Shown in pieces: positions 1 to 64,000 of a stretch of DNA of 64,000 nucleotides. The translations under genes and the position numbers were made by a program. The notes beneath the pieces were generated by a model. The model saw only the letters and a program-made list of their open reading frames with translations. It made no database searches and had not been told where the DNA came from. The stretch's first letter is position 1; each line of letters starts with the position of its first letter. The DNA is from Microbacterium arborescens (GTDB lineage: Bacteria; Actinomycetota; Actinomycetes; Actinomycetales; Microbacteriaceae): NCBI RefSeq assembly GCF_030369635.1, contig NZ_CP128474.1:2728001-2792000 (forward strand). The letters are read 5' to 3'.

Positions 1-502
1 CGTCGCGCATCTCGTCGTCGAACCGAACGGGCCGATGTGCGGATGCGGTCAGCGCGGGTGCCTCGGCGCGGCGATCGCGCCCGAACGGCTGCTCGTCGAC
101 GGCGGCGTGATCGACGGTGCTGAGCCCGTCGCCGCGCCCGCGCTCCGGGAGCGCCTGCGCGAGCTGGCATCCCGGGCCGGCGGCGGTGACGAGCGCGCTG
201 CGGCCGCGGTCAGGCGGGCCGGGTCGAGCCTCGCGCGTGCGGTCGTTCAGATCAACAACCTCCTCGACGCGGATGTCGTCGTCGTCGGCGGCCCCCTGTG
301 GACGCTGCTGTCGGCGAGCGCGAGCAGCGCCCTGTCCGACGCCGTCGCGGCGAGCACCGAGACAGCCACGGTCCGCGGCATCCGGGTGCTCGAGAGCGCG
401 CTCGCCACCGACGCGGCAGCCGCCGGGGCCGCATGCCTCGTGCTCGACGCCGCGATGACGCCGCGCCCGACCGACCTGATGATCGCGGGCACGGCGGGTT
501 GA
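1..502 (+). CDS. ROK family protein (C-terminal part)
   Basis: The gene is cut by the window edge; the frame is readable from base 2 and gives 166 C-terminal residues ending in TGA. The sequence CGCGQRGCLGA near its start is the zinc-binding cysteine signature of ROK proteins, followed by the usual helical C-terminal half. ROK proteins are either sugar kinases or, with an N-terminal winged helix, xylose-repressor-type regulators; the part that would decide is outside the window. It lies 107 bases upstream of a sugar ABC transporter and an alpha-mannosidase on the same strand, which suggests a local sugar-responsive repressor. Family membership is well supported; the regulator role is inferred from the neighbours. 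Confidence 0.85.
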   Translation, partial: VAHLVVEPNGPMCGCGQRGCLGAAIAPERLLVDGGVIDGAEPVAAPALRERLRELASRAGGGDERAAAAVRRAGSSLARAVVQINNLLDADVVVVGGPLWTLLSASASSALSDAVAASTETATVRGIRVLESALATDAAAAGAACLVLDAAMTPRPTDLMIAGTAG

Positions 503-531
503 CCCCGCGAAGAAAAGGTGCGGGCGAAACC

Positions 532-576
532 TTGTCCTTTTATTCCATTTGGTTTAGAAAAGATGTGCGCGCGCAC
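532..576 (+). promoter_or_regulatory. Possible promoter/operator of the sugar ABC operon
   Basis: This is the only AT-rich patch in the 107-base gap. A TTGTCC hexamer at 532-537 stands 17 bases before TAGAAA at 555-560, an acceptable but weak -35/-10 pair. A perfect 12-base palindrome GTGCGCGCGCAC follows at 565-576, where a repressor could block the start. Both assignments are by eye. Confidence 0.35.
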
Positions 577-609
577 CAGCGCTCTTGTCCAAGCAAAGGA
601 GCTTCGACC

Positions 610-1965
610 ATGAAGAGATCCACCACGACCGCAGCGGTCGTCGGAATCGCCGCGTTCTCGCTCGTTCTCACGAGTTGCGGCAGCGGCGGAGGCGACGAGG
701 CGTCGTCGGACACCATCCGCGTCGCCTACCAGAAGACCACGTCGTTCACCGCGATGGACGAGCTCATGAAGAAGACCAAAGAGGAGTACGAGGCCGCGAA
801 CGAGGGGATGACGGTCGAGCTCGTCCCGATCGAGGCCGAGCAGGACCAGTACTTCACCAAGCTCGCCCTGATGAACGGGTCGGCGGGGACCGCCCCCGAT
901 GTCATCTACGAGGACACCTTCCAGATCCGATCAGATGCCGCCGCCGGATACCTGCAGCCGATCGACGACTACCTCGCCGACTGGGACCAGTGGGAACAGT
1001 ACGACGAGGGCGCCAAGCAGGCGGGCCTCGGCGACGACGGCAAGACGTACGGCGTCTCACTCGGCACCGATACCCGCGGCCTCTACTTCAACAAGCAGCT
1101 GTTCGCGGCGGCGGGCCTGCCCGAGGACTGGGCGCCGGAGAGCTGGGACGACGTGCTCGAGGCCGCGCGCACCATCAAGGAGAGCAACCCCGACGTCATC
1201 CCGTTCAACATCTACGCCTCGCAGGCGCTGGGCGAGGCGACCTCGATGCAGGGCTTCGAGATGCTGCTCTACGGCACGGGAGACGAACTGCTCGACACCG
1301 ACACCAACAAGTGGGTCACCGGGTCGGCCGGTTTCCGCGACGCGCTCGAGTTCTACAAGACCGTCGCCGACGAGAAGCTCGGCCCCGACCCCGCGCAGGC
1401 GCTCGACGCCGGCTGGGGCACCAAGGTCAGCACGGAGCTGCTCCCCCAGGGCGGCATCGCGATCGCGCTCGACGGCTCCTGGCTGCCGAGCAACTGGATC
1501 GACGGCGAGAACGCCTGGCCGGAGTGGGAGCAGACGATGGGCTTCGCCGCGATGCCGACGCAGGACGGCGGCGGCGACGGCTTCACCTCGATGTCGGGCG
1601 GCTGGACGCTCGCGATGGGATCCAACGCGAAGAACCCGCAGGCCGCGTTCGACTTCATCGCGCAGGCGCTGACCTTCGAGAACGCGCTGATGTACCACCA
1701 GGAGGCCGGGCAGATCGCGGTGCGCAAGGATGTCGCCGCGAGCCAGGAGTACCTCGACTACAACCCGTCGTTCGAGTTCTTCTCCTCGCTCGTCCCGTAC
1801 ACCCACTTCCGCCCGGCGACGCCCGACTACTCGCAGATCTCGGCCAACATCCCACGGGCGACGGAGTCGATCTTCACCGGCCAGGCGACCCCGCAAGACG
1901 CGCAGGCCGCGTACGACTCCGCTCTCGTCGGCATCGTCGGCGAGGAGAACACGCAGGCGGGTTGA
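610..1965 (+). CDS. Sugar ABC transporter substrate-binding lipoprotein
   Basis: The product is a 451-residue extracellular solute-binding protein (family 1, MalE-like) that would capture a sugar or oligosaccharide for the two permeases that follow. The ATG at 610 is preceded by AAAGGAG. It opens a lipoprotein signal: basic MKRSTTT, a hydrophobic stretch, and the lipobox VLTSC with Cys23 as the lipidation site. The mature part shows typical family features such as the APDVIYEDTF segment and a C-terminal region rich in aromatic residues. No ATPase gene lies in the operon, so energising would depend on a shared MsmK/MalK-type ATPase elsewhere, as is common in actinobacteria. The alpha-mannosidase downstream suggests mannose-containing glycans as ligand; this is inferred. 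Confidence 0.92.
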   Translation: MKRSTTTAAVVGIAAFSLVLTSCGSGGGDEASSDTIRVAYQKTTSFTAMDELMKKTKEEYEAANEGMTVELVPIEAEQDQYFTKLALMNGSAGTAPDVIYEDTFQIRSDAAAGYLQPIDDYLADWDQWEQYDEGAKQAGLGDDGKTYGVSLGTDTRGLYFNKQLFAAAGLPEDWAPESWDDVLEAARTIKESNPDVIPFNIYASQALGEATSMQGFEMLLYGTGDELLDTDTNKWVTGSAGFRDALEFYKTVADEKLGPDPAQALDAGWGTKVSTELLPQGGIAIALDGSWLPSNWIDGENAWPEWEQTMGFAAMPTQDGGGDGFTSMSGGWTLAMGSNAKNPQAAFDFIAQALTFENALMYHQEAGQIAVRKDVAASQEYLDYNPSFEFFSSLVPYTHFRPATPDYSQISANIPRATESIFTGQATPQDAQAAYDSALVGIVGEENTQAG

Positions 1966-1972
1966 GCCAGCG

Positions 1973-2917
1973 ATGACCGCCACCGCCACCGTCACCACCG
2001 GCGGTCGGCACCGTCCGGGCCGGGAGATCACCTCCCGGTCCGGACGGTCGGCCGGCCGTGCCGCCGCACGTCTGCTCCCGCTCCTGCCCGCGGTCCTGCT
2101 GCTGCTGGCGTTCATGCTCGGGCCGATCGTCTACGCCCTCTACGGCTCGCTCACCGATCGCGCGATGACCGGCCCCCGCGCCGCGAACCCGCAGTTCATC
2201 GGACTCGACAACTACACCGCGCTCTTCGGCTCCGCGGAGTTCTGGCTCTCACTCGCGCTCACGGTCGTCTTCGTGCTGGCCTCCGCCGTGATCGGCCAGA
2301 ACGTCCTCGGGATGCTGCTGGCCGTCCTCATCCGCAGCTCGGTGAAGCCACTGCGTTCGATCGTCGGCGGCCTCGTGGTGCTCGCCTGGGTCCTTCCCGA
2401 GATCGTCGCCGCGTTTGCCCTCTACGCCTTCTTCCAGACCGACGGCACGCTCAACACCTTCCTCGGCTGGTTCGGCCTCGAAGGCACGAGCTGGCTGTAC
2501 TACTTCCCGATGCTCGCGGTCATCCTCGCGAACATCTGGCGCGGCACCGCCTTCTCGATGATGGTCTACAACGCCGCGCTCTCGGAGGTGCCGCCCGAGC
2601 TGATCGAGGCCGCGACGATCGACGGCGCCGGAGCCTGGCAGCGGTTCATCCGCGTCACCCTGCCCGTCATCCGTCGCTCGATTTCCACCAACCTGCTGCT
2701 GACGACGCTGCAGACGCTCGGGGTCTTCACCCTCATCTGGGTCATGACGGGAGGCGGGCCGGGAACGCAGTCGTCCACGCTGCCCGTGTTGGCGTTCCAG
2801 GAGGCGTTCAAGTTCGCCCAGGTCGGCTACGGCACGGCGATCGCCGTCGTCACCCTCCTGATCGGCGCCGTGTTCTCCGCCGTGTACATCCGCATCCTCA
2901 AGCCGGAGGTCGACTGA
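1973..2917 (+). CDS. Sugar ABC transporter permease, MalF type
   Basis: This 314-residue membrane protein is the first of two permease subunits of the sugar importer. After an Arg-rich cytoplasmic start of about 40 residues it has six predicted membrane segments, the first being a Leu-rich helix ending FMLGPIVYALYGSL. The cytoplasmic EAA loop that docks the ATPase is clear: EAATIDGAGAWQRF followed by the conserved LPVI. The ATG at 1973 lies 7 bases after the binding-protein stop codon. Family and role are secure; the substrate is not visible. Confidence 0.92.
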   Translation: MTATATVTTGGRHRPGREITSRSGRSAGRAAARLLPLLPAVLLLLAFMLGPIVYALYGSLTDRAMTGPRAANPQFIGLDNYTALFGSAEFWLSLALTVVFVLASAVIGQNVLGMLLAVLIRSSVKPLRSIVGGLVVLAWVLPEIVAAFALYAFFQTDGTLNTFLGWFGLEGTSWLYYFPMLAVILANIWRGTAFSMMVYNAALSEVPPELIEAATIDGAGAWQRFIRVTLPVIRRSISTNLLLTTLQTLGVFTLIWVMTGGGPGTQSSTLPVLAFQEAFKFAQVGYGTAIAVVTLLIGAVFSAVYIRILKPEVD

Positions 2918-2918
2918 C

Positions 2919-3770
2919 ATGGCCGCCATCGCCACCTCGGTCTCAGCGCCGCGCAAGCGCGCCCAGACCGTGCTGTCCTCGGTCATCCTCGCCGCGATCG
3001 GGGTGCTCTTCCTCGTCCCGCTGCTGTGGATCGTGTTCGCCTCGTTCGACGGCGACGCGAAGGTCACCATGAAGGTGCCCGACACCTGGACGCTCGAGAA
3101 CTACACGCAGGTGATGACGTGGGAGCTGACGTTCCAGCCGCTCCTGAACTCGATCCTCGTGTCGCTCGGCACCGCCGTCATCACCGTCGTCGTCGGCGTG
3201 CTCGCCGCCTACCCGCTCTCGCGCTACGCGATGCGGTTCCAGAAGACGTTCATGTACGCCATCCTCTTCGGCACGGGACTGCCGATCACCGCGATGATGG
3301 TTCCGGTCTACGCGCTGTTCGTCTCGTTCGGACTGCTCGACTCGGTGTGGGGCGTCATCGTCTTCATGGCGGCGACATCCCTGCCGATGGCGATCTGGAT
3401 GCTGAAGAACTTCATGGACTCCGTGCCGATCTCGCTCGAGGAGGCCGCGTGGGTCGACGGCGCCGGGTCGATGCAGGCCCTCGCGCGCATCGTCATCCCG
3501 CTCATGAGATCGGGCATCGGCGTCGTGTTCATCTTCGTCTTCACGACCGCGTGGGGGAACTTCTTCGTCCCCTTCGTCCTGCTGTTCACCTCGTCGAAGT
3601 TTCCGGCAGCGGTGTCGATCTTCAACTTCTTCGGTCAGTACGGCTCGATCGCCTACGGCCAGCTCGCCGCTTACTCGGTGCTCTACGCCGCGCCCATGGT
3701 GGTGCTGTACGTCCTCGTCCAGCGCTTCTCCGGCGGAGCGTTCGCGCTCGCCGGCTCCGTCAAGGGCTGA
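2919..3770 (+). CDS. Sugar ABC transporter permease, MalG type
   Basis: The second permease subunit has 283 residues and six predicted membrane segments. The EAA loop reads EEAAWVDGAGSMQALARI, and the protein ends in the FALAGSVKG tail usual for MalG/AraQ-type permeases. Its ATG follows the stop of the first permease after a single base, so the two are translated as a unit and probably form a heterodimer. It lies directly before the alpha-mannosidase gene. Confidence 0.92.
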   Translation: MAAIATSVSAPRKRAQTVLSSVILAAIGVLFLVPLLWIVFASFDGDAKVTMKVPDTWTLENYTQVMTWELTFQPLLNSILVSLGTAVITVVVGVLAAYPLSRYAMRFQKTFMYAILFGTGLPITAMMVPVYALFVSFGLLDSVWGVIVFMAATSLPMAIWMLKNFMDSVPISLEEAAWVDGAGSMQALARIVIPLMRSGIGVVFIFVFTTAWGNFFVPFVLLFTSSKFPAAVSIFNFFGQYGSIAYGQLAAYSVLYAAPMVVLYVLVQRFSGGAFALAGSVKG

Positions 3771-3797
3771 CGCACCTCCTCTTCGAAAGGCTTCTCC

Positions 3798-6700
3798 ATG
3801 CACGACCGCTCCGCCCTCGCGCTGCTGCGCATCGACCGATTCATGCGCGAGCGTCTCGCTCCCGCGATCCACCGCGCCTCGCACCCGCTCTCGGTCACCG
3901 CCTGGGACGCACCGGGCGAACCGGTGGCCTTCGACGAAGCCCGCGCCGGCGACTACCGCCCGATCGAGGTCGGTCAGCCCTGGGGGCGCCCGTGGGGGAC
4001 GACCTGGTTCCGCGTCACGGGCGATGCGCCGGCCGACTGGTTCGAGGGCGGCCGGCCGATCCCGGGGACGCGCGCCGAACTCGTCGTCGACCTCGGCTTC
4101 ACGTCGGGGCAGGCGGGCTTCCAGTGCGAGGCGATGGTGTGGTCGGTCGACGGCCGGCCGCTGCGCGGGATCGCACCGTTCAACAACGTCGCCGCCGAGG
4201 CGGTGTCGCCGGGCGGCGCGGTCGACGTCTTCGTCGAGGGTGCGTCGAACCCCGACGTCGGGAGCATCTTCACCTTCGCGCCCACACCGGTCGGCGACCG
4301 GGCGACGGCAGGCGCCGACCCCGTGTACGTGCTGCGCACGGTCGATGTGCGCCTGCGCGACCTCGAGGTCTCGGCGCTGCTGGCCGACACCTCCGCGCTT
4401 CGAGGACTCGCGGCGCAGCTCGACGCGACCTCGCCGCGGCGCGCCGACATCCTGCTCGCGTTGGAACGGATGATCGACGTCGTCGACCCGCAGGATGTGG
4501 CGGCAACCGCAGCAGCGGGTCGCGCCGTGCTCGCGCCCGTGCTCGCGGCTCCGGCCTCGGCGAGCGCGCACACGCTGCACGCCGTGGGACATGCCCACAT
4601 CGACTCGGCGTGGCTGTGGCCGGTGCGTGAGACGGTGCGAAAGGTCGCCCGCACGTTCTCGAACGTCCTCTCGCTGATGGACGAGGATCCCGACTTCGTC
4701 TTCGCCGCGTCTTCGGCGCAGCAGTACGCGTGGGTCAAGGAGTACTACCCCGACCTGTTCGAGCGCATCCGGGCACGCGTGGCCGAGGGGCGGTTCGTGC
4801 CGGTCGGCAGCATGTGGGTCGAATCCGACACCAACCTGCCCGGCGCCGAGGCCCTGGCTCGGCAGTTCGTCGCGGGCAAGGGGTTCTTCCAGCGCGAGTT
4901 CGGCATCGACACCCCCGAGGTGTGGCTTCCCGACTCGTTCGGATACAGCGGCGCCCTCCCCCAGATCGCGAAAGCCGCGGGGGCGCGGTGGTTCCTCACC
5001 CAGAAGATCTCGTGGAACGAGACGAACCGGATGCCGCACCACACGTTCCGGTGGGAGGGCATCGACGGAACACGCCTGTTCACCCACTTCCCGCCGGTCG
5101 ATTCGTACAACTCGGTCGTCTCGGCAGCCGAGCTGGCGCACGCCGAACGCAACTACGCCGACAAGGGACGCGGCACCGTCTCGCTGCTCCCCTACGGCTT
5201 CGGCGACGGCGGCGGCGGGCCCACCCGCGAGATGACAGCGGCGATCGCGCGCACCACCTCGCTCGAGGGATCGCCGCGAGTCGTGCACTCGACGCCCCGG
5301 CGATTCTTCGAGACCGCCGAGGCGGAGTACCCCGACCCCGAGGTGTGGGTCGGCGAGCTGTACCTGGAGTTCCACCGCGGCACCTACACGAGCCAGCTCG
5401 CTACGAAGCAGGGCAACCGACGCAGCGAGCACCTGCTGCGCGAAGCCGAGCTGTGGGCGACGACCGCGGCTGTGCGCACGGGCGCCCCCTACCCCGCCGA
5501 GAGACTCGCCCGCGCATGGGAGACGGTGCTGCTGCAGCAGTTCCACGACATCCTGCCGGGATCGTCGATCGCGTGGGTGTACCAGGACGCCGAGCGCAAC
5601 TACGCCGCCGTCGCCCGTGAGCTCGAAGGAATCATCGGCGAAGCGTTGACGGCGTTGGCCGGGTCGCCCGAGCCGGGCGAGGCGACGCACGAGCTGCGGG
5701 TCAATGCAGCGCCCCACGCTCGCGGCGGGGTCGCGGCTCTCGGTGCAGCAGCCGCCCCCGAGGCCGCCCGCGTGCGCCCCGAACGCTCGCCCGAGGGCTG
5801 GGTGCTCGACAACGGTATCGTGCGCGTGGTGGTCGACGATCGCGGCGTGATCGTCTCGGCCGTCGACGTGGCGAGCGGTCGCGAGAGCGTGCCGCCGGGT
5901 ACGGCATCCGCTCTGCTGCAGCTGCACCGCGACACCCCGACCCAGTGGGATGCCTGGGACGTCGACGTGCACTACCGGAACACCGTGACCGACCTCGACG
6001 GCCTCGATGGTCTCGAGCTCGACGGCGACGAGATCGTCGTCACCCGCTCGTTCGGCTCGTCGCGGGTGACCGAGCGCATCGGGTTGGCGGCGGACTCTCG
6101 CACCGTGTCGCTCGGGTTCGAGCTCGACTGGCACGAATCGCAGAAGCTGCTGAAGCTCGCGTTCCCCGTCGACGTGCACACCGACAGCGCGACCTCGGAG
6201 GTGCAGTTCGGCCACATCGAACGCAAGACCCACACCAACACGTCGTGGGATGCCGCCCGCTTCGAGACCGTCGCGCAGCGCTGGGTACGCGTGGGCGAGC
6301 CCGGCTTCGGTGTCGCGGTGGTCAACGACTCGACGTACGGCCACGACATCACGCGCGCCGAGCGATCGGCCGGCGGCGGTACGATCTCGGTCGTCCGCCT
6401 GTCGCTGATCCGGTCGGCACTGTTCCCCGACCCCACGCAGGACCAGGGCACGTACGCGCTGCGAGTCGGCCTGGTCGTCGGCGCGGACGTGGCGGATGCC
6501 GTCATCGAGGGCTACCGGCTGAACCTGCCCGAGCGGATCGTCACGGGAACCGCATCCGCGATCGAACCGATCGTGACGGTGGAGGATTCGGGGGTCGTCG
6601 TCGAGGCGGTCAAGCTGGCCGAGGACGGCTCGGGGGATGTCGTCGTGCGGCTGTACGAGGCATGGGGCCGCCGTGTCGACACGGTCGTGCGCGCCGGCTT

Positions 6701-6827
6701 CGACGCCCGCGCGGTGACCCAGACCGATCTGCTCGAGCGCGAGGTCGCGGCATCCGCTCTCTCCGGCGACGCCGCGCCCCTGTCTCTCCGCCCGTTCGAG
6801 ATCGTGACGCTCCGCTTCGCCCGCTGA
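3798..6827 (+). CDS. Alpha-mannosidase, glycoside hydrolase family 38
   Basis: The 1009-residue enzyme would remove alpha-linked mannose from imported or partly degraded glycans. An N-terminal beta domain (about 1-255) precedes the GH38 catalytic domain, whose zinc motif GHAHIDSAWLWP lies at 264-275 (His265, His267 and Asp269 in the region). The likely nucleophile is Asp379 in WLPDSFGYSG. A central helical domain follows, containing QQFHDILPGSS, and the beta-rich C-terminal domains fill the last 400 residues. There is no signal peptide, so it should act in the cytoplasm on material brought in by the ABC importer. The gene begins 27 bases after the permease and is probably cotranscribed. The exact linkage specificity cannot be read. 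Confidence 0.93.
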   Translation: MHDRSALALLRIDRFMRERLAPAIHRASHPLSVTAWDAPGEPVAFDEARAGDYRPIEVGQPWGRPWGTTWFRVTGDAPADWFEGGRPIPGTRAELVVDLGFTSGQAGFQCEAMVWSVDGRPLRGIAPFNNVAAEAVSPGGAVDVFVEGASNPDVGSIFTFAPTPVGDRATAGADPVYVLRTVDVRLRDLEVSALLADTSALRGLAAQLDATSPRRADILLALERMIDVVDPQDVAATAAAGRAVLAPVLAAPASASAHTLHAVGHAHIDSAWLWPVRETVRKVARTFSNVLSLMDEDPDFVFAASSAQQYAWVKEYYPDLFERIRARVAEGRFVPVGSMWVESDTNLPGAEALARQFVAGKGFFQREFGIDTPEVWLPDSFGYSGALPQIAKAAGARWFLTQKISWNETNRMPHHTFRWEGIDGTRLFTHFPPVDSYNSVVSAAELAHAERNYADKGRGTVSLLPYGFGDGGGGPTREMTAAIARTTSLEGSPRVVHSTPRRFFETAEAEYPDPEVWVGELYLEFHRGTYTSQLATKQGNRRSEHLLREAELWATTAAVRTGAPYPAERLARAWETVLLQQFHDILPGSSIAWVYQDAERNYAAVARELEGIIGEALTALAGSPEPGEATHELRVNAAPHARGGVAALGAAAAPEAARVRPERSPEGWVLDNGIVRVVVDDRGVIVSAVDVASGRESVPPGTASALLQLHRDTPTQWDAWDVDVHYRNTVTDLDGLDGLELDGDEIVVTRSFGSSRVTERIGLAADSRTVSLGFELDWHESQKLLKLAFPVDVHTDSATSEVQFGHIERKTHTNTSWDAARFETVAQRWVRVGEPGFGVAVVNDSTYGHDITRAERSAGGGTISVVRLSLIRSALFPDPTQDQGTYALRVGLVVGADVADAVIEGYRLNLPERIVTGTASAIEPIVTVEDSGVVVEAVKLAEDGSGDVVVRLYEAWGRRVDTVVRAGFDARAVTQTDLLEREVAASALSGDAAPLSLRPFEIVTLRFAR

Positions 6828-6861
6828 GCCCCGGCTCCGCGACGCGACACGACACGGAACT

Positions 6862-6924
6862 CGGAGGATGTCGCGAACTTCGGACCCTTAGGCACGATAC
6901 GTCCGAAGTCCGCGACATTCTCCG
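6862..6924. repeat. Intergenic hairpin, family B copy 1
   Basis: Two 24-base arms (6862-6885 and 6901-6924) are inverted copies with only two mismatches around a 15-base loop. The outer part carries the CGGAG(G/A)AT core shared with three other hairpins at 43603, 44851 and 45942. It lies after the mannosidase stop and could also end that transcript, although no T-run follows. Confidence 0.8.
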
Positions 6925-6977
6925 CCGCTGGCGCGCGTGGCGTGCGGGGATTTGTTCCGGCGCGCCACGCGAGGGCA

Positions 6978-6993
6978 ACACATCATGTAGTGG
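6978..6993 (+). promoter_or_regulatory. Possible NrdR box upstream of nrdD
   Basis: The 16-base sequence ACACATCATGTAGTGG matches the general form of NrdR repressor sites (ACACTATATATAGTGT type) at most outer positions and lies 52 bases before the nrdD start. NrdR is the usual ribonucleotide-reductase repressor in actinobacteria. The central part is degenerate and only one box was seen, where NrdR normally uses two. Confidence 0.35.
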
Positions 6994-7044
6994 CTGAATC
7001 GAGAACCGACCCCCACATCTGGGGCGCCTCGTGAAGGGACTCAC

Positions 7045-8841
7045 ATGACCATGCGCTCAATCCCCGTCCGAACAACCGTCGAGGAGTATCTCGAGAGACG
7101 CGACTGGCGCGTCAACGCGAACGCCAACCAGGGCTACAGCCTGGGCGGCCTCATCCTCAACGCGTCCGGCAAGCTGATCGCCAACTACTGGCTCGACGAG
7201 GTCTACGCGCCCGAGGCCGGGGCAGCGCACCGCGACGGCGACATCCACATCCACGATCTCGACGTGTTCGCCGGCTACTGCGCCGGCTGGTCGCTGCGCC
7301 AACTGCTCGAGCAGGGGTTCAACGGGGTTTCGGGCGCGATCTCGTCGACCCCGCCGAAACACTTCTCGAGCGCCCTCGGGCAGATCGTCAACTTCCTCGG
7401 GACTCTCCAGAACGAATGGGCGGGAGCGCAGGCGTTCAGCTCGTTCGACACGTACCTCGCCCCGTTCGTGCGGCTCGACGCACTCGATGACCGAGCGGTG
7501 CGCCAGGGCATCCAGGAGCTCGTGTTCAACCTCAACGTCCCGTCACGGTGGGGAACCCAGACGCCCTTCACGAACCTGACCTTCGACTGGACCTGCCCCG
7601 ACGACCTCGCCGAACAGCGCCCGCTCGTGGGCGGTCGCCTCGCCGACTTCACCTACGGCGACCTCGCGCCCGAGATGGCGATGATCAATCGTGCTTTCCT
7701 GTCGGTGATGACGGAGGGCGACGCGGACGGGAGAGCCTTCACCTTCCCGATTCCGACCTACAACATCACGAAAGACTTCGACTGGGACGCCCCCGAGGTC
7801 GACGCATTGTTCGGGATGACGGCGAAGTACGGCCTGCCCTACTTCCAGAACTTCGTGAACTCCGACCTCGACCCCGGGATGATCCGGTCGATGTGCTGCC
7901 GGCTGCAGCTCGACCTCACCGAGCTGCTCAGGCGCGGGAACGGGTTGTTCGGATCAGCGGAGCAGACCGGCTCCGTCGGAGTGGTCACCGTCAACTGCGC
8001 ACGGCTCGGGTTCGTGCACGCCGGCGATCGCCCGGGCCTGTACGCGCAGCTCGACCGGCTGCTCGAGATCGCCCGCGACAGTCTCGAGGCGAAACGGGCC
8101 GTCATCGGACGCCACCTCGACGCCGGCCTCTTCCCCTACAGCAGACGCTACCTCGGCACCCTCGACAACCACTTCTCGACGATCGGCGTGAACGGGCTCA
8201 ACGAGGCGGTGCGCAACTTCTTCGGCGACACGCACGACATCACGACGGACGAGGGGATGCGGTTCGCCGCAGACCTGCTCGATCACGTGCGCGCACGCAT
8301 GGTCGAGTTCCAGGAGCAGACCGGGCACCTCTACAACCTCGAGGCCACCCCAGCCGAGTCGGCGACCTACCGCTTCGCCCGCGCCGACATCGCACGCTTC
8401 GACGGCATTCGTCATGCCGGGACGGCGACGAACCCGTACTACACGAACTCGTCGCAGCTGCCGGTGGCCTTCACCGACGACCCGTTCCTCGCGATGGAAC
8501 TCCAGGAGGGTCTGCAGCAGAAGTACACCGGCGGCACCGTCCTGCACCTCTACATGGGCGAGGCTGCACCGACGGGCGAGGCGTGCAAGGCCCTCGTCCG
8601 CCGTTCGCTCGAGCGGTTCCGCATCCCGTACATCACCATCACGCCGACGTTCTCGATCTGCCCGCAGCACGGCTACCTCTCGGGCGACCACGCGACGTGC
8701 CCGCAGTGCCGCGCCGAGTGCGAGGTGTGGACGCGGGTGATGGGCTACTTCCGCCCGGTCGCGTCGTTCAACATCGGCAAGAAGGGCGAGGCGGCCGAGC
8801 GCCGGGCGTTCTCGTACGAGCGCGCCGCGGCGGTCGTGTGA
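7045..8841 (+). CDS. nrdD: Anaerobic (class III) ribonucleoside-triphosphate reductase
   Basis: This 598-residue glycyl-radical enzyme reduces ribonucleoside triphosphates to dNTPs without oxygen. It lacks the N-terminal ATP-cone of the roughly 710-residue E. coli enzyme and starts directly in the catalytic barrel (NANANQGYSLGGL; the HRDGDIHIHDLD segment is conserved). The C-terminus carries a cysteine/histidine cluster fitting a zinc site (CPQHGYLSGDHATCPQC) and the radical motif RVMGYFRP with the radical glycine at 567. An AGGGAC stretch supports the ATG at 7045. The activase nrdG follows one base after its stop. Its activity should be confined to micro- or anaerobic conditions because the radical is destroyed by oxygen. 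Confidence 0.95.
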   Translation: MTMRSIPVRTTVEEYLERRDWRVNANANQGYSLGGLILNASGKLIANYWLDEVYAPEAGAAHRDGDIHIHDLDVFAGYCAGWSLRQLLEQGFNGVSGAISSTPPKHFSSALGQIVNFLGTLQNEWAGAQAFSSFDTYLAPFVRLDALDDRAVRQGIQELVFNLNVPSRWGTQTPFTNLTFDWTCPDDLAEQRPLVGGRLADFTYGDLAPEMAMINRAFLSVMTEGDADGRAFTFPIPTYNITKDFDWDAPEVDALFGMTAKYGLPYFQNFVNSDLDPGMIRSMCCRLQLDLTELLRRGNGLFGSAEQTGSVGVVTVNCARLGFVHAGDRPGLYAQLDRLLEIARDSLEAKRAVIGRHLDAGLFPYSRRYLGTLDNHFSTIGVNGLNEAVRNFFGDTHDITTDEGMRFAADLLDHVRARMVEFQEQTGHLYNLEATPAESATYRFARADIARFDGIRHAGTATNPYYTNSSQLPVAFTDDPFLAMELQEGLQQKYTGGTVLHLYMGEAAPTGEACKALVRRSLERFRIPYITITPTFSICPQHGYLSGDHATCPQCRAECEVWTRVMGYFRPVASFNIGKKGEAAERRAFSYERAAAVV

Positions 8842-8842
8842 C

Positions 8843-9568
8843 ATGCCTCCGGCGCACGACCACGCGGCATCCCGTCTGCGCATCGCGGGACTCTCACGGT
8901 TCTCGACGGTCGATTGGCCCGGCCGCCTGGTGGCGACAGTCTTCCTCCAGGGCTGCCCCTGGGACTGCCGTTACTGCCACAATCCCGATCTGATCGATCC
9001 GCGCGGGCGCGGCACCATGCCATGGGAGGCGGTCGCCGCCTTCCTCGGCGAGCGCCGCGGCCTGCTCGACGGGGTGGTCTTCTCGGGCGGTGAGCCGACG
9101 ATGCAACGCGCCCTTCCCGACGCGATCGCACGGACCCGCGCGCTCGGGTTCGACGTCGGGCTGCACACGGGCGGCGCGTATCCGGCGCTGCTCGAGAGGG
9201 CGCTGCCGGCGCTGTCGTGGATCGGGCTCGATGTGAAGGCCTCGGCCGGCGACTACGCCGGCGTGACGGGTCGCGGTCCGAGCGGACGCGCTGCGCTGCG
9301 CTCGCTCGACCTCGTGCTCGCGGCTCAGCGGGAGCGCACCGCGACCCCCGATCCACTCGATGTCGAGGTCCGCACCACCGTGCACCCCGATCTCATCGAC
9401 GACGAGCGGCTCGGTGAGCTCGGCGAGACGCTCGCCGACCGCGGGGTGCGTCGATGGGCGATCCAGCGATTCCGCGCGACGGGCAGCCGATGCGGCATCT
9501 CCGACGGCGAGCCGTTGCGTCTCGACCGCGTGCCGCGCGAGCGGTTCGAGCACGTCGACGTGCGGTGA
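8843..9568 (+). CDS. nrdG: Anaerobic RNR activating protein (radical SAM)
   Basis: The 241-residue radical-SAM enzyme installs the glycyl radical on NrdD using S-adenosylmethionine. The 4Fe-4S motif CPWDCRYC supplies Cys38, Cys42 and Cys45 (CxxxCxxC spacing), and FSGGEPTMQ is the SAM-binding GGE segment. It is longer than the 154-residue E. coli NrdG and matches the longer form found with ATP-cone-less NrdD proteins. Its ATG follows the nrdD stop by one base, so the pair is translationally linked. A perfect GC-rich hairpin directly after the gene probably ends the transcript. Confidence 0.93.
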   Translation: MPPAHDHAASRLRIAGLSRFSTVDWPGRLVATVFLQGCPWDCRYCHNPDLIDPRGRGTMPWEAVAAFLGERRGLLDGVVFSGGEPTMQRALPDAIARTRALGFDVGLHTGGAYPALLERALPALSWIGLDVKASAGDYAGVTGRGPSGRAALRSLDLVLAAQRERTATPDPLDVEVRTTVHPDLIDDERLGELGETLADRGVRRWAIQRFRATGSRCGISDGEPLRLDRVPRERFEHVDVR

Positions 9569-9598
9569 GCCCGGGCGCGTCGGGGCGCGCCCGGGCTC
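9567..9598. terminator. Bidirectional terminator hairpin between nrdG and bioN
   Basis: A perfect 13-base-pair stem (9567-9579 with 9586-9598) encloses a 6-base loop, exactly between two convergent genes; its left arm includes the last bases of the nrdG stop codon. There is no T-tail, as is common for actinobacterial terminators. Confidence 0.7.
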
Positions 9599-9601
9599 TG
9601 A

Positions 9602-10198
9602 TCAGCGCACTCCGCGCGCGGTGAGGGCGTCGCCCAGATCGTCCGCGTGCTTGAGCGCGAGGACGATGAACGCGAGCGCCGACGAACGGATGCCGCCCCG
9701 CGCTCCCCGCGCCCGGTGCGCATCCCGCACGTCACGGGCGATGCGGGCGAGCGTCGGCACGGAACCGAGCGCCACCACGAGGAGGAGCGACATGCGCTCG
9801 GGGTCGGCACCGACCGCCCGAGTGGGACGGAGGACTCGTTCGAAGAGGTCGAGGAGCGCCGCGACCGGCGTCGTGAGCGCCAGCAGCGAGGCCAGGAGGA
9901 TCGCGACCAGGATGCGCACGGTCCCGACGATCGCGGGCTCGACACCGAGGAAGACCAGCTGACCGGCGAGCGCGATGACCAGGAGCCACCGCAGCGCCCA
10001 CACCTGGCGGGCGAGCTCGCGCCAGCCTGTTCCCGGGATGCCGTAGCAGGCCAGGCAGAGGCTCGCCGCTACCGCTGCCGTCGGGGGCGATGCCGGCAGG
10101 AGCGAGACGATCATCACCATGCCGAGGATCAGCACGGTCTTGGGCGCCGCCGGCATCCGGTGCCAACCACGTTCTCCCGGACGGTAGAGCGTCAGCAT
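9602..10198 (-). CDS. bioN: Biotin ECF transporter transmembrane (T) subunit
   Basis: This 198-residue protein is the EcfT-type membrane subunit that couples the ATPase to the biotin-binding subunit BioY. It has several hydrophobic segments and the two Ala-Arg-Gly motifs of EcfT proteins, in RARGARGG and at the very C-terminus in TARGVR. The ATG at 10198 (MLTLYRPG) was preferred to in-frame starts up to 10270 because homologues begin near here, and because a start at 10198 leaves a 25-base gap to bioM instead of a 47-base overlap. It closes the bioYMN operon. Confidence 0.88.
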   Translation of the reverse strand: MLTLYRPGERGWHRMPAAPKTVLILGMVMIVSLLPASPPTAAVAASLCLACYGIPGTGWRELARQVWALRWLLVIALAGQLVFLGVEPAIVGTVRILVAILLASLLALTTPVAALLDLFERVLRPTRAVGADPERMSLLLVVALGSVPTLARIARDVRDAHRARGARGGIRSSALAFIVLALKHADDLGDALTARGVR

Positions 10199-10223
10199 CT
10201 CGCCCCGCACGCCGGGGCCGACG

Positions 10224-10943
10224 TCATCGCCATGTCCTCGCGTACGCGTCGACGACCTCGGACGCGTCACCCGCCGCGACGACGCGTCCCGCGGCCACGT
10301 GCACGGCGAGCTCGCATCGCCGCGCGAGGTCGAGGTCGTGGGTCACGAGAAGCAGCCGGTGGCCGGTGTCGCTGAAGAGATGGCCCGCGATGCGTGCGGC
10401 GTTCCGCCCGTCGAGGAATGCGGTGGGCTCGTCTGCGACGACGAGCTCGGGCTCGCGCACGAACGCGCCGCAAAGCGCGAGCAGCTGCTTCTGCCCGCCC
10501 GACAGCTCGTGGGCGGGGTGATCGCGCAGGTCGGTCAGACCGAACCGTTCGAGCGCTCGGCCGACGCGCGCCGCGCGCTCGGCACGGGAGGCACCGTCGC
10601 CGCGGAGCGAGAAGGCGACGTCCTCGGCGACCGTGGGCATGACGATCTGCGCGTCCGGGTTGCTGAAGACGATCGCGACGCGACGTCGCAGCTCCGCCGC
10701 ATCGCGCACCGGGTCGCAGCCGAGCACCCGGACCGTTCCCCCCGTCGGACGCACCAGCCCGCCGATGAGCCGGGCGAGCGTCGACTTGCCCGACCCGTTG
10801 TCGCCGACCACCGCGATCGTCCGGGCATCGAGATCGAGGGTGAGGGGTGCCAGCACCTGAGCGTCGCCGAGACGCACGGTCGCGGCATCGAGTCGGATGC
10901 CGCCGATCGTCGTGGCCGTCGCGCGGGGTCGCCCGGCCGTCAT
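10224..10943 (-). CDS. bioM: Biotin ECF transporter ATP-binding subunit
   Basis: The 239-residue ABC ATPase powers biotin uptake with BioN and BioY. Walker A (VVGDNGSGKST) is near residues 45-55; the Q-loop region contains FSNPDAQIV; the signature is LSGGQKQ; Walker B is LVVADEPTAF; the switch histidine is in LVTHDLD. The ATG overlaps the bioY TGA as ATGA, so translation is coupled. The bioY context distinguishes it from a general EcfA. Confidence 0.93.
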   Translation of the reverse strand: MTAGRPRATATTIGGIRLDAATVRLGDAQVLAPLTLDLDARTIAVVGDNGSGKSTLARLIGGLVRPTGGTVRVLGCDPVRDAAELRRRVAIVFSNPDAQIVMPTVAEDVAFSLRGDGASRAERAARVGRALERFGLTDLRDHPAHELSGGQKQLLALCGAFVREPELVVADEPTAFLDGRNAARIAGHLFSDTGHRLLLVTHDLDLARRCELAVHVAAGRVVAAGDASEVVDAYARTWR

Positions 10944-11581
10944 GCCGACGTGGGGGTCATCGTCGGCGCATCGTCGGTCACCCGAGTGCCCGCGCGCGGC
11001 GCCCACGTGCGCCGGAAAGCCCGCGGGTAGCCGCGCACGAGCGCGCCCACCACCAGCGTCGCGACGACGACCTTGACGATGTCGCCCGGCACGAACGCCA
11101 GGTTCGCGAGCGCAGCCTGCTCGATGGGAAGTCGGAGCACAGCGCTCTGGACCGGGATGCCGAATGCGTAGACGACCAGCACGCCTCCGACGAGGAGCCC
11201 CGCGACGGTTCGCCACCATACCGGGCGCCGTCCCGCGAGGTGGACGATGAGCCCGACGACCACGGCACCGACGAGCCATCCGACCAGGTAGCCCGCCGTC
11301 GGGCCTACGAAGACCGCTAGTCCTCCGCGGCCGCCCGCGAGGAGCGGGAGGCCGACAGCGACGAGGGCGAGGAGGGCGCCGACCGATGCTGCGCCGACCA
11401 CCGGCCCGAGCACGGCGCCCGCCAGCATCACACCGAGCGTCTGCGCCGTGATGGGGACACCACCGAACAGCGTGAACGATCCCGGCAGACCGAGCACCGC
11501 GATGAGGGCGGCGAAGACCGCTGCGCGTGCGAGGTCGGTCGCGTCGAATGCGGGACGGGCCGCGTGGGTCGATCGGGGCAT
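10940..11581 (-). CDS. bioY: Biotin transporter substrate-binding (S) subunit
   Basis: The 213-residue integral membrane protein binds biotin for the ECF transporter. It has about six membrane segments and the BioY segments GSFTLFGGVPITAQTLGVML and FVGPTAGYLVGW. The start at 11581 is supported by a strong AGGAGG directly upstream. That ribosome-binding site touches the nearer of two palindromic operators, so a bound repressor would block transcription initiation of the whole bioYMN operon. Confidence 0.95.
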   Translation of the reverse strand: MPRSTHAARPAFDATDLARAAVFAALIAVLGLPGSFTLFGGVPITAQTLGVMLAGAVLGPVVGAASVGALLALVAVGLPLLAGGRGGLAVFVGPTAGYLVGWLVGAVVVGLIVHLAGRRPVWWRTVAGLLVGGVLVVYAFGIPVQSAVLRLPIEQAALANLAFVPGDIVKVVVATLVVGALVRGYPRAFRRTWAPRAGTRVTDDAPTMTPTSA

Positions 11582-11590
11582 GATTCCTCC

Positions 11591-11618
11591 TGAACACCGT
11601 TCACGTGAACGACGTTCA
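11591..11618. promoter_or_regulatory. Tandem BioQ-type operators between bioY and the TetR gene
   Basis: Two 13-base palindromes of the form TGAAC-N3-GTTCA, TGAACACCGTTCA at 11591-11603 and TGAACGACGTTCA at 11606-11618, are separated by two bases. Their centres are 15 bases apart. The form matches the site described for the biotin repressor BioQ in corynebacteria and mycobacteria (TGAAC-N3-GTT). The position in the 51-base divergent gap fits repression of bioYMN and autoregulation. Confidence 0.88.
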
Positions 11619-11632
11619 GGTAGAGTAGCGCC

Positions 11633-12316
11633 ATGATCGCCGACGATTCAAACCGCGCGAGTCGAGCACCACGCCGCTCGCGCGACGACGTCGTCGACGC
11701 CGCCCTCGAGCTGCTCGACCGCGTCGGGCTGCCCGACCTGTCGATGCGGCGTCTCGCCGAGCACCTCGGCGTGCAGCCGAGCGCGCTGTACTGGCACGTC
11801 GAGAACAAGCAGCAGCTGCTCGCCGCGGTCAGCGGGCGCATCCTGCGACCGCTCGCCGCGGCCGATGCGCCGTCGTCGACGACGCTCGACGGCGCCGCGC
11901 GAGACCTCGCCCTGCGTCTGCACGACAGCTTGCTCGCGTACCGCGACGGCGCGGAGGTCGTCTCCAGCTCGCTCGCGCTCGGGCTCGTCGAACCGCCCGT
12001 GCATGCGCAGCTGCGCGCCGTGGCGGTCGAGCACGGCGCACCCGCGTCGCTCGCCGACACCATCGCCGACGCCATCACCCACTTCGTCGTCGGGTTCACC
12101 TTCCACCAGCAGCAGCGGCGCAGCGCCGACGCGTGGGGTGCTGCAGCGGGCACCGTGGCCGCGTCGGCCGAGCGCGTCGCCGACGGCGACGACGACGGGT
12201 TCACCGCGGCGCTCGACCTCATCATCGCGGGGGCGACGACGACCATCCTCAGCCGCGCGGATGCTCCGGATGCCGCGAACGGCGGCGCCACGCGGCATCC
12301 AGCGCCCCGGCGATGA
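11633..12316 (+). CDS. bioQ: TetR-family repressor, probable biotin regulator BioQ
   Basis: The 227-residue protein has an N-terminal TetR DNA-binding domain (about 15-65, recognition helix region LAEHLGVQPSALYWHVENK) followed by a helical ligand/dimer domain of the TetR_C type. It is divergent from bioY, with two TGAAC-N3-GTTCA palindromes between the starts. Gene position and operator type together suggest BioQ, the actinobacterial biotin repressor; the identification is inferred, and TetR membership is direct. Its 3' end overlaps the end of the convergent DUF2809 gene by 68 bases, and the tail beyond about residue 210 is low-complexity. Confidence 0.85.
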   Translation: MIADDSNRASRAPRRSRDDVVDAALELLDRVGLPDLSMRRLAEHLGVQPSALYWHVENKQQLLAAVSGRILRPLAAADAPSSTTLDGAARDLALRLHDSLLAYRDGAEVVSSSLALGLVEPPVHAQLRAVAVEHGAPASLADTIADAITHFVVGFTFHQQQRRSADAWGAAAGTVAASAERVADGDDDGFTAALDLIIAGATTTILSRADAPDAANGGATRHPAPRR

Positions 12317-12656
12317 CGACCGACACGACGTAGACGAGCAGGTCGCGCGCGTCGAACACCGTGCCCAGCACGAGGACCGCGGGCGGGAAGGCCTCGGCCG
12401 CACGGGCAGGCAGATCGCTCAGCTGCAGCAGCTCGACGGCGATGCACCAGCCCCCGGCGATCACCGCGACGACCGTCGCCGACACGCGCGGCACGAGCAC
12501 GACGACGAGCACGTAGATCAGCACGGCGTACAGGGCGTCACCCGCGATGTCGGTCGCGGCGGAGTCGGGCAGAAGCCCGTGGACGACGAGCCCGGCGGTG
12601 ACGATCGCGACCGCTGCCAGCGCCGCGAGCAACCGCCGCGCCCGGATGGTCGTCAC
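12249..12656 (-). CDS. DUF2809-family membrane protein
   Basis: This 135-residue protein has four predicted membrane helices (LLAALAAVAIVTAGLVVHG, the ALYAVLIYVLVVVLV region, the VAVIAGGWCIAVELLQLS region, and LLVYVVSVVIAGALDAAW) with the VELLQL and ARDLLVY segments of DUF2809. The function of the family is unknown. The GTG at 12656 overlaps the TGA of the upstream NUDIX gene as GTGA, which fixes the start. The last 68 bases overlap the convergent TetR gene. Confidence 0.8.
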   Translation of the reverse strand: MTTIRARRLLAALAAVAIVTAGLVVHGLLPDSAATDIAGDALYAVLIYVLVVVLVPRVSATVVAVIAGGWCIAVELLQLSDLPARAAEAFPPAVLVLGTVFDARDLLVYVVSVVIAGALDAAWRRRSRHPEHPRG

Positions 12657-13543
12657 AGGCGGTCGCGAAGCCACGATGTCGACACGGCCCGTGCCCCGGC
12701 GGCCTCCACACGCGCGCGCAGCTCGCGATCCGATGTCACGACGCTGACCCGGTCGCCCGCGGCCACCGCGGCCGTCGCCGCCTCGACGATCGCGTCGTCG
12801 CCTGCAGCCGGCGCCCGGTGGACGTCGATGCCGACGGGCGCCGCGACGTCGCGAGCCTGCCCCTCGACGACGGCCACGATGCGCGGGAACCACGTGTCCT
12901 CCGGCAGATCGAGGGCGGCGGCATCCGTCCCCCGTTCGGCCAGAGCAGCCACCTGGGCGAGCAGCCGGTCGGCGGCGCCGGCGCGATCGCGCCACCAGCC
13001 GTCGGGAACCGAGCCGACCACGTTCGCGACGTCGACGATGATGGTCGGCCGCACCGCGAGCAGGCCGCGCAGCCGAGGCCACGACGCGCCGAAGCCGGGA
13101 TGAAGCGGGAACGACTCGACCTCATCGATGGGGACCCACGCCAGCTCGCGGCTCTCGGGGTCGCTGATCACCGGGCGGAACGGCGTCGTGACATCGGCCA
13201 CGAGGGTGCCGTAGGTCCAGACGCCGACATCGAGCACCGACAGGAACCGCGGCGCGACGGAATCCGCGGGCACACCCGCCTCTTCGGCGGATTCGCGCAG
13301 CGCGCCGTCCCGCGCGGACTCCCCCGCGTGACGAGCACCACCGGGCAGCCCCCAGGTGTCGCCGAAGTGGCTCCACGACACCCGGTGCTGCAGCAGCACG
13401 CCGCGCTCCGGATCGACGGCCAGCAGACCGGCGGCACCGAAGCGTCCCCAGTACCGCTCGCCCGACGGGGCGACGACCCACGCATCGCCGGGATCGCGCG
13501 GGCCGTGCGGCGGGCGCGGGGCGGCGGCGTGATCGTCGGTCAT
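12653..13543 (-). CDS. NUDIX hydrolase fused to a NYN/PIN-like nuclease domain
   Basis: The 296-residue protein has two parts. Residues 25-160 are a NUDIX domain with the catalytic box beginning GGARHAGES and ending ALRESAEEAG (about 68-90), which would hydrolyse a nucleoside diphosphate derivative. Residues 165-296 (IIVDVANVVG at 168-177, AGDDAIVE at 247-254, VVTSDRELR at 268-276) resemble a NYN/PIN-like nuclease, with Asp171, Asp249/250 and Asp272 as likely metal ligands. The natural substrate is unknown. The ATG at 13543 is the first start in frame after the divergent gap. It is coupled to the DUF2809 gene by a 4-base overlap. Confidence 0.8.
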   Translation of the reverse strand: MTDDHAAAPRPPHGPRDPGDAWVVAPSGERYWGRFGAAGLLAVDPERGVLLQHRVSWSHFGDTWGLPGGARHAGESARDGALRESAEEAGVPADSVAPRFLSVLDVGVWTYGTLVADVTTPFRPVISDPESRELAWVPIDEVESFPLHPGFGASWPRLRGLLAVRPTIIVDVANVVGSVPDGWWRDRAGAADRLLAQVAALAERGTDAAALDLPEDTWFPRIVAVVEGQARDVAAPVGIDVHRAPAAGDDAIVEAATAAVAAGDRVSVVTSDRELRARVEAAGARAVSTSWLRDRL

Positions 13544-13635
13544 CCACACAGCCTGACACAGCCGCGGTCCACGGGCTCGTGATTGGCATCGTGTTACCGG
13601 CTGGGCGCGACGGGAGGTCGCCGCACAATGGGGAC

Positions 13636-14055
13636 GTGGAGTACGAGATCGATGACGCACCCGCCCGCATCCAGCGCGACCTCGTGTGGCGCTGGCTCTC
13701 GTCCCAGGCCTACTGGGGCCGGTGGCGCGAACGCCCCGTGCTCGAGTCGCAGCTCGACTCGGCCTGGCGGCTCGTGGGGGCATACCGTGCCGACACCGGC
13801 GAGCAGGTCGGCTTCGCCCGCGCGGTCTCGGACGGAGCGAGCTTCGCCTACCTCGCCGATGTCTTCGTCGTCGCCGAGCACCAGGGCGCAGGCATCGCGC
13901 ACCGCATCCTGCGACGCATGATCGACGACGGGCCGGGGCACGACTTCCGCTGGACCCTGTTCACGCGCGACGCGCACAGCCTCTACGCCGAGTTCGGCTT
14001 CGAGACGCCGGACGAGACGGCGATGGTGCGCCGGGCATCGCCCGCCAAGCGCTGA
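13636..14055 (+). CDS. GNAT family N-acetyltransferase
   Basis: The 139-residue protein has the GNAT fold: strand YLADVFVVAEHQGAGIA carries motif A (acetyl-CoA pyrophosphate loop QGAGIA), followed by a C-terminal FTRDAHSLYAEFGF motif B. The RRASPAKR tail is basic. The GTG at 13636 (VEYEIDD) was chosen because homologues of this size begin here; upstream in-frame residues are not conserved in style. The substrate is unknown. It stands alone on the plus strand, ending at a family A hairpin. Confidence 0.82.
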   Translation: MEYEIDDAPARIQRDLVWRWLSSQAYWGRWRERPVLESQLDSAWRLVGAYRADTGEQVGFARAVSDGASFAYLADVFVVAEHQGAGIAHRILRRMIDDGPGHDFRWTLFTRDAHSLYAEFGFETPDETAMVRRASPAKR

Positions 14056-14083
14056 ATCCTCGGCCCTCGGCCCGCGTCGGGCG

Positions 14084-14144
14084 CTTCACCTGGCAGTCCC
14101 CGCCCACAAAACCGATGCGTGGGGGCGCGGACTGCCAGGTGAAG
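14084..14144. repeat. Intergenic hairpin, family A copy 1
   Basis: Arms at 14084-14107 and 14119-14144 are inverted copies, with the outer 16 bases CTTCACCTGGCAGTCC perfectly paired and a small bulge inside. The CTGGCAG/CTGCCAG core is shared with the copies at 51826 and 52983-53390. It lies between two convergent gene ends and could terminate both. Confidence 0.8.
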
Positions 14145-14157
14145 GCCGCTCAGACGG

Positions 14158-15684
14158 TCAGCGCTGACGCTTCTCGCGCACCCGCATGTTGGTGACGATC
14201 GGCGTGCCCTCGAAGCCGAAGAGCTCGCGCAGCCGGCGCTGGATGAAGCGGCGGTAGCCCGGGTCGAGGAACCCCGTCGTGAACAGCACGAATGTCGGCG
14301 GACGGGTCGACGCCTGCGTGCCGAACAGGATGCGGGGCTGCTTGCCGCCGCGCAGCGGGTGCGGGTGCTCGGCGACGAGCTCGGCGAGGAACGCGTTGAA
14401 CTTGCCCGTGGGGATGCGCTGATCCCACGACTTCAGGGCGGTCTCCAGAGCAGGCACCAGCTTGTCGAGGTGACGGCCGGTGCGCGCCGACAGGTTGACG
14501 CGCGGCGCCCAGGTGACGTGCGCGAGATCCTGCTCGATCTCGCGCTCCAGGTAGCGGCGGCGATCGGCGTTGTCCATGTCGGTGTCGTTGAGACGGTCCC
14601 ACTTGTTGAACGCGAGCACGAGCGCGCGCCCCGACTCGAGCACGAGGTCGATGATGTTGAGGTCCTGCACGCTGATCGACTCGGTCACATCGAGCACGAC
14701 GACGGCGACCTCGGCCTTCTCGAGCGCCGCCGACGTGCGCAGCGATGCGTAGAAGTCGGCACCCTGCTGCAGGTGCACCCGCCGACGGATGCCGGCGGTG
14801 TCGACGAGCCGCCAGAGCTTGCCGCCGAGCTCGACGACCTCGTCGACGGGGTCGCGGGTCGTGCCCGCGAGGTCGTTCACGACGACGCGCTCCTCGCCCG
14901 CCGCCTTGTTCAGCAGCGACGACTTGCCGACGTTCGGCCGGCCGAGGATCGCCACGCGACGCGGGCCGCCGAGCTCGTTCTTGGCGACGGCCGAGACCTC
15001 GGGAAGCACCTTCATGAGCTCGTCGAGAAGATCCGCGACTCCGCGGCCGTGGATGGCCGAGACGGGGTGCGGCTCGCCGAGGCCCAGGTTCCACAGCGCC
15101 GCGGCCTCGGGCTCTTGGCGAGCGTCGTCGATCTTGTTCGCGATGAGGAAGACGGGCTTGTCGGACTTGCGCAGCAGTCGGACGACCGCCTCGTCGGTCG
15201 CGGTGGCGCCCACCATCGCGTCGACGACGAACAGCACGACGTCCGCGAGGTCGATGGCGACCTCGGCCTGCGCGGCGACCGAACGGTCGATGCCCCGCGC
15301 GTCGGGCTCCCAGCCGCCGGTGTCGACGAGCGTGAAGCGGCGGTCGAGCCACTCGGCCTTGTAGCTGACCCGGTCGCGCGTGACGCCGGGGGTGTCTTCC
15401 ACGACCGCTTCGCGGCGGCCCAGGATGCGGTTCACGAGCGCGGACTTGCCGACGTTCGGGCGGCCCACGATCGCGACGACCGGCAGCGCGGGGAGCACCT
15501 CCACGACCTCACCGCCCGCCGTGAAGCCGGCCAGCAGCTCGGTGTCGTCGTCATCGAGCTCGTAGTCGGCGAGCGATGCGCGCAGCGCCGCCGCCCGCTG
15601 GTCGGCGAGATGCTCGTCGAGGTTCGCGAGCTTCTCCTCGAGCTGGTCGGGACCGCCCTCGTACTCGTCGTCGGTGGTAGCCAT
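14158..15684 (-). CDS. der: Ribosome assembly GTPase Der (EngA)
   Basis: The 508-residue protein is the double-GTPase needed for 50S subunit assembly. G1 motifs [12 protein letters not shown] (about 74-85) and [12 protein letters not shown] (about 250) head the two GTPase domains; DTPGVTRD and [10 protein letters not shown] are the G2 regions, VDTGGW and VDTAGIR the G3 motifs, and NKID and NKWD the G4 motifs. The C-terminal KH-like domain ends in VREKRQR. An acidic, Leu/Glu/Asp-rich N-terminal extension of about 65 residues precedes the first GTPase, which is typical of actinobacterial Der. The gene follows cmk directly; they share one junction base. Confidence 0.97.
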
Positions 15685-16382
15685 CAGTTCTCTCCTGTCG
15701 CGGTGCGCACGACGTCGATGACGGCGTCCACGGTCCGATCGAAGTCCAAATCGGTCGAGTCGACAACCACGACGCCGGGTGCGGCGGTGAGGAAGTCGAC
15801 GACCTGCGAGTCCGACGCGTCACGGCGGTGGAGCGCCTCGGCGACAGCCGCGGCATCCTCTCCCGTGAGCTCGGCGCTGCGGCGCGCGGCGCGCACCTCG
15901 GGGCTGGCGGTCAGCAGGATGCGCACGGGCGCATCGGGAAAGACCACGGTGGTGATGTCGCGCCCCTCGACGATGACGCCGCTCGCGCCGGATGCCGCGA
16001 CGAGCGCACGGAACAGCACGTTCACGCGCTCGCGCACCTCGGGCACGCGCGCGACGCCGCTGACGGCCGCCGAGACGCGCGGCTCACGGATGTCGTCGGT
16101 CACGAAGACATCGCCGACGCGGACCCAGTGGTCGTCGGGATCGAGGGAGATCGCGTAGTCGAAGTCGTCGAGGGCGCGCACGACGGCATCCGCGTCGGCC
16201 GTGTCGCCACCGTCCGCGAGCACGTGCCAGGCGAGCGCACGATAGGCGGCGCCGGTGTCGAGGAAGCCGTAGCCGAGCACGCGGGCGACCTGCTTCGACA
16301 CGCTCGACTTGCCGCTGCCGGCAGGCCCGTCGATCGCGACGGTCACGGGAAACGACTCAGGGGCGGGATGCGACTCAGGCAT
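15684..16382 (-). CDS. cmk: Cytidylate kinase
   Basis: The 232-residue enzyme phosphorylates CMP and dCMP with ATP. The P-loop [14 protein letters not shown] is near the N-terminus, followed by [12 protein letters not shown] (CMP-binding region) and [12 protein letters not shown], with the lid region ARRSAEL. The ATG at 16382 (MPESHPAP) overlaps the tyrA stop by 8 bases as ATGCCTGA and was preferred to upstream in-frame starts inside tyrA. cmk-der pairing is conserved in actinobacteria. Confidence 0.96.
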
Positions 16383-17502
16383 GGGGGACGCTCGCGATCT
16401 TCCAGCCGCGCTTCTCGAGCCCGGCGACGGCTTCGTGGACGGCACTGGGGACGACGCTCAGCTCCGCGAGCCCGAACTGCGCGCCCGGGGAATGCTCGAG
16501 GCGGAGGTCCTCGATGTTCACTCCGAGCTCGCCGAGATCGCCGAACAGCCGACCGAGCTGGCCCGCCGTGTCGTCGACGCGCACGACGATCTGCTCGAAC
16601 CGGCGGTTCTGCCCGTGTTTGCCGGGCAGGCGCTCGACGCCCTCATTGCCGCGGCGGATCGTGTCGGCGAGCGCACGACGAGCACCGGGCGCCGCCGGGT
16701 CGCGCAGTGCGTCGGCCACCGCCCGCAGGTCACCGGCCAGGTCGTCGAGCACGGCCACGACGGGCGCGGCGTTGGCGCCGAGGATCTGCACCCACAGTTC
16801 GGGGGCGGATGCGGCGATGCGCGTCGTGTCGCGCACGCCCTGGCCCGTCAGGCGCAGCGATCCCTCGGGAGCCGCGACGAAGCGTCCGGCGAGCAGACTC
16901 GCGACCAGCTGCGGAACGTGCGAGGTCAGCGCGACGGCCTCGTCGTGCTCGTGCGGGGTCATCTCGAGCGGCATCGCACCCAGATCCAGGGCGAGCCCCT
17001 CGACGACGGCGAGGTCGGAAGCGCGCGTCTCCTCGTCGCGGCACACGACCCAGGGCCGTCCGACGAAGATGTCGGCGCGAGCCGAGATCGCCCCGCCCCG
17101 CTCACGGCCGGCGAGCGGGTGCGAACCGATGTAATGCGTGAGGTCGACGCCGCGCTTGCGCAGCTCGAGGTAGGGCTCGAGCTTGACGCTCGCGACATCC
17201 GTCACGACGACGCCGGGGTGGGAGCGCAGCTCGCGCTCGACGACATCCGCCGTGACATCCGGGGGCACGGCGACCACGACGAGCACGGGGCGGTCATCCG
17301 GTGCCGCGAGGCGCCCGGCGCCGTAGTCGACGGCGAGCCGCAGCTGAGCCGGCGAGGCGTCGTCGAGGGCGACGTCGACGCCGAGCAGGCGAAGCGCGTG
17401 ACCGATGCTCGAGCCGAGCAGGCCCGCGCCGACGATACGCACGGTACCGGCCGTGCGTGCAGCACGGCCGGGGCGCACGGGATCGAGCGAGGAATCGGTC
17501 AC
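16375..17502 (-). CDS. tyrA: Prephenate dehydrogenase with C-terminal ACT domain
   Basis: The 375-residue enzyme converts prephenate to 4-hydroxyphenylpyruvate in tyrosine synthesis. The NAD-binding motif [15 protein letters not shown] lies near residues 24-38, and the catalytic region contains [12 protein letters not shown]. The last about 80 residues ([17 protein letters not shown] onward) form an ACT domain, the usual site of tyrosine feedback. The GTG at 17502 overlaps the rluB TGA as GTGA, fixing the start. It is flanked by rluB and cmk as in other Microbacteriaceae. Confidence 0.95.
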
Positions 17503-18275
17503 GGGTTCTCCGGAGAAGTCGGGTGCTCGGGGGCACCGTCGGCGCTGCGCGAGAGCGTCAGCAGCGCACCGCGTTCCACTGTAGTCAACTCCCGGGCGCG
17601 TCCCGCCGGGAGGGTTCCCAGGTGGAGCGGCCCGAACTGGCGCCGCACCAGCTCGAGAACCGGATGCCCGACCTCGGCCATCATGCGTCGGACGATGCGG
17701 TTGCGCCCCGAGTGCAGCGTGAGCTCCACCAGACTCGTCTCGCCGGAGGTGTCGAGCAGTCGCGCCTTGTCCGCGGCGATGGGACCGTCGTCGAGGTCGA
17801 CGCCCTTCGTCAAGCGCGCGATCGTCTGCGGCGTCACGCGCCCGCGCACCTTCGCGATATAGACCTTCGTCACCCCGAAGGAGGGGTGGGCGAGGACATG
17901 GGCGAGCTCGCCGTCGTTGGTGAGCACGAGCAGACCACTCGTCTCGGCATCCAGGCGGCCCACGTTGTAGAGGCGCTCGTCCCAGTCCTTCGTGAACCGG
18001 CGCAGGTCGGCCCGGCCCTTCTCGTCCTTCATCGAGCTGACGACACCGGTCGGCTTGTTCAGCATCACGTAGCGCTTCGTCGTGTCGAGCTGCACGGCGG
18101 TGCCGTCGACGTCGACGATGTCGACGGTCGGGTCGATCCGGCTGCCGAGCTCGGTCACGGTCGTGCCGTTGACACGAACACGACCCTCGACGATCAGCTG
18201 CTCGCACACGCGGCGCGACGCCACCCCCGCGTTGGCGAGGACCTTCTGCAGGCGTACTCCTTCGGCATCCGTCAT
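17499..18275 (-). CDS. rluB: rRNA pseudouridine synthase, RluB/RsuA family
   Basis: The 258-residue protein has an N-terminal S4 RNA-binding domain (RLQKVLANAGVASRRVCEQL) and a pseudouridine synthase domain with catalytic Asp in GRLDAETSGLLVLTNDG. It modifies one uridine of large (RluB-type) or small subunit rRNA; the scpB-rluB order suggests the RluB type. Its ATG lies within the scpB stop junction (4-base overlap), so expression follows scpAB. Confidence 0.93.
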   Translation of the reverse strand: MTDAEGVRLQKVLANAGVASRRVCEQLIVEGRVRVNGTTVTELGSRIDPTVDIVDVDGTAVQLDTTKRYVMLNKPTGVVSSMKDEKGRADLRRFTKDWDERLYNVGRLDAETSGLLVLTNDGELAHVLAHPSFGVTKVYIAKVRGRVTPQTIARLTKGVDLDDGPIAADKARLLDTSGETSLVELTLHSGRNRIVRRMMAEVGHPVLELVRRQFGPLHLGTLPAGRARELTTVERGALLTLSRSADGAPEHPTSPENP

Positions 18276-18865
18276 CGCGTCGCCTCTCCTTCGAAACCGT
18301 CGGCGCCGTCGTCGAGCAACGGCGAGATGGGCGGCAGCTCGTCGAGCGAGTTGATGCCGAGATTGACCAGCAGCGCGTCGGTGGTGCCGTACAGGATCGC
18401 CCCCGTCTCGGGATCGTGCCCGACCTCCGTCACCAGCCCGCGCGAGAGCAGGGTGCGCACGACCGAGTCGACGTTGACGGCACGGATCGAAGCCACCTGG
18501 CTGCGTGACACGGGCTGCTTGTACGCGATGACCGCGAGCGTCTCGAGCGCCGCCTGCGACAGGCGCGAGGGCGCCTGCGTGTTGACGAACTCGCTCACGA
18601 GAGCGTCGTGTTCGGCGCGCACGTACATGCGCCAGCCGCCGCCCACCTCGCGCAGCTCGAAGCCGCGACGCGGGCCACCCGCCTCGCCGTCGTAATCGGC
18701 GACGAGACCGGCGACCGCCTGGCGGACGGCAGCGACGGGCGCGCCGACGGCGGCGGCGAGCGCGACGAGGCTCTGCGGCTCGTCGACGATCAGCAGGATC
18801 GCCTCCAGCCGACGCGCGACGTCTGTGATCGGCGTGGCCACGGTCGGTGTCGGGTCATCGGTCAT
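18272..18865 (-). CDS. scpB: Segregation and condensation protein B
   Basis: The 197-residue protein is the winged-helix kleisin partner that binds SMC with ScpA for chromosome condensation. Two winged-helix domains are visible; the segment LSQAALETLAVIAYKQPVSR is the characteristic ScpB motif, followed by LLSRGLVTEVGHDPETGAI. It overlaps scpA by 11 bases. Confidence 0.95.
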   Translation of the reverse strand: MTDDPTPTVATPITDVARRLEAILLIVDEPQSLVALAAAVGAPVAAVRQAVAGLVADYDGEAGGPRRGFELREVGGGWRMYVRAEHDALVSEFVNTQAPSRLSQAALETLAVIAYKQPVSRSQVASIRAVNVDSVVRTLLSRGLVTEVGHDPETGAILYGTTDALLVNLGINSLDELPPISPLLDDGADGFEGEATR

Positions 18866-19703
18866 AATCGGCTCCCAGCGTGGCGAGGTTCTCCTCGGAC
18901 CAACGGTCGGCGGTCCAGCGCAGCGTCAGCTCGCCGAGCGGCTCGAGCTGCTCGAACGACAGCGCCGCGTGGCGGTAGAGCTCGAGCACGGCGATGAAGC
19001 GGGCCACGACGACGCCGGGCTGCGTGACGCCCGCGATGAGCTCGCGGAAGTTCAGGGTACCCGCGCCGCGGAGCAACGTCACGACGACCGCCGCCTGTTC
19101 ACGGATCGACACGAGCGGTGCGTGCAGGTGGTCCAGACCCACGACGGGGATCTCCTTCGGCGCGAAGGCGAGCGTAGCGAGCGCCGCGAAGTCGTCGGGG
19201 CTCAGCGTCCACACGAGCTCCGGGGCGGCTGCGCGATACTTCTCGTCGAGGCGCGCCGAGCGGGTGTGACGCCGGTCCTCGGCGACGATGCGCTCGGCGA
19301 ACCAGCCGGCGACCTGTTTGAACGCGCGGTACTGCAGCAGCCGGGCGAACAGCAGGTCGCGCGCCTCGAGCAGCGCGACCGACTCGGCGTCGATGAGCTC
19401 GCCCTGCGGCAGGAGGCCGGCGACCTTCATGTCGAGCAGCGTCGCGGCGACCACCAGGAACTCCGAGGCGGCGTCGAGCTCCTCGGGCTCCAGCCCGCGC
19501 AGGTAGCCGATGAACTCGTCGGTGACCTTGCTCAGCGAGACTTCGGTGATGTCGAGCTCGTGCTTGCCGATGAGGTTGAGGAGCAGGTCGAACGGCCCGT
19601 CGAAGTTCGTCAGCGAGACCCGGAAGCCGGGACCGCTCGGATCGCCCGCGTCGGGCTCGGCCGGCTCGGCGGCATCGGCGAGCCCGTCAGGCGACGGCGC
19701 CAC
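18855..19703 (-). CDS. scpA: Segregation and condensation protein A
   Basis: The 282-residue kleisin bridges the SMC heads. The N-terminal motif FDGPFDLLLNLIGKHELDI is diagnostic of ScpA, and the C-terminal winged helix closes with ELTLRWTADRWSEENL. The GTG at 19703 overlaps the parA-like gene by 17 bases. The first about 25 residues are Pro/Ala/Asp-rich and probably disordered. Confidence 0.95.
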   Translation of the reverse strand: MAPSPDGLADAAEPAEPDAGDPSGPGFRVSLTNFDGPFDLLLNLIGKHELDITEVSLSKVTDEFIGYLRGLEPEELDAASEFLVVAATLLDMKVAGLLPQGELIDAESVALLEARDLLFARLLQYRAFKQVAGWFAERIVAEDRRHTRSARLDEKYRAAAPELVWTLSPDDFAALATLAFAPKEIPVVGLDHLHAPLVSIREQAAVVVTLLRGAGTLNFRELIAGVTQPGVVVARFIAVLELYRHAALSFEQLEPLGELTLRWTADRWSEENLATLGADYDR

Positions 19704-20571
19704 GGGCGACGAGCTCCCGCGCGAGACGCAGGTAGGCCTGCGCGGCCTGATGCTCCGGCGCGAACGTGATGATCGGCACTCCCGCGACCGACGCGTCGGG
19801 GAACTTCACGGTGCGCCCGATGACGGTCTCGAGCACGTCGTCGCCGAAGGCCTCCACGACGCGCTCGAGCACCTCGCGCGAATGCAGCGTGCGCGGGTCG
19901 TACATCGTCGCGAGGACGCCGTCGAGCTCGATGGACGGGTTGAGCCGGTCGCGCACCTTCTCGATCGTCTCGATCAGCAGTGCGACACCGCGCAACGCGA
20001 AGAACTCGCACTCGAGCGGGATGAGGACGCCGTGGCTCGCCGTCAGCGCATTGACCGTGAGCAGCCCGAGCGAGGGCTGGCAGTCGATGAGGATGACGTC
20101 GTACTCGGCCGAGACGCCGCGCAGCACGCGCGCCAGGATCGTCTCGCGGGCGACCTCGTTGACGAGGTGCACCTCGGCCGCCGAGAGATCGATATTCGCG
20201 GGGATGACGTCGAGACCCGGTACCGAGGTCGGCACGATGACCTCGTGGGCGTCGCGCTTGGTGTCGAGCAGCAGGTCGTAGATCGTCGGGACGTCGTGCG
20301 TGGCGATGCCCAGGCCCGCCGACAGCGCGCCCTGCGGGTCGAAGTCGACGGCGAGAACCTTGCGTCCGTACTCGGCGAGGGATGCGGCGAGGTTGATCGT
20401 CGTCGTGGTCTTGCCGACGCCGCCCTTCTGGTTGCACAGGGCGATGATGCGCGCGGGGCCGTGACCGTCGAGCTTCGGCGGGGTCGGGAAACCTCGGTAT
20501 GGCCGACCGGTGGGTCCGATCGGGGTGTCCTCCGTGGGGGCCTTCCCGGCCTTCCGCGACTTGTCCGTCAC
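19687..20571 (-). CDS. ParA/Soj family ATPase next to scpAB
   Basis: The 294-residue protein is a deviant-Walker ATPase, with CNQKGGVGKTTTTINLAASL as P-loop, DFDPQGALSAGLG as Walker A-prime context and VILIDCQPSLGLLT as Walker B. Such proteins act in chromosome segregation or placement. This copy is linked to scpAB and not to parB, so it is probably not the main ParA but the conserved scpA-linked paralogue of actinobacteria. The GTG at 20571 has AGGAG 7 bases upstream and was chosen over the longer frame to 20694. Confidence 0.9.
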   Translation of the reverse strand: MTDKSRKAGKAPTEDTPIGPTGRPYRGFPTPPKLDGHGPARIIALCNQKGGVGKTTTTINLAASLAEYGRKVLAVDFDPQGALSAGLGIATHDVPTIYDLLLDTKRDAHEVIVPTSVPGLDVIPANIDLSAAEVHLVNEVARETILARVLRGVSAEYDVILIDCQPSLGLLTVNALTASHGVLIPLECEFFALRGVALLIETIEKVRDRLNPSIELDGVLATMYDPRTLHSREVLERVVEAFGDDVLETVIGRTVKFPDASVAGVPIITFAPEHQAAQAYLRLARELVARGAVA

Positions 20572-20731
20572 CGAGACTCCTGCTTTCCGTAGCGTGCGAT
20601 CGATTCTCGCACAGGCACCCGGCGCGAGCCGATACGTTCGTCGGACGCGCGGGGCGGAAGTTCCCTCGACGGGCGCCGGAAGCGACACCAGCACCGAGGT
20701 TCCGACGAATGTATCGCCCCGGGCCGAGGAC

Positions 20732-21373
20732 TCAGAGGCTGCCGAGGACGTCGAGCCGCACCTGCGCGGCCACCGCGATGACGAGGTAGTCGGTCACGAC
20801 GACGAGCGGGGTCCACGACAGCAGCAGCGCCCCGACGCGCTGCGGCGCGCTCCCCCAGACTCCCTCGCGCAGCGTCCAGCCGATGGTCGCCCAGAAGAGC
20901 GGGATCGTCACGAGCCACACGACCATGCACCACGGGCACAGCGAGCCGTACTCGAACACGCTGCGGTAGGCGAAGACGTGGACGAGCACGAACGCCGCCG
21001 CGACGAAGCCGGCGTACACCCGCCAGTACCAGGGACGAAGCCCGGCCGGCGCGGCAAGGGCCGAGACCCCCGCGAAGACCGCCCCCGGGAAGAGCACGAT
21101 CCCGATGATGGAGTTGCTGAATCCGAGCAGGTTCCCGCCGGGGCTCAGCAGGTTGGGCCCGCAGGTGACGACGGGGCTGATGTCGCACGAGATCATGGCC
21201 TCGCCGCCCGTCAGCTGCCCGATGTACTCGTGGTAGAGCAGGAACGACACGACCCACCCCGCGATGCCGACGACGATCCAGACGACGGCGAGCGCGGGAC
21301 CGGGCCGGATGTCGCGTGCCGATGCTGCGGCGTCGTCGGATGCTGCGGCGTCGACGGATGCTGTGGTGGGCAT
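20732..21373 (-). CDS. Vitamin K epoxide reductase family membrane protein
   Basis: The 213-residue four- or five-helix membrane protein is a bacterial VKOR, which reoxidises a periplasmic DsbA-like thiol oxidase using quinone. The paired cysteines are visible: ISCDISPVVTCGPNL early, and the CPWC redox motif in SLCPWCMVVW. The N-terminal 25 residues are an Ala/Asp-rich tail encoded by a short repeated GATGCTGCGGCGTC-like sequence. A separate partner Dsb protein is not in the window. Confidence 0.9.
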   Translation of the reverse strand: MPTTASVDAAASDDAAASARDIRPGPALAVVWIVVGIAGWVVSFLLYHEYIGQLTGGEAMISCDISPVVTCGPNLLSPGGNLLGFSNSIIGIVLFPGAVFAGVSALAAPAGLRPWYWRVYAGFVAAAFVLVHVFAYRSVFEYGSLCPWCMVVWLVTIPLFWATIGWTLREGVWGSAPQRVGALLLSWTPLVVVTDYLVIAVAAQVRLDVLGSL

Positions 21374-21465
21374 GAGGTCAGCCTGCGGTGTTCGCCCCGT
21401 GGTCGGGGCTGCCCCGTGCCAGGAAAAACCGACGCGATTGGATGCCGCGAAGACCGGTCTCAGCC

Positions 21466-22542
21466 TCAGCGCCAGGTCGCCGTGAGCAGACCGGCGACGA
21501 CCCCGAAGACGAGGGGCAGCAGGCAGCCGATGGCCGCGGGGCGACCGACCGCGGGCCGGGTGAACAGGTATGCTCGCGTCTCGGCCCGTTCCGCGTCGGT
21601 GCTGCGCAGCGCCCCGCCCGGCGACGGCTCCGGATGAGGGTCCGCGGCATCCTCGATACGCGCGGCGACCGCGAGCAGGTCCTCGGTCCAGCGCCAGAAC
21701 GGGGCGGTCCACCGCGGCAGCGCGCCGCGCGAGAGGAAGTACACGTGGCGTCCGGCGGTCTCGACGTCCACATCGGGCGCCACCGCCGCCAGGCCGGCGC
21801 GCACGGACGGCGTGAGCATCCGTCGGACACCGTCGCCATCCGCGGGCGCACACCAGACGCCGAAGTGCTCGTCGAACCCGCCACCGATCTCGATCCGCTC
21901 CTGGCCTTCGGGCGGCCGCCAGGACGGCGCGCCCGGCGCGTGCACCGCCACCAGGCTCGCCCGCGGCAGCTCGGTCGCGATGCCGACGCGGAGGTACGTC
22001 AGTGAGCGCGGCATCCGGTAGCGGCCGATCCACGTGTCGAACGCGTAGTCCGCCGAGCGGAACGGGCGCGGCTCGCTCCCCGTCACGACCGCGGTCGCCA
22101 TCCGGCGCTTGCCGAGGCCGAAGACGGTCGCGCTCTCCGGCGGGTCGTCCTCGCGGTGGCGCAGGTCGAGCCGGTTCGCTGTCGCGAACCGTTCCAGACG
22201 GTACAACGCGGCGTCCGCCTCCTGCCGGGCGCGACGCATCCCGTCGAAGCGACTCACCGCGAGTGGCAGCACCATCACCGCCGCGATCACGATGGTCGCC
22301 CACGACAGGCCCGAGCCGCCCGCGATCGATTGGACGGAGAGGACGAAGAGCAACGCGAGCACGCCCGCCCCGAGCACCAGCACCGCCGAGACGAACATCG
22401 CCCGCGCGGCGACCATCCGTGAGGCGCCCCGCCCCGCTTCGCCACGGAGCCCCGCTTCCCCGGGCTCGGGGAGCGGCGCCGTGAGCGCCTCGGTGCCGAA
22501 CGGGGTGGCTCCGGCGTCGTCCCGGGATGCGCCGCTGCTCAT
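21466..22542 (-). CDS. Uncharacterised membrane protein
   Basis: I do not recognise this 358-residue protein. After a 40-residue Pro/Gly/Ala-rich start come two membrane helices (about 45-70 and 80-100), a long soluble part with repeated aromatic/Arg segments (WIGRYRMPRSLTYLRVG, FDEHFGVWCAPADG), and a final hydrophobic helix (GCLLPLVFGVVAGLLTATW). The layout resembles actinobacterial conserved membrane proteins with a cytoplasmic beta domain. It lies between xerD and the VKOR gene and is probably cotranscribed with them. Confidence 0.75.
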   Translation of the reverse strand: MSSGASRDDAGATPFGTEALTAPLPEPGEAGLRGEAGRGASRMVAARAMFVSAVLVLGAGVLALLFVLSVQSIAGGSGLSWATIVIAAVMVLPLAVSRFDGMRRARQEADAALYRLERFATANRLDLRHREDDPPESATVFGLGKRRMATAVVTGSEPRPFRSADYAFDTWIGRYRMPRSLTYLRVGIATELPRASLVAVHAPGAPSWRPPEGQERIEIGGGFDEHFGVWCAPADGDGVRRMLTPSVRAGLAAVAPDVDVETAGRHVYFLSRGALPRWTAPFWRWTEDLLAVAARIEDAADPHPEPSPGGALRSTDAERAETRAYLFTRPAVGRPAAIGCLLPLVFGVVAGLLTATWR

Positions 22543-22592
22543 GTTCCCATCCTGCCGTGCCGGGGCTGCGGGGCCGTTCGCCCGCGCGCGTC

Positions 22593-23516
22593 TCAGCGCG
22601 CGCGGGGATGAGAGGTCGCGTAGATCTCTCGCAGCGCGTCGACCGTGACGTGCGTGTAGATCTGGGTCGTCGCCACCGAGGCGTGCCCGAGCAGTTCCTG
22701 CACGACACGCACGTCGGCTCCGCCTTGCAGCAGGTGCGTCGCGAACGAATGCCGGAGGGTGTGCGGTGACACATGGGCCGCCAGCTCAGCGCGCTCGGCC
22801 GCCTGCTGCATGATCAGCCACGCGCTCTGCCGCGACAGCGGAGCACCGCGCACCCCGAGGAACAGCCGGGGCGTCGCCCGTCCGCGCCGGGAGAGCTCCG
22901 GCCGCGCCCGCGCGAGGTAGGCCTCGACCGCGGCGCGAGCGTACGAGCCGACCGGCACGATCCGCTCCTTCGCGCCCTTGCCTCGAACGCGCAGCACGTC
23001 GCCGAGGGCGAGGTCGTCGACATCCAGCTGCACGATCTCCGACACCCGGGCGCCGGTCGCGTACAGCAGCTCGAGCAGCGCTCGATCCCGCAACGCGGCG
23101 AGGTCGGTCGCCGCGACATCGCCCGGCGTGGGGCCCGCGGCGTCGAGCAGCCGTTCGACCTGATCGATCGTCAGCGCCTTCGGGAGGCGCCGCGGCGTCT
23201 TGGGCGGGCGCAGCCGCTGCGTCGGGTCCGCGTCGACGATGCCTTCGCGGGCCAGGAAGCGGTGCAGTCCCCGCAGCGACGACTGCAGCCGCGCCAGCGA
23301 CGTCGCCGCCGGCGGCGGGTCGGCGGACGCCGCTTCTTCCGCGAACCGCGTCACGACCTCCGCCGTGATCTCCGACGTCTCGTCGATGCCCTGCCCGTCG
23401 AGCCACACGGTGTACGCGTCGAGGTCGCGGCGATAGGCCGCGACGGTGTGCGCCGACAGTCCGCGTTCGACCGAGATGTGTCGCAGGTACGCCGCGACGG
23501 CGCGGTCGAGCCGCAC
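22593..23516 (-). CDS. xerD: Tyrosine recombinase XerD
   Basis: The 307-residue recombinase resolves chromosome dimers at dif with XerC. The N-terminal core-binding domain ([20 protein letters not shown]) precedes the catalytic domain with the Arg in [11 protein letters not shown], the HxxR motif in [15 protein letters not shown] and the nucleophile Tyr in TTQIYTHV. The pyrG-nudix-xerD-parA-scpA order supports XerD and not XerC. Confidence 0.95.
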
Positions 23517-23521
23517 GTCCG

Positions 23522-24088
23522 TCAGCCCCGACGCAGCCGTTCGGCCGCCGCGAGCACGCCCGTCGCCAGGATGCCGTTTCGGAACCGTCCCGCGAGCACG
23601 CCGTCGACGACCTCCGTCAACGGCACGCGCTCGACGCGCATGTCGGCCTCCTCGTCCTCGCGCTCGTAAGCGCTCGGTGCCGGACGGAGTCCGCGGGCGA
23701 GGAAGACGTGGATGATCTCGTCGTTGCCCCCGGGCGTCGTGAAGATGCTGACGAGCGGCTCGAGCGACTCGGCCACCAGGTCGACCTCTTCGGCGAGTTC
23801 CCGCCGGGCGGTCTCGATCGGCGGTTCGCCGGCGACGTCGAGCAGCCCGGCGGGGATCTCCCAGTCGCGGTGACGGATCGGATGCCGGTACTGCTGGATC
23901 AGCACCACGCGCTCCTCGTCGTCGATCGCGACGACGGCCGCAGCCCCGGGGTGATCGACGAACTGGCGGGTGATCTCGCCGTCGCCGAAACGCACCGTCT
24001 CACTCCGCACGTCCCAGACGTGGCCGGAGTAGACGAGCTCGCTCGAGACGACCTCGGGCTCGACGGGTTCGTCGCGCAGCTCAGGCAT
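23522..24088 (-). CDS. NUDIX hydrolase, ADP-ribose pyrophosphatase type
   Basis: The 188-residue enzyme probably splits ADP-ribose into AMP and ribose-5-phosphate. The Nudix box runs from GEPPIE to RRELAEEV, preceded by [11 protein letters not shown] as in ADP-ribose pyrophosphatases. The ATG at 24088 (MPELRDEP) overlaps the pyrG stop by 8 bases (ATGCCTGA), fixing the start. Its position between pyrG and xerD is conserved in actinobacteria. Confidence 0.92.
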
Positions 24089-25775
24089 CCTCGACCTCGA
24101 ACAGCTCGCTCGCGCGGTGCCGGTCGAGGGCGGCGGCGACCAGCCCGCGGAAGAGCGGGTTCGCCTCGGTCGGGCGCGACCGCAGCTCGGGGTGGGCCTG
24201 CGTCGCGATGTAGTACGGGTGCACGTCACGCGGCAGCTCGACGTACTCGACGAGGTTGCGGTCGGGTGACAGGCCCGAGAAGACCAGTCCGGCCTCGGCG
24301 ATCTGGTCGCGGTACCGGTTGTTCACCTCGTAGCGGTGGCGGTGGCGCTCGGAGGCCTTCGTGGCTCCGTACACCTCGGCCGCGAGCGAGCCCTCGGCGA
24401 GGTCGGCCTCGTACAGGCCCAGGCGCATCGTGCCGCCGAGGTCGCCGCCGGCGATGATGTCGACCTGCTCGGCCATCGTCGCGATGACCGGGAACTCGGT
24501 CTCCGGGTCGAACTCGCTCGAGGACGCACCCGACAGGCCCGCCATGTTGCGCGCGTACTCGATGACCATGCACTGCAGGCCCAGGCAGATGCCCAGCGTG
24601 GGGATGCCCTGTTCGCGCGCGAACTTCAGTGCGCCGAGCTTGCCCTCGATGCCGCGGATGCCGAAGCCGCCGGGCACGACGATGCCGTCGATGCTCGCGA
24701 GAGCCTTCTCGGCCCCCTCCGGCGTCTCGCACAGGTCGGAAGGGATCCAGGTGACGTTGACCTTGGTCTCCTGCGCGAAGCCGCCGGCCTTGAGGGCTTC
24801 GGTGACCGACAGATATGCGTCGGGCAGGTCGATGTACTTCCCGACGAGGCCGATCGTGACCTCGTGCTTGGGGTTGTGGACGGCGTCGAGGACCTTGCTC
24901 CACCGCGTCCAGTCGACGTCGTCGGCCTTCTCGGCGAGCCCGAGTCGGCGCGTGATGTAGGCGTCGAGGCCCTGGTCGTTGAGGGTCGAGGGGATGTCGT
25001 AGATGCTCGGCAGGTCGACGGTGTTCACGACGCCCTCGACGTCGACGTCGCACATGAGCGCGATCTTGTTGCGGTTGCTCTCGCTGACGGGACGGTCGCT
25101 GCGCAGCACGAGGGCGTCGGGCTGGATGCCGACCTGGCGGAGGGCTGCGACCGAGTGCTGAGTCGGCTTCGTCTTCTGCTCGCCCGAGGCTCCCATGAAC
25201 GGTACAAGCGAGACGTGCACGAAGAACACGTTGTCGCGGCCGAGCTCGTGACGCAGCTGGCGGGCGGCTTCGAGGAAGGGCTGCGACTCGATGTCGCCGA
25301 CGGTGCCGCCGACCTCGGTGATGATGACGTCCGGGCGGGGTTCCTCGGTCGCCTGCAGCCGCATCCGGCGCTTGATCTCGTCGGTGATGTGCGGGATGAC
25401 CTGGACGGTGTCGCCGAGGTACTCGCCGCGGCGCTCCTTGGCGATGACCTGCGAGTAGATCTGCCCGGTCGTGACGTTGGCCGCCTGCGTGAGCTCGATG
25501 TCGAGGAAGCGCTCGTAGTGCCCGATGTCGAGGTCGGTCTCGGCGCCGTCGTCGGTGACGAAGACCTCACCGTGCTGGAAGGGGTTCATCGTGCCCGGGT
25601 CGACGTTCAGGTACGGGTCGAGCTTCTGCATCACGACGCGGAGACCGCGTGCGGTGAGGAGGTTGCCGAGACTCGCGGCGGTCAGTCCCTTACCGAGAGA
25701 AGAGACCACACCACCGGTCACGAAGATCTGCTTGGTGGTGTTCTGGGAAGAGGCCGCGCGATGAGTGTCCGTCAC
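24081..25775 (-). CDS. pyrG: CTP synthase
   Basis: The 564-residue enzyme aminates UTP to CTP with glutamine. The synthetase domain opens with [20 protein letters not shown] and contains [11 protein letters not shown]. The class I amidotransferase domain has GGFGIRG (oxyanion region), Cys in [16 protein letters not shown], and the C-terminal catalytic His/Glu in [12 protein letters not shown]. It starts with GTG at 25775, 18 bases after recN. Confidence 0.97.
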
Positions 25776-25793
25776 GGGCTTCTATTCTATCAG

Positions 25794-27485
25794 TCAGGAA
25801 CGCGACAGGTTCAGCAGTTCTCGGGCGTGCTCGATCGCGGCCCCCGAATCCGGCAGCCCGGACAGCAGACGCGCCATCTCGGCCTCGCGGTCGCCGCCGT
25901 CCAGACGCCGCACGCTCGAGGCCGTCACCGAGCCGTCGTTCGACTTCACGACGGTCAGGTGGTTCGTCGCGAAGGCCGCGACCTGCGCGAGGTGCGTCAC
26001 GACGATCACCTGGCTGGTCTCGGCGAGCCGTGCGAGCCGTCGCCCCACCTCGATCGCGGCGGCACCGCCGATGCCGGCATCCACTTCGTCGAACACGAAG
26101 GTCGGCACGGGGTCGGTTCCCGCGATCACGACCTCGATCGCGAGCATGACACGGCTGAGCTCACCACCCGAGGCTCCCTTCGCGACCGGCCGGGGGTCGG
26201 CGCCGGGGTGCGGCGCCAGCAGGATCGTCACGTCGTCACGACCCGACACCGACGCAGTGCCGGGCTCGACGGTGACGAGCAGTCGCGCGTCGGGCAGGGC
26301 GAGCTCGCGGAGTTCCGCCGTCACCGCCTCGCCGAGGCGCTCCGCGGCGGCGGTACGGGCTGCGGTGAGCTCCGCGGCTGCGGCATCCAGCGCTTCGCCG
26401 AGCTCGTCGCGTTCAGCCCGCAGTCTCTCGATGCGGTCGCCGTCGTCGTCGAGCTCCATGAGTCGCGCGGACCCGCTCTCGAGCAGCGCGAGCGCCTCGT
26501 CGAGAGTGCCGTGCACGCGCAGCAGGCCGTTCAGCGCCGCGCGCCGCTCCTCGACGGCCGCGAGCTCCTGCGGCCCGCTCTCGTCGAGATCGGCGAGGTA
26601 CGCGCTCAGTCCCGTCACGAGATCGGCGGCGCGGTAACCGAGGTCGGCCAGGGGCTCCACGAACGCGGCGAGCGCCGCATCGCTCGCCGCGGAGCGCTCG
26701 ATGGCGCGCCGGGCCTCGGCGAGGAGCGACACCGCGTCGGGGAGCTCATCGTCGTTCGAGAGCGCATCGTGTGCCGTGGCTGCGGCGGCACGCAGCTCTT
26801 CGACGTTCGCCAGCTTCTCCGCGCGTTCGGCGAGCGCCGCATCCTCGCCCGGCTGCGGCGCGACGGCCTCGATGTCGGCGATGCGGGCGCGTAGATCGTC
26901 CGCCTCTCGTCGGCGCGCATCGCGATCGGCGTCGAGCTGAGTCAGTTCGGCATCGACGGCACGCCAGGCCTCGAACGCCGCGCGGTAGCGATCGCGCACC
27001 GCGGTGATCTCCGGCCCGCCGAAGCGGTCGAGCGCGTCGCGCTGCGCGGCGGCGGACTTGAGGCGCAGCTGGTCGGACTGTCCGTGCACGACGATGAGCT
27101 GCTCGGCGAGCTCGGCGAGCACCGCCGCGGGTGCCGGACGGCCTCCGACGCTCGCGCGCGAGCGCCCCTCGCTCGACAGCACACGGCCCAGATACAGCTC
27201 GGAGCGGCCCCCGCCGATCGGTTCGACGTCTCCTCCGGCCTCGCGCACCCGCTCGGCGACGGGCCCGCTCTCGTCGACGATCCAGACGCCGTCGACGGAT
27301 GCCTGCGGCGCACCGGCGCGCACGGCTCCCGAGTCGGCGCGTTGCCCGAGCAGCAGTCCGAGCCCGGCGACGACCATGGTCTTGCCCGCACCCGTCTCAC
27401 CCGTGATCGCGGTGAACCCGGGGCCTATCGGCAAGGTCGCCTCGGCGATCACGCCGAGGCCGCGCAGACGCATCTCCTCGATCAC
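25794..27485 (-). CDS. recN: DNA repair protein RecN
   Basis: The 563-residue SMC-like ATPase acts at double-strand breaks. Walker A is GETGAGKTMVVAGLGLLLG near the N-terminus; a long central coiled coil (about 170-380) is rich in Arg/Glu/Ala; the signature is GASGGELSRVMLA and Walker B TFVFDEVDAGIGG. The GTG at 27485 overlaps the nadK TGA as GTGA, which fixes the start. The gene belongs to the tlyA-nadK-recN group. Confidence 0.97.
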   Translation of the reverse strand: MIEEMRLRGLGVIAEATLPIGPGFTAITGETGAGKTMVVAGLGLLLGQRADSGAVRAGAPQASVDGVWIVDESGPVAERVREAGGDVEPIGGGRSELYLGRVLSSEGRSRASVGGRPAPAAVLAELAEQLIVVHGQSDQLRLKSAAAQRDALDRFGGPEITAVRDRYRAAFEAWRAVDAELTQLDADRDARRREADDLRARIADIEAVAPQPGEDAALAERAEKLANVEELRAAAATAHDALSNDDELPDAVSLLAEARRAIERSAASDAALAAFVEPLADLGYRAADLVTGLSAYLADLDESGPQELAAVEERRAALNGLLRVHGTLDEALALLESGSARLMELDDDGDRIERLRAERDELGEALDAAAAELTAARTAAAERLGEAVTAELRELALPDARLLVTVEPGTASVSGRDDVTILLAPHPGADPRPVAKGASGGELSRVMLAIEVVIAGTDPVPTFVFDEVDAGIGGAAAIEVGRRLARLAETSQVIVVTHLAQVAAFATNHLTVVKSNDGSVTASSVRRLDGGDREAEMARLLSGLPDSGAAIEHARELLNLSRS

Positions 27486-28417
27486 GTCGCACTCTCCTGC
27501 TGCTCGAGACTCGGACCGCGCCAGCCCACCACCGGCAACCGGAACTTGCGGACGAGCCGGTCGGTGAAGGCGGCCGGATGCAGTCGGGCCAGGCGCACAG
27601 GGGTCTTCGAACGGCGCACCACGACCCGGGCGCCCGGCGGGAGTTCCTGCGAGCGGCGGCCATCCGCCCACAGGATGCCGGTGCCGTTCGTGCCCGCGCC
27701 GACCTCGATCGCCACGGATGCCTCGGGGCTGATCACCAGCGGACGGGCGAAGAGCGCATGGGCCGAGAGCGGCACGACGGCCACCGCTTCGACGTCCGGC
27801 CAGATCACGGGGCCGCCGGCGGAGAAGTTGTACGCGGTCGATCCGGTCGGTGTCGCGATGACGACGCCGTCGCAGCCGAAGGCCGAGAGCGGACGCCGGT
27901 CGACCTCGAGGACGACCTCGAGCATCCGTTCGCGGCTGGCCTTCTCGACCGTCGCCTCGTTCAGCGCCCAGGTCTCGTACACGACAGCGCCGGAACCGTC
28001 TTTCACCCGGACCGAGAGCGCCATGCGCTCTTCGACGTCGTAGTCGCGGTCGATGACCCGCCGGACGGCGTCGTCCATGTCGTCGGCCTCGATCTCGGCG
28101 AGGAAGCCGACGTGGCCCATGTTGATGCCGAGGACGGGCGCGGTCCCGCCTCGGACGAGGTCGACGGCGCGCAGGATCGTGCCGTCGCCGCCCAGGACGA
28201 TCGCGAGCTCGAGATCGGCGACCGTGACCTCCTGATCCAGTGTGGCGACGCCGGGCAGCTCACCGAGCGCCTCGACGAGTTCGGCGCGGTCGTCTGCGGC
28301 GAGCACGGGCCGCGCCCCGGCACCGGACAGCGCGTTGAGGACGCGTTGCGCCGCGGCGACGGTGTCGGGACGGCGCGCGTGAGCGACGACGAGGATGTTG
28401 CGCATCGCGTCGGTCAT
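27482..28417 (-). CDS. nadK: NAD kinase
   Basis: The 311-residue enzyme phosphorylates NAD to NADP. Motifs are VLGGDGTILRA (catalytic Asp), NMGHVGFLAE and TPTGSTAYNFSAGGPVI. The ATG at 28417 (MTDAMRN) overlaps the tlyA stop by 4 bases (ATGA). The last 30 residues are rich in Arg and Pro, with FRLPVVGWRGPS. Confidence 0.97.
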   Translation of the reverse strand: MTDAMRNILVVAHARRPDTVAAAQRVLNALSGAGARPVLAADDRAELVEALGELPGVATLDQEVTVADLELAIVLGGDGTILRAVDLVRGGTAPVLGINMGHVGFLAEIEADDMDDAVRRVIDRDYDVEERMALSVRVKDGSGAVVYETWALNEATVEKASRERMLEVVLEVDRRPLSAFGCDGVVIATPTGSTAYNFSAGGPVIWPDVEAVAVVPLSAHALFARPLVISPEASVAIEVGAGTNGTGILWADGRRSQELPPGARVVVRRSKTPVRLARLHPAAFTDRLVRKFRLPVVGWRGPSLEQQESAT

Positions 28418-29220
28418 CGGGCTCCCGCCAGTTCGTCCACCGTGTGTATCCATTGTGTCGGATTGCCCGCGTCACCAGCGCGGATGCACAGGTGCACGAC
28501 GTATTCCTGATTGCCGTGCGTTCCCACGAGCGGCGATGCGATGACACCGTGCGTGGCGAGCCCCGCGTCCCACGCCGACCACAGCACGCCCATCACAGCA
28601 TCCGCTCGGAGGGCCGGATCGGTCACCAGCCCGCCTTTGACGGCGGTCCGACCGACCTCGAACTGCGGCTTGACGAGCAGGACGACATCGGTCGCCGGAT
28701 CGCACACCGAGACGACGGCGGGAAGGACATGCTCCAGCGAGATGAACGAGAGGTCGCCGGTGATGATCTCCGGCTGGAACGAGGCGCCCGCCATACCGGC
28801 CAGCGCCTCGGGCGAGAGGTCGCGCACGTTGAAGCCCTCGACGACGAGCACGTCGGGGTCTGCGGCGATGCTCGGCGCGAGCTGCCCGTGTCCGACGTCG
28901 ACGGCGACGACGGGGCGGGCGCCGCGCTCGCGCAGCACCTGCGTGAAGCCCCCGGTCGAGGCGCCCATGTCGAGGGCGCTCCGATCCGCGACGTGGATGC
29001 CGAACGCGTCGAGCCCGGCGATCAGCTTGTGCGCCGCGCGGCTGACGTAGTGGTCGGCCCCGGCGACGGCGATGGTGGCGTCATCCGCCACGGGGTGGGA
29101 CGCCTTCACGACGGTGCGTCCGTCCACCGACACGAGCCCCTCGGCGATCAGGGTCGCGGCGTGGCTGCGCGAGCGTGCGAGTCCGCGTGCCGCCAGCGCC
29201 GAATCGAGACGCGTGCTCAC
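28414..29220 (-). CDS. tlyA: TlyA 2'-O-ribose rRNA methyltransferase
   Basis: The 268-residue protein methylates the 2'-hydroxyl of cytidines in 16S and 23S rRNA, a modification linked to capreomycin sensitivity in mycobacteria. An N-terminal S4 domain (RLDSALAARGLARSRSHA) is followed by a Rossmann methyltransferase with SAM motif ALDMGASTGGFTQVL. GTG starts the gene and overlaps the small upstream gene by 4 bases. TlyA-NadK-RecN is a widely conserved order. Confidence 0.94.
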   Translation of the reverse strand: MSTRLDSALAARGLARSRSHAATLIAEGLVSVDGRTVVKASHPVADDATIAVAGADHYVSRAAHKLIAGLDAFGIHVADRSALDMGASTGGFTQVLRERGARPVVAVDVGHGQLAPSIAADPDVLVVEGFNVRDLSPEALAGMAGASFQPEIITGDLSFISLEHVLPAVVSVCDPATDVVLLVKPQFEVGRTAVKGGLVTDPALRADAVMGVLWSAWDAGLATHGVIASPLVGTHGNQEYVVHLCIRAGDAGNPTQWIHTVDELAGAR

Positions 29221-29426
29221 GCGGCGCCGGTGGGACCGGAGTCGAGGCGACGCGCCAGCTCGTCATGCAGGGCCGCATACGACGCGGCCCGCTCGCTCAA
29301 CGGCTGATCCTCGATGACGTCGAGCGACGACAGCAGGTCGTCACGCCATTGCTCGGCGAGGCCCTGCGTCGCGCTGTCCGCAGTGGCGGCGTCGCGCTCA
29401 CCCGGGTCGGCACCATCCATCGACAT
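29217..29426 (-). CDS. Small conserved protein between HAD hydrolase and TlyA
   Basis: The 69-residue reading (ATG at 29426; an in-frame GTG at 29435 and an ATG at 29420 are alternatives) is acidic and helical, with AEQWRDDLLSSLDVIEDQPL and ASYAALHDELARRLDS. Its TGA overlaps the tlyA GTG. Short proteins of this type stand between the HAD hydrolase and TlyA genes in related actinobacteria; the function is unknown. Confidence 0.7.
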   Translation of the reverse strand: MSMDGADPGERDAATADSATQGLAEQWRDDLLSSLDVIEDQPLSERAASYAALHDELARRLDSGPTGAA

Positions 29427-29446
29427 GGTTCCCACGATACGCGGGG

Positions 29447-30487
29447 TCAGGGACGGTGGAACGGATCCGCGTAGAGACGCTCCGGCACCCGGAATCCGTA
29501 GATCGCACGGCCGGTCGCCCAGATCGCGGCGGCACCCGCACGCACGAGGTCGATCGGGCGGTCGCCTTCAGACTCGATGACGATGTCGGCGCCGTCGATG
29601 CGCACGGATGCGGCGCCGACCGTGGTCACGTCGCCCTTCGTCCTGACCTCGGGGTAGGGCTCGTGCAGCTCACGCAGGTCGCCGACGATGTAGGTCGGCC
29701 GGGCGTTGGCGGGGGCCGCGAGCACGTGCTTGGGCCGATCGATACCCGTCAGCACGAGCACCGAGCGGATTCCGGCTGCCTGCGCACCGGCGATGTCCGT
29801 GTCGAGGCGGTCGCCGATGAACAGGGGCTGCGCGGCCCCGAAGCGGGCGACGGCCTCGTCGAAGATCGGACGCTCGGGCTTGCCGGCGACGGTCGCGAGT
29901 CGGCCGACCGCCGTGTGCACGGCCGAGACGAGGGTGCCGTTTCCCGGCGCGATCCCCCGCGCCTGCGGAATGGTCCAGTCGGTGTTGGTGGCGATCCAGG
30001 GGATCCCGCCTTCATCCTCCGGGGTGGCCAACGCGTAGGCGGCCTCGGCGAGCTGCGCCCAGCCGACGTCGGGTGCGAACCCCTGAACGACGGCCGCGGG
30101 GTTGTCGTCGGCCGAACGGGTGGGCACATAGCCCGCTTTCTCGAGCTCGTGGACGAGCCCGTCACCGCCGACGACGAGGATCGTCGCGCCAATGGCAACG
30201 CGTTCACGCAGCAGGCGCATGGCAGCCTGAGGGCTCGTGATCACGTCTTCGGGTCGGGTGGACGTCAGCCCGAGCTCGCGCAGGTGTTCGGCGACGACCG
30301 AGTCCCGTCGGGATGCGTTGTTGGTGATGTATCCGAGCCGGCGCGACGCACCCGCGCGGTTCAAGCTCTCGATGGCATGCGGGAGCGCGCCCGGCCCGGC
30401 ATAGACGACGCCGTCGAGGTCGGCGAGGACCGCATCCACGCCGTCGAGCGGCGTCGCCGTCGTCGATGAGCGGGAGAACAGCCCCAT
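29447..30487 (-). CDS. HAD-IIA family hydrolase
   Basis: The 346-residue protein is a NagD-like haloacid dehalogenase phosphatase. Motif I is DLDGVVYAG (nucleophile Asp in the LADLDGV segment), motif II is the YITNNASRR segment and motif III is GDRLDTDIAGAQAAG. Substrates in this subfamily are sugar or nucleotide monophosphates, not predictable here. The ATG shares one base with the stop of the upstream TPR gene (TGATG). Confidence 0.9.
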   Translation of the reverse strand: MGLFSRSSTTATPLDGVDAVLADLDGVVYAGPGALPHAIESLNRAGASRRLGYITNNASRRDSVVAEHLRELGLTSTRPEDVITSPQAAMRLLRERVAIGATILVVGGDGLVHELEKAGYVPTRSADDNPAAVVQGFAPDVGWAQLAEAAYALATPEDEGGIPWIATNTDWTIPQARGIAPGNGTLVSAVHTAVGRLATVAGKPERPIFDEAVARFGAAQPLFIGDRLDTDIAGAQAAGIRSVLVLTGIDRPKHVLAAPANARPTYIVGDLRELHEPYPEVRTKGDVTTVGAASVRIDGADIVIESEGDRPIDLVRAGAAAIWATGRAIYGFRVPERLYADPFHRP

Positions 30488-31785
30488 CAGTCGCGCTCCT
30501 CCGTCTTGGCTTCCGCCGGCGCCTCGCTTTCGAGCGCCGCGGTCTCATCGATGTCGTCGACCACGATCAGCTCGCGGTCGGCGTCGGTCGCGCCGAGTGC
30601 CTCCTCGGCGACGACGGCCCGACGCTGCCAGAGTGCGGCTTCGCCGGAGCGCCCCAGGTCCTCGAGCACAGCCGCCCGGGCCGCGAACAGAGCGGGGCTC
30701 CACGAGAAGGCGCGGTCAGGGTCGAGCTCGGGGATGTCGAGTTCCTGCAGCGCGCGCTCGGTCTCGCCGAGGTCGAGGCGGGCACCCGACATCGCGATCG
30801 CGAGCTCGACGCGGACCTCGATGGGAAGGGTGGACCGGTCGACGGCGCGGCCGACCTCGAGCGCCCGGTCGGGACGGCCGACTCCGCGCTCGCTGTCGAC
30901 CATCATGGCGATCTGGTCGTCGCTTCCGGAGATGCGGCGGTAGGTGCGCAGTTCGCGCAACGCGAGGGCGTAGTCGCCCGTCGCATAGGCGGTGATCGCC
31001 ACCGTCTCACGCACGACTCCGACGCGACCGGCCCGGCGCGATGCCGCGAGAGCGTGCTCGTGCGCGAGCTCGGGGTCGTCGTCGATCAGCTGCGCGACCA
31101 TGGCGAGGTGACGGGCGACCTGCTCCGCGTTCTCCTTGCTCAGGGTCTTCAGTTCGTTGCGCGCGGCGCCCGGCAGGTCACGAGCCGTGACGCTTTCGGG
31201 GATCTCCGGGCCGCGCGGGATGTCGCGACGCTCGGAACCCTGCGGCGGACGCGACGCACGTGCCCCGTCGCGGTCATCCCGACGCGGGCGCGCGTCGCCG
31301 TCGCGGCGCGGGTACGACGGACGGTCACCATCGCGACGAGGGTAAGAAGGACGGTCACCATCACGACGCTGGTACGACGGACGATCACCATCACGACGCG
31401 GACGGGAATCACCATCACGACGCTGGTACGACGGGCGGTCACCATCACGACGCGGGTACGACGGCCGATCGCCATCGCGACGCGGACGGGAATCACCATC
31501 GCGCTGCGGACGGGAATCAGCATCACGACGCTGGTACGACGGACGATCACCATCGCGACGCGGACCGGAATCACCATCACGACGAGGACGGGAATCACCA
31601 TCACGACGAGGACGGGAATCACCGTCGCGACGAGGACGGCCGTCTCCGGCGCCATCCCGACGCGGGCGATCGTCATTGGCACGCGGCGGACGGGAGTCGC
31701 CGTCGCGAGATGGACGCCGCGCACCGGAATCCGCAGCAGAGTAGCGGGGCTTACGCTCCGATCGCGGGCGGTCTTCTTCAGTCAC
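30487..31785 (-). CDS. TPR-like protein with Arg/Asp-rich repetitive N-terminus
   Basis: The 432-residue reading starts at GTG 31785, which has GAAAGGAAC upstream; a longer frame to 31953 would run through the rRNA terminator and 5S gene. About residues 25-175 are low-complexity Arg/Asp/Gly/Ser/Pro built of near-repeats RRDGDSRP and RRDGDRPSYQ. The C-terminal 240 residues are helical and TPR-like (ALALRELRTYRRISG, TERALQELDI). The function is unknown; related Microbacterium genes are labelled tetratricopeptide or primosomal proteins, with no strong basis. It is transcribed in the same direction as the rRNA operon and begins 26 bases after its terminator. Confidence 0.78.
   Translation of the reverse strand: MTEEDRPRSERKPRYSAADSGARRPSRDGDSRPPRANDDRPRRDGAGDGRPRRDGDSRPRRDGDSRPRRDGDSGPRRDGDRPSYQRRDADSRPQRDGDSRPRRDGDRPSYPRRDGDRPSYQRRDGDSRPRRDGDRPSYQRRDGDRPSYPRRDGDRPSYPRRDGDARPRRDDRDGARASRPPQGSERRDIPRGPEIPESVTARDLPGAARNELKTLSKENAEQVARHLAMVAQLIDDDPELAHEHALAASRRAGRVGVVRETVAITAYATGDYALALRELRTYRRISGSDDQIAMMVDSERGVGRPDRALEVGRAVDRSTLPIEVRVELAIAMSGARLDLGETERALQELDIPELDPDRAFSWSPALFAARAAVLEDLGRSGEAALWQRRAVVAEEALGATDADRELIVVDDIDETAALESEAPAEAKTEERD
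31262..31720. repeat. Coding tandem repeat of the TPR protein
   Basis: Units of 18-36 bases, all ending in a CGACG core with CATCACGACG or CATCGCGACG, recur about 15 times and encode RRDGDSRP, RRDGDRPSYQ and RRDGDRPSYP in mixed order. Units are nearly identical at DNA level, so unit number is likely to vary between strains by slippage. Confidence 0.8.
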
Positions 31786-31811
31786 GACGTTCCTTTCGTC
31801 CCGGAAACGAG

Positions 31812-31841
31812 AAAAGGCCACCCAACATTGGGTGGCCTTTT
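31812..31841 (-). terminator. rRNA operon terminator
   Basis: A perfect 13-base-pair stem (31812-31824 with 31829-31841) with a 4-base ACAT loop starts in A4 and ends in T4, giving a U-tract on either strand. On the minus strand it stands 13 bases after the 5S gene end and before the next gene's ribosome-binding site. Confidence 0.9.
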
Positions 31842-31853
31842 CACGAAAGAAGT

Positions 31854-31970
31854 CCGGCGGTGTCCTACTCTCCCACAGGGTCCCCCCTGCAGTACCATCG
31901 GCGCTGTGAGGCTTAGCTTCCGGGTTCGGAATGTAACCGGGCGTTTCCCTCACGCTATGGCCGCCGAAAC
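31854..31970 (-). rRNA. rrf: 5S ribosomal RNA
   Basis: On the minus strand the sequence opens GTTTCGGCGGCCATAGCG and ends GAGTAGGACACCGCCGGAC, with paired 5' and 3' ends as in actinobacterial 5S rRNA. The length is about 117 bases. Ends are placed by similarity and may shift by 1-3 bases. The 23S-5S spacer holds an inverted repeat GGTTCTCGA / TCGAGAACC at 32011-32036. Confidence 0.93.
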
Positions 31971-32069
31971 ACTATTGATGTTTCAGTCTGCACAACGATT
32001 GATCGTTATGCGGTTCTCGACCGTACATCGAGAACCACTCAGTGGACGCAAGCACCAAAAACGGTGTGT

Positions 32070-37068
<4,999 letters not shown>

Positions 37069-37240
37069 GAAAATTTGCTGCGACCAGTCGGAAAAAGACC
37101 AGAGCAGCGAGTTTGATGCTGACCAAAGAGATAAATCATTGCTGACTATCCGTTGCCTCCCCGAAGGAAGGTCTTTGATCCAAAGGAATCTCACCCCACC
37201 GAAGTGGAGTCGAGGTTATTTGGCATTTGACAAGTGCACG

Positions 37241-37257
37241 CTGTTGAGTTCTCAAGG
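37241..37257 (-). promoter_or_regulatory. BoxA-like antitermination element of the rRNA leader
   Basis: The minus-strand sequence CCTTGAGAACTCAACAG matches the actinobacterial rRNA boxA form closely and lies 173 bases before the 16S start, where Nus factors would load. Confidence 0.6.
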
Positions 37258-37395
37258 ATCGGACGCTCCCCCAACTGACCTCACAGCCAGCCCAGAGGGC
37301 AACTTCACAACCATACCCCACCGACGACACGCTTCGGTTGACGTGGGAACGAAGTTCCGTGCCAGTCGAGGACTGATGTTCGGGGTGGAGGTTCC

Positions 37396-37425
37396 ATCCT
37401 AGACGCAAGCGTCTTGTTCTCGCAA
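37396..37425 (-). promoter_or_regulatory. Candidate rRNA operon promoter
   Basis: On the minus strand TTGCGA (37425-37420) and TAGGAT (37401-37396) are separated by 18 bases, a good actinobacterial sigma-A-type pair. Transcription would start near 37389, giving a leader of about 320 bases. Only this pair stands out by eye; further promoters may exist. Confidence 0.5.
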
Positions 37426-37608
37426 GAGGTTTGGGATGGGATTCGTTCTCCGCTTGAGGGGGCGTAGGCCTTCCGGCCCTCTCGCTCTTCCCTGTGGGGC
37501 GAACAAGTAATAAGTTACGCGGCTCCCGGCATCGTGGCAAAGCGGTGCGACATCCCGGGCGTGTCGCAACCCGCTCGACGGCCCGCGATCCGCGTGATCA
37601 TGCGGAAA

Positions 37609-37649
37609 ACGGCGGATGCCGCGGCTGGTTCGGCCGCGGCATCCGCCGT
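37609..37649 (-). terminator. guaA terminator
   Basis: A perfect 17-base-pair stem (37609-37625 with 37633-37649) and 7-base loop is followed on the minus strand by TTTT. It lies 27 bases after the guaA stop. Confidence 0.9.
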
Positions 37650-37675
37650 CTCGCTGTCGAGCGTCGCTCGCGCGA

Positions 37676-39256
37676 TCACTCCCACTCGATGGTCCCCGGG
37701 GGCTTCGAGGTGACGTCGAGCACCACGCGGTTCACGTCGCGGACCTCGTTCGTGATCCGGTTGGAGATCTTCGACAGCACGTCGTAGGGCAGGCGCGTCC
37801 AGTCCGCGGTCATCGCGTCTTCGCTCGAGACGGGACGCAGGACGATCGGATGTCCGTAGGTGCGCCCGTCCCCCTGCACTCCCACCGATCGCACATCGGC
37901 GAGCAGCACGACGGGGCATTGCCAGATCTCGGCATCCAGCCCCGCCTTCGTCAGCTCGGCACGGGCGATCGCGTCGGCGTCACGCAGGATCTCGAGACGG
38001 TCAGCGGTGACCTCGCCCACGATGCGGATCCCGAGGCCGGGCCCCGGAAACGGCTGACGTCCGACGATGGCCTCGGGAAGTCCGAGCTCGCGGCCGATGG
38101 CGCGGACCTCGTCCTTGAAGAGCGTTCGCAGCGGCTCGATGAGCTCGAACTGCAGGTCTTCGGGCAGGCCGCCCACGTTGTGGTGGCTCTTGATGTTCGC
38201 CGTGCCGGCGCCACCGCCGGACTCGACGACATCCGGGTACAGCGTCCCCTGCACGAGGAACTGGATCGGCTCGCCGTCGGCGGCCGCCTCGGCCATCAGG
38301 TCGCGCTCGGCCTGCTCGAAGGCGCGGATGAACTCACGCCCGATGATCTTGCGCTTCTGCTCGGGGTCGCTCACGCCGGCGAGGGCCTCGAGGAAACGTT
38401 CGCGGGCGTCGACCGTGATCAGCCGGACACCCGTCGAGGCGACGTAGTCGTTCTCGACCTGCTCCCTCTCGCCCTTCCGGAGAAGGCCGTGGTCGACGAA
38501 GATCGCGGTGAGCTTGTCACCGACCGCCTTGTGCACGAGGGCCGTCGACACGGCCGAGTCGACACCGCCCGAAAGCGCGGAGATCACGCGCCCCGAGCCG
38601 ACTTGCTCGCGAATGCGCTCAACCTGCTCGGCGATGACGTTGCCGCTGTTCCAGTCGGCCGGGAGCCCCGCCGCCTTGTGCAGGAAGTTCTCGAGCACCT
38701 TCTGCCCGTGGTCGGAGTGCTTCACCTCGGGGTGCCACTGCACGCCGTAGAACTTGCGCGTGTCGTTCGCGAAGGCGGCCACGGGCGTGGCTGCTGTGCG
38801 AGCGAGCACCTCGAATCCCTCGGGCGCGCGCGAGACCTGGTCTCCGTGACTCATCCAGACGTTCTGCTCGACCGGCTGCCCCTCGAGCAGGGTGCCCTCC
38901 GTGACGATGGTCGCGTCGGTGGCGCCGTATTCGCGGAGTCCGGTGTTGGCGACCTCACCGCCCAGGCTCTGGGCCATCACCTGGAATCCGTAGCAGATCC
39001 CGAGGGTCGGGACGCCGAGATCGAACACCCCGGGGTCGATCGCCGGGGCGCCGGGTTCGTACACCGACGACGGACCGCCGGAGAGGATGATGCCCACCGG
39101 CTCCTTCGCCGCGATCTCCTCGGCGGTCGCGGTGTGCGGGACGAGTTCGCTGTAGACGCCCGCTTCGCGCACGCGACGGGCGATGAGCTGGGCGTACTGC
39201 GCGCCGAAGTCGACGACGAGGACAGGACGCTGCGACGTTTCAGTCTGGGTGGTCAC
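37676..39256 (-). CDS. guaA: GMP synthase (glutamine-hydrolysing)
   Basis: The 526-residue enzyme converts XMP to GMP. The N-terminal class I amidotransferase has the nucleophile Cys in [11 protein letters not shown] and His/Glu in [14 protein letters not shown]; the ATP pyrophosphatase domain has the PP-loop [14 protein letters not shown]; and the C-terminal dimer domain ends [12 protein letters not shown], the invariant GMPS tail. GTG at 39256 overlaps the DUF3817 gene stop as GTGA. Confidence 0.97.
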
Positions 39257-39774
39257 CGGGTGCCTTCCGTGGCGGGGATGGATGCGGCGGCCTCAGCGGC
39301 TTCGCGCTCGGCGAGGTAGGTCCTCACCTCGCGTGCGACGCGGGCCTCCATGAAGAACGACAGGGCGGGCACGACGCCGCCGAGTGCGAGCAGGATGAAG
39401 CGGGGGAACGACCAGCGCATGAGACTCCATACGCGGAAGCAGGAGAACAGATACACGACGTAGAACCAGCCGTGCACGACGAGGATCGCGAGCGAGATGT
39501 TGAAGCCGTCGCCCGTCGAGAGCATCTCGCACGAGTTCGTCTGCGGCAGGAACAGCGACCACCACTCGCAGTCGGCACCGGCGATCACGGGCGCGAACCA
39601 GAGCAGACCACCCGACCCGCCGGCGAAGAGCTCGGTGTGGATCGGGGTGTACTTCAGGATCATCTCGGCGAGCAGGAGCAGCAGGCCGACACCCGTGATC
39701 ACCGAACAGATCTGGTAGAAGCGCAGTGCGTTCCGGATCGCCGGGAACGTGGCGAGTTTCGGGGCGCGAGGCAT
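39253..39774 (-). CDS. DUF3817 membrane protein
   Basis: The 173-residue protein has three or four membrane helices with [39 protein letters not shown] and [20 protein letters not shown], the pattern of DUF3817 proteins that precede guaA in actinobacteria. The role is unknown; the fixed pairing with guaA suggests a link to purine supply or simply operon conservation. A loop of about 40 residues carries two cysteines (GADCEWW, TNSCEML). Confidence 0.88.
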
Positions 39775-39784
39775 GGGGTCCAGT

Positions 39785-40666
39785 CTAGTCGCGGCCCGGC
39801 GGGACGCTTCCCGCGGCGGGGACGTCAGCGTCCTCGCGTTCGTCCTCGAGGTCTTCGAGCTCTTTCTCCCATGCGTCCTTGGCCAGGCGGTACCACATGT
39901 AGAAGGCGAAGCCCGCGAACACCGCCCACTCGACGGCGTAGAAGATGTTGAGCCAGTTCACGTTCGACCGCTCGTCCGGCGCCGGCGAGTGGATCGCGGT
40001 CAGGCCCCCGAACGACTCCGCGGACGTGAGGTAGCCGCGGTAGACGTCGAGCCCCGCCGTGTCGTGCCAGCGGCTGAGCAGCGCGGCGGGCGACATCCGC
40101 GTCATCTCCTGCGGATCGGCGCCACGCCCCGGCAGCGCGGGGCCTTCGTCGGAGATGATGCGTCCCGTGAGGGCGACATCCTGCGGCGGATCGGCGTCGA
40201 GTGCCGCCGCGGCGGCATCCGCCTCGGCTCGGTCGGCCGTCCACCCCACCGCGACGGCGAGCGAGGTCGGATCGGACGACCGCGCGGACTCGGGATCGAC
40301 CCGGAGCTGACCGGTCACCCAGTACCCCTCCTCGCCGCGGTCGAAGCGCGACGAGACGACCTCGAAGTCGTCGGCGACGAACGACCCGCGCGCCTCCACC
40401 CGCTGACCGACCAGCGGCTCGGGCAGGTATTCGCCGGGTTCGGCCACATCGGCGAGCGGGCGCACCTGCTCGGTCTGACCCGGCGGGGGCGGCGAGGTGT
40501 CGACGGCGCGCGAGAGCTGCCACTGGCCGAGCCACGCGAACACCGCCGCCACGAGCAGCGCGAAGGCGAGCATGCCCAGCCACCACGGGCGCAGCATGAC
40601 CTCGCGCAGCGTAGGCGCGAAAGCCGCCGCCGGCGCTGCGGAGGGAGCGGAGTCGATCGAGCTCAT
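39785..40666 (-). CDS. SURF1 family protein
   Basis: The 293-residue protein has an N-terminal membrane helix (LGMLAFALLVAAVFAWLGQW followed by QLSRA), a long external domain, and a second helix near the C-terminus (WAVFAGFAFYMWYRLAKDAW), the SURF1 plan. SURF1 helps assemble heme A-containing cytochrome c oxidase. The signature GQWQLSRA matches the family's N-terminal motif. The stop of guaB3 and this ATG are one base apart. Confidence 0.92.
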   Translation of the reverse strand: MSSIDSAPSAAPAAAFAPTLREVMLRPWWLGMLAFALLVAAVFAWLGQWQLSRAVDTSPPPPGQTEQVRPLADVAEPGEYLPEPLVGQRVEARGSFVADDFEVVSSRFDRGEEGYWVTGQLRVDPESARSSDPTSLAVAVGWTADRAEADAAAAALDADPPQDVALTGRIISDEGPALPGRGADPQEMTRMSPAALLSRWHDTAGLDVYRGYLTSAESFGGLTAIHSPAPDERSNVNWLNIFYAVEWAVFAGFAFYMWYRLAKDAWEKELEDLEDEREDADVPAAGSVPPGRD

Positions 40667-40667
40667 G

Positions 40668-41786
40668 TCACCGCACGCTGTACGGCGCCACCACGACCTC
40701 CACGCGCTGGAACTCCTTGAGGTCGGAGTAGCCGGTCGTCGCCATCGACTTCTTCAGCGCGCCGATGAGGTTCGCGGTGCCGTCCGCGACCGGCGCCGGG
40801 CCGTAGAGCACCTCTTCGAGCGAGCCGACCTGCTCCACCGCCACACGGCGACCGCGGGGAAGCTGAGCGTGGTGGGCCTCGGGTCCCCAGTGGAAGCCCT
40901 GGCCGGGGGCATCCGTCGCGCGCGCCAGGGCGACGCCCAGCATCACGGCGTCGGCACCCATCGCGAGCGCCTTGACGATGTCGCCCGACGTGCCGACGCC
41001 GCCATCGGCGATGACATGGACGTAACGCCCGCCCGACTCGTCGAGGTAGTCGCGACGTGCTCCGGCGACGTCGGCCACAGCCGTGGCCATCGGAGCGTGC
41101 AGGCCCAGGGTCGCGCGGGTGGTCGAGGCGGCGCCGCCGCCGAAGCCGACGAGCACACCGGCCGCCCCCGTGCGCATGAGGTGCAGGGCAGCGGTGTAGG
41201 TCGCCGCGCCGCCGACGATCACCGGGACGTCGAGGTCGTAGATGAACTTCTTGAGATTCAGGGGCTCGTCGACGCTCGAGACGTGCTCGGCCGACACCGT
41301 CGTGCCTCGGATGACGAACAGGTCGACGCCCGCGGCGACGACCGTCTCGTACAGCTCCTGCGTGCGCTGCGGGGTGAGCGAGCCGGCCACCGTGACGCCC
41401 GCCGCGCGGATCTCGGCCAGGCGGTCGCGCACGAGCCCGGGCTTGATCGGCTCGGCGTAGAGCTCCTGCATGCGTCGGGTCGCCGACGCATCAGGCAGTC
41501 CCGCGATCTCGGCGAGCAGGGGCTCGGGGTCGTCGTATCGCGTCCAGAGCCCCTCGAGGTCGAGCACGCCCAGTCCGCCGAGCTGACCGAGCATGATCGC
41601 CGTGCGGGGACTGGTGACGGAGTCCATCGGAGCGCCGAGCACCGGGATCGAGAACTGGAACGCATCGATCGACCAAGCGGTCGACACGTCCTCGGTGTTG
41701 CGGGTGCGCCGCGAGGGCACCACCGCGATGTCGTCGAACGCGTAGGCCCGACGGGCGCGCTTGGCGCGGCCGAGCTCGATCTCCAT
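40668..41786 (-). CDS. guaB3: GuaB3 family IMP dehydrogenase-related protein
   Basis: The 372-residue protein is the CBS-less IMP dehydrogenase paralogue of actinobacteria. It keeps the barrel phosphate site HVIADGGVGTSGDIVKALAM and AMGADAVMLG. The ATG at 41786 (MEIELGRAKRARRAYAFDDI) follows GGAGG by seven bases. No standard flap or CBS domain is present, and a GMP reductase or IMPDH-like role has been proposed for the family but is not settled. Confidence 0.9.
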   Translation of the reverse strand: MEIELGRAKRARRAYAFDDIAVVPSRRTRNTEDVSTAWSIDAFQFSIPVLGAPMDSVTSPRTAIMLGQLGGLGVLDLEGLWTRYDDPEPLLAEIAGLPDASATRRMQELYAEPIKPGLVRDRLAEIRAAGVTVAGSLTPQRTQELYETVVAAGVDLFVIRGTTVSAEHVSSVDEPLNLKKFIYDLDVPVIVGGAATYTAALHLMRTGAAGVLVGFGGGAASTTRATLGLHAPMATAVADVAGARRDYLDESGGRYVHVIADGGVGTSGDIVKALAMGADAVMLGVALARATDAPGQGFHWGPEAHHAQLPRGRRVAVEQVGSLEEVLYGPAPVADGTANLIGALKKSMATTGYSDLKEFQRVEVVVAPYSVR

Positions 41787-41843
41787 GGTCACCCCTCCAG
41801 CCTACCGGCCGGCCCGGACGCGACGTCCGGACCGGCCGCCCGC

Positions 41844-43532
41844 TCAGCGAGCACGGGCGACGCGCTGCTCGTCCCAGACCGCCTCGCCCGACTCGTAGAC
41901 GCGTCCGTCTCCACCGAAGACGACGAACCGATCGAACGAGCGCGCGAACCAGCGGTCGTGCGTGACCGCGAGGACCGTCCCCTCGAACGCGGCGAGCGCC
42001 TGCTCGAGGGCCTCGGCCGACGTGAGGTCGAGGTTGTCGGTCGGCTCGTCGAGCAGCAGCAGCGTCGCGCCGGAGAGCTCGAGCAGCAGCACCTGGAACC
42101 GCGCCTGCTGGCCGCCCGAGAGGCTGTCGAAGCTCTGCTCGGCCTGGCGGACGAGCCCGTAGCGGTCCAGCGCCGAGCTCGCGGCATCCCGTGGCATCCC
42201 GGCTCGGCGGTCGTCGCCCCGATGCAGGATCTCCAGCAGGGTGCGGCCGGCGAACTCCGGATGCCGGTGGGTCTGGGCGAACCAGCCCGGGACGACTCGC
42301 GCCCCGAGCGTGACGCTGCCGGCGTGAGCGACCGGCTCGAGGGCGGCACCGACGGTGGTGACGTGCCCGAGCAGCGCGTCGGGCGCTGTGCCGCCGGCTG
42401 CGAGCAGCCGCAGGAAGTGGGACTTCCCCGAACCGTTGGAGCCGAGCACGGCCACGCGATCGCCGAACCAGACCTCGAGGTCGAACGGCTGCATGAGGCC
42501 GATGAGCTCGAGTCCATCGGCGACGACCGCGCGCTTGCCAGTACGCGACCCGCGCAGGCGCAGCTGGAGGTTCTGCTCGGCGGGGCGTTCCTCGGGAGGA
42601 CCGGCCTCCTCGAACCGGCGCAGGCGCGTCTGGGCCGCCCGGTACCGCGAGGCGAAGTCGTCGCTCGCGGCCGCCTTCACCTTCATGTCGGCGACGAACT
42701 TCTTCAGTTTCGCGTGCTCCTCGTCCCACCGACGGCGCAGCTCGTCGAGGCGGGCCATCCGGTCGTCGCGGGCGCGGTGGTAGGTCTCGAAGCTCCCGCC
42801 GTGGACCCACGCCGTGCTGCCTGCTCCCCCGGCCTCGAGCGTCACGATGCGGTCGGCGGCGCGCGCGAGCAGCTCTCGGTCGTGCGAGACGAGCAGGACC
42901 GTCTTGGTCGTCTCGCGCAACTGCTCCTCGAGCCAGCGCTTGCCCGGGACGTCGAGGTAGTTGTCGGGCTCGTCGAGCAGGAGCACCTCATCGGGTCCGC
43001 GCAGCAGCGCCTCGAGAGCGAGCCGCTTCTGCTCGCCGCCCGACAGGGTCGTCAGCTCGCGATAGCTCGCCCGCTCGAACGGGACGCCGAGAGCCGCCGT
43101 CGTGCAGGTGTCCCATACGGTCTCGTACTCGTAGCCGCCGGCGTCGGCGTAGTCGGCGATCGCGGCGGCGTAGCGCATCTGGGTGTCGAGCTCGTCGGAG
43201 GCGATCACGGCGTTCTCGGCGTCATCCAGCTCGCGGGCGGCGAGGCGGACGCGATCGGGCGCGACCGAGATGAGCAGGTCGTGGACGGTCTCACCGGCGA
43301 CGCCGTGCCCGACGAACTGGTCCATGACCCCGAGCCCGCCGTCGATCTGGACGACGCCGCCGTGGGCCGCGGCATCCCCGCGGATGATGCGCAGCAGCGT
43401 CGTCTTTCCCGCGCCGTTCTGACCGATCAGCGCGGTCGTCGAGCCTGCGCCGACACGGAACGTCACCTCGTCGAGCAGCGGCCTGCCGTCGGGGAGGGTG
43501 TACGAGACACCTTGGATGTCGAGCGATCCCAT
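41844..43532 (-). CDS. ABC-F family ATPase
   Basis: The 562-residue protein has two ABC domains in tandem and no membrane segment, so it is an ABC-F factor acting on the ribosome. Domain 1: Walker A GQNGAGKTTLL, signature LSGGEQKRLAL, Walker B EVLLLDEPDNYLD. Domain 2: GSNGSGKSHFLRL, LSGGQQARFQ, TLLLLDEPTDNLDL. The linker (about 225-300) is a charged coiled coil. It could be an EttA-like factor or a ribosome-protection factor; the sequence alone does not decide. The ATG at 43532 was chosen by homology. Confidence 0.92.
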   Translation of the reverse strand: MGSLDIQGVSYTLPDGRPLLDEVTFRVGAGSTTALIGQNGAGKTTLLRIIRGDAAAHGGVVQIDGGLGVMDQFVGHGVAGETVHDLLISVAPDRVRLAARELDDAENAVIASDELDTQMRYAAAIADYADAGGYEYETVWDTCTTAALGVPFERASYRELTTLSGGEQKRLALEALLRGPDEVLLLDEPDNYLDVPGKRWLEEQLRETTKTVLLVSHDRELLARAADRIVTLEAGGAGSTAWVHGGSFETYHRARDDRMARLDELRRRWDEEHAKLKKFVADMKVKAAASDDFASRYRAAQTRLRRFEEAGPPEERPAEQNLQLRLRGSRTGKRAVVADGLELIGLMQPFDLEVWFGDRVAVLGSNGSGKSHFLRLLAAGGTAPDALLGHVTTVGAALEPVAHAGSVTLGARVVPGWFAQTHRHPEFAGRTLLEILHRGDDRRAGMPRDAASSALDRYGLVRQAEQSFDSLSGGQQARFQVLLLELSGATLLLLDEPTDNLDLTSAEALEQALAAFEGTVLAVTHDRWFARSFDRFVVFGGDGRVYESGEAVWDEQRVARAR

Positions 43533-43602
43533 CGTGGACCGGGCCTTTCCGCTCCACTGCGGAGCCGACCAGGCTATCGCATCGCGGCGCGCGCCCGCGT
43601 AC

Positions 43603-43670
43603 CTCGGAGAATCGGACGAGACTCGGATGCTGGGGCCGAATGCGTCCGAGAATGACGCGATTCTCCGAAG
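43603..43670. repeat. Intergenic hairpin, family B copy 2
   Basis: Left arm 43603-43629 and right arm 43642-43670 pair imperfectly, with the outer CTCGGAGAATCG / CGATTCTCCGAAG segments conserved with the other family B copies. It lies in the divergent gap between an ABC-F gene and the flavin oxidase, where it cannot be a simple terminator. Confidence 0.7.
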
Positions 43671-43720
43671 TCGGCCGTAATCGCGCACGGCGGCGCGGCG
43701 GCGGGTGGGATGCTGGCCGC

Positions 43721-44833
43721 ATGAGTCGCATCGTGATCATCGGCGCCGGCGTCATGGGCCTCGCCACCGCATGGGCACTGACCCGGCGCGGTGAACGGCC
43801 CATCGTGCTCGAGCGCTTCGGGCGCGGACACACGCACGGGGCCTCGCACGGCGAGACACGCAACTTCAACAACGCCTACGCCGACACCCACTACCTCGAC
43901 CTGCTGCAGCGAGCGCGCGAGGGCTGGGATGCGCTCGGCGAGGTCGGCGGCGAGCCACTGCTGCGGCGGCACGGGCTCGTGACCCACGGGGTCGGCAGTG
44001 ACCTCGGCGGCGCCGCCGACGGCGACGCGGGGCTCGAGACGATCGCCCGGAGCCTGCGCGAACGCGGCATCCCGGTCGAGATGCTCGCGGCGGCGGAGGC
44101 GGGTGCGCGCTGGCCCGGGATGCGGTTCGAGACGGATGTGCTGTTCTCGTCGGACGCCGGTGTCGCGCGGGCGTCGGCGGCGATGCTCGAGCTCGAGCGG
44201 CGCGTGCTCGCCGCCGGTGGAGAGGTGCGCTGGGGCGCGCCGGTGACGGGGGTCGACGACCTCGGCGAGCGCGGCGCGCGCGTGCAGCTCGCAGACGGAG
44301 GAGAGATCGAGGCGGATGTCGTCGTCGCGACGGTCGGCGCCTGGACCGAGCGCCTGCTGCGCGGCATCCGCTTGCCGCGCCTGACGGTGACCGAAGAGAC
44401 TCCGGCGCATTTCGCTCCGACGACCGGCCCGTGGCCCTCGTTCAACCATCGGCTCGACCCGGCGCGCTACCCGGCGCCGGTCTACGGCATGCCGACGCCG
44501 GGCGAAGGCGTGAAGGTCGGATTCCACCGCGTCGGAGACGTCGTCGACCCTGACGAGCGGCCCCACCGTGTGACGCACCACGACACGCTCGTCGACTACG
44601 TGCGCGAATGGATGCCGGGCCTCGACCCGGGCTCCGCTGTACACCTGTCGTGCACCTACACCTCGACCGATGACAGCGCGTTCGTGCTCGACCGCGTCGG
44701 CTCGGTCGTGGTGGGCGCGGGGTTCTCGGGCCACGGCTTCAAGTTCGCGCCCGGTGTCGGGGCGACTCTCGCCGACCTCGCCCTCGATGCGGCGGCTCGC
44801 GCGGCCGCGCCGTTCCGGCTGCCCGCGGCCTGA
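43721..44833 (+). CDS. FAD-dependent amine oxidase, monomeric sarcosine oxidase/MTOX type
   Basis: The 370-residue flavoprotein has the N-terminal dinucleotide fold VIIGAGVMGLATAWAL, the substrate-side segment FNNAYADTHYLDL and the C-terminal GAGFSGHGFKFAPGVG. Cys311 in LSCTYTSTDD stands where sarcosine oxidases attach FAD covalently. It would oxidise an N-methyl amino acid to aldehyde and amine with hydrogen peroxide as product; sarcosine, N-methyltryptophan or another amine are all possible. It is alone on the plus strand, with family B hairpins on both sides. Confidence 0.88.
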   Translation: MSRIVIIGAGVMGLATAWALTRRGERPIVLERFGRGHTHGASHGETRNFNNAYADTHYLDLLQRAREGWDALGEVGGEPLLRRHGLVTHGVGSDLGGAADGDAGLETIARSLRERGIPVEMLAAAEAGARWPGMRFETDVLFSSDAGVARASAAMLELERRVLAAGGEVRWGAPVTGVDDLGERGARVQLADGGEIEADVVVATVGAWTERLLRGIRLPRLTVTEETPAHFAPTTGPWPSFNHRLDPARYPAPVYGMPTPGEGVKVGFHRVGDVVDPDERPHRVTHHDTLVDYVREWMPGLDPGSAVHLSCTYTSTDDSAFVLDRVGSVVVGAGFSGHGFKFAPGVGATLADLALDAAARAAAPFRLPAA

Positions 44834-44850
44834 ACGCGGGCGAGGGCGGC

Positions 44851-44950
44851 GCGAAGTTCGGAGGATGCGGCGAAGTTCGGAGGATGCGGCGAAGTTCGGA
44901 CCGATCGGCTCGATCCCTCCGAGTTCGACGCGATTCTCCGTAGTTCGCGG
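44851..44950. repeat. Intergenic hairpin, family B copy 3, with 19-base direct repeats
   Basis: The 19-base unit CGAAGTTCGGAGGATGCGG occurs at 44852-44870 and 44871-44889, with a partial third copy at 44890-44900. The right arm, about 44917-44949, is the inverted copy of the left two units. It lies between the convergent ends of the flavin oxidase and the DUF559-type nuclease gene. Confidence 0.75.
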
Positions 44951-44971
44951 GCAGTCCCCGCGCGGCGCGAC

Positions 44972-45838
44972 TCACGGCCACAGGTGGAGTCGCTGAGCGA
45001 GAGCGCGCTGCAGGGTGCGCTGGACGGCGGCACGCTCGTGCACCACCTGCCGGTACGTGAAGCGCAGCACCGTGTAGCCGCGCAGCCGCAGCTCGGCGTC
45101 GTGGGCGACGTCCGCGGTGCGCTGCGCGCTCGAGGAGTGGAACGCGAATCCGTCGACCTGAACGACCAGCGCCTCGCCGATGAGGCCGTCGACGAATCGG
45201 CCGGCGATGCGGGCCTGTTGCACGACGGCGACACCGCGCTCGCGTAAGGGGGCGAAGATCAGCGTCTCCAGGCCGGAGTCGGATAGTCCCGTCACAGCGG
45301 AGGCGAGCTCACGCGCGGCGATGGAGGTCCAGGGCACCGCGCGCAGAGCTTCGGGCGCCAGAGCTTCGGCGCGGGATGCCGATTCCCACACCACGAGCGC
45401 CTCGTCGCGCGACAGGCATTGGGCGATGTGGCCGAGAGCGTCCTCGATCCCGGCTTCGAGATCCGACCGCGCGACGGGGCAGAGCGCCCGCGTCCAGTGG
45501 GCGCTGACGTCGGCGCCGATGAGGCCCGATGACGAGGCGCGCGGCAAGAGGTGGACGTGGTGTCGTTCGCGAATGCCGTCGGGAACCCACCAGCCGCGCC
45601 GCCGCGCGAGCGAGACGCACGTGAGCCTGCCGCCGGCGGATGCCGCGGCGAGCAGGTCGTGCGGAGCCCCGGCGGAGACGCACCACGCGCGGCGCACCAT
45701 CCGCAGTCCGCCTCCGGCCACGGCCTCGCGCAGCACGCGCACCGGGAACCCGGCTGCGAGCACCGCGCTGCGATGCGCGATACCGCCGGCGGCATCCACC
45801 CAGTCGGCCACTTCGGAGGGAGCAGGACGGCGCGGCAT
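44972..45838 (-). CDS. DUF559-type nuclease-like protein with AbiEi-like N-terminus
   Basis: The 288-residue protein has an N-terminal winged-helix region (about 5-60) resembling AbiEi-type antitoxin heads, a middle part, and a C-terminal DUF559/Vsr-like PD-(D/E)XK region. Candidate catalytic residues are Glu191 (LSDSGLETL), Asp217 (GRFVDGLIG) and Gln227-x-Asp229 (VQVDGFAFH). The stretch HDAELRLRGYTVLRF is the usual closing motif. Gln227 replaces the Glu most DUF559 proteins have. The function is unknown. It is bracketed by family B hairpins and starts with MPRRP like the second such gene at 51992. Confidence 0.8.
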   Translation of the reverse strand: MPRRPAPSEVADWVDAAGGIAHRSAVLAAGFPVRVLREAVAGGGLRMVRRAWCVSAGAPHDLLAAASAGGRLTCVSLARRRGWWVPDGIRERHHVHLLPRASSSGLIGADVSAHWTRALCPVARSDLEAGIEDALGHIAQCLSRDEALVVWESASRAEALAPEALRAVPWTSIAARELASAVTGLSDSGLETLIFAPLRERGVAVVQQARIAGRFVDGLIGEALVVQVDGFAFHSSSAQRTADVAHDAELRLRGYTVLRFTYRQVVHERAAVQRTLQRALAQRLHLWP

Positions 45839-45941
45839 CCCGTCATCGTGACGGCGCTTCGCCGCCGCGCGGCATCCGGACCCGAGAACTCGGGACGACA
45901 GCGCGCCACGGCGAGCTGGGGAGGAGCCGCCGCGCACGTCC

Positions 45942-46014
45942 TTCGTCGGAGAATGCGACGAAGGACGGACGATCCGCGGGGATCGGTCCGACCTTCGTCA
46001 GAATCTCCGAGCTT
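45942..46014. repeat. Intergenic hairpin, family B copy 4
   Basis: Arms at about 45942-45974 and 45981-46014 are inverted copies with several mismatches; the outer GTCGGAGAATGCGACGAAGG and its partner carry the family core. It stands between the guaB stop and the start of the nuclease gene. Confidence 0.75.
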
Positions 46015-46026
46015 CGGGCCCGGGGG

Positions 46027-47550
<1,524 letters not shown>

Positions 47551-47556
47551 TCAACG

Positions 47557-47562
47557 ATTCTA
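47557..47562 (-). promoter_or_regulatory. Possible -10 element of guaB
   Basis: On the minus strand TAGAAT lies about 25 bases before the guaB start, giving a short leader. No clear -35 was found at 17-18 bases. Confidence 0.3.
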
Positions 47563-47623
47563 AGCGCCCGGCGCCGCGCGGCATTCCCGCGCCCGAGATC
47601 CGCGAAACGACACACCGCATTCG

Positions 47624-47654
47624 TTGTTGCGCACCGGAAACACGCAAGCAACAA
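47624..47654. promoter_or_regulatory. Inverted repeat in the guaB/livH divergent region
   Basis: TTGTTGC (47624-47630) and GCAACAA (47648-47654) form a 7-base inverted repeat with a 17-base centre, 85 bases before livH. It could be an operator for the amino-acid transporter; this is a guess. Confidence 0.3.
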
Positions 47655-47738
47655 TCAGCGCATACGTTCAGGTGTCGCCGAAGCCACCAGCAGAACCGGT
47701 ACCTCTCGGCGTTCGTCCACTTATCTCAGGAGGTGCCA

Positions 47739-49058
47739 GTGGCGATCACTTCGATGACGCGCGCTGCTCGTCGCCCGAGGCGCATGTTCTCGACGTTGAT
47801 CGCCGGCCTCCTGGCCGCCGTGGCGTTCCTGGGCATCGCCTCCCCCGCCCTCGCCGCAGGCGACGACGCCGAGTCGTTGCCGTTCACGATCGCGGGCAAC
47901 GTCCGCACCGGCGGTGAACCCGTCGAGGGAGTCACCATCGTCGTGACCGGCGGCGACTTCGAAGCCGAAGGCGAGACGAACGAGAGAGGCAGCTTCTCGA
48001 TCGGCGTTCCGACCAAGGACGTCGCCTACACCGTCGAGCTCGTCGAAGACAGCCTCCCCTCGGGGGTGTCGGTTCCGGAGGGCTTCGAGCCCACCATCGA
48101 GGTGGAGTTCGGCGCGACCAGCACGATCACGCGCAACTTCACCCTCGAAGCGGCCGAGCGGCAGACGACGAGCTTCGTCGACCAGCTGCTCTCCCGCGCG
48201 GTCAACGGGCTGAACTTCGGTCTCATGCTGGCCCTCGCCGCGATCGGCCTCTCGCTCGTGTTCGGCACGACGGGACTGTCGAACTTCGCCCACGGCGAGA
48301 TGGTCACCTTCGGCGCGCTCGCCGCGCTGCTGTTCTCAGCCGGTTTCAGCCTGCCGATCTGGATCGCGATCCCGTTGGCGGTCGCCGTGTCGGCGCTGTT
48401 CGGGCTGACGATGGATGCCGGCCTGTGGCGACCGCTGCGACGCCGCGGCCTCGGCACCGTGCAGCTCATGATCGTCTCGATCGGCCTCTCGCTCGCGCTG
48501 CGCTACGTCTTCCAGATGTTCGTCGGCGGCGGGACGGCGCAGCTCCCCGGCGGTTCGACCTCGGTCATCCCCGGACTCGGCCCCGTCCGTCTCACCCTCA
48601 CCGACGTGATCAGCATGGGTGTCTCACTCGTGGTCATCGCCGGCTTCGCCTGGTGGCTGATGCGCACGAGGATCGGCCGCGCGACCCGGGCCGTCTCGGA
48701 CAACCCCTCGCTCGCCGCGGCCAGCGGCATCGACGTCGACGCGGTGGTCCGGGTCGTCTGGGTGGTCGCCGCAGCCCTCGCCGGCCTGTCCGGTGTGCTG
48801 TGGGCCTACTTCCGCCCGGGCATCAAGTGGGACATGGGCACCAGCATCCTGCTGCTCATCTTCGCCGCCGTCACGCTCGGCGGTCTCGGGACCGCCTTCG
48901 GCGCGCTCGTGGGCGCCATCATCGTGGGGCTCCTCGTCGAGGTGTCGACGCTGTGGATCCCCTCCGACCTCAAGTACGTCGGCGCGCTGGTCGTGCTGAT
49001 CGTCATCCTGCTGTTCCGCCCGCAGGGTCTCCTCGGGCGCCGAGAGCGAATCGGATAG
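47739..49058 (+). CDS. livH: Branched-chain amino acid ABC permease (LivH) with N-terminal ectodomain
   Basis: The 439-residue protein is LivH with an unusual extra front part. Residues 1-40 look like a signal peptide (FSTLIAGLLAAVAFLGIASP then ALAAGDD). Residues about 48-135 form a carboxypeptidase-regulatory-like beta domain (GNVRTGGEPVEGVTIVVTGG and NERGSFSIG). From about 155 the normal LivH permease follows (LALAAIGLSLVFGTTGLSNF, GVLWAYFRP). LivH normally begins near the first helix, so the ectodomain is an extension, probably outside the cell. The GTG at 47739 is preceded by AGGAGG. It is the first gene of livHMGF. Confidence 0.92.
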   Translation: MAITSMTRAARRPRRMFSTLIAGLLAAVAFLGIASPALAAGDDAESLPFTIAGNVRTGGEPVEGVTIVVTGGDFEAEGETNERGSFSIGVPTKDVAYTVELVEDSLPSGVSVPEGFEPTIEVEFGATSTITRNFTLEAAERQTTSFVDQLLSRAVNGLNFGLMLALAAIGLSLVFGTTGLSNFAHGEMVTFGALAALLFSAGFSLPIWIAIPLAVAVSALFGLTMDAGLWRPLRRRGLGTVQLMIVSIGLSLALRYVFQMFVGGGTAQLPGGSTSVIPGLGPVRLTLTDVISMGVSLVVIAGFAWWLMRTRIGRATRAVSDNPSLAAASGIDVDAVVRVVWVVAAALAGLSGVLWAYFRPGIKWDMGTSILLLIFAAVTLGGLGTAFGALVGAIIVGLLVEVSTLWIPSDLKYVGALVVLIVILLFRPQGLLGRRERIG

Positions 49059-49063
49059 GCATC

Positions 49064-50044
49064 GTGAACTTCCTTCAGATCCTCAGCAACACCGCGGCGC
49101 AGATCCTCGCCCCGGCGACCCTCGGGTACATCCTCGCCGCCATCGGCCTCTCGGTTCACTTCGGCTTCGCGGGCCTGCTGAACATGGGTGTCGCCGGGTT
49201 CATGGCGATCGGCGCCTACGGGTTCGCCATCTCGATCCTCACCTTCGGGCTCGCGTGGCCGGTGGCAGCGCTCGTCGGCCTCATCGCCGCCGTGATCTTC
49301 GCGCTCGTCATGGGCATCCCGACCCTCCGGCTGCGCGGCGACTACCTCGCGATCGTGACGATCGCAGCTGCCGAGGTGCTGCGCCTGCTCTTCCTGACGT
49401 CGGCGTTCCGCAACCAGACGGGATCGGCCGACGGTCTCTCGGGCTTCCAGGCCGGATTCCGCGCCAGCAACCCGCTTCCTCCCGGTCGGTGGGGTTTCGG
49501 GCCGTGGACCTACCAGTCGGACCAGTGGTGGGTCATCATCGTCGGGATCATCACGATCGCGATCGTGGTCGTGCTGGTCTGGCTGCTCATGAGCAGCCCG
49601 TGGGGGCGCGTCATCCGCGGCATCCGCGAGGACGAGGACGCCGTGCGCTCGCTCGGTAAGAACGTCTTCGCCTTCAAGATGCAGGCGCTCATCGTCGGCG
49701 GCGTCATCATCGCGGCGGGCGGCATCGTCACCGCCATGGGGACCAACGTCAACCCGAACGTCTACGTCACCTCGCAGACGTTCTACGTCTGGACGGCGCT
49801 GCTGCTCGGCGGCGCGGCCACCATCTTCGGCCCGGTGCTCGGCGCCGTGCTCTTCTGGGTGGTGCGCGCGTTCCTGTCGAACCTGCTGCCGGCCCTCGTC
49901 AACATCGGCTGGCTGCCGTTCCTGACCAGCGAGCAGAGCCAGATGCTCGTGTTCGTGCTGGTCGGCGTCGCGCTCATGCTGCTGGTGATCTTCCGCCCGC
50001 AGGGCATCCTCGGAAGCAAGAAGGAGCTGACCTTTGTCCGCTGA
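49064..50044 (+). CDS. livM: Branched-chain amino acid ABC permease LivM
   Basis: The 326-residue permease has about nine helices; LAAIGLSVHFGFAGLLNMGV is the LivM head, and the helical end closes with FRPQGILGSKKEL. The GTG at 49064 is five bases after livH. Cytoplasmic loop residues include IRGIREDEDAVRSLGKNVF. It pairs with LivH as the transport channel; the substrate is usually a branched-chain amino acid but urea or other amides are possible. Confidence 0.93.
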   Translation: MNFLQILSNTAAQILAPATLGYILAAIGLSVHFGFAGLLNMGVAGFMAIGAYGFAISILTFGLAWPVAALVGLIAAVIFALVMGIPTLRLRGDYLAIVTIAAAEVLRLLFLTSAFRNQTGSADGLSGFQAGFRASNPLPPGRWGFGPWTYQSDQWWVIIVGIITIAIVVVLVWLLMSSPWGRVIRGIREDEDAVRSLGKNVFAFKMQALIVGGVIIAAGGIVTAMGTNVNPNVYVTSQTFYVWTALLLGGAATIFGPVLGAVLFWVVRAFLSNLLPALVNIGWLPFLTSEQSQMLVFVLVGVALMLLVIFRPQGILGSKKELTFVR

Positions 50045-51071
50045 TGTCGTACCCCCGACGCCGCGCCCCAAGGCGACCGGCCTGCACAAAGACGACGGCA
50101 GCGGCGAGGTCCGCCCCGGCGTCGCGAAGAACGACCCCATCATCGTCGCCGACGGCGTCAAGCGCGTCTTCGGCGGCCTGACCGCGGTCGATGTCGAGCA
50201 CCTCGAGATTCCGCGCGGTGCCATCACCGCCCTGATCGGACCGAATGGCGCCGGCAAGACCACGCTGTTCAACCTCCTCACCGGCTTCGACAAGCCCAAC
50301 GCGGGGTCGTGGTCGTTCGACGGGACCAACCTGGCCGGCATCCCCGCCTTCAAGGCGGCCCGCATGGGCCAGGTGCGCACGTTCCAGCTGACGAAGTCGC
50401 TCGGCCTGCTCACGGTGCTCGAGAACATGAAGCTCGGTGCCCCGAAGCAGACCGGCGAGGGGATCTTCGCCGGCATCCTCCCCTTCCTCTGGCGCAAGCA
50501 GGAGGCGGAGATCGAGGAGAAGGCGCGGGGCCTGCTCGCGCGGTTCAAGCTCGACACGAAAGAGAAGGACTTCGCCGCGTCGCTCTCGGGCGGACAGCGC
50601 AAGCTCCTCGAGATGGCCCGTGCGCTCATGAGCGATCCCGTGCTCGTCATGCTCGACGAGCCGATGGCCGGGGTGAACCCCGCGCTGACGCAGTCGTTGC
50701 TCGACCACATCCTCGACCTGAAGGACCTCGGCATGACCGTGGTCTTCGTCGAGCACGACATGCACATGGTGCGCCACATCGCCGACTGGGTGGTCGTGAT
50801 GGCCGAAGGACGCGTCGTCGCCGAGGGCCCGCCCGACACCGTGATGCAGAACCCCGCCGTGATCGACGCGTATCTCGGCGCGCATCAGGACGTCGACCTC
50901 GGCGTCGTGACGGGCCGCCACGCCGGCGAGCTGCCGCCCGAGGCGGAAGAGCTCGTCGAGACCGTGCACGAGCTCGACCAGGCGATCGTAGAGGCGCCGA
51001 CCACGGATGCCGCGGGTGTTCCGGATGCCGCGGATGCCGCGGATGCCGACAAGGATGGGGACCGCAAGTGA
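50034..51071 (+). CDS. livG: Branched-chain amino acid ABC ATPase LivG
   Basis: The 345-residue ATPase starts with TTG at 50034, with AAGGAG eight bases upstream, overlapping livM by 11 bases. Walker A is GPNGAGKTTLFNLL, the signature LSGGQRKLLEMARALM, Walker B VLVMLDEPMAGVN and the switch His in VEHDMHMV. A 35-residue N-terminal extension and a C-terminal Ala/Asp-rich tail of about 50 residues are unusual; the tail ends in imperfect 9-base DNA repeats (GGATGCCGC) encoding DAADAAD. Confidence 0.93.
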   Translation: MSADVVPPTPRPKATGLHKDDGSGEVRPGVAKNDPIIVADGVKRVFGGLTAVDVEHLEIPRGAITALIGPNGAGKTTLFNLLTGFDKPNAGSWSFDGTNLAGIPAFKAARMGQVRTFQLTKSLGLLTVLENMKLGAPKQTGEGIFAGILPFLWRKQEAEIEEKARGLLARFKLDTKEKDFAASLSGGQRKLLEMARALMSDPVLVMLDEPMAGVNPALTQSLLDHILDLKDLGMTVVFVEHDMHMVRHIADWVVVMAEGRVVAEGPPDTVMQNPAVIDAYLGAHQDVDLGVVTGRHAGELPPEAEELVETVHELDQAIVEAPTTDAAGVPDAADAADADKDGDRK

Positions 51072-51790
51072 CCGAGAACGTCGTCGAGCTGTCCGACGTG
51101 CACGCGGGGTATCTGCCCGGCGTGAACATCCTCAACGGCGCGAACCTCACCGCCGCCCCCGGTGAGCTCGTGGGGATCATCGGCCCGAACGGCGCCGGCA
51201 AGTCCACGATGCTCAAGGCGATCTTCGGTCAGGTGAAGGTGCGCTCCGGTTCGGTGAAGCTGAACGGCGAGGAGATCACGGGGCTGCGCGCCAACAAGCT
51301 CGTCTCGAAGGGCGTCGGCTTCGTGCCGCAGACGAACAACGTCTTCCCGAGCCTGACGATCGCCGAGAACCTGCAGATGGGGGCGTACCAGCGACCGAAG
51401 GTCGTCGCGGAGCGCACCGACTTCGTGACATCCATCTTCCCCGATCTCGCCAAGCGGCTGCAGCAGCGGGCGGGATCGCTGTCGGGCGGCGAACGTCAGA
51501 TGGTCGCCATGGGGCGCGCGCTCATGATGGACCCGTACGTCCTGCTGCTCGACGAGCCGTCGGCGGGCCTGTCGCCGTCGCGTCAGGACGAGGCGTTCCT
51601 GCGGGTGTCGGAGATCAACAAGGCGGGCGTGACGACGATCATGGTCGAGCAGAACGCCCGGCGCTGCCTGCAGATCTGCGACCGCGGGTACGTCCTCGAC
51701 CAGGGTCGCGACGCCTACACGGGGACCGGCCGCGAGCTGCTCAACGACCCCAAGGTCATCGGCCTGTACCTCGGCACCCTGGGCACCTGA
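51068..51790 (+). CDS. livF: Branched-chain amino acid ABC ATPase LivF
   Basis: The 240-residue ATPase is the second energising subunit. Walker A is GPNGAGKSTMLKAI, signature LSGGERQMVAMGRALM, Walker B VLLLDEPSAGLSP, and the LivF-type sequence FVPQTNNVFPSLTI is clear. GTG overlaps the livG stop as GTGA. A family A hairpin after the stop may end the operon. Confidence 0.94.
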   Translation: MTENVVELSDVHAGYLPGVNILNGANLTAAPGELVGIIGPNGAGKSTMLKAIFGQVKVRSGSVKLNGEEITGLRANKLVSKGVGFVPQTNNVFPSLTIAENLQMGAYQRPKVVAERTDFVTSIFPDLAKRLQQRAGSLSGGERQMVAMGRALMMDPYVLLLDEPSAGLSPSRQDEAFLRVSEINKAGVTTIMVEQNARRCLQICDRGYVLDQGRDAYTGTGRELLNDPKVIGLYLGTLGT

Positions 51791-51791
51791 C

Positions 51792-51829
51792 GCCTGGTTT
51801 GGCTGGCTTCGCCTGGTTTGGCTGGCTTC
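51792..51829. repeat. 19-base tandem direct repeat after livF
   Basis: GCCTGGTTTGGCTGGCTTC occurs twice head to tail (51792-51810 and 51811-51829) and runs straight into the left arm of the hairpin. Confidence 0.85.
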
Positions 51830-51886
51830 GCCTGGCAGTTCTCGCCCCTTCTCACACGCGGAAGGGGCCTGAGCTGCCAGGCGAAG
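51826..51886. repeat. Intergenic hairpin, family A copy 2
   Basis: Left arm 51826-51851 and right arm 51861-51886 (26 bases each) are inverted copies with three mismatches around a 9-base loop. It has the TTCGCCTGGCAG core. It lies between livF and the second DUF559-type gene. Confidence 0.85.
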
Positions 51887-51991
51887 TGCATTTGACGGCG
51901 GCGCTCCTCCCCCACGAGAGAGCTGGGTGGGATGTGCACAGGCGGGGACGCCCGCCCACACGCGGGCCGCGGCCGCCCGCAGGATGAGGGA

Positions 51992-52972
51992 ATGCCGCGA
52001 CGTCCGGAGCCTTTGCCCGAAGACCTCGACGAGGTGTTCTCGTGCGCCGCGGCATCGGCGTCGGGCATCTCGCCCAAGCGGCTGCGTGCGGCAGACCTCG
52101 ACACGCCCTTCCGCGGCGTGCGCCGAAGGCGCGGAACAGAGGATGCCGTAGCGTGCGGGCTGCTCGACGACGATCAGGAGGTCCGACGCCGGGTGCTCGA
52201 CCGCGCGCGAGCCTACTCCCAGATCATGGACGCGCGGGCCTTCTTCTGCGGACGGACGGCAGCGGTGCTCTGGGGGACGAGCGCTCGTCCCCCGAGCGAG
52301 CTCGAGGTGGGGGTCGTCGCGCCCGCGCGCGCACCGCGCCGGCACGGCATCCGAGGACGCCAGCTCGCCCCGACGCACGTCGAGGTGACCACTCTCGGAG
52401 GCCTGCGGGTGTCGACGCCGGCATCGACGTGGGCGATGCTCGGGCGGGATGCCGGTGTTCGCGAGCTGGTCCGCATCGGCGATGCTCTCGTGCGGGTGCC
52501 GCGCGGTGAGCGGGGGCGGCGCCTGCCCGAGGAGCGACTGAGCACGGTCGAGGAGCTGGCTGTCGCCGCCGCCGCGGGGAGACGTGTCGGCTCCGCGAAG
52601 CTCGCGGAAGCGCTCGCGCTCATTCGTGAGGGCGCGATGTCGCCGCTGGAGACCGACTTCCGGCTCGTCGTCGTCGCGGCGGGGCTGCCGGAGCCTGTGC
52701 TCGACCGTGAGATCCGGGATCGTGCGGGGCGCTTAGCGGGGATCGCGGATGCCGTCTGGCCCGAGTACCGCGTCATCGCCGAGGTCGAGGGCGACCACCA
52801 CCGCACCTCGAGACGCCAATGGGCGCGCGACATCGAGAAGCACACCGCCTACGTCGCTCTCGGCTTCGAGGTGGTGCGGCTCACCTCCGCGCACATCCGA
52901 CCCACCGGCTCCGCGGCAGTGGCCCTCGTGGGCGGTGCCCTGCGACGGCGCGGCTGGTCTCCCCCGCGCTGA
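51992..52972 (+). CDS. DUF559-type nuclease-like protein
   Basis: The 326-residue protein has an uncharacterised N-terminal 200 residues with an AbiEi-like middle (GVRRRRGTED, STWAMLGRDAGVRELVRIGD) and a C-terminal PD-(D/E)XK-like region. Candidate active-site residues are Glu220 (MSPLETDFRL), Asp253 (GIADAVW) and Glu264-x-Glu266 with His269/270 (AEVEGDHH). DIEKHTAYVALGFEVVRLT is the usual DUF559 closing motif. The ATG at 51992 starts MPRRP. It lies inside the liv locus between livF and livJ, with family A hairpins on both sides. Its biological role is unknown. Confidence 0.8.
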   Translation: MPRRPEPLPEDLDEVFSCAAASASGISPKRLRAADLDTPFRGVRRRRGTEDAVACGLLDDDQEVRRRVLDRARAYSQIMDARAFFCGRTAAVLWGTSARPPSELEVGVVAPARAPRRHGIRGRQLAPTHVEVTTLGGLRVSTPASTWAMLGRDAGVRELVRIGDALVRVPRGERGRRLPEERLSTVEELAVAAAAGRRVGSAKLAEALALIREGAMSPLETDFRLVVVAAGLPEPVLDREIRDRAGRLAGIADAVWPEYRVIAEVEGDHHRTSRRQWARDIEKHTAYVALGFEVVRLTSAHIRPTGSAAVALVGGALRRRGWSPPR

Positions 52973-52982
52973 CCACGCTCCG

Positions 52983-53390
52983 CCTGGCAGCTCGCGCCCA
53001 CTCCCGAACCAGGAACGGGCGCCAACTGCCACCCCAATCCCAGACCGATGGCCCCACTTGGCAGCTTGCGCCCACTCACGCCCAGAGAGTGGGCGCCAAC
53101 TGCCAATTCAGCAACTGTGGGGCAACCGGACTGGCCGGGGCGCCGGCACGCCGAGCCGGCGGTCCACGCCACACGTGGCTGCTCGTGCCTGCTCCGCGCC
53201 TCCGAAGGGGCGCCAACTGCCAGCTCGGGCACCGACCCAGCCCAGGCCGATGCCTTACTTGGCAGCTCGCGCCCGCTCACGCCCCGAGAGGGGGCGCAAA
53301 CTGCCAACTCGAGCCTCGACCCCGTCCAGACCCGGGCTCACCTGGCAGCTCGCGCCCGCTCACGCCCCGAGAGGGGGCGCCAACTGCCAA
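52983..53390. repeat. Array of five family A hairpins
   Basis: Five palindromes follow one another: 52985-53031, 53058-53106, 53176-53222 (diverged left arm), 53259-53307 and 53341-53390. Each has a left arm like TGGCAGCTCGCGCCC and a right arm like GGGCGCCAACTGCCA. The fourth and fifth are nearly identical over about 50 bases and 82 bases apart. No gene is seen in this 500-base gap; open frames reading through it have no start signal. Confidence 0.88.
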
Positions 53391-53430
53391 CTCGAACCCC
53401 GGCCCCGAGCCCAGCCCGCACCCACCGCAC

Positions 53431-53470
53431 ACGACGAGGGCCCCGGCCAGGAGACCGGGGCCCTCGTCGT
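53431..53470 (-). terminator. livJ terminator
   Basis: A perfect 16-base-pair stem (53431-53446 with 53455-53470) with an 8-base loop lies directly after the livJ stop on the minus strand. It has no T-tail. Confidence 0.8.
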
Positions 53471-53475
53471 GGTGA

Positions 53476-54834
53476 TCAGCCGACGCGGACGAACTCGTAG
53501 TTGTTGTCGTCGCCGTACTCGAAGACACCGGTGGATGCCTCCGTCGGGTCGCCCACCTCGTTGAAGGTGATCGGGCCCGAGACGCCGTCGTAGTCGGCGG
53601 CTTCGCCGGCGATGATCAGGTCGGCGCATTCCGCGAAGCTCGTGCACTTCGTGCCGTCACCCGAGCCGCCCGAGACCGCCTGCAGGTTCGCGGCCACGTC
53701 GGGGCCCGCCGTCGATCCGGCCTGCAGCGCCGCGAGAGCGAGCAGCACGACCGCGTCATACGACTCCGGCCCGTAGGTGAAGTCCTGAAGCTCGGCGTTG
53801 CCGGCACCGGTCCAGAACGCCTGCAGGTTGTCGCGGAAGGTCGCGATCGACGCGGGGTCGACCGCGGGGTAGGTGCCCTTCGCACCCGCCATGGTGCCGG
53901 CTTCGAAGTCGTCGCCGAAGTTCGCCAGGTTTCCATCGACGAGGTAGAGCTGCTCGGGGGCCACCTCGGCGCCGATCAGCTCGGGGATGATGGTCTTGAC
54001 CTCTTCGAACGTGATCAGCGCGATCGCGTCGGGGCCGGCTGCGAGAACATCCTCGACCTGGGCCGAGAAGTTCGTGTCACCGGTGTTGTAGAGCGAGGTT
54101 GCGACGACCTCGCCGCCGGCAGCCTCGAACGCGGCCTTGGTGAAGCACGCGAGGCCGGTGCCGTATGCGTCGTTGAGGACGATCATGCCGAGCGTCTCGT
54201 TGCCGTCGGCGCCGATCAGGTTGCCGAGCACTTCGCCCTGCAGCACGTCGGAGGGAGCGGTGCGCCAGTACAGGCCGTTGTCCTTGTAGCCGGTGAAGGC
54301 CGCGGAGGTGTTGGCGGGCGAGAACTGGATGGCGTTCGCGGCGATCACCTGGTCGATGAACTGCAGCGACGTACCGGAGGAGGCCGCACCGATGATCGCC
54401 GTGGCGCCTTCGCCCAGCAGTCGGGGGATCTCGGTCTCGTAGGCCTTGTTGTCGGTGTCACCCGAGTCGCCCTGCTTCAGGTCGATCGTGATGCCCTTGC
54501 CCGCGGCGTTGATCTCGGAGGCGGCGAACTCGGTCGCCGAGATCTCGGGCGGGCCGAGGAAGGCGAGGTTGCCGGTCACGGGCAGAGCCGTGCCGATCGT
54601 GTAGGTGAGGTCGGTTCCGGGACCGGTCGAGGTCGAGGTGTACTCCGGCGTGTACGACGCGGGCGCGGCCGCGTCGCAGTCGATCGGGAAATCGGCCGAG
54701 GTGTTCCCGCCGGCGTCGCCCGACGCAGCGGGTTCGCTGTCTCCGGCACAGCCTGCGAGGACGAGGGCACTCGCGCCGATCACGGCGATACCGCCGAGGA
54801 CCTTCGCGGTGCGGGAACGGGTGAGAACGCCCAT
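53476..54834 (-). CDS. livJ: Branched-chain amino acid-type substrate-binding lipoprotein
   Basis: The 452-residue binding protein belongs to the LivJ/peripla_BP_6 family. A lipobox LVLAGC places Cys29 after the signal helix; the start at 54834 has AAGGAG upstream. The mature protein shows GTALPVTGNLAFLGPPEI and AIIGAASSGTSLQF, family features. It should deliver the ligand to LivHMGF, but its gene is transcribed toward them from the opposite strand. Confidence 0.92.
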   Translation of the reverse strand: MGVLTRSRTAKVLGGIAVIGASALVLAGCAGDSEPAASGDAGGNTSADFPIDCDAAAPASYTPEYTSTSTGPGTDLTYTIGTALPVTGNLAFLGPPEISATEFAASEINAAGKGITIDLKQGDSGDTDNKAYETEIPRLLGEGATAIIGAASSGTSLQFIDQVIAANAIQFSPANTSAAFTGYKDNGLYWRTAPSDVLQGEVLGNLIGADGNETLGMIVLNDAYGTGLACFTKAAFEAAGGEVVATSLYNTGDTNFSAQVEDVLAAGPDAIALITFEEVKTIIPELIGAEVAPEQLYLVDGNLANFGDDFEAGTMAGAKGTYPAVDPASIATFRDNLQAFWTGAGNAELQDFTYGPESYDAVVLLALAALQAGSTAGPDVAANLQAVSGGSGDGTKCTSFAECADLIIAGEAADYDGVSGPITFNEVGDPTEASTGVFEYGDDNNYEFVRVG

Positions 54835-55080
54835 TGTGCTCCTTGATGAGTGGGAACGCGGCACCGAAGCCCCGCGAGGTTGGGGTTAAACCTAGTGGCG
54901 CTCTCGCGTCGGCGATGTTGCGATGTGTTAACGGTCTGTTACGCGACCCAATCGTTATCTCCGGCGCCGCGTGAACCCCGACGTTCCGCGGCGGAGCCCG
55001 GCGCCACGACCCTCATCGGGCCGATCAGACGAGCCGGAATGCGACGCTGCGGTCAGGCTCCCCGCTCCCGTGCGGCGGTC

Positions 55081-56022
55081 TCAGACGACGGGCGCGACAT
55101 CGGATGCCGCGTCGGCGCGCTTGGATCGACGAGCGGCGCGCAGCGAGTCGACGCTGAGTACGACGAGGGCGAGCCAGACGAGCCCGAACCCGATCCAGCG
55201 CTCGAGCGGCATCGGCTCGCCGAGGATCCAGGCGCCCGTGATGAACTGCAGGATCGGTGCCGCGAACTGCAGCAGACCGATCACCGTGAGGCTGCTGCGC
55301 CGCGCACCTGCCGCGAAGAAGAGGAGGGGCACGGCGGTGACGACGCCGGCAAGGGTCACCAGGGCGGTGTGCCCGGGGCTGACCGAGCCGAACATCAGCC
55401 CGCCGGTGACGGCGACGACGATCGCCTGGACGATGGCGACGGGTGCGAGCCAGAGCGATTCGAGGGTCAGCCCGCTGACGGCATCCACCGACGGCCCGAT
55501 CTGCTTCTTCACCAGCCCATAGGTTCCGAAGCTGGCCGCGAGGGTCAGGGCGATCCAGGGGAATGCGCCGTACCCGACGACGATGACGCCGACCGCGACC
55601 GCCGCGATGCCGATCGCGACCCACTGCGCGACCCGCAGCCGCTCCTTCAGGACGAGCACTCCGAGGAGGACCGTGACGATCGGGTTGATGAAATACCCCA
55701 GGCTCCCCTCGATCACGTGGCCGGTGAGGGTGCTGATGAGGAAGACCTGCCAGTTCACGTAGATGAGCAGGCCGGCGACGATCGTCCACAGCACCAGCCG
55801 CGGCGTGCGCAGGATTGCGATCAGCTTCCCCCAGGCGCGGAGCACCGTGAGGAGGATCGCGCAGAAGACGAGCGAGAAGAGGATGCGCCACGACACGACC
55901 TCGAACGGCCCCATCGGGGCGAGCGTGAGGAAGTAGAGGGGCATGAACCCCCACAGGACGTACGCCGAGAAGGCGTAGATCCCACCCAGGGTGCGCTCAC
56001 GGGCGGGATCGACGGGTGTCAC
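55081..56022 (-). CDS. rarD: EamA/RhaT family transporter, RarD
   Basis: The 313-residue membrane protein has about ten helices with the RarD motifs GIYAFSAYVLWGFMPLYF and GSLGYFINPIVTVLLGVLVL. It is a drug/metabolite exporter type; the true substrate is unknown. Starts with GTG. It lies upstream of livJ on the same strand. Confidence 0.9.
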   Translation of the reverse strand: MTPVDPARERTLGGIYAFSAYVLWGFMPLYFLTLAPMGPFEVVSWRILFSLVFCAILLTVLRAWGKLIAILRTPRLVLWTIVAGLLIYVNWQVFLISTLTGHVIEGSLGYFINPIVTVLLGVLVLKERLRVAQWVAIGIAAVAVGVIVVGYGAFPWIALTLAASFGTYGLVKKQIGPSVDAVSGLTLESLWLAPVAIVQAIVVAVTGGLMFGSVSPGHTALVTLAGVVTAVPLLFFAAGARRSSLTVIGLLQFAAPILQFITGAWILGEPMPLERWIGFGLVWLALVVLSVDSLRAARRSKRADAASDVAPVV

Positions 56023-56095
56023 GAGCCAAGCATAGGACGGTCATGACACGTCGCGGTCGTGACGGACTGCCATCCGCCGCCGCGCTTCTGCCATG

Positions 56096-56130
56096 ACGAA
56101 GGCCCGGATGCCATGCACCCGGGCCTTCGT
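56096..56130 (-). terminator. groES terminator
   Basis: ACGAAGGCCCGG (56096-56107) and CCGGGCCTTCGT (56119-56130) form a perfect 12-base-pair stem with an 11-base loop, just after groES on the minus strand. Confidence 0.8.
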
Positions 56131-56144
56131 GGAAGAGCTCTGCG

Positions 56145-56441
56145 TCAGCGGACGACGACGGCGAGGACGTCGCGCGCCGAGAGCACGAGGAACTCGTCAG
56201 CGCCGAACTTGACCTCGGTTCCGCCGTACTTGCTGTAGATCACGCGGTCGCCGACGGCGACGTCGAGCGGAACACGGTTGCCGTTGTCATCGATGCGGCC
56301 GGGGCCCACCGCCACGACCTCGCCCTCCTGGGGCTTCTCCTTGGCGGTGTCGGGGATGACCAGACCACTCGCAGTGGTCTGCTCGGCCTCGACCTGCTTG
56401 ATGACGATGCGGTCCTCGAGCGGCTTGATGGAAACCGACAC
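56145..56441 (-). CDS. groES: Co-chaperonin GroES
   Basis: The 98-residue protein has [21 protein letters not shown], the mobile-loop [17 protein letters not shown] and [16 protein letters not shown] of GroES. No groEL follows; rarD is downstream, so the partner is elsewhere. Two CIRCE operators upstream indicate HrcA control. Confidence 0.97.
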
Positions 56442-56469
56442 GGTCTACCTCTTTCTTCGACAAGACTTG

Positions 56470-56496
56470 TTGGCAATCTCACCCTGAGAGTGCCAA
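56470..56496. promoter_or_regulatory. CIRCE operator, proximal copy
   Basis: TTGGCAATC, nine bases, then GAGTGCCAA matches the HrcA-binding CIRCE element with one mismatch in the first arm. It lies 29 bases before the groES start. Confidence 0.88.
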
Positions 56497-56515
56497 CTCC
56501 GAGTGTAGGGGGACG

Positions 56516-56542
56516 TTGGCACTCACGCAACGCGAGTGCCAA
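56516..56542. promoter_or_regulatory. CIRCE operator, distal copy
   Basis: TTGGCACTC, nine bases, then GAGTGCCAA is an exact CIRCE element. Centres of the two CIRCE copies are 46 bases apart. It is 40 bases from the divergent methyltransferase start, which may also feel HrcA. Confidence 0.93.
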
Positions 56543-56581
56543 CCTACCGCGGCATCCGCCGCCGCCCCCGCGTAGGCTGTC

Positions 56582-57811
56582 GTGGTGGATCACGCCGAGC
56601 TCTCCGCGTTGCTGACCCCCGAGGGCCTCCGTCTGGTCGACACCCTCCGGATCTCATCGACGGCGGATGCCGCCACCGCGGTCTCGCGGCTGCGGCGCGA
56701 GGGCCTCTCCCCCGACCTCGTGTCGGCGGTGGTCGGCCAGGCCCGTCTGCGGGAGCGCGCGCGGGCGAAGTTCGGTCCGTTCGCCGACCGGATGCTGTTC
56801 ACCCGAGCCGGTCTCGAACAGGCCACGCGTCTCGCGGTCGCCGCGCGTCACGCCGGCCGATTCCGCGATGCCGGCATCGCCCGCGTGGCCGACCTCGGCT
56901 GCGGGATCGGCGGCGACGCGCTCGGCTTCGCCGGTATCGGGCTCGAGGTCCTCGCCGTCGACGCCGACGAGATCACCGCCGCCCTGGCCGCCTACAACCT
57001 CGCCCCGTTCGGCTCATCGGCCCGGGTACGCCACGGCCGCGCCGAAGAGACCGATCTCACCGGCATCGACGCGGTCTGGCTCGATCCGGCACGTCGAACC
57101 TCGGGGCACGGCGAGACGCGCCGCGTCGCGGCATCCGACTACACACCTTCGCTCGAGTGGGCCTTCGGCCTCGCGGAACGGCTGCCGACCGGCATCAAGC
57201 TCGGGCCCGCCTTCGACCGTGACGACCTCCCGACCGACGGCGAAGCGCAGTGGATCAGCGCCGATGGGTCGACGATCGAGCTGGTCGTGTGGTCGGGCGC
57301 TCTCGCTCGCCCGGGCGTGCGGCGTTCTGCGCTCGTTCTCCGCGGCGACCGTGCCGCCGAGCTCACGGCGCCGGGCGACGCCGCCGACGCCGAGCCGCGC
57401 GAGCTCGGCGCTTACCTGCACGAGCCCGACGGCGCCGTCATCCGCGCTCGCCTGATCGGCGATGTGGCGCGCTCGCTCGACGCCGGCATGCTCGCCGGCG
57501 GGACGGCCTACATGACGTCCGACGCCGGACCCACCAGTCCGTTCGCCACGACGTTCCGGGTCCGCGAGGTGCTGCCGCTGAAGCCGCGCGACATCGATGC
57601 CGCCGTCAAGCGCGCGGGCATCGGCATCCTGGAGATCAAGAAGCGCGGCGTCGACGTCGATCCGGCGCAGTTCCGCAAGAAGCTCACACTGACGGGGAGC
57701 GCGTCGGCGACCCTCTTCCTCACCCGCATCGGAGACCGACGCGTCGCCGTCCTCGCGGACCGGGTCGACGCCGACCCCGCCGAAGGGGCTCAGTCCAGCA
57801 GCCCGGACTGA
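56582..57811 (+). CDS. Class I SAM-dependent methyltransferase with THUMP-like domain
   Basis: The 409-residue protein has a methyltransferase core with VADLGCGIGGDALGFAGIG as SAM motif I and VWLDPARR as the catalytic DPxR region. The C-terminal about 90 residues (RDIDAAVKRAGIGILEIKKR) are a THUMP-like RNA-binding domain. It is probably an RNA methyltransferase; the target is unknown. The start is GTG at 56582 or 56585. It ends 22 bases inside the convergent gene. Confidence 0.85.
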   Translation: MVDHAELSALLTPEGLRLVDTLRISSTADAATAVSRLRREGLSPDLVSAVVGQARLRERARAKFGPFADRMLFTRAGLEQATRLAVAARHAGRFRDAGIARVADLGCGIGGDALGFAGIGLEVLAVDADEITAALAAYNLAPFGSSARVRHGRAEETDLTGIDAVWLDPARRTSGHGETRRVAASDYTPSLEWAFGLAERLPTGIKLGPAFDRDDLPTDGEAQWISADGSTIELVVWSGALARPGVRRSALVLRGDRAAELTAPGDAADAEPRELGAYLHEPDGAVIRARLIGDVARSLDAGMLAGGTAYMTSDAGPTSPFATTFRVREVLPLKPRDIDAAVKRAGIGILEIKKRGVDVDPAQFRKKLTLTGSASATLFLTRIGDRRVAVLADRVDADPAEGAQSSSPD

Positions 57812-58251
57812 CTCGCCGACCAGACGAGCCACCCGGCGCTGTACACGATCGACAGCGCCGCCAGGCCGAGCGCCCACACCGCGACGGTGCGGCTCTCCCA
57901 CGGCCGACGGAAGGCGAGCACGGCCATCACGATCGCGGCGAGGCCGAGCGGGAACGCCCACCCGACGAACAGCGACAGGACGAGGGCGATGATCGCCAGG
58001 GCCAACGACCACGCCCCCGATCGGGGCAGGACCTCGGCCGCCGGAGCCCACTGGACCCGCGGCTCAGGCGCGACGGGCTCGATCCGGCCATCGGGCTCGG
58101 GAATGTGCAGCAGCGGCGTCGGCTGAGTGAACTCACGCTGGAACCCGCCGCGGTGCTCTCCGGGCAGCGGCGCGGACAGTGGGGCCGGAGCAACGTCGTC
58201 GGAGGGCGCATCCACCGCGGGTCGCCGACTGCGCAGCCGGTCGTCGCTCAT
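57790..58251 (-). CDS. Small DUF4190-like membrane protein
   Basis: The 153-residue protein has a Pro/Arg-rich cytoplasmic first half and three helices (SLALAIIALVLSLFVGWAF, LGLAAIVMAVLAF, VWALGLAALSIVYSAGWLVW), like DUF4190 proteins. Its ATG shares one base with the tsaD stop (TGATG). Unknown role. Confidence 0.75.
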   Translation of the reverse strand: MSDDRLRSRRPAVDAPSDDVAPAPLSAPLPGEHRGGFQREFTQPTPLLHIPEPDGRIEPVAPEPRVQWAPAAEVLPRSGAWSLALAIIALVLSLFVGWAFPLGLAAIVMAVLAFRRPWESRTVAVWALGLAALSIVYSAGWLVWSASQSGLLD

Positions 58252-59315
58252 CAGCGCACCTGGATCTCGGTCACGGGAAGCGTCGAATCAGCGCCGAACG
58301 AGAGCGTCGACGGCTCGGCGCCCGAGGAGATGAGCTCGGCGGCGAGCGCCGCGATCATCGCCCCGTTGTCGGTGCACAGGCTCAGCGGCGGGATGCGGAC
58401 CGCGACTCCGGCGGCAGCGGCGCGTTCGATCGCGACCTCGCGCAGTCGCCGGTTGGCGATGACACCGCCGCCGAGCAGCAGCCGCGGCACGCCGTGCTGA
58501 GCGCACGCGTCGAGTGCCTTGGTCACGAGAACATCGACGACGGCTTCGCGGAACGATGCCGCGACGTCGGCGATCGGCACGGTCTCGCCCGCCGCCTGGC
58601 GCTGCTCGACCCAGCGCGCCACGGCGGTCTTGAGCCCCGAGAACGAGAAGTCGTACCGGTGCGCGGCCATGTCGGAGGCCCGCGAGAGCCCGCGGGGGAA
58701 CCGGATCGCGTCGAGGTCGCCGTCCGCCGCGGCGCGATCGATCTCCGGGCCGCCGGGGTAAGGCAGACCGAGGATGCGCGCGATCTTGTCGAATGCCTCG
58801 CCGGCGGCGTCATCCATCGTCTCGCCGAGCATCTCGACGTCGGAGACGAGGTCTCGGACGAGGAGGAGCGAGGTGTGTCCGCCACTGACCAGGAGAGCGA
58901 CGGTGGGGTATTCGACGTCGTCGCCGGTGAGGATGTCGGCGGCGATGTGCCCGACGAGGTGGTTGACGGCGTAGAGCGGCTTCTCGAGCGACACGGCGAG
59001 GGCCTTCGCGGCGCCCACGCCGACCATGAGGGCGCCCGCGAGCCCCGGCCCGCTCGTGACGGCGACGGCGTCGAGGTCCGTCAGCGAGACCCCGGCCTCG
59101 GCTACGGCGGCCTCGATCGCCGGCTGCAGCGCCTCGAGGTGCGCGCGGGCGGCGACCTCCGGCACGACGCCGCCGTAGCGGGCGTGCTCGGCCATCGAGC
59201 TCGCGATCGTATTCGACAGCAGGGTGCGCCCGCGGACGATCCCGATGCCGGTCTCGTCGCAGCTGGTCTCGATCCCCAGCACGAGCGGCTCGGAACGGGT
59301 CGGCTCGGTGGTCAT
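58251..59315 (-). CDS. tsaD: tRNA t6A threonylcarbamoyltransferase TsaD
   Basis: The 354-residue ASKHA protein transfers the threonylcarbamoyl group to A37 of ANN-decoding tRNAs. The Fe/Zn histidines are in AARAHLEAL and [12 protein letters not shown] (the HxxxH of the kinase fold); [15 protein letters not shown] starts the protein; [14 protein letters not shown] is near the end. It follows tsaB and rimI in one operon. Confidence 0.96.
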
Positions 59316-59779
59316 CGTTCGGTCCCTCCCTCACCGCGGAGGCTCAGCTGCATGATGATGGCGTCGACGTCGTCCGGTTGGTAGTAGCGCGGCCGGCGCG
59401 CGATCTCGACGAAACCCTCGGAGGCGTAGAGCCGCTGCGCGACCGGGTTGTCGGCGCGCACCTCGAGGAAGACCTCGCGCGCTCCCCGGTCACGGGCCTC
59501 GGCGATCAGCGCCCGAAGCAGCCTCCGGCCGCGGCCGGTGCCCCGCCGTGCGGGTTCGAGGGCGAGGGTCTGGATGTCGGCGTCGGCCGCACCGTGCACC
59601 GCACGCACGCCGCCGTAGCCGACGACGCGATCGTCCTCGACGTCGACGAGGTACCGGCCGTGCGGCGAGGCGATCTCGGCGGACATGGCCCCGCGGCTCC
59701 ACGCGTCGGTCGGGAACGACGCTTCCTCGAGCGCCATGATGGCGTCGAGGTCACCGTCCGTGGCTGTGCGCAGGCTCAC
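59312..59779 (-). CDS. rimI: Ribosomal protein S18 alanine N-acetyltransferase RimI
   Basis: The 155-residue GNAT enzyme has [20 protein letters not shown] (acetyl-CoA motif A) and [17 protein letters not shown] (motif B), typical for RimI. It lies between tsaB and tsaD with 4-base overlaps both sides. It acetylates the S18 N-terminus. Confidence 0.93.
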
Positions 59780-60447
59780 GTGCCGACCTTCTTCGGCCCG
59801 GCGGGAACGGTCACATCGGGGGCACGGAGATACAGCGGCTCCGCGGCGTCGCCGATCGCGATGTCGATCGCTCCCGACGCCAGCCGCTCGGCCGCGACGC
59901 GGGCGAGGGCAGCGGCGCTGATCGACGTCGTCTCGGCGAGTTCCGCCGCGGGGGCACCGAAGAGGTCGAGGGGCTCGGTCGCCGCGCGTGGGACGAGGTG
60001 CGGATCGACGATGCGCACCGGCATCCCGTTCTCGACGCGGTAGACCGAGACGGCGAGCTCCCGACGGCGGGCATCGGTCACGATCGCGATCGGCTCTCCC
60101 TCGACCGGGGCTGCGCCCGGGCTCGCGAACTCGGGATCGACGTGCGCGCGGGCCGCGGCGTCATGGCTCGCGACCGGGATCAGCGGGATGCCGCGCCCGA
60201 GCGCGAACGCGCGCGCGGCGGCGATACCCACCCGCAAGCCCGTGAACGGGCCCGGGCCCATGCCGGCCGCGACGGCAGTGATCTCCGCGGGGCCGACGCC
60301 CGCGTCGCCGAAGACGCGCACGAGCAGATCTCCGATGACCTCGGCGTGCCCGCGGGGGTCGGGGCTGACCGCCTCGGCCCGCACGCGACCCGCGGGGTCG
60401 ACGATCGCGACGGCGGTGCCGATCGAGGTGTCGATGCCCAGAATCAC
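59776..60447 (-). CDS. tsaB: tRNA t6A synthesis protein TsaB
   Basis: The 223-residue inactive ASKHA partner of TsaD opens with GTG, ILGIDTSIGTAVAIVDPAG, and has VAAGMGPGPFTGLRVGIAAA. It organises the TsaD-TsaE complex. It is 36 bases after tsaE. Confidence 0.95.
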   Translation of the reverse strand: MILGIDTSIGTAVAIVDPAGRVRAEAVSPDPRGHAEVIGDLLVRVFGDAGVGPAEITAVAAGMGPGPFTGLRVGIAAARAFALGRGIPLIPVASHDAAARAHVDPEFASPGAAPVEGEPIAIVTDARRRELAVSVYRVENGMPVRIVDPHLVPRAATEPLDLFGAPAAELAETTSISAAALARVAAERLASGAIDIAIGDAAEPLYLRAPDVTVPAGPKKVGT

Positions 60448-60483
60448 GTCACCCAGGGTAGCCCGGGGCGAGACGCCACGCGC

Positions 60484-60987
60484 TCAGGGTCGACGCGTGA
60501 CGGTGACGATGCGCGGGGCGGCGTCGGCCATCTCGGCGGCCGCGGGGCCGCTCGTGCCGCAGGCGTTGTCGAGGCCGGTGCCGCTCCAGCCGCGTTCGAG
60601 CTCGATCTCCCACCAGCTCTCACGCAGCCCGTCGACCATGCCGTGCCCCCACTCGACGATCGTGACGCTGGCGTCGAGGTCGAGATCGAGGTCGGACAGC
60701 TCGGCCGGGGAGCCGAGACGGTAGGCGTCGACGTGGATCAGCGGCGGCCCGTCGACGAGGGACGGGTGTGTGCGGGCGATGACGAAGGTCGGGCTCTGGA
60801 TGGGACCGCGCACGCCGAGACCGGCGCCGATCCCCCGGGTGAGCGTCGTCTTGCCGGCGCCGAGGGGGCCTGTGAGGACGACGAGGTCACCGGCGCGCAG
60901 CCGAGACCCGATCTCGCGGCCCCACGCCTCCATCTCGTCGGCCGAGGTCACCTCACGCTCGCCCACGTACTCGTCGATCCCGCTCAT
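60484..60987 (-). CDS. tsaE: tRNA t6A synthesis ATPase TsaE
   Basis: The 167-residue ATPase has the P-loop LTGPLGAGKTTLTRGIGAGL and SPTFVIARTH, with HVDAYRL as the Walker B context. It couples ATP hydrolysis to TsaBD. Its ATG overlaps the alr stop as ATGA. Confidence 0.95.
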   Translation of the reverse strand: MSGIDEYVGEREVTSADEMEAWGREIGSRLRAGDLVVLTGPLGAGKTTLTRGIGAGLGVRGPIQSPTFVIARTHPSLVDGPPLIHVDAYRLGSPAELSDLDLDLDASVTIVEWGHGMVDGLRESWWEIELERGWSGTGLDNACGTSGPAAAEMADAAPRIVTVTRRP

Positions 60988-62120
60988 CGTCGGCCTCCCG
61001 TCATCTCGGACGATACCGCCGTGCGCTGCACCCGCGGGCCGATCCGCGTGACGATCTCGTAGTCGATCGTGTCAGCCGCATCGCCCCATTCGGCTGCGGC
61101 GGGGTATCCGAGCGTCGGGTCGCCGAAGAGCACGACCTCGTCACCGATCGACACGTCGGCATCGCCGACGTCGACGACGAACTGGTCCATCGCGATCCGC
61201 CCCGACACGGTGTACCGCCGGCCGCCGATGACCACGGGACCGCGCCCGGAGGCCTGCCGGGGGACGCCGTCGGCGTACCCGAGGGGCACGAGGGCGAGGG
61301 TCGTCTCCGCCGCCGTGCGATGCGTGTACCCGTAGGAGACGCCCTGTCCGGCGGGCACCCGTCGCACCGCGGCGACCGACGTGCGCAGGGTCATCGCGGG
61401 CTGAAGGCCCAGCTCGGCCGACGAGCGATCGGCGAGCGGAGACAGGCCGTAGATCGCCAGTCCCAGGCGCACGCAGTCCAATCGAGCCTCCGGCAGGGCG
61501 ATCGCGGCGTTCGATGCGGCGATGTGGCGCAGCGGAGGATGGACTCCCGCGGCCGCGGCCTCGGCGAGAGCGTCGTGGAACCGCGCGAGCGCTCGGCGGT
61601 CGTCGTCGATGCTCGTGTTCGACAGATGACTGAACACACCCACGACCCGCAGGCGTCCGACGCGCTCGAGACGGGCCGCCTCCGCGCAGACGCGCTGCCA
61701 CTCGCGCGGCTCGACCCCGTTGCGCCCGAGCCCGGTCTCGACCTTCAGGTGCACACCGACCGGCTGCTCGGCGGATGCCGCGGCCGCAGCAGCCTGCAGC
61801 TGGGCGAGGCTCGAGATCCCGAGCTCGATGCCGTGCTCGGCGGCGTCGCGGAAGTCGGCGTCGGAGCCGTGCAGCCACGCCACCACCGGGGCCGTGATGC
61901 CCGCCCCGCGCAGCGCGAGCGCCTCGGACACGTCGGCCACCCCGAGTCGGGTCGCGCCTCCCGCCAGGGCGGCCGTGGCTGCCAGCAACGCGCCGTGACC
62001 GTACCCGCCGGCCTTGACCACGGCGATGACCTCGGTCTGGACGAGGCGCCGCAGGTGTCGGACGTTGTGCTCGATGGCGTCGACGTCGATCAGCGCTTCG
62101 CGCAGCGGCCGCGCGGTCAC
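60984..62120 (-). CDS. alr: Alanine racemase
   Basis: The 378-residue PLP enzyme makes D-alanine for peptidoglycan. The lysine motif reads EVIAVVKAGGYGHGALL, where the usual KANAYGHG is KAGGYGHG; the catalytic Tyr is in GVSYGYTHRT, and MDQFVVDVG is conserved. GTG overlaps the acpS stop as GTGA. Confidence 0.94.
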   Translation of the reverse strand: MTARPLREALIDVDAIEHNVRHLRRLVQTEVIAVVKAGGYGHGALLAATAALAGGATRLGVADVSEALALRGAGITAPVVAWLHGSDADFRDAAEHGIELGISSLAQLQAAAAAASAEQPVGVHLKVETGLGRNGVEPREWQRVCAEAARLERVGRLRVVGVFSHLSNTSIDDDRRALARFHDALAEAAAAGVHPPLRHIAASNAAIALPEARLDCVRLGLAIYGLSPLADRSSAELGLQPAMTLRTSVAAVRRVPAGQGVSYGYTHRTAAETTLALVPLGYADGVPRQASGRGPVVIGGRRYTVSGRIAMDQFVVDVGDADVSIGDEVVLFGDPTLGYPAAAEWGDAADTIDYEIVTRIGPRVQRTAVSSEMTGGRR

Positions 62121-62473
62121 GACGACGCCTCCGCGATCACGTAGGCGGTCGCGAGGTTCGCGTCATGCGAGAGCGACAGGTGCACGGTCGTCACTCCCCT
62201 CGCGGCGACAGTCGCCGCCGTCTCGCCCGTCAGCGCGAACACCGGCCGTCCGGAGGCCTCCGACGCCACCTCGATGTCGATCCAGTGCACACCCTCCGAC
62301 CCGCCGAGAGCCTTGATGAGCGCCTCCTTGGCGGCGTAGCGGGCGGCGAGCGAGCGCGGCTTGAGGATTCGCTCGGCGGGCGAGAAGAGCCGATCGAGCA
62401 GTCGGGGCGTGCGCTCGAGCGAACGCTCGAAGCGCGGCACGTCGACCAGGTCGACGCCGATACCGACGATCAC
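62117..62473 (-). CDS. acpS: Holo-[acyl-carrier-protein] synthase
   Basis: The 118-residue enzyme transfers 4'-phosphopantetheine to ACP. The signature is VGIGVDLVDVPRFERSL with Asp8 in the VDxxDV magnesium motif, and RYAAKEALIKALG with the Glu. Starts with GTG at 62473, 25 bases after glmS. Confidence 0.95.
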   Translation of the reverse strand: MIVGIGVDLVDVPRFERSLERTPRLLDRLFSPAERILKPRSLAARYAAKEALIKALGGSEGVHWIDIEVASEASGRPVFALTGETAATVAARGVTTVHLSLSHDANLATAYVIAEASS

Positions 62474-62498
62474 GGCGTCACCGTGCGCCCGCGCGGGG

Positions 62499-64000
62499 TC
62501 ACTCGACCGTGACCGACTTGGCCAGGTTGCGCGGCTGGTCGACGTCGAGGCCCTTGGCGGTGGCCAGGCCCATGGCGAAGATGTGCAGCGGCACGACCGC
62601 GAGCAGCGGCTCGAACAGCGGCTCGGCGAGCGGGATGCGCAGCACCTCGTCGGCGAACGGGAGCACGGCGGCATCCCCCTCTTCGGCGACCGCGATGATG
62701 CGGGCGCCACGGGCGCGGATCTCCTGGATGTTGGAGACGACCTTGGCGTGCAGCAGGGGGGAGCTCGTCGGCGAGGGCACCATGACGAACACGGGCTGGC
62801 CGGGCTCGATGAGGGCGATCGGACCGTGCTTGAGCTCGCCCGCGGCGAAGCCCTCGGCGTGGATGTAGGAGATCTCCTTGAGCTTGAGCGCACCCTCGAG
62901 CGCGATCGGGTAGCCGACGTGGCGACCGAGGAAGATCACCGACCGCGTGTCGGCCATCCAGTGCGCGAACTGCTCGATGTGCTCCTGCTCGCTCGCCAGC
63001 ACCCGGGAGATCTTCTCGGGAACGGCCTCGAGCTGGGCCACCTGCTCGGCGATCGCCTCGTCGGCCATCGCGCCGCGCACGCGACCGACGTGGAGCGCCA
63101 GCAGGTAGAGCGCGGTGATCTGCGCGACGAAGGCCTTGGTCGAAGCCACAGCGACCTCGGGACCGGCGTGCGTGTAGACGATCGCGTCGGACTCGCGCGG
63201 GATGGTGGCCCCCTGCGTGTTGCAGATCGACAGGGTCTTCGCACCCGCCTCCCGGGCGTACTTGACCGCCATCAGGGTGTCCATCGTCTCGCCCGACTGA
63301 CTGATCGACACCACGAGGGTGCGGGGTCCGATGACCGGATCGCGGTAGCGGAACTCGTGGGCGAGCTCGACGTCGACGGGCACACGAGCCCACTGCTCGA
63401 GGGCGTACTTGCCCACCATGCCGGCGTAGGCGGCGGTGCCGCACGCGATGACGATGATGCGGTCGATGCCCGTGAACAGCTCGTCGAGGCCGTCGAGCTC
63501 GGGGATCTGCACCAGACCGTCGTGGACGCGTCCGCGGATGGTGTTGGCGACGGCCTCGGGCTCCTCCGACACCTCCTTGGCCATGAACGACGACCAGCCG
63601 CCCTTGTCGGCCGCGGCGGCATCCCACACGACCTCGAAAGGCTCGACGTCGACGGCATCACCCGAGAAGTCGGTGACCGTGACCTCCTGCGGCGTGATCG
63701 CGACGATCTGGTCCTGCCCGATCGCGAGGGCGTGGCGGGTGTGCTCGACGAAGGCGGCGACGTCGGAGCCGAGGAAGTTCTCGCCGTCACCGAGGCCGAT
63801 CACGAGCGGCGAGTTGCGGCGGGCACCGACGACGAGGCCGGGCTGGTCGCGATGCAGGGCCAGGAGCGTGAACGCGCCCTCGAGACGTGACACGGTCGCG
63901 CGGAACGCCGCGATGAGGTCACCGGATGCCTGATACTCGCGCCCCAGCAGCACCGCGGCGACCTCGGTGTCGGTCTCGCTGCGGAAGGTGTAGCCCGCTG
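62499..64000 (-). CDS. glmS: Glutamine-fructose-6-phosphate aminotransferase (5' end cut)
   Basis: The visible C-terminal about 500 residues lack only the N-terminus, which is outside the window. SETDTEV near the edge belongs to the glutaminase domain, and SIS domain 1 shows ACGTAAYAGM and SISQSGETMDTL. The tail DQPRNLAKSVTVE is invariant in GlmS. The enzyme makes glucosamine-6-phosphate for peptidoglycan. It heads an operon with acpS and alr. Confidence 0.97.
   Translation of the reverse strand, partial: AGYTFRSETDTEVAAVLLGREYQASGDLIAAFRATVSRLEGAFTLLALHRDQPGLVVGARRNSPLVIGLGDGENFLGSDVAAFVEHTRHALAIGQDQIVAITPQEVTVTDFSGDAVDVEPFEVVWDAAAADKGGWSSFMAKEVSEEPEAVANTIRGRVHDGLVQIPELDGLDELFTGIDRIIVIACGTAAYAGMVGKYALEQWARVPVDVELAHEFRYRDPVIGPRTLVVSISQSGETMDTLMAVKYAREAGAKTLSICNTQGATIPRESDAIVYTHAGPEVAVASTKAFVAQITALYLLALHVGRVRGAMADEAIAEQVAQLEAVPEKISRVLASEQEHIEQFAHWMADTRSVIFLGRHVGYPIALEGALKLKEISYIHAEGFAAGELKHGPIALIEPGQPVFVMVPSPTSSPLLHAKVVSNIQEIRARGARIIAVAEEGDAAVLPFADEVLRIPLAEPLFEPLLAVVPLHIFAMGLATAKGLDVDQPRNLAKSVTVE

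Follow-up and report, generated by a model that had tools for sequence, protein, structure and literature searches.

Two small nuclease genes, P1 and P2, lie in the window, by which we mean the whole 64,000-nt stretch of the Microbacterium arborescens genome that was analysed. Both had been noted in a preliminary description of this DNA, and we confirmed their positions and strands (Table 1). They are free-standing genes amid ordinary ones, with neighbours that match an FAD oxidoreductase, IMP dehydrogenase, an ABC transporter ATPase and a periplasmic binding protein. The same description held that each gene is flanked on both sides by hairpins of one family, B at P1 and A at P2, and this is borne out by the element coordinates, by folding and by a hairpin scan. 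Eight elements were folded as single-stranded DNA; relative to shuffled sequences, their z-scores ran from -3.5 to -8.4. A strict scan of the window found 12 hairpins, five of them belonging to family A or B, and none in each of two local shuffles. As brackets of nuclease genes, the hairpins held up at both genes, but each family also has one copy in the window at a place without a nuclease gene.

Table 1. Nuclease genes, palindromic elements and motifs in the window, and the five further nuclease genes of the same genome (genome positions in kb)
Feature	Position	Strand	Remarks
Nuclease gene P1	44972-45838	-	288 aa; N-terminal part with weaker AbiEi-like match, putative Vsr-like nuclease domain
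Nuclease gene P2	51992-52972	+	326 aa; putative AbiEi-like N-terminal part and I-Bth0305I/Vsr-like nuclease domain
Conserved CTCCTCCCC motif	45918-45926	-	88 nt ahead of P1 start codon
Conserved CTCCTCCCC motif	51904-51912	+	88 nt ahead of P2 start codon
Family B element, P1 downstream side	44878-44940	-	63 nt; partial repeat runs on to ~44851
Family B element, P1 upstream side	45946-46010	+	65 nt; genome G059 has the same element
Family A element, P2 upstream side	51826-51886	+	61 nt
Family A downstream array, copy 1	52984-53032	+	49 nt
Family A downstream array, copy 2	53058-53106	+	49 nt
Family A downstream array, copy 3	53175-53223	+	49 nt, degenerate
Family A downstream array, copy 4	53259-53307	+	49 nt
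Family A downstream array, copy 5	53342-53390	+	49 nt
Remote family B element	6862-6924	+	Between GH38 alpha-mannosidase and NRDD genes
Remote family A element	14084-14144	+	Between convergent GNAT and EngA genes
Family C, gene N5	348 kb		Both flanks, by eye
Family D, gene N7	1226 kb		Both flanks, by eye
Family E, gene N3	2229 kb		Both flanks, by eye
Family F, gene N4	2594 kb		Both flanks, by eye
Family G, gene N6	2612 kb		Both flanks, by eye

The Pfam matches of the two proteins were DUF559, MTES_1575, AbiEi_1 and one weak DUF2750. P1 scored 25.9 bits against DUF559, over the cut-off of 20.6, and 37 bits against MTES_1575, slightly under the cut-off of 38.2; for P2, the AbiEi_1, DUF559 and MTES_1575 scores were all below their cut-offs. 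At E ≤ 0.01, P2 itself matched neither MTES_1575 nor DUF559, and among the 45 aligned members of its clade 36 matched the former and 19 the latter. PADLOC returned weak matches of P2 to AbiEi (best E 0.0022) and of P1 to a homing endonuclease (E 0.026). An NCBIfam search gave zero matches, and a P2 profile run against PDB sequences matched neither a nuclease nor AbiEi. In predicted structures, an AbiEi-like part is joined to a nuclease domain with the Vsr/I-Bth0305I catalytic fold and conserved acidic and histidine residues; the AbiEi-like part fits better in P2, whose model has the AbiEi fold, than in P1. The MPRRP start shared by both proteins, which had been pointed out earlier, means little: a similar start (consensus MPRxPxPLP) recurs in relatives of P2 and not in those of P1, and P1 and P2 are only ~10% identical.

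The catalytic-domain fold of the models resembles that of Vsr and the homing endonuclease I-Bth0305I, but P1 and P2 have palindromes of their own and stand as genes by themselves. Likewise, the predicted N-terminal part resembles the AbiEi component of AbiE type IV toxin-antitoxin systems, and the palindromes have a geometry like that of the AbiEi operator (PMC3985639). Here, however, that part appears fused to a nuclease, the palindromes are two-sided and dispersed, and no AbiEii nucleotidyltransferase toxin gene was found among the tested neighbours of P1 and P2.

The 3.37-Mb genome as a whole contains seven small nuclease genes of the DUF559/MTES_1575 type. Searches with both families gave nine places, of which we left out a 1251-aa frame and one weak match, presumably cardiolipin-synthase-like. 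By eye, all seven genes are bracketed by a palindrome family, a different one at each gene. The seven proteins share at most 49% identity; some other genome contains a closer relative of each, by a narrow margin for N5 (34 vs 36%), N6 (49 vs 52%) and N7 (36 vs 40%). Within this genome they are single-copy, lineage-distinct genes.

We compared flanks of 300 nt upstream and 250 nt downstream by three measures, namely a shared flank-to-flank repeat and the best palindrome of each flank, and counted a locus as bracketed when two of the three lay beyond 95% of controls. Five of the seven own loci passed; so did 11 of the 20 taken from other genomes of the genus and 8 of the 20 taken from actinomycetes outside it. 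Of 224 control genes, 1 did. The genus loci were drawn from an MTES_1575 survey blind to their flanks (two come from one genome), and the class loci were chosen from the corresponding survey of the class for short frames outside Microbacterium. Controls, from which 31 of 255 genes were excluded as nuclease-adjacent, were all from Microbacterium, also for the non-Microbacterium loci; they and the gene contexts came from a home-made GC3 gene caller, so errors are possible.

The automated test missed 2 of 7, 9 of 20 and 12 of 20 loci, respectively, and the shared-repeat measure by itself passed 6, 13 and 13. Read by eye, an upstream palindrome is present at all 20 genus loci, and at ~17 there is also a downstream copy, complete or half; of the class loci, ~13 are bracketed, 2 have the upstream palindrome only and 5 are doubtful, partly through uncertain start codons. 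Five more loci were bracketed by eye, one with a truncated gene. A first version of the test (400-nt windows, score ≥ 30) had given 9/20 nuclease loci, 8/251 control genes and 100/1942 random windows. In an earlier set of 53 of 59 loci (L085, L105, L124, L128, L133 and L141 were excluded for an over-long frame, contig ends or partial matches), 38 beat the 95% level of mismatched flank pairs. These comparisons support the specificity of two-sided bracketing for DUF559/MTES_1575-type nucleases, and they show the pattern to be general. The interpretation in the preliminary description was supported in part, this specificity included.

Three families were used to resolve the anatomy of the elements. 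Of the seven full copies of the L155 family, named after its nuclease locus, five are from genome G018, and genomes G015 and G008 supplied one apiece. They are 94 nt long, one being 95; their arms are 93% identical and their spacers 46%, compared with 34% for shuffled spacers. Likewise, the ends are kept and the interior varies in family E (nine copies of 74 nt) and family G (14 copies of 75 nt), and at least two different Watson-Crick pairs occur at 20 of 37 positions in family G and 7 of 37 in family E. In all three families, inverted arms are conserved and lie a fixed distance apart, and the spacer between them is diverse; because the copies were located through these arms, some of the arm conservation follows from the search itself.

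We found remote copies for six of the seven own families. A sample of 864 kb, or 26% of the genome, showed them for A, E, F and G, and genome searches for A, B and D. In the sample, exact-length copies were counted against a background per wrong spacing. Remote counts (background in parentheses) were 6 (0.10) for E, 17 (2.30) for G, 2 (0.00) for F, 3 (0.30) for A and 1 (0.20) for D; for B, the P1 element gave 1 (0.05) and the remote element of the window 8 (1.65). Family C did not rise above background in this sample (4 vs 3.95). Fifty-two foreign families gave 34 matches in total, and the seven own families likewise 34; when the spacing was relaxed, 37 matches came from 11 of 36 foreign families. 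Across the genome, the family A pattern had 31 matches against 15 for the reversed pattern, a high background; ten of the 31 flank P2, and palindromes were read at five remote places. Family B matched at 791, 2580, 136 and 1381 kb (E-values 1e-5, 0.01, 0.02 and 0.23). Family D had four remote single-arm matches (reversed pattern, 1), all of them full palindromes and one with two paired changes. Separately, the pattern TGGCAGNTCGCGCCC was tried in 99 genomes and rejected: it gave 30 matches against 7 reversed in the own genome and 9 against 10 in G059, which has a P2 ortholog, so a single family pattern fails to track the ortholog after its arms have drifted.

In other genomes, the L155 arm was concentrated in its own: 14 of 19 matches fell in G018, 3 in G015, 2 in G008 and none in the remaining 36 of 39 genomes. 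G018 holds the flanking copies and eight remote sites, five of which fit the pattern by a single arm. For the copies in G015 and G008, no nuclease lay within the 3 kb examined; the nearest examined nucleases there are ~50% identical to that of L155 and carry other palindromes. We counted the occurrence of these copies in two genomes without a matching nuclease alongside against a two-part system of nuclease and palindrome. The L153 arm matched eight times in its own genome, G037, at remote sites in half the cases, and once in each of eight other genomes (reversed control, 3 overall). Copies had been expected to cluster at nuclease genes; instead, many adjoin unrelated genes, as in REP systems.

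The contexts of 26 sampled remote copies were 8 convergent gaps, 11 tandem, 0 divergent, 6 in predicted frames, of which some are doubtful, and 1 ambiguous; the sample excludes four family G matches with 7 mismatches and most B matches, and copies in the same gap are non-independent. Background gaps (n = 327) were 73 convergent, 172 tandem and 82 divergent, and divergent gaps held 1 of 8 remote sites in G018 and 1 of 4 in G037. The frequency of remote copies in convergent or tandem gaps suits ordinary intergenic hairpins, such as terminators or mRNA stabilisers, that lie near these genes by chance. That account, already raised as the alternative in the preliminary description, is disfavoured by the rarity of bracketed control genes (1 of 224), and it fits poorly with arms around a large spacer at fixed length and with a different family at each own nuclease gene. 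We consider it highly improbable.

The similarity of arms correlated with the identity of the nucleases (Mantel r 0.29; none of 5000 permutations as high) in 71 of 100 loci, after exclusion of 3 near-duplicates and 26 loci without a clear element. An initial run (73 loci, r 0.34) had included two duplicate loci and was superseded. Arms were shared by 12/20 pairs above 60% nuclease identity, 18/150 at 50-60%, 7/239 at 40-50% and 6/1656 below 30%. Both by eye and in the extracted elements, each nuclease lineage goes with its own palindrome family. Co-divergence of flanking copies is partly common descent; the remote copies extend the match in trans. These patterns also bear on the notion that another enzyme or host repair spreads or keeps the palindromes, while the nuclease polices them or cuts their cruciforms. 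Such an enzyme might just as well destroy the palindromes next to its gene, and copies do occur without an adjacent nuclease. Lineage-specific families that co-diverge with the nuclease argue the other way, however, as does the fact that 36 of 39 genomes lack the L155 family. In addition, the RAYT-type transposase profile Y1_Tnp had no match in the own genome at E ≤ 0.01, in a search that was positive in 6 of 14 control genomes. Policing of this kind appears rather improbable to us.

Elements and genes also differ between relatives at orthologous positions. We compared 13 own loci with G059, a genome taken by us for M. oleivorans, and one of them, N6, aligned on both sides: there the gene pair that flanks N6 is only ~80 nt apart, with neither nuclease nor G copies. 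Two E copies are missing at another orthologous gap, the sole one among 34 remote sites with both flanks covered. At the presence/absence gaps inspected, neither a precise junction nor a target duplication was seen; these cases could be deletions, and gain and loss look alike in them. By eye, G059 keeps the B elements of P1 and has two copies in the A array against five here. A relative with a 99%-identical P2 has a longer A array, L243 (82% identical P2) has lost the upstream A element and kept the downstream array, and one further P2 relative has a different upstream palindrome and no clear downstream copy (all by eye). Like the L155 copies, the differing P2 relatives, family C at background and the high background of the family A pattern were counted against a two-part system, together with the possible deletions, the loci that the automated test missed and the share of arm conservation owed to the search.

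The upstream copy has a ready explanation in autoregulation: it would be an operator through which the AbiEi-like part of the nuclease represses the nuclease gene, and downstream and remote copies would be other binding sites or decoys, with nothing mobilised. AbiEi does repress its own promoter, by way of inverted repeats that are long and spaced (PMC3985639). The N-terminal fold predicted here agrees with this, P2 more closely than P1; a long upstream palindrome (score ≥ 12) is present at 54 of 97 nuclease loci against 15 of 255 control genes, and arms that are kept while spacers drift look like binding sites. The downstream copies and tandem arrays sit less easily with this explanation, as do the L243 locus, which kept precisely the downstream side, and the remote copies, which show no preference for divergent gaps when compared with background. 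As an account of the whole pattern we judge autoregulation unlikely, if clearly less so than policing. The operator reading accounts well for the upstream copy and may hold together with a two-part system.

REPINs are described as a pair of inverted REPs with a highly diverse spacer between them; single-copy RAYTs, which have adjoining REPs, duplicate these elements (PMC3116915, PMC8049555). The E. coli-type RAYT enzyme is stated to cut and join single-stranded REPs (PMC8266576). The likeness to such REPIN-RAYT systems, or REPtrons, is close: a single-copy gene, flanking palindromes of one family at the frequencies given above, intergenic copies dispersed for all own families but C, conserved arms round a diverse spacer, clusters, and several lineages per genome (PMC3116915, PMC8049555). 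The difference is in the enzyme, which there is an HUH Y1 transposase and here, judging by the predicted models, a Vsr-like nuclease with an AbiEi-like part. The earlier suggestion of a RAYT/REP-like layout with a different type of protein agrees with these folds and with the Y1_Tnp search. Since the layout matches and the enzyme differs, the system may work like REPIN-RAYT without being a member of it. In CC-licensed PMC full texts, our searches brought up no description of palindromes that bracket DUF559/MTES_1575 genes.

On balance, we lean towards the explanation that, in actinomycetes, small DUF559/MTES_1575-type nucleases are paired with short palindromes in two-part systems that are specific to a lineage and of the REPIN-RAYT type, although their enzyme is unrelated. 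Every such gene would have a palindrome family of its own, in which a pair of conserved inverted arms stands a fixed distance apart with a variable spacer in between. Its copies bracket the gene, can form arrays and, for most tested families, are also dispersed in the genome. For the part of the enzyme, we infer that it may recognise and cut the palindromes and spread or maintain them. The AbiEi-like N-terminal part would recognise both arms, and the C-terminal Vsr/homing-endonuclease-like domain would nick or cut at or near the arms, or at a matching empty site. Repair would then copy the element into new places or keep existing copies alike.

The family involved is common. MTES_1575 had matches at E ≤ 0.001 in all 39 Microbacterium genomes surveyed, and 19 of these exceeded the family cut-off; across the class, 107 of 197 genomes matched at E ≤ 1e-6 and 77 exceeded it. 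Both counts include long multi-domain proteins. The two-part reading gives this family, which has no assigned function, a testable role, and it suggests where the dispersed palindromes of actinomycetes may come from. In a wider and more tentative form, these palindromes are possibly a mobile class: homing-endonuclease-like nucleases would target their arms, disperse the copies and keep them uniform. The REP/RAYT arrangement would then have been invented a second time, independently, and would be one cause of the palindromic repeats scattered through these genomes. Should the enzyme act on its palindromes, unrelated enzymes would have given rise to REP-like systems more than once, and natural nucleases whose recognition arms are matched to them and change would be open to study.

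Many of the small DUF559/MTES_1575-type nuclease genes have an upstream motif, TCCTCC[CA]C; it was present at 44 of the 97 nuclease loci, and those of the two bracketed genes in the window, P1 and P2, are listed below. It lay 86-90 nt ahead of the start codon, as estimated, in 29 of the 44 motif-bearing loci. Frequently the motif was accompanied by a YCCACAG roughly 30 nt beyond it. The sequence CTCCTCCCC occurred at 20 of the 72 nuclease loci of the genus, compared with none of the 255 upstream regions of Microbacterium control genes. The TCCTCC[CA]C motif recurs in nuclease lineages with unrelated palindromes, and it may be part of a promoter or leader that they have in common.

Motif occurrences upstream of the two nuclease genes in the window
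Feature	Position	Strand	Location
TCCTCC[CA]C-type motif	45918-45926	-	upstream of P1
TCCTCC[CA]C-type motif	51904-51912	+	upstream of P2

Elsewhere in the window, 31275-31710 contains tandem repeats with spacings of 24 and 30 bp, and this stretch aligned with the relative G059 in several overlapping registers. At the empty site of the nuclease gene N6 in G059 (L228/L229), the adjoining GNAT gene apparently lacks, by eye, an internal stretch present in our genome, G000.

Two identical 61-nt elements of family A, the P2 palindrome, lie 4.8 kb apart in G000 (G000:C1:757377 and G000:C1:762140), an arrangement that suggests local duplication. The core (CGACAGGCTCAG) of family G, the N6 palindrome in G000, is presumably similar to a repeat known from many actinobacterial genomes.

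In G015, a short frame of about 73 aa (L329) matches the nuclease domain, with shared repeats still on its flanks by eye; it is probably a truncated nuclease gene. Copies of the palindrome family of L155, the G018 nuclease locus, also occur with no nuclease nearby in G008 (L253) and G015 (L255 and L258), and these may be orphans of a lost nuclease lineage.
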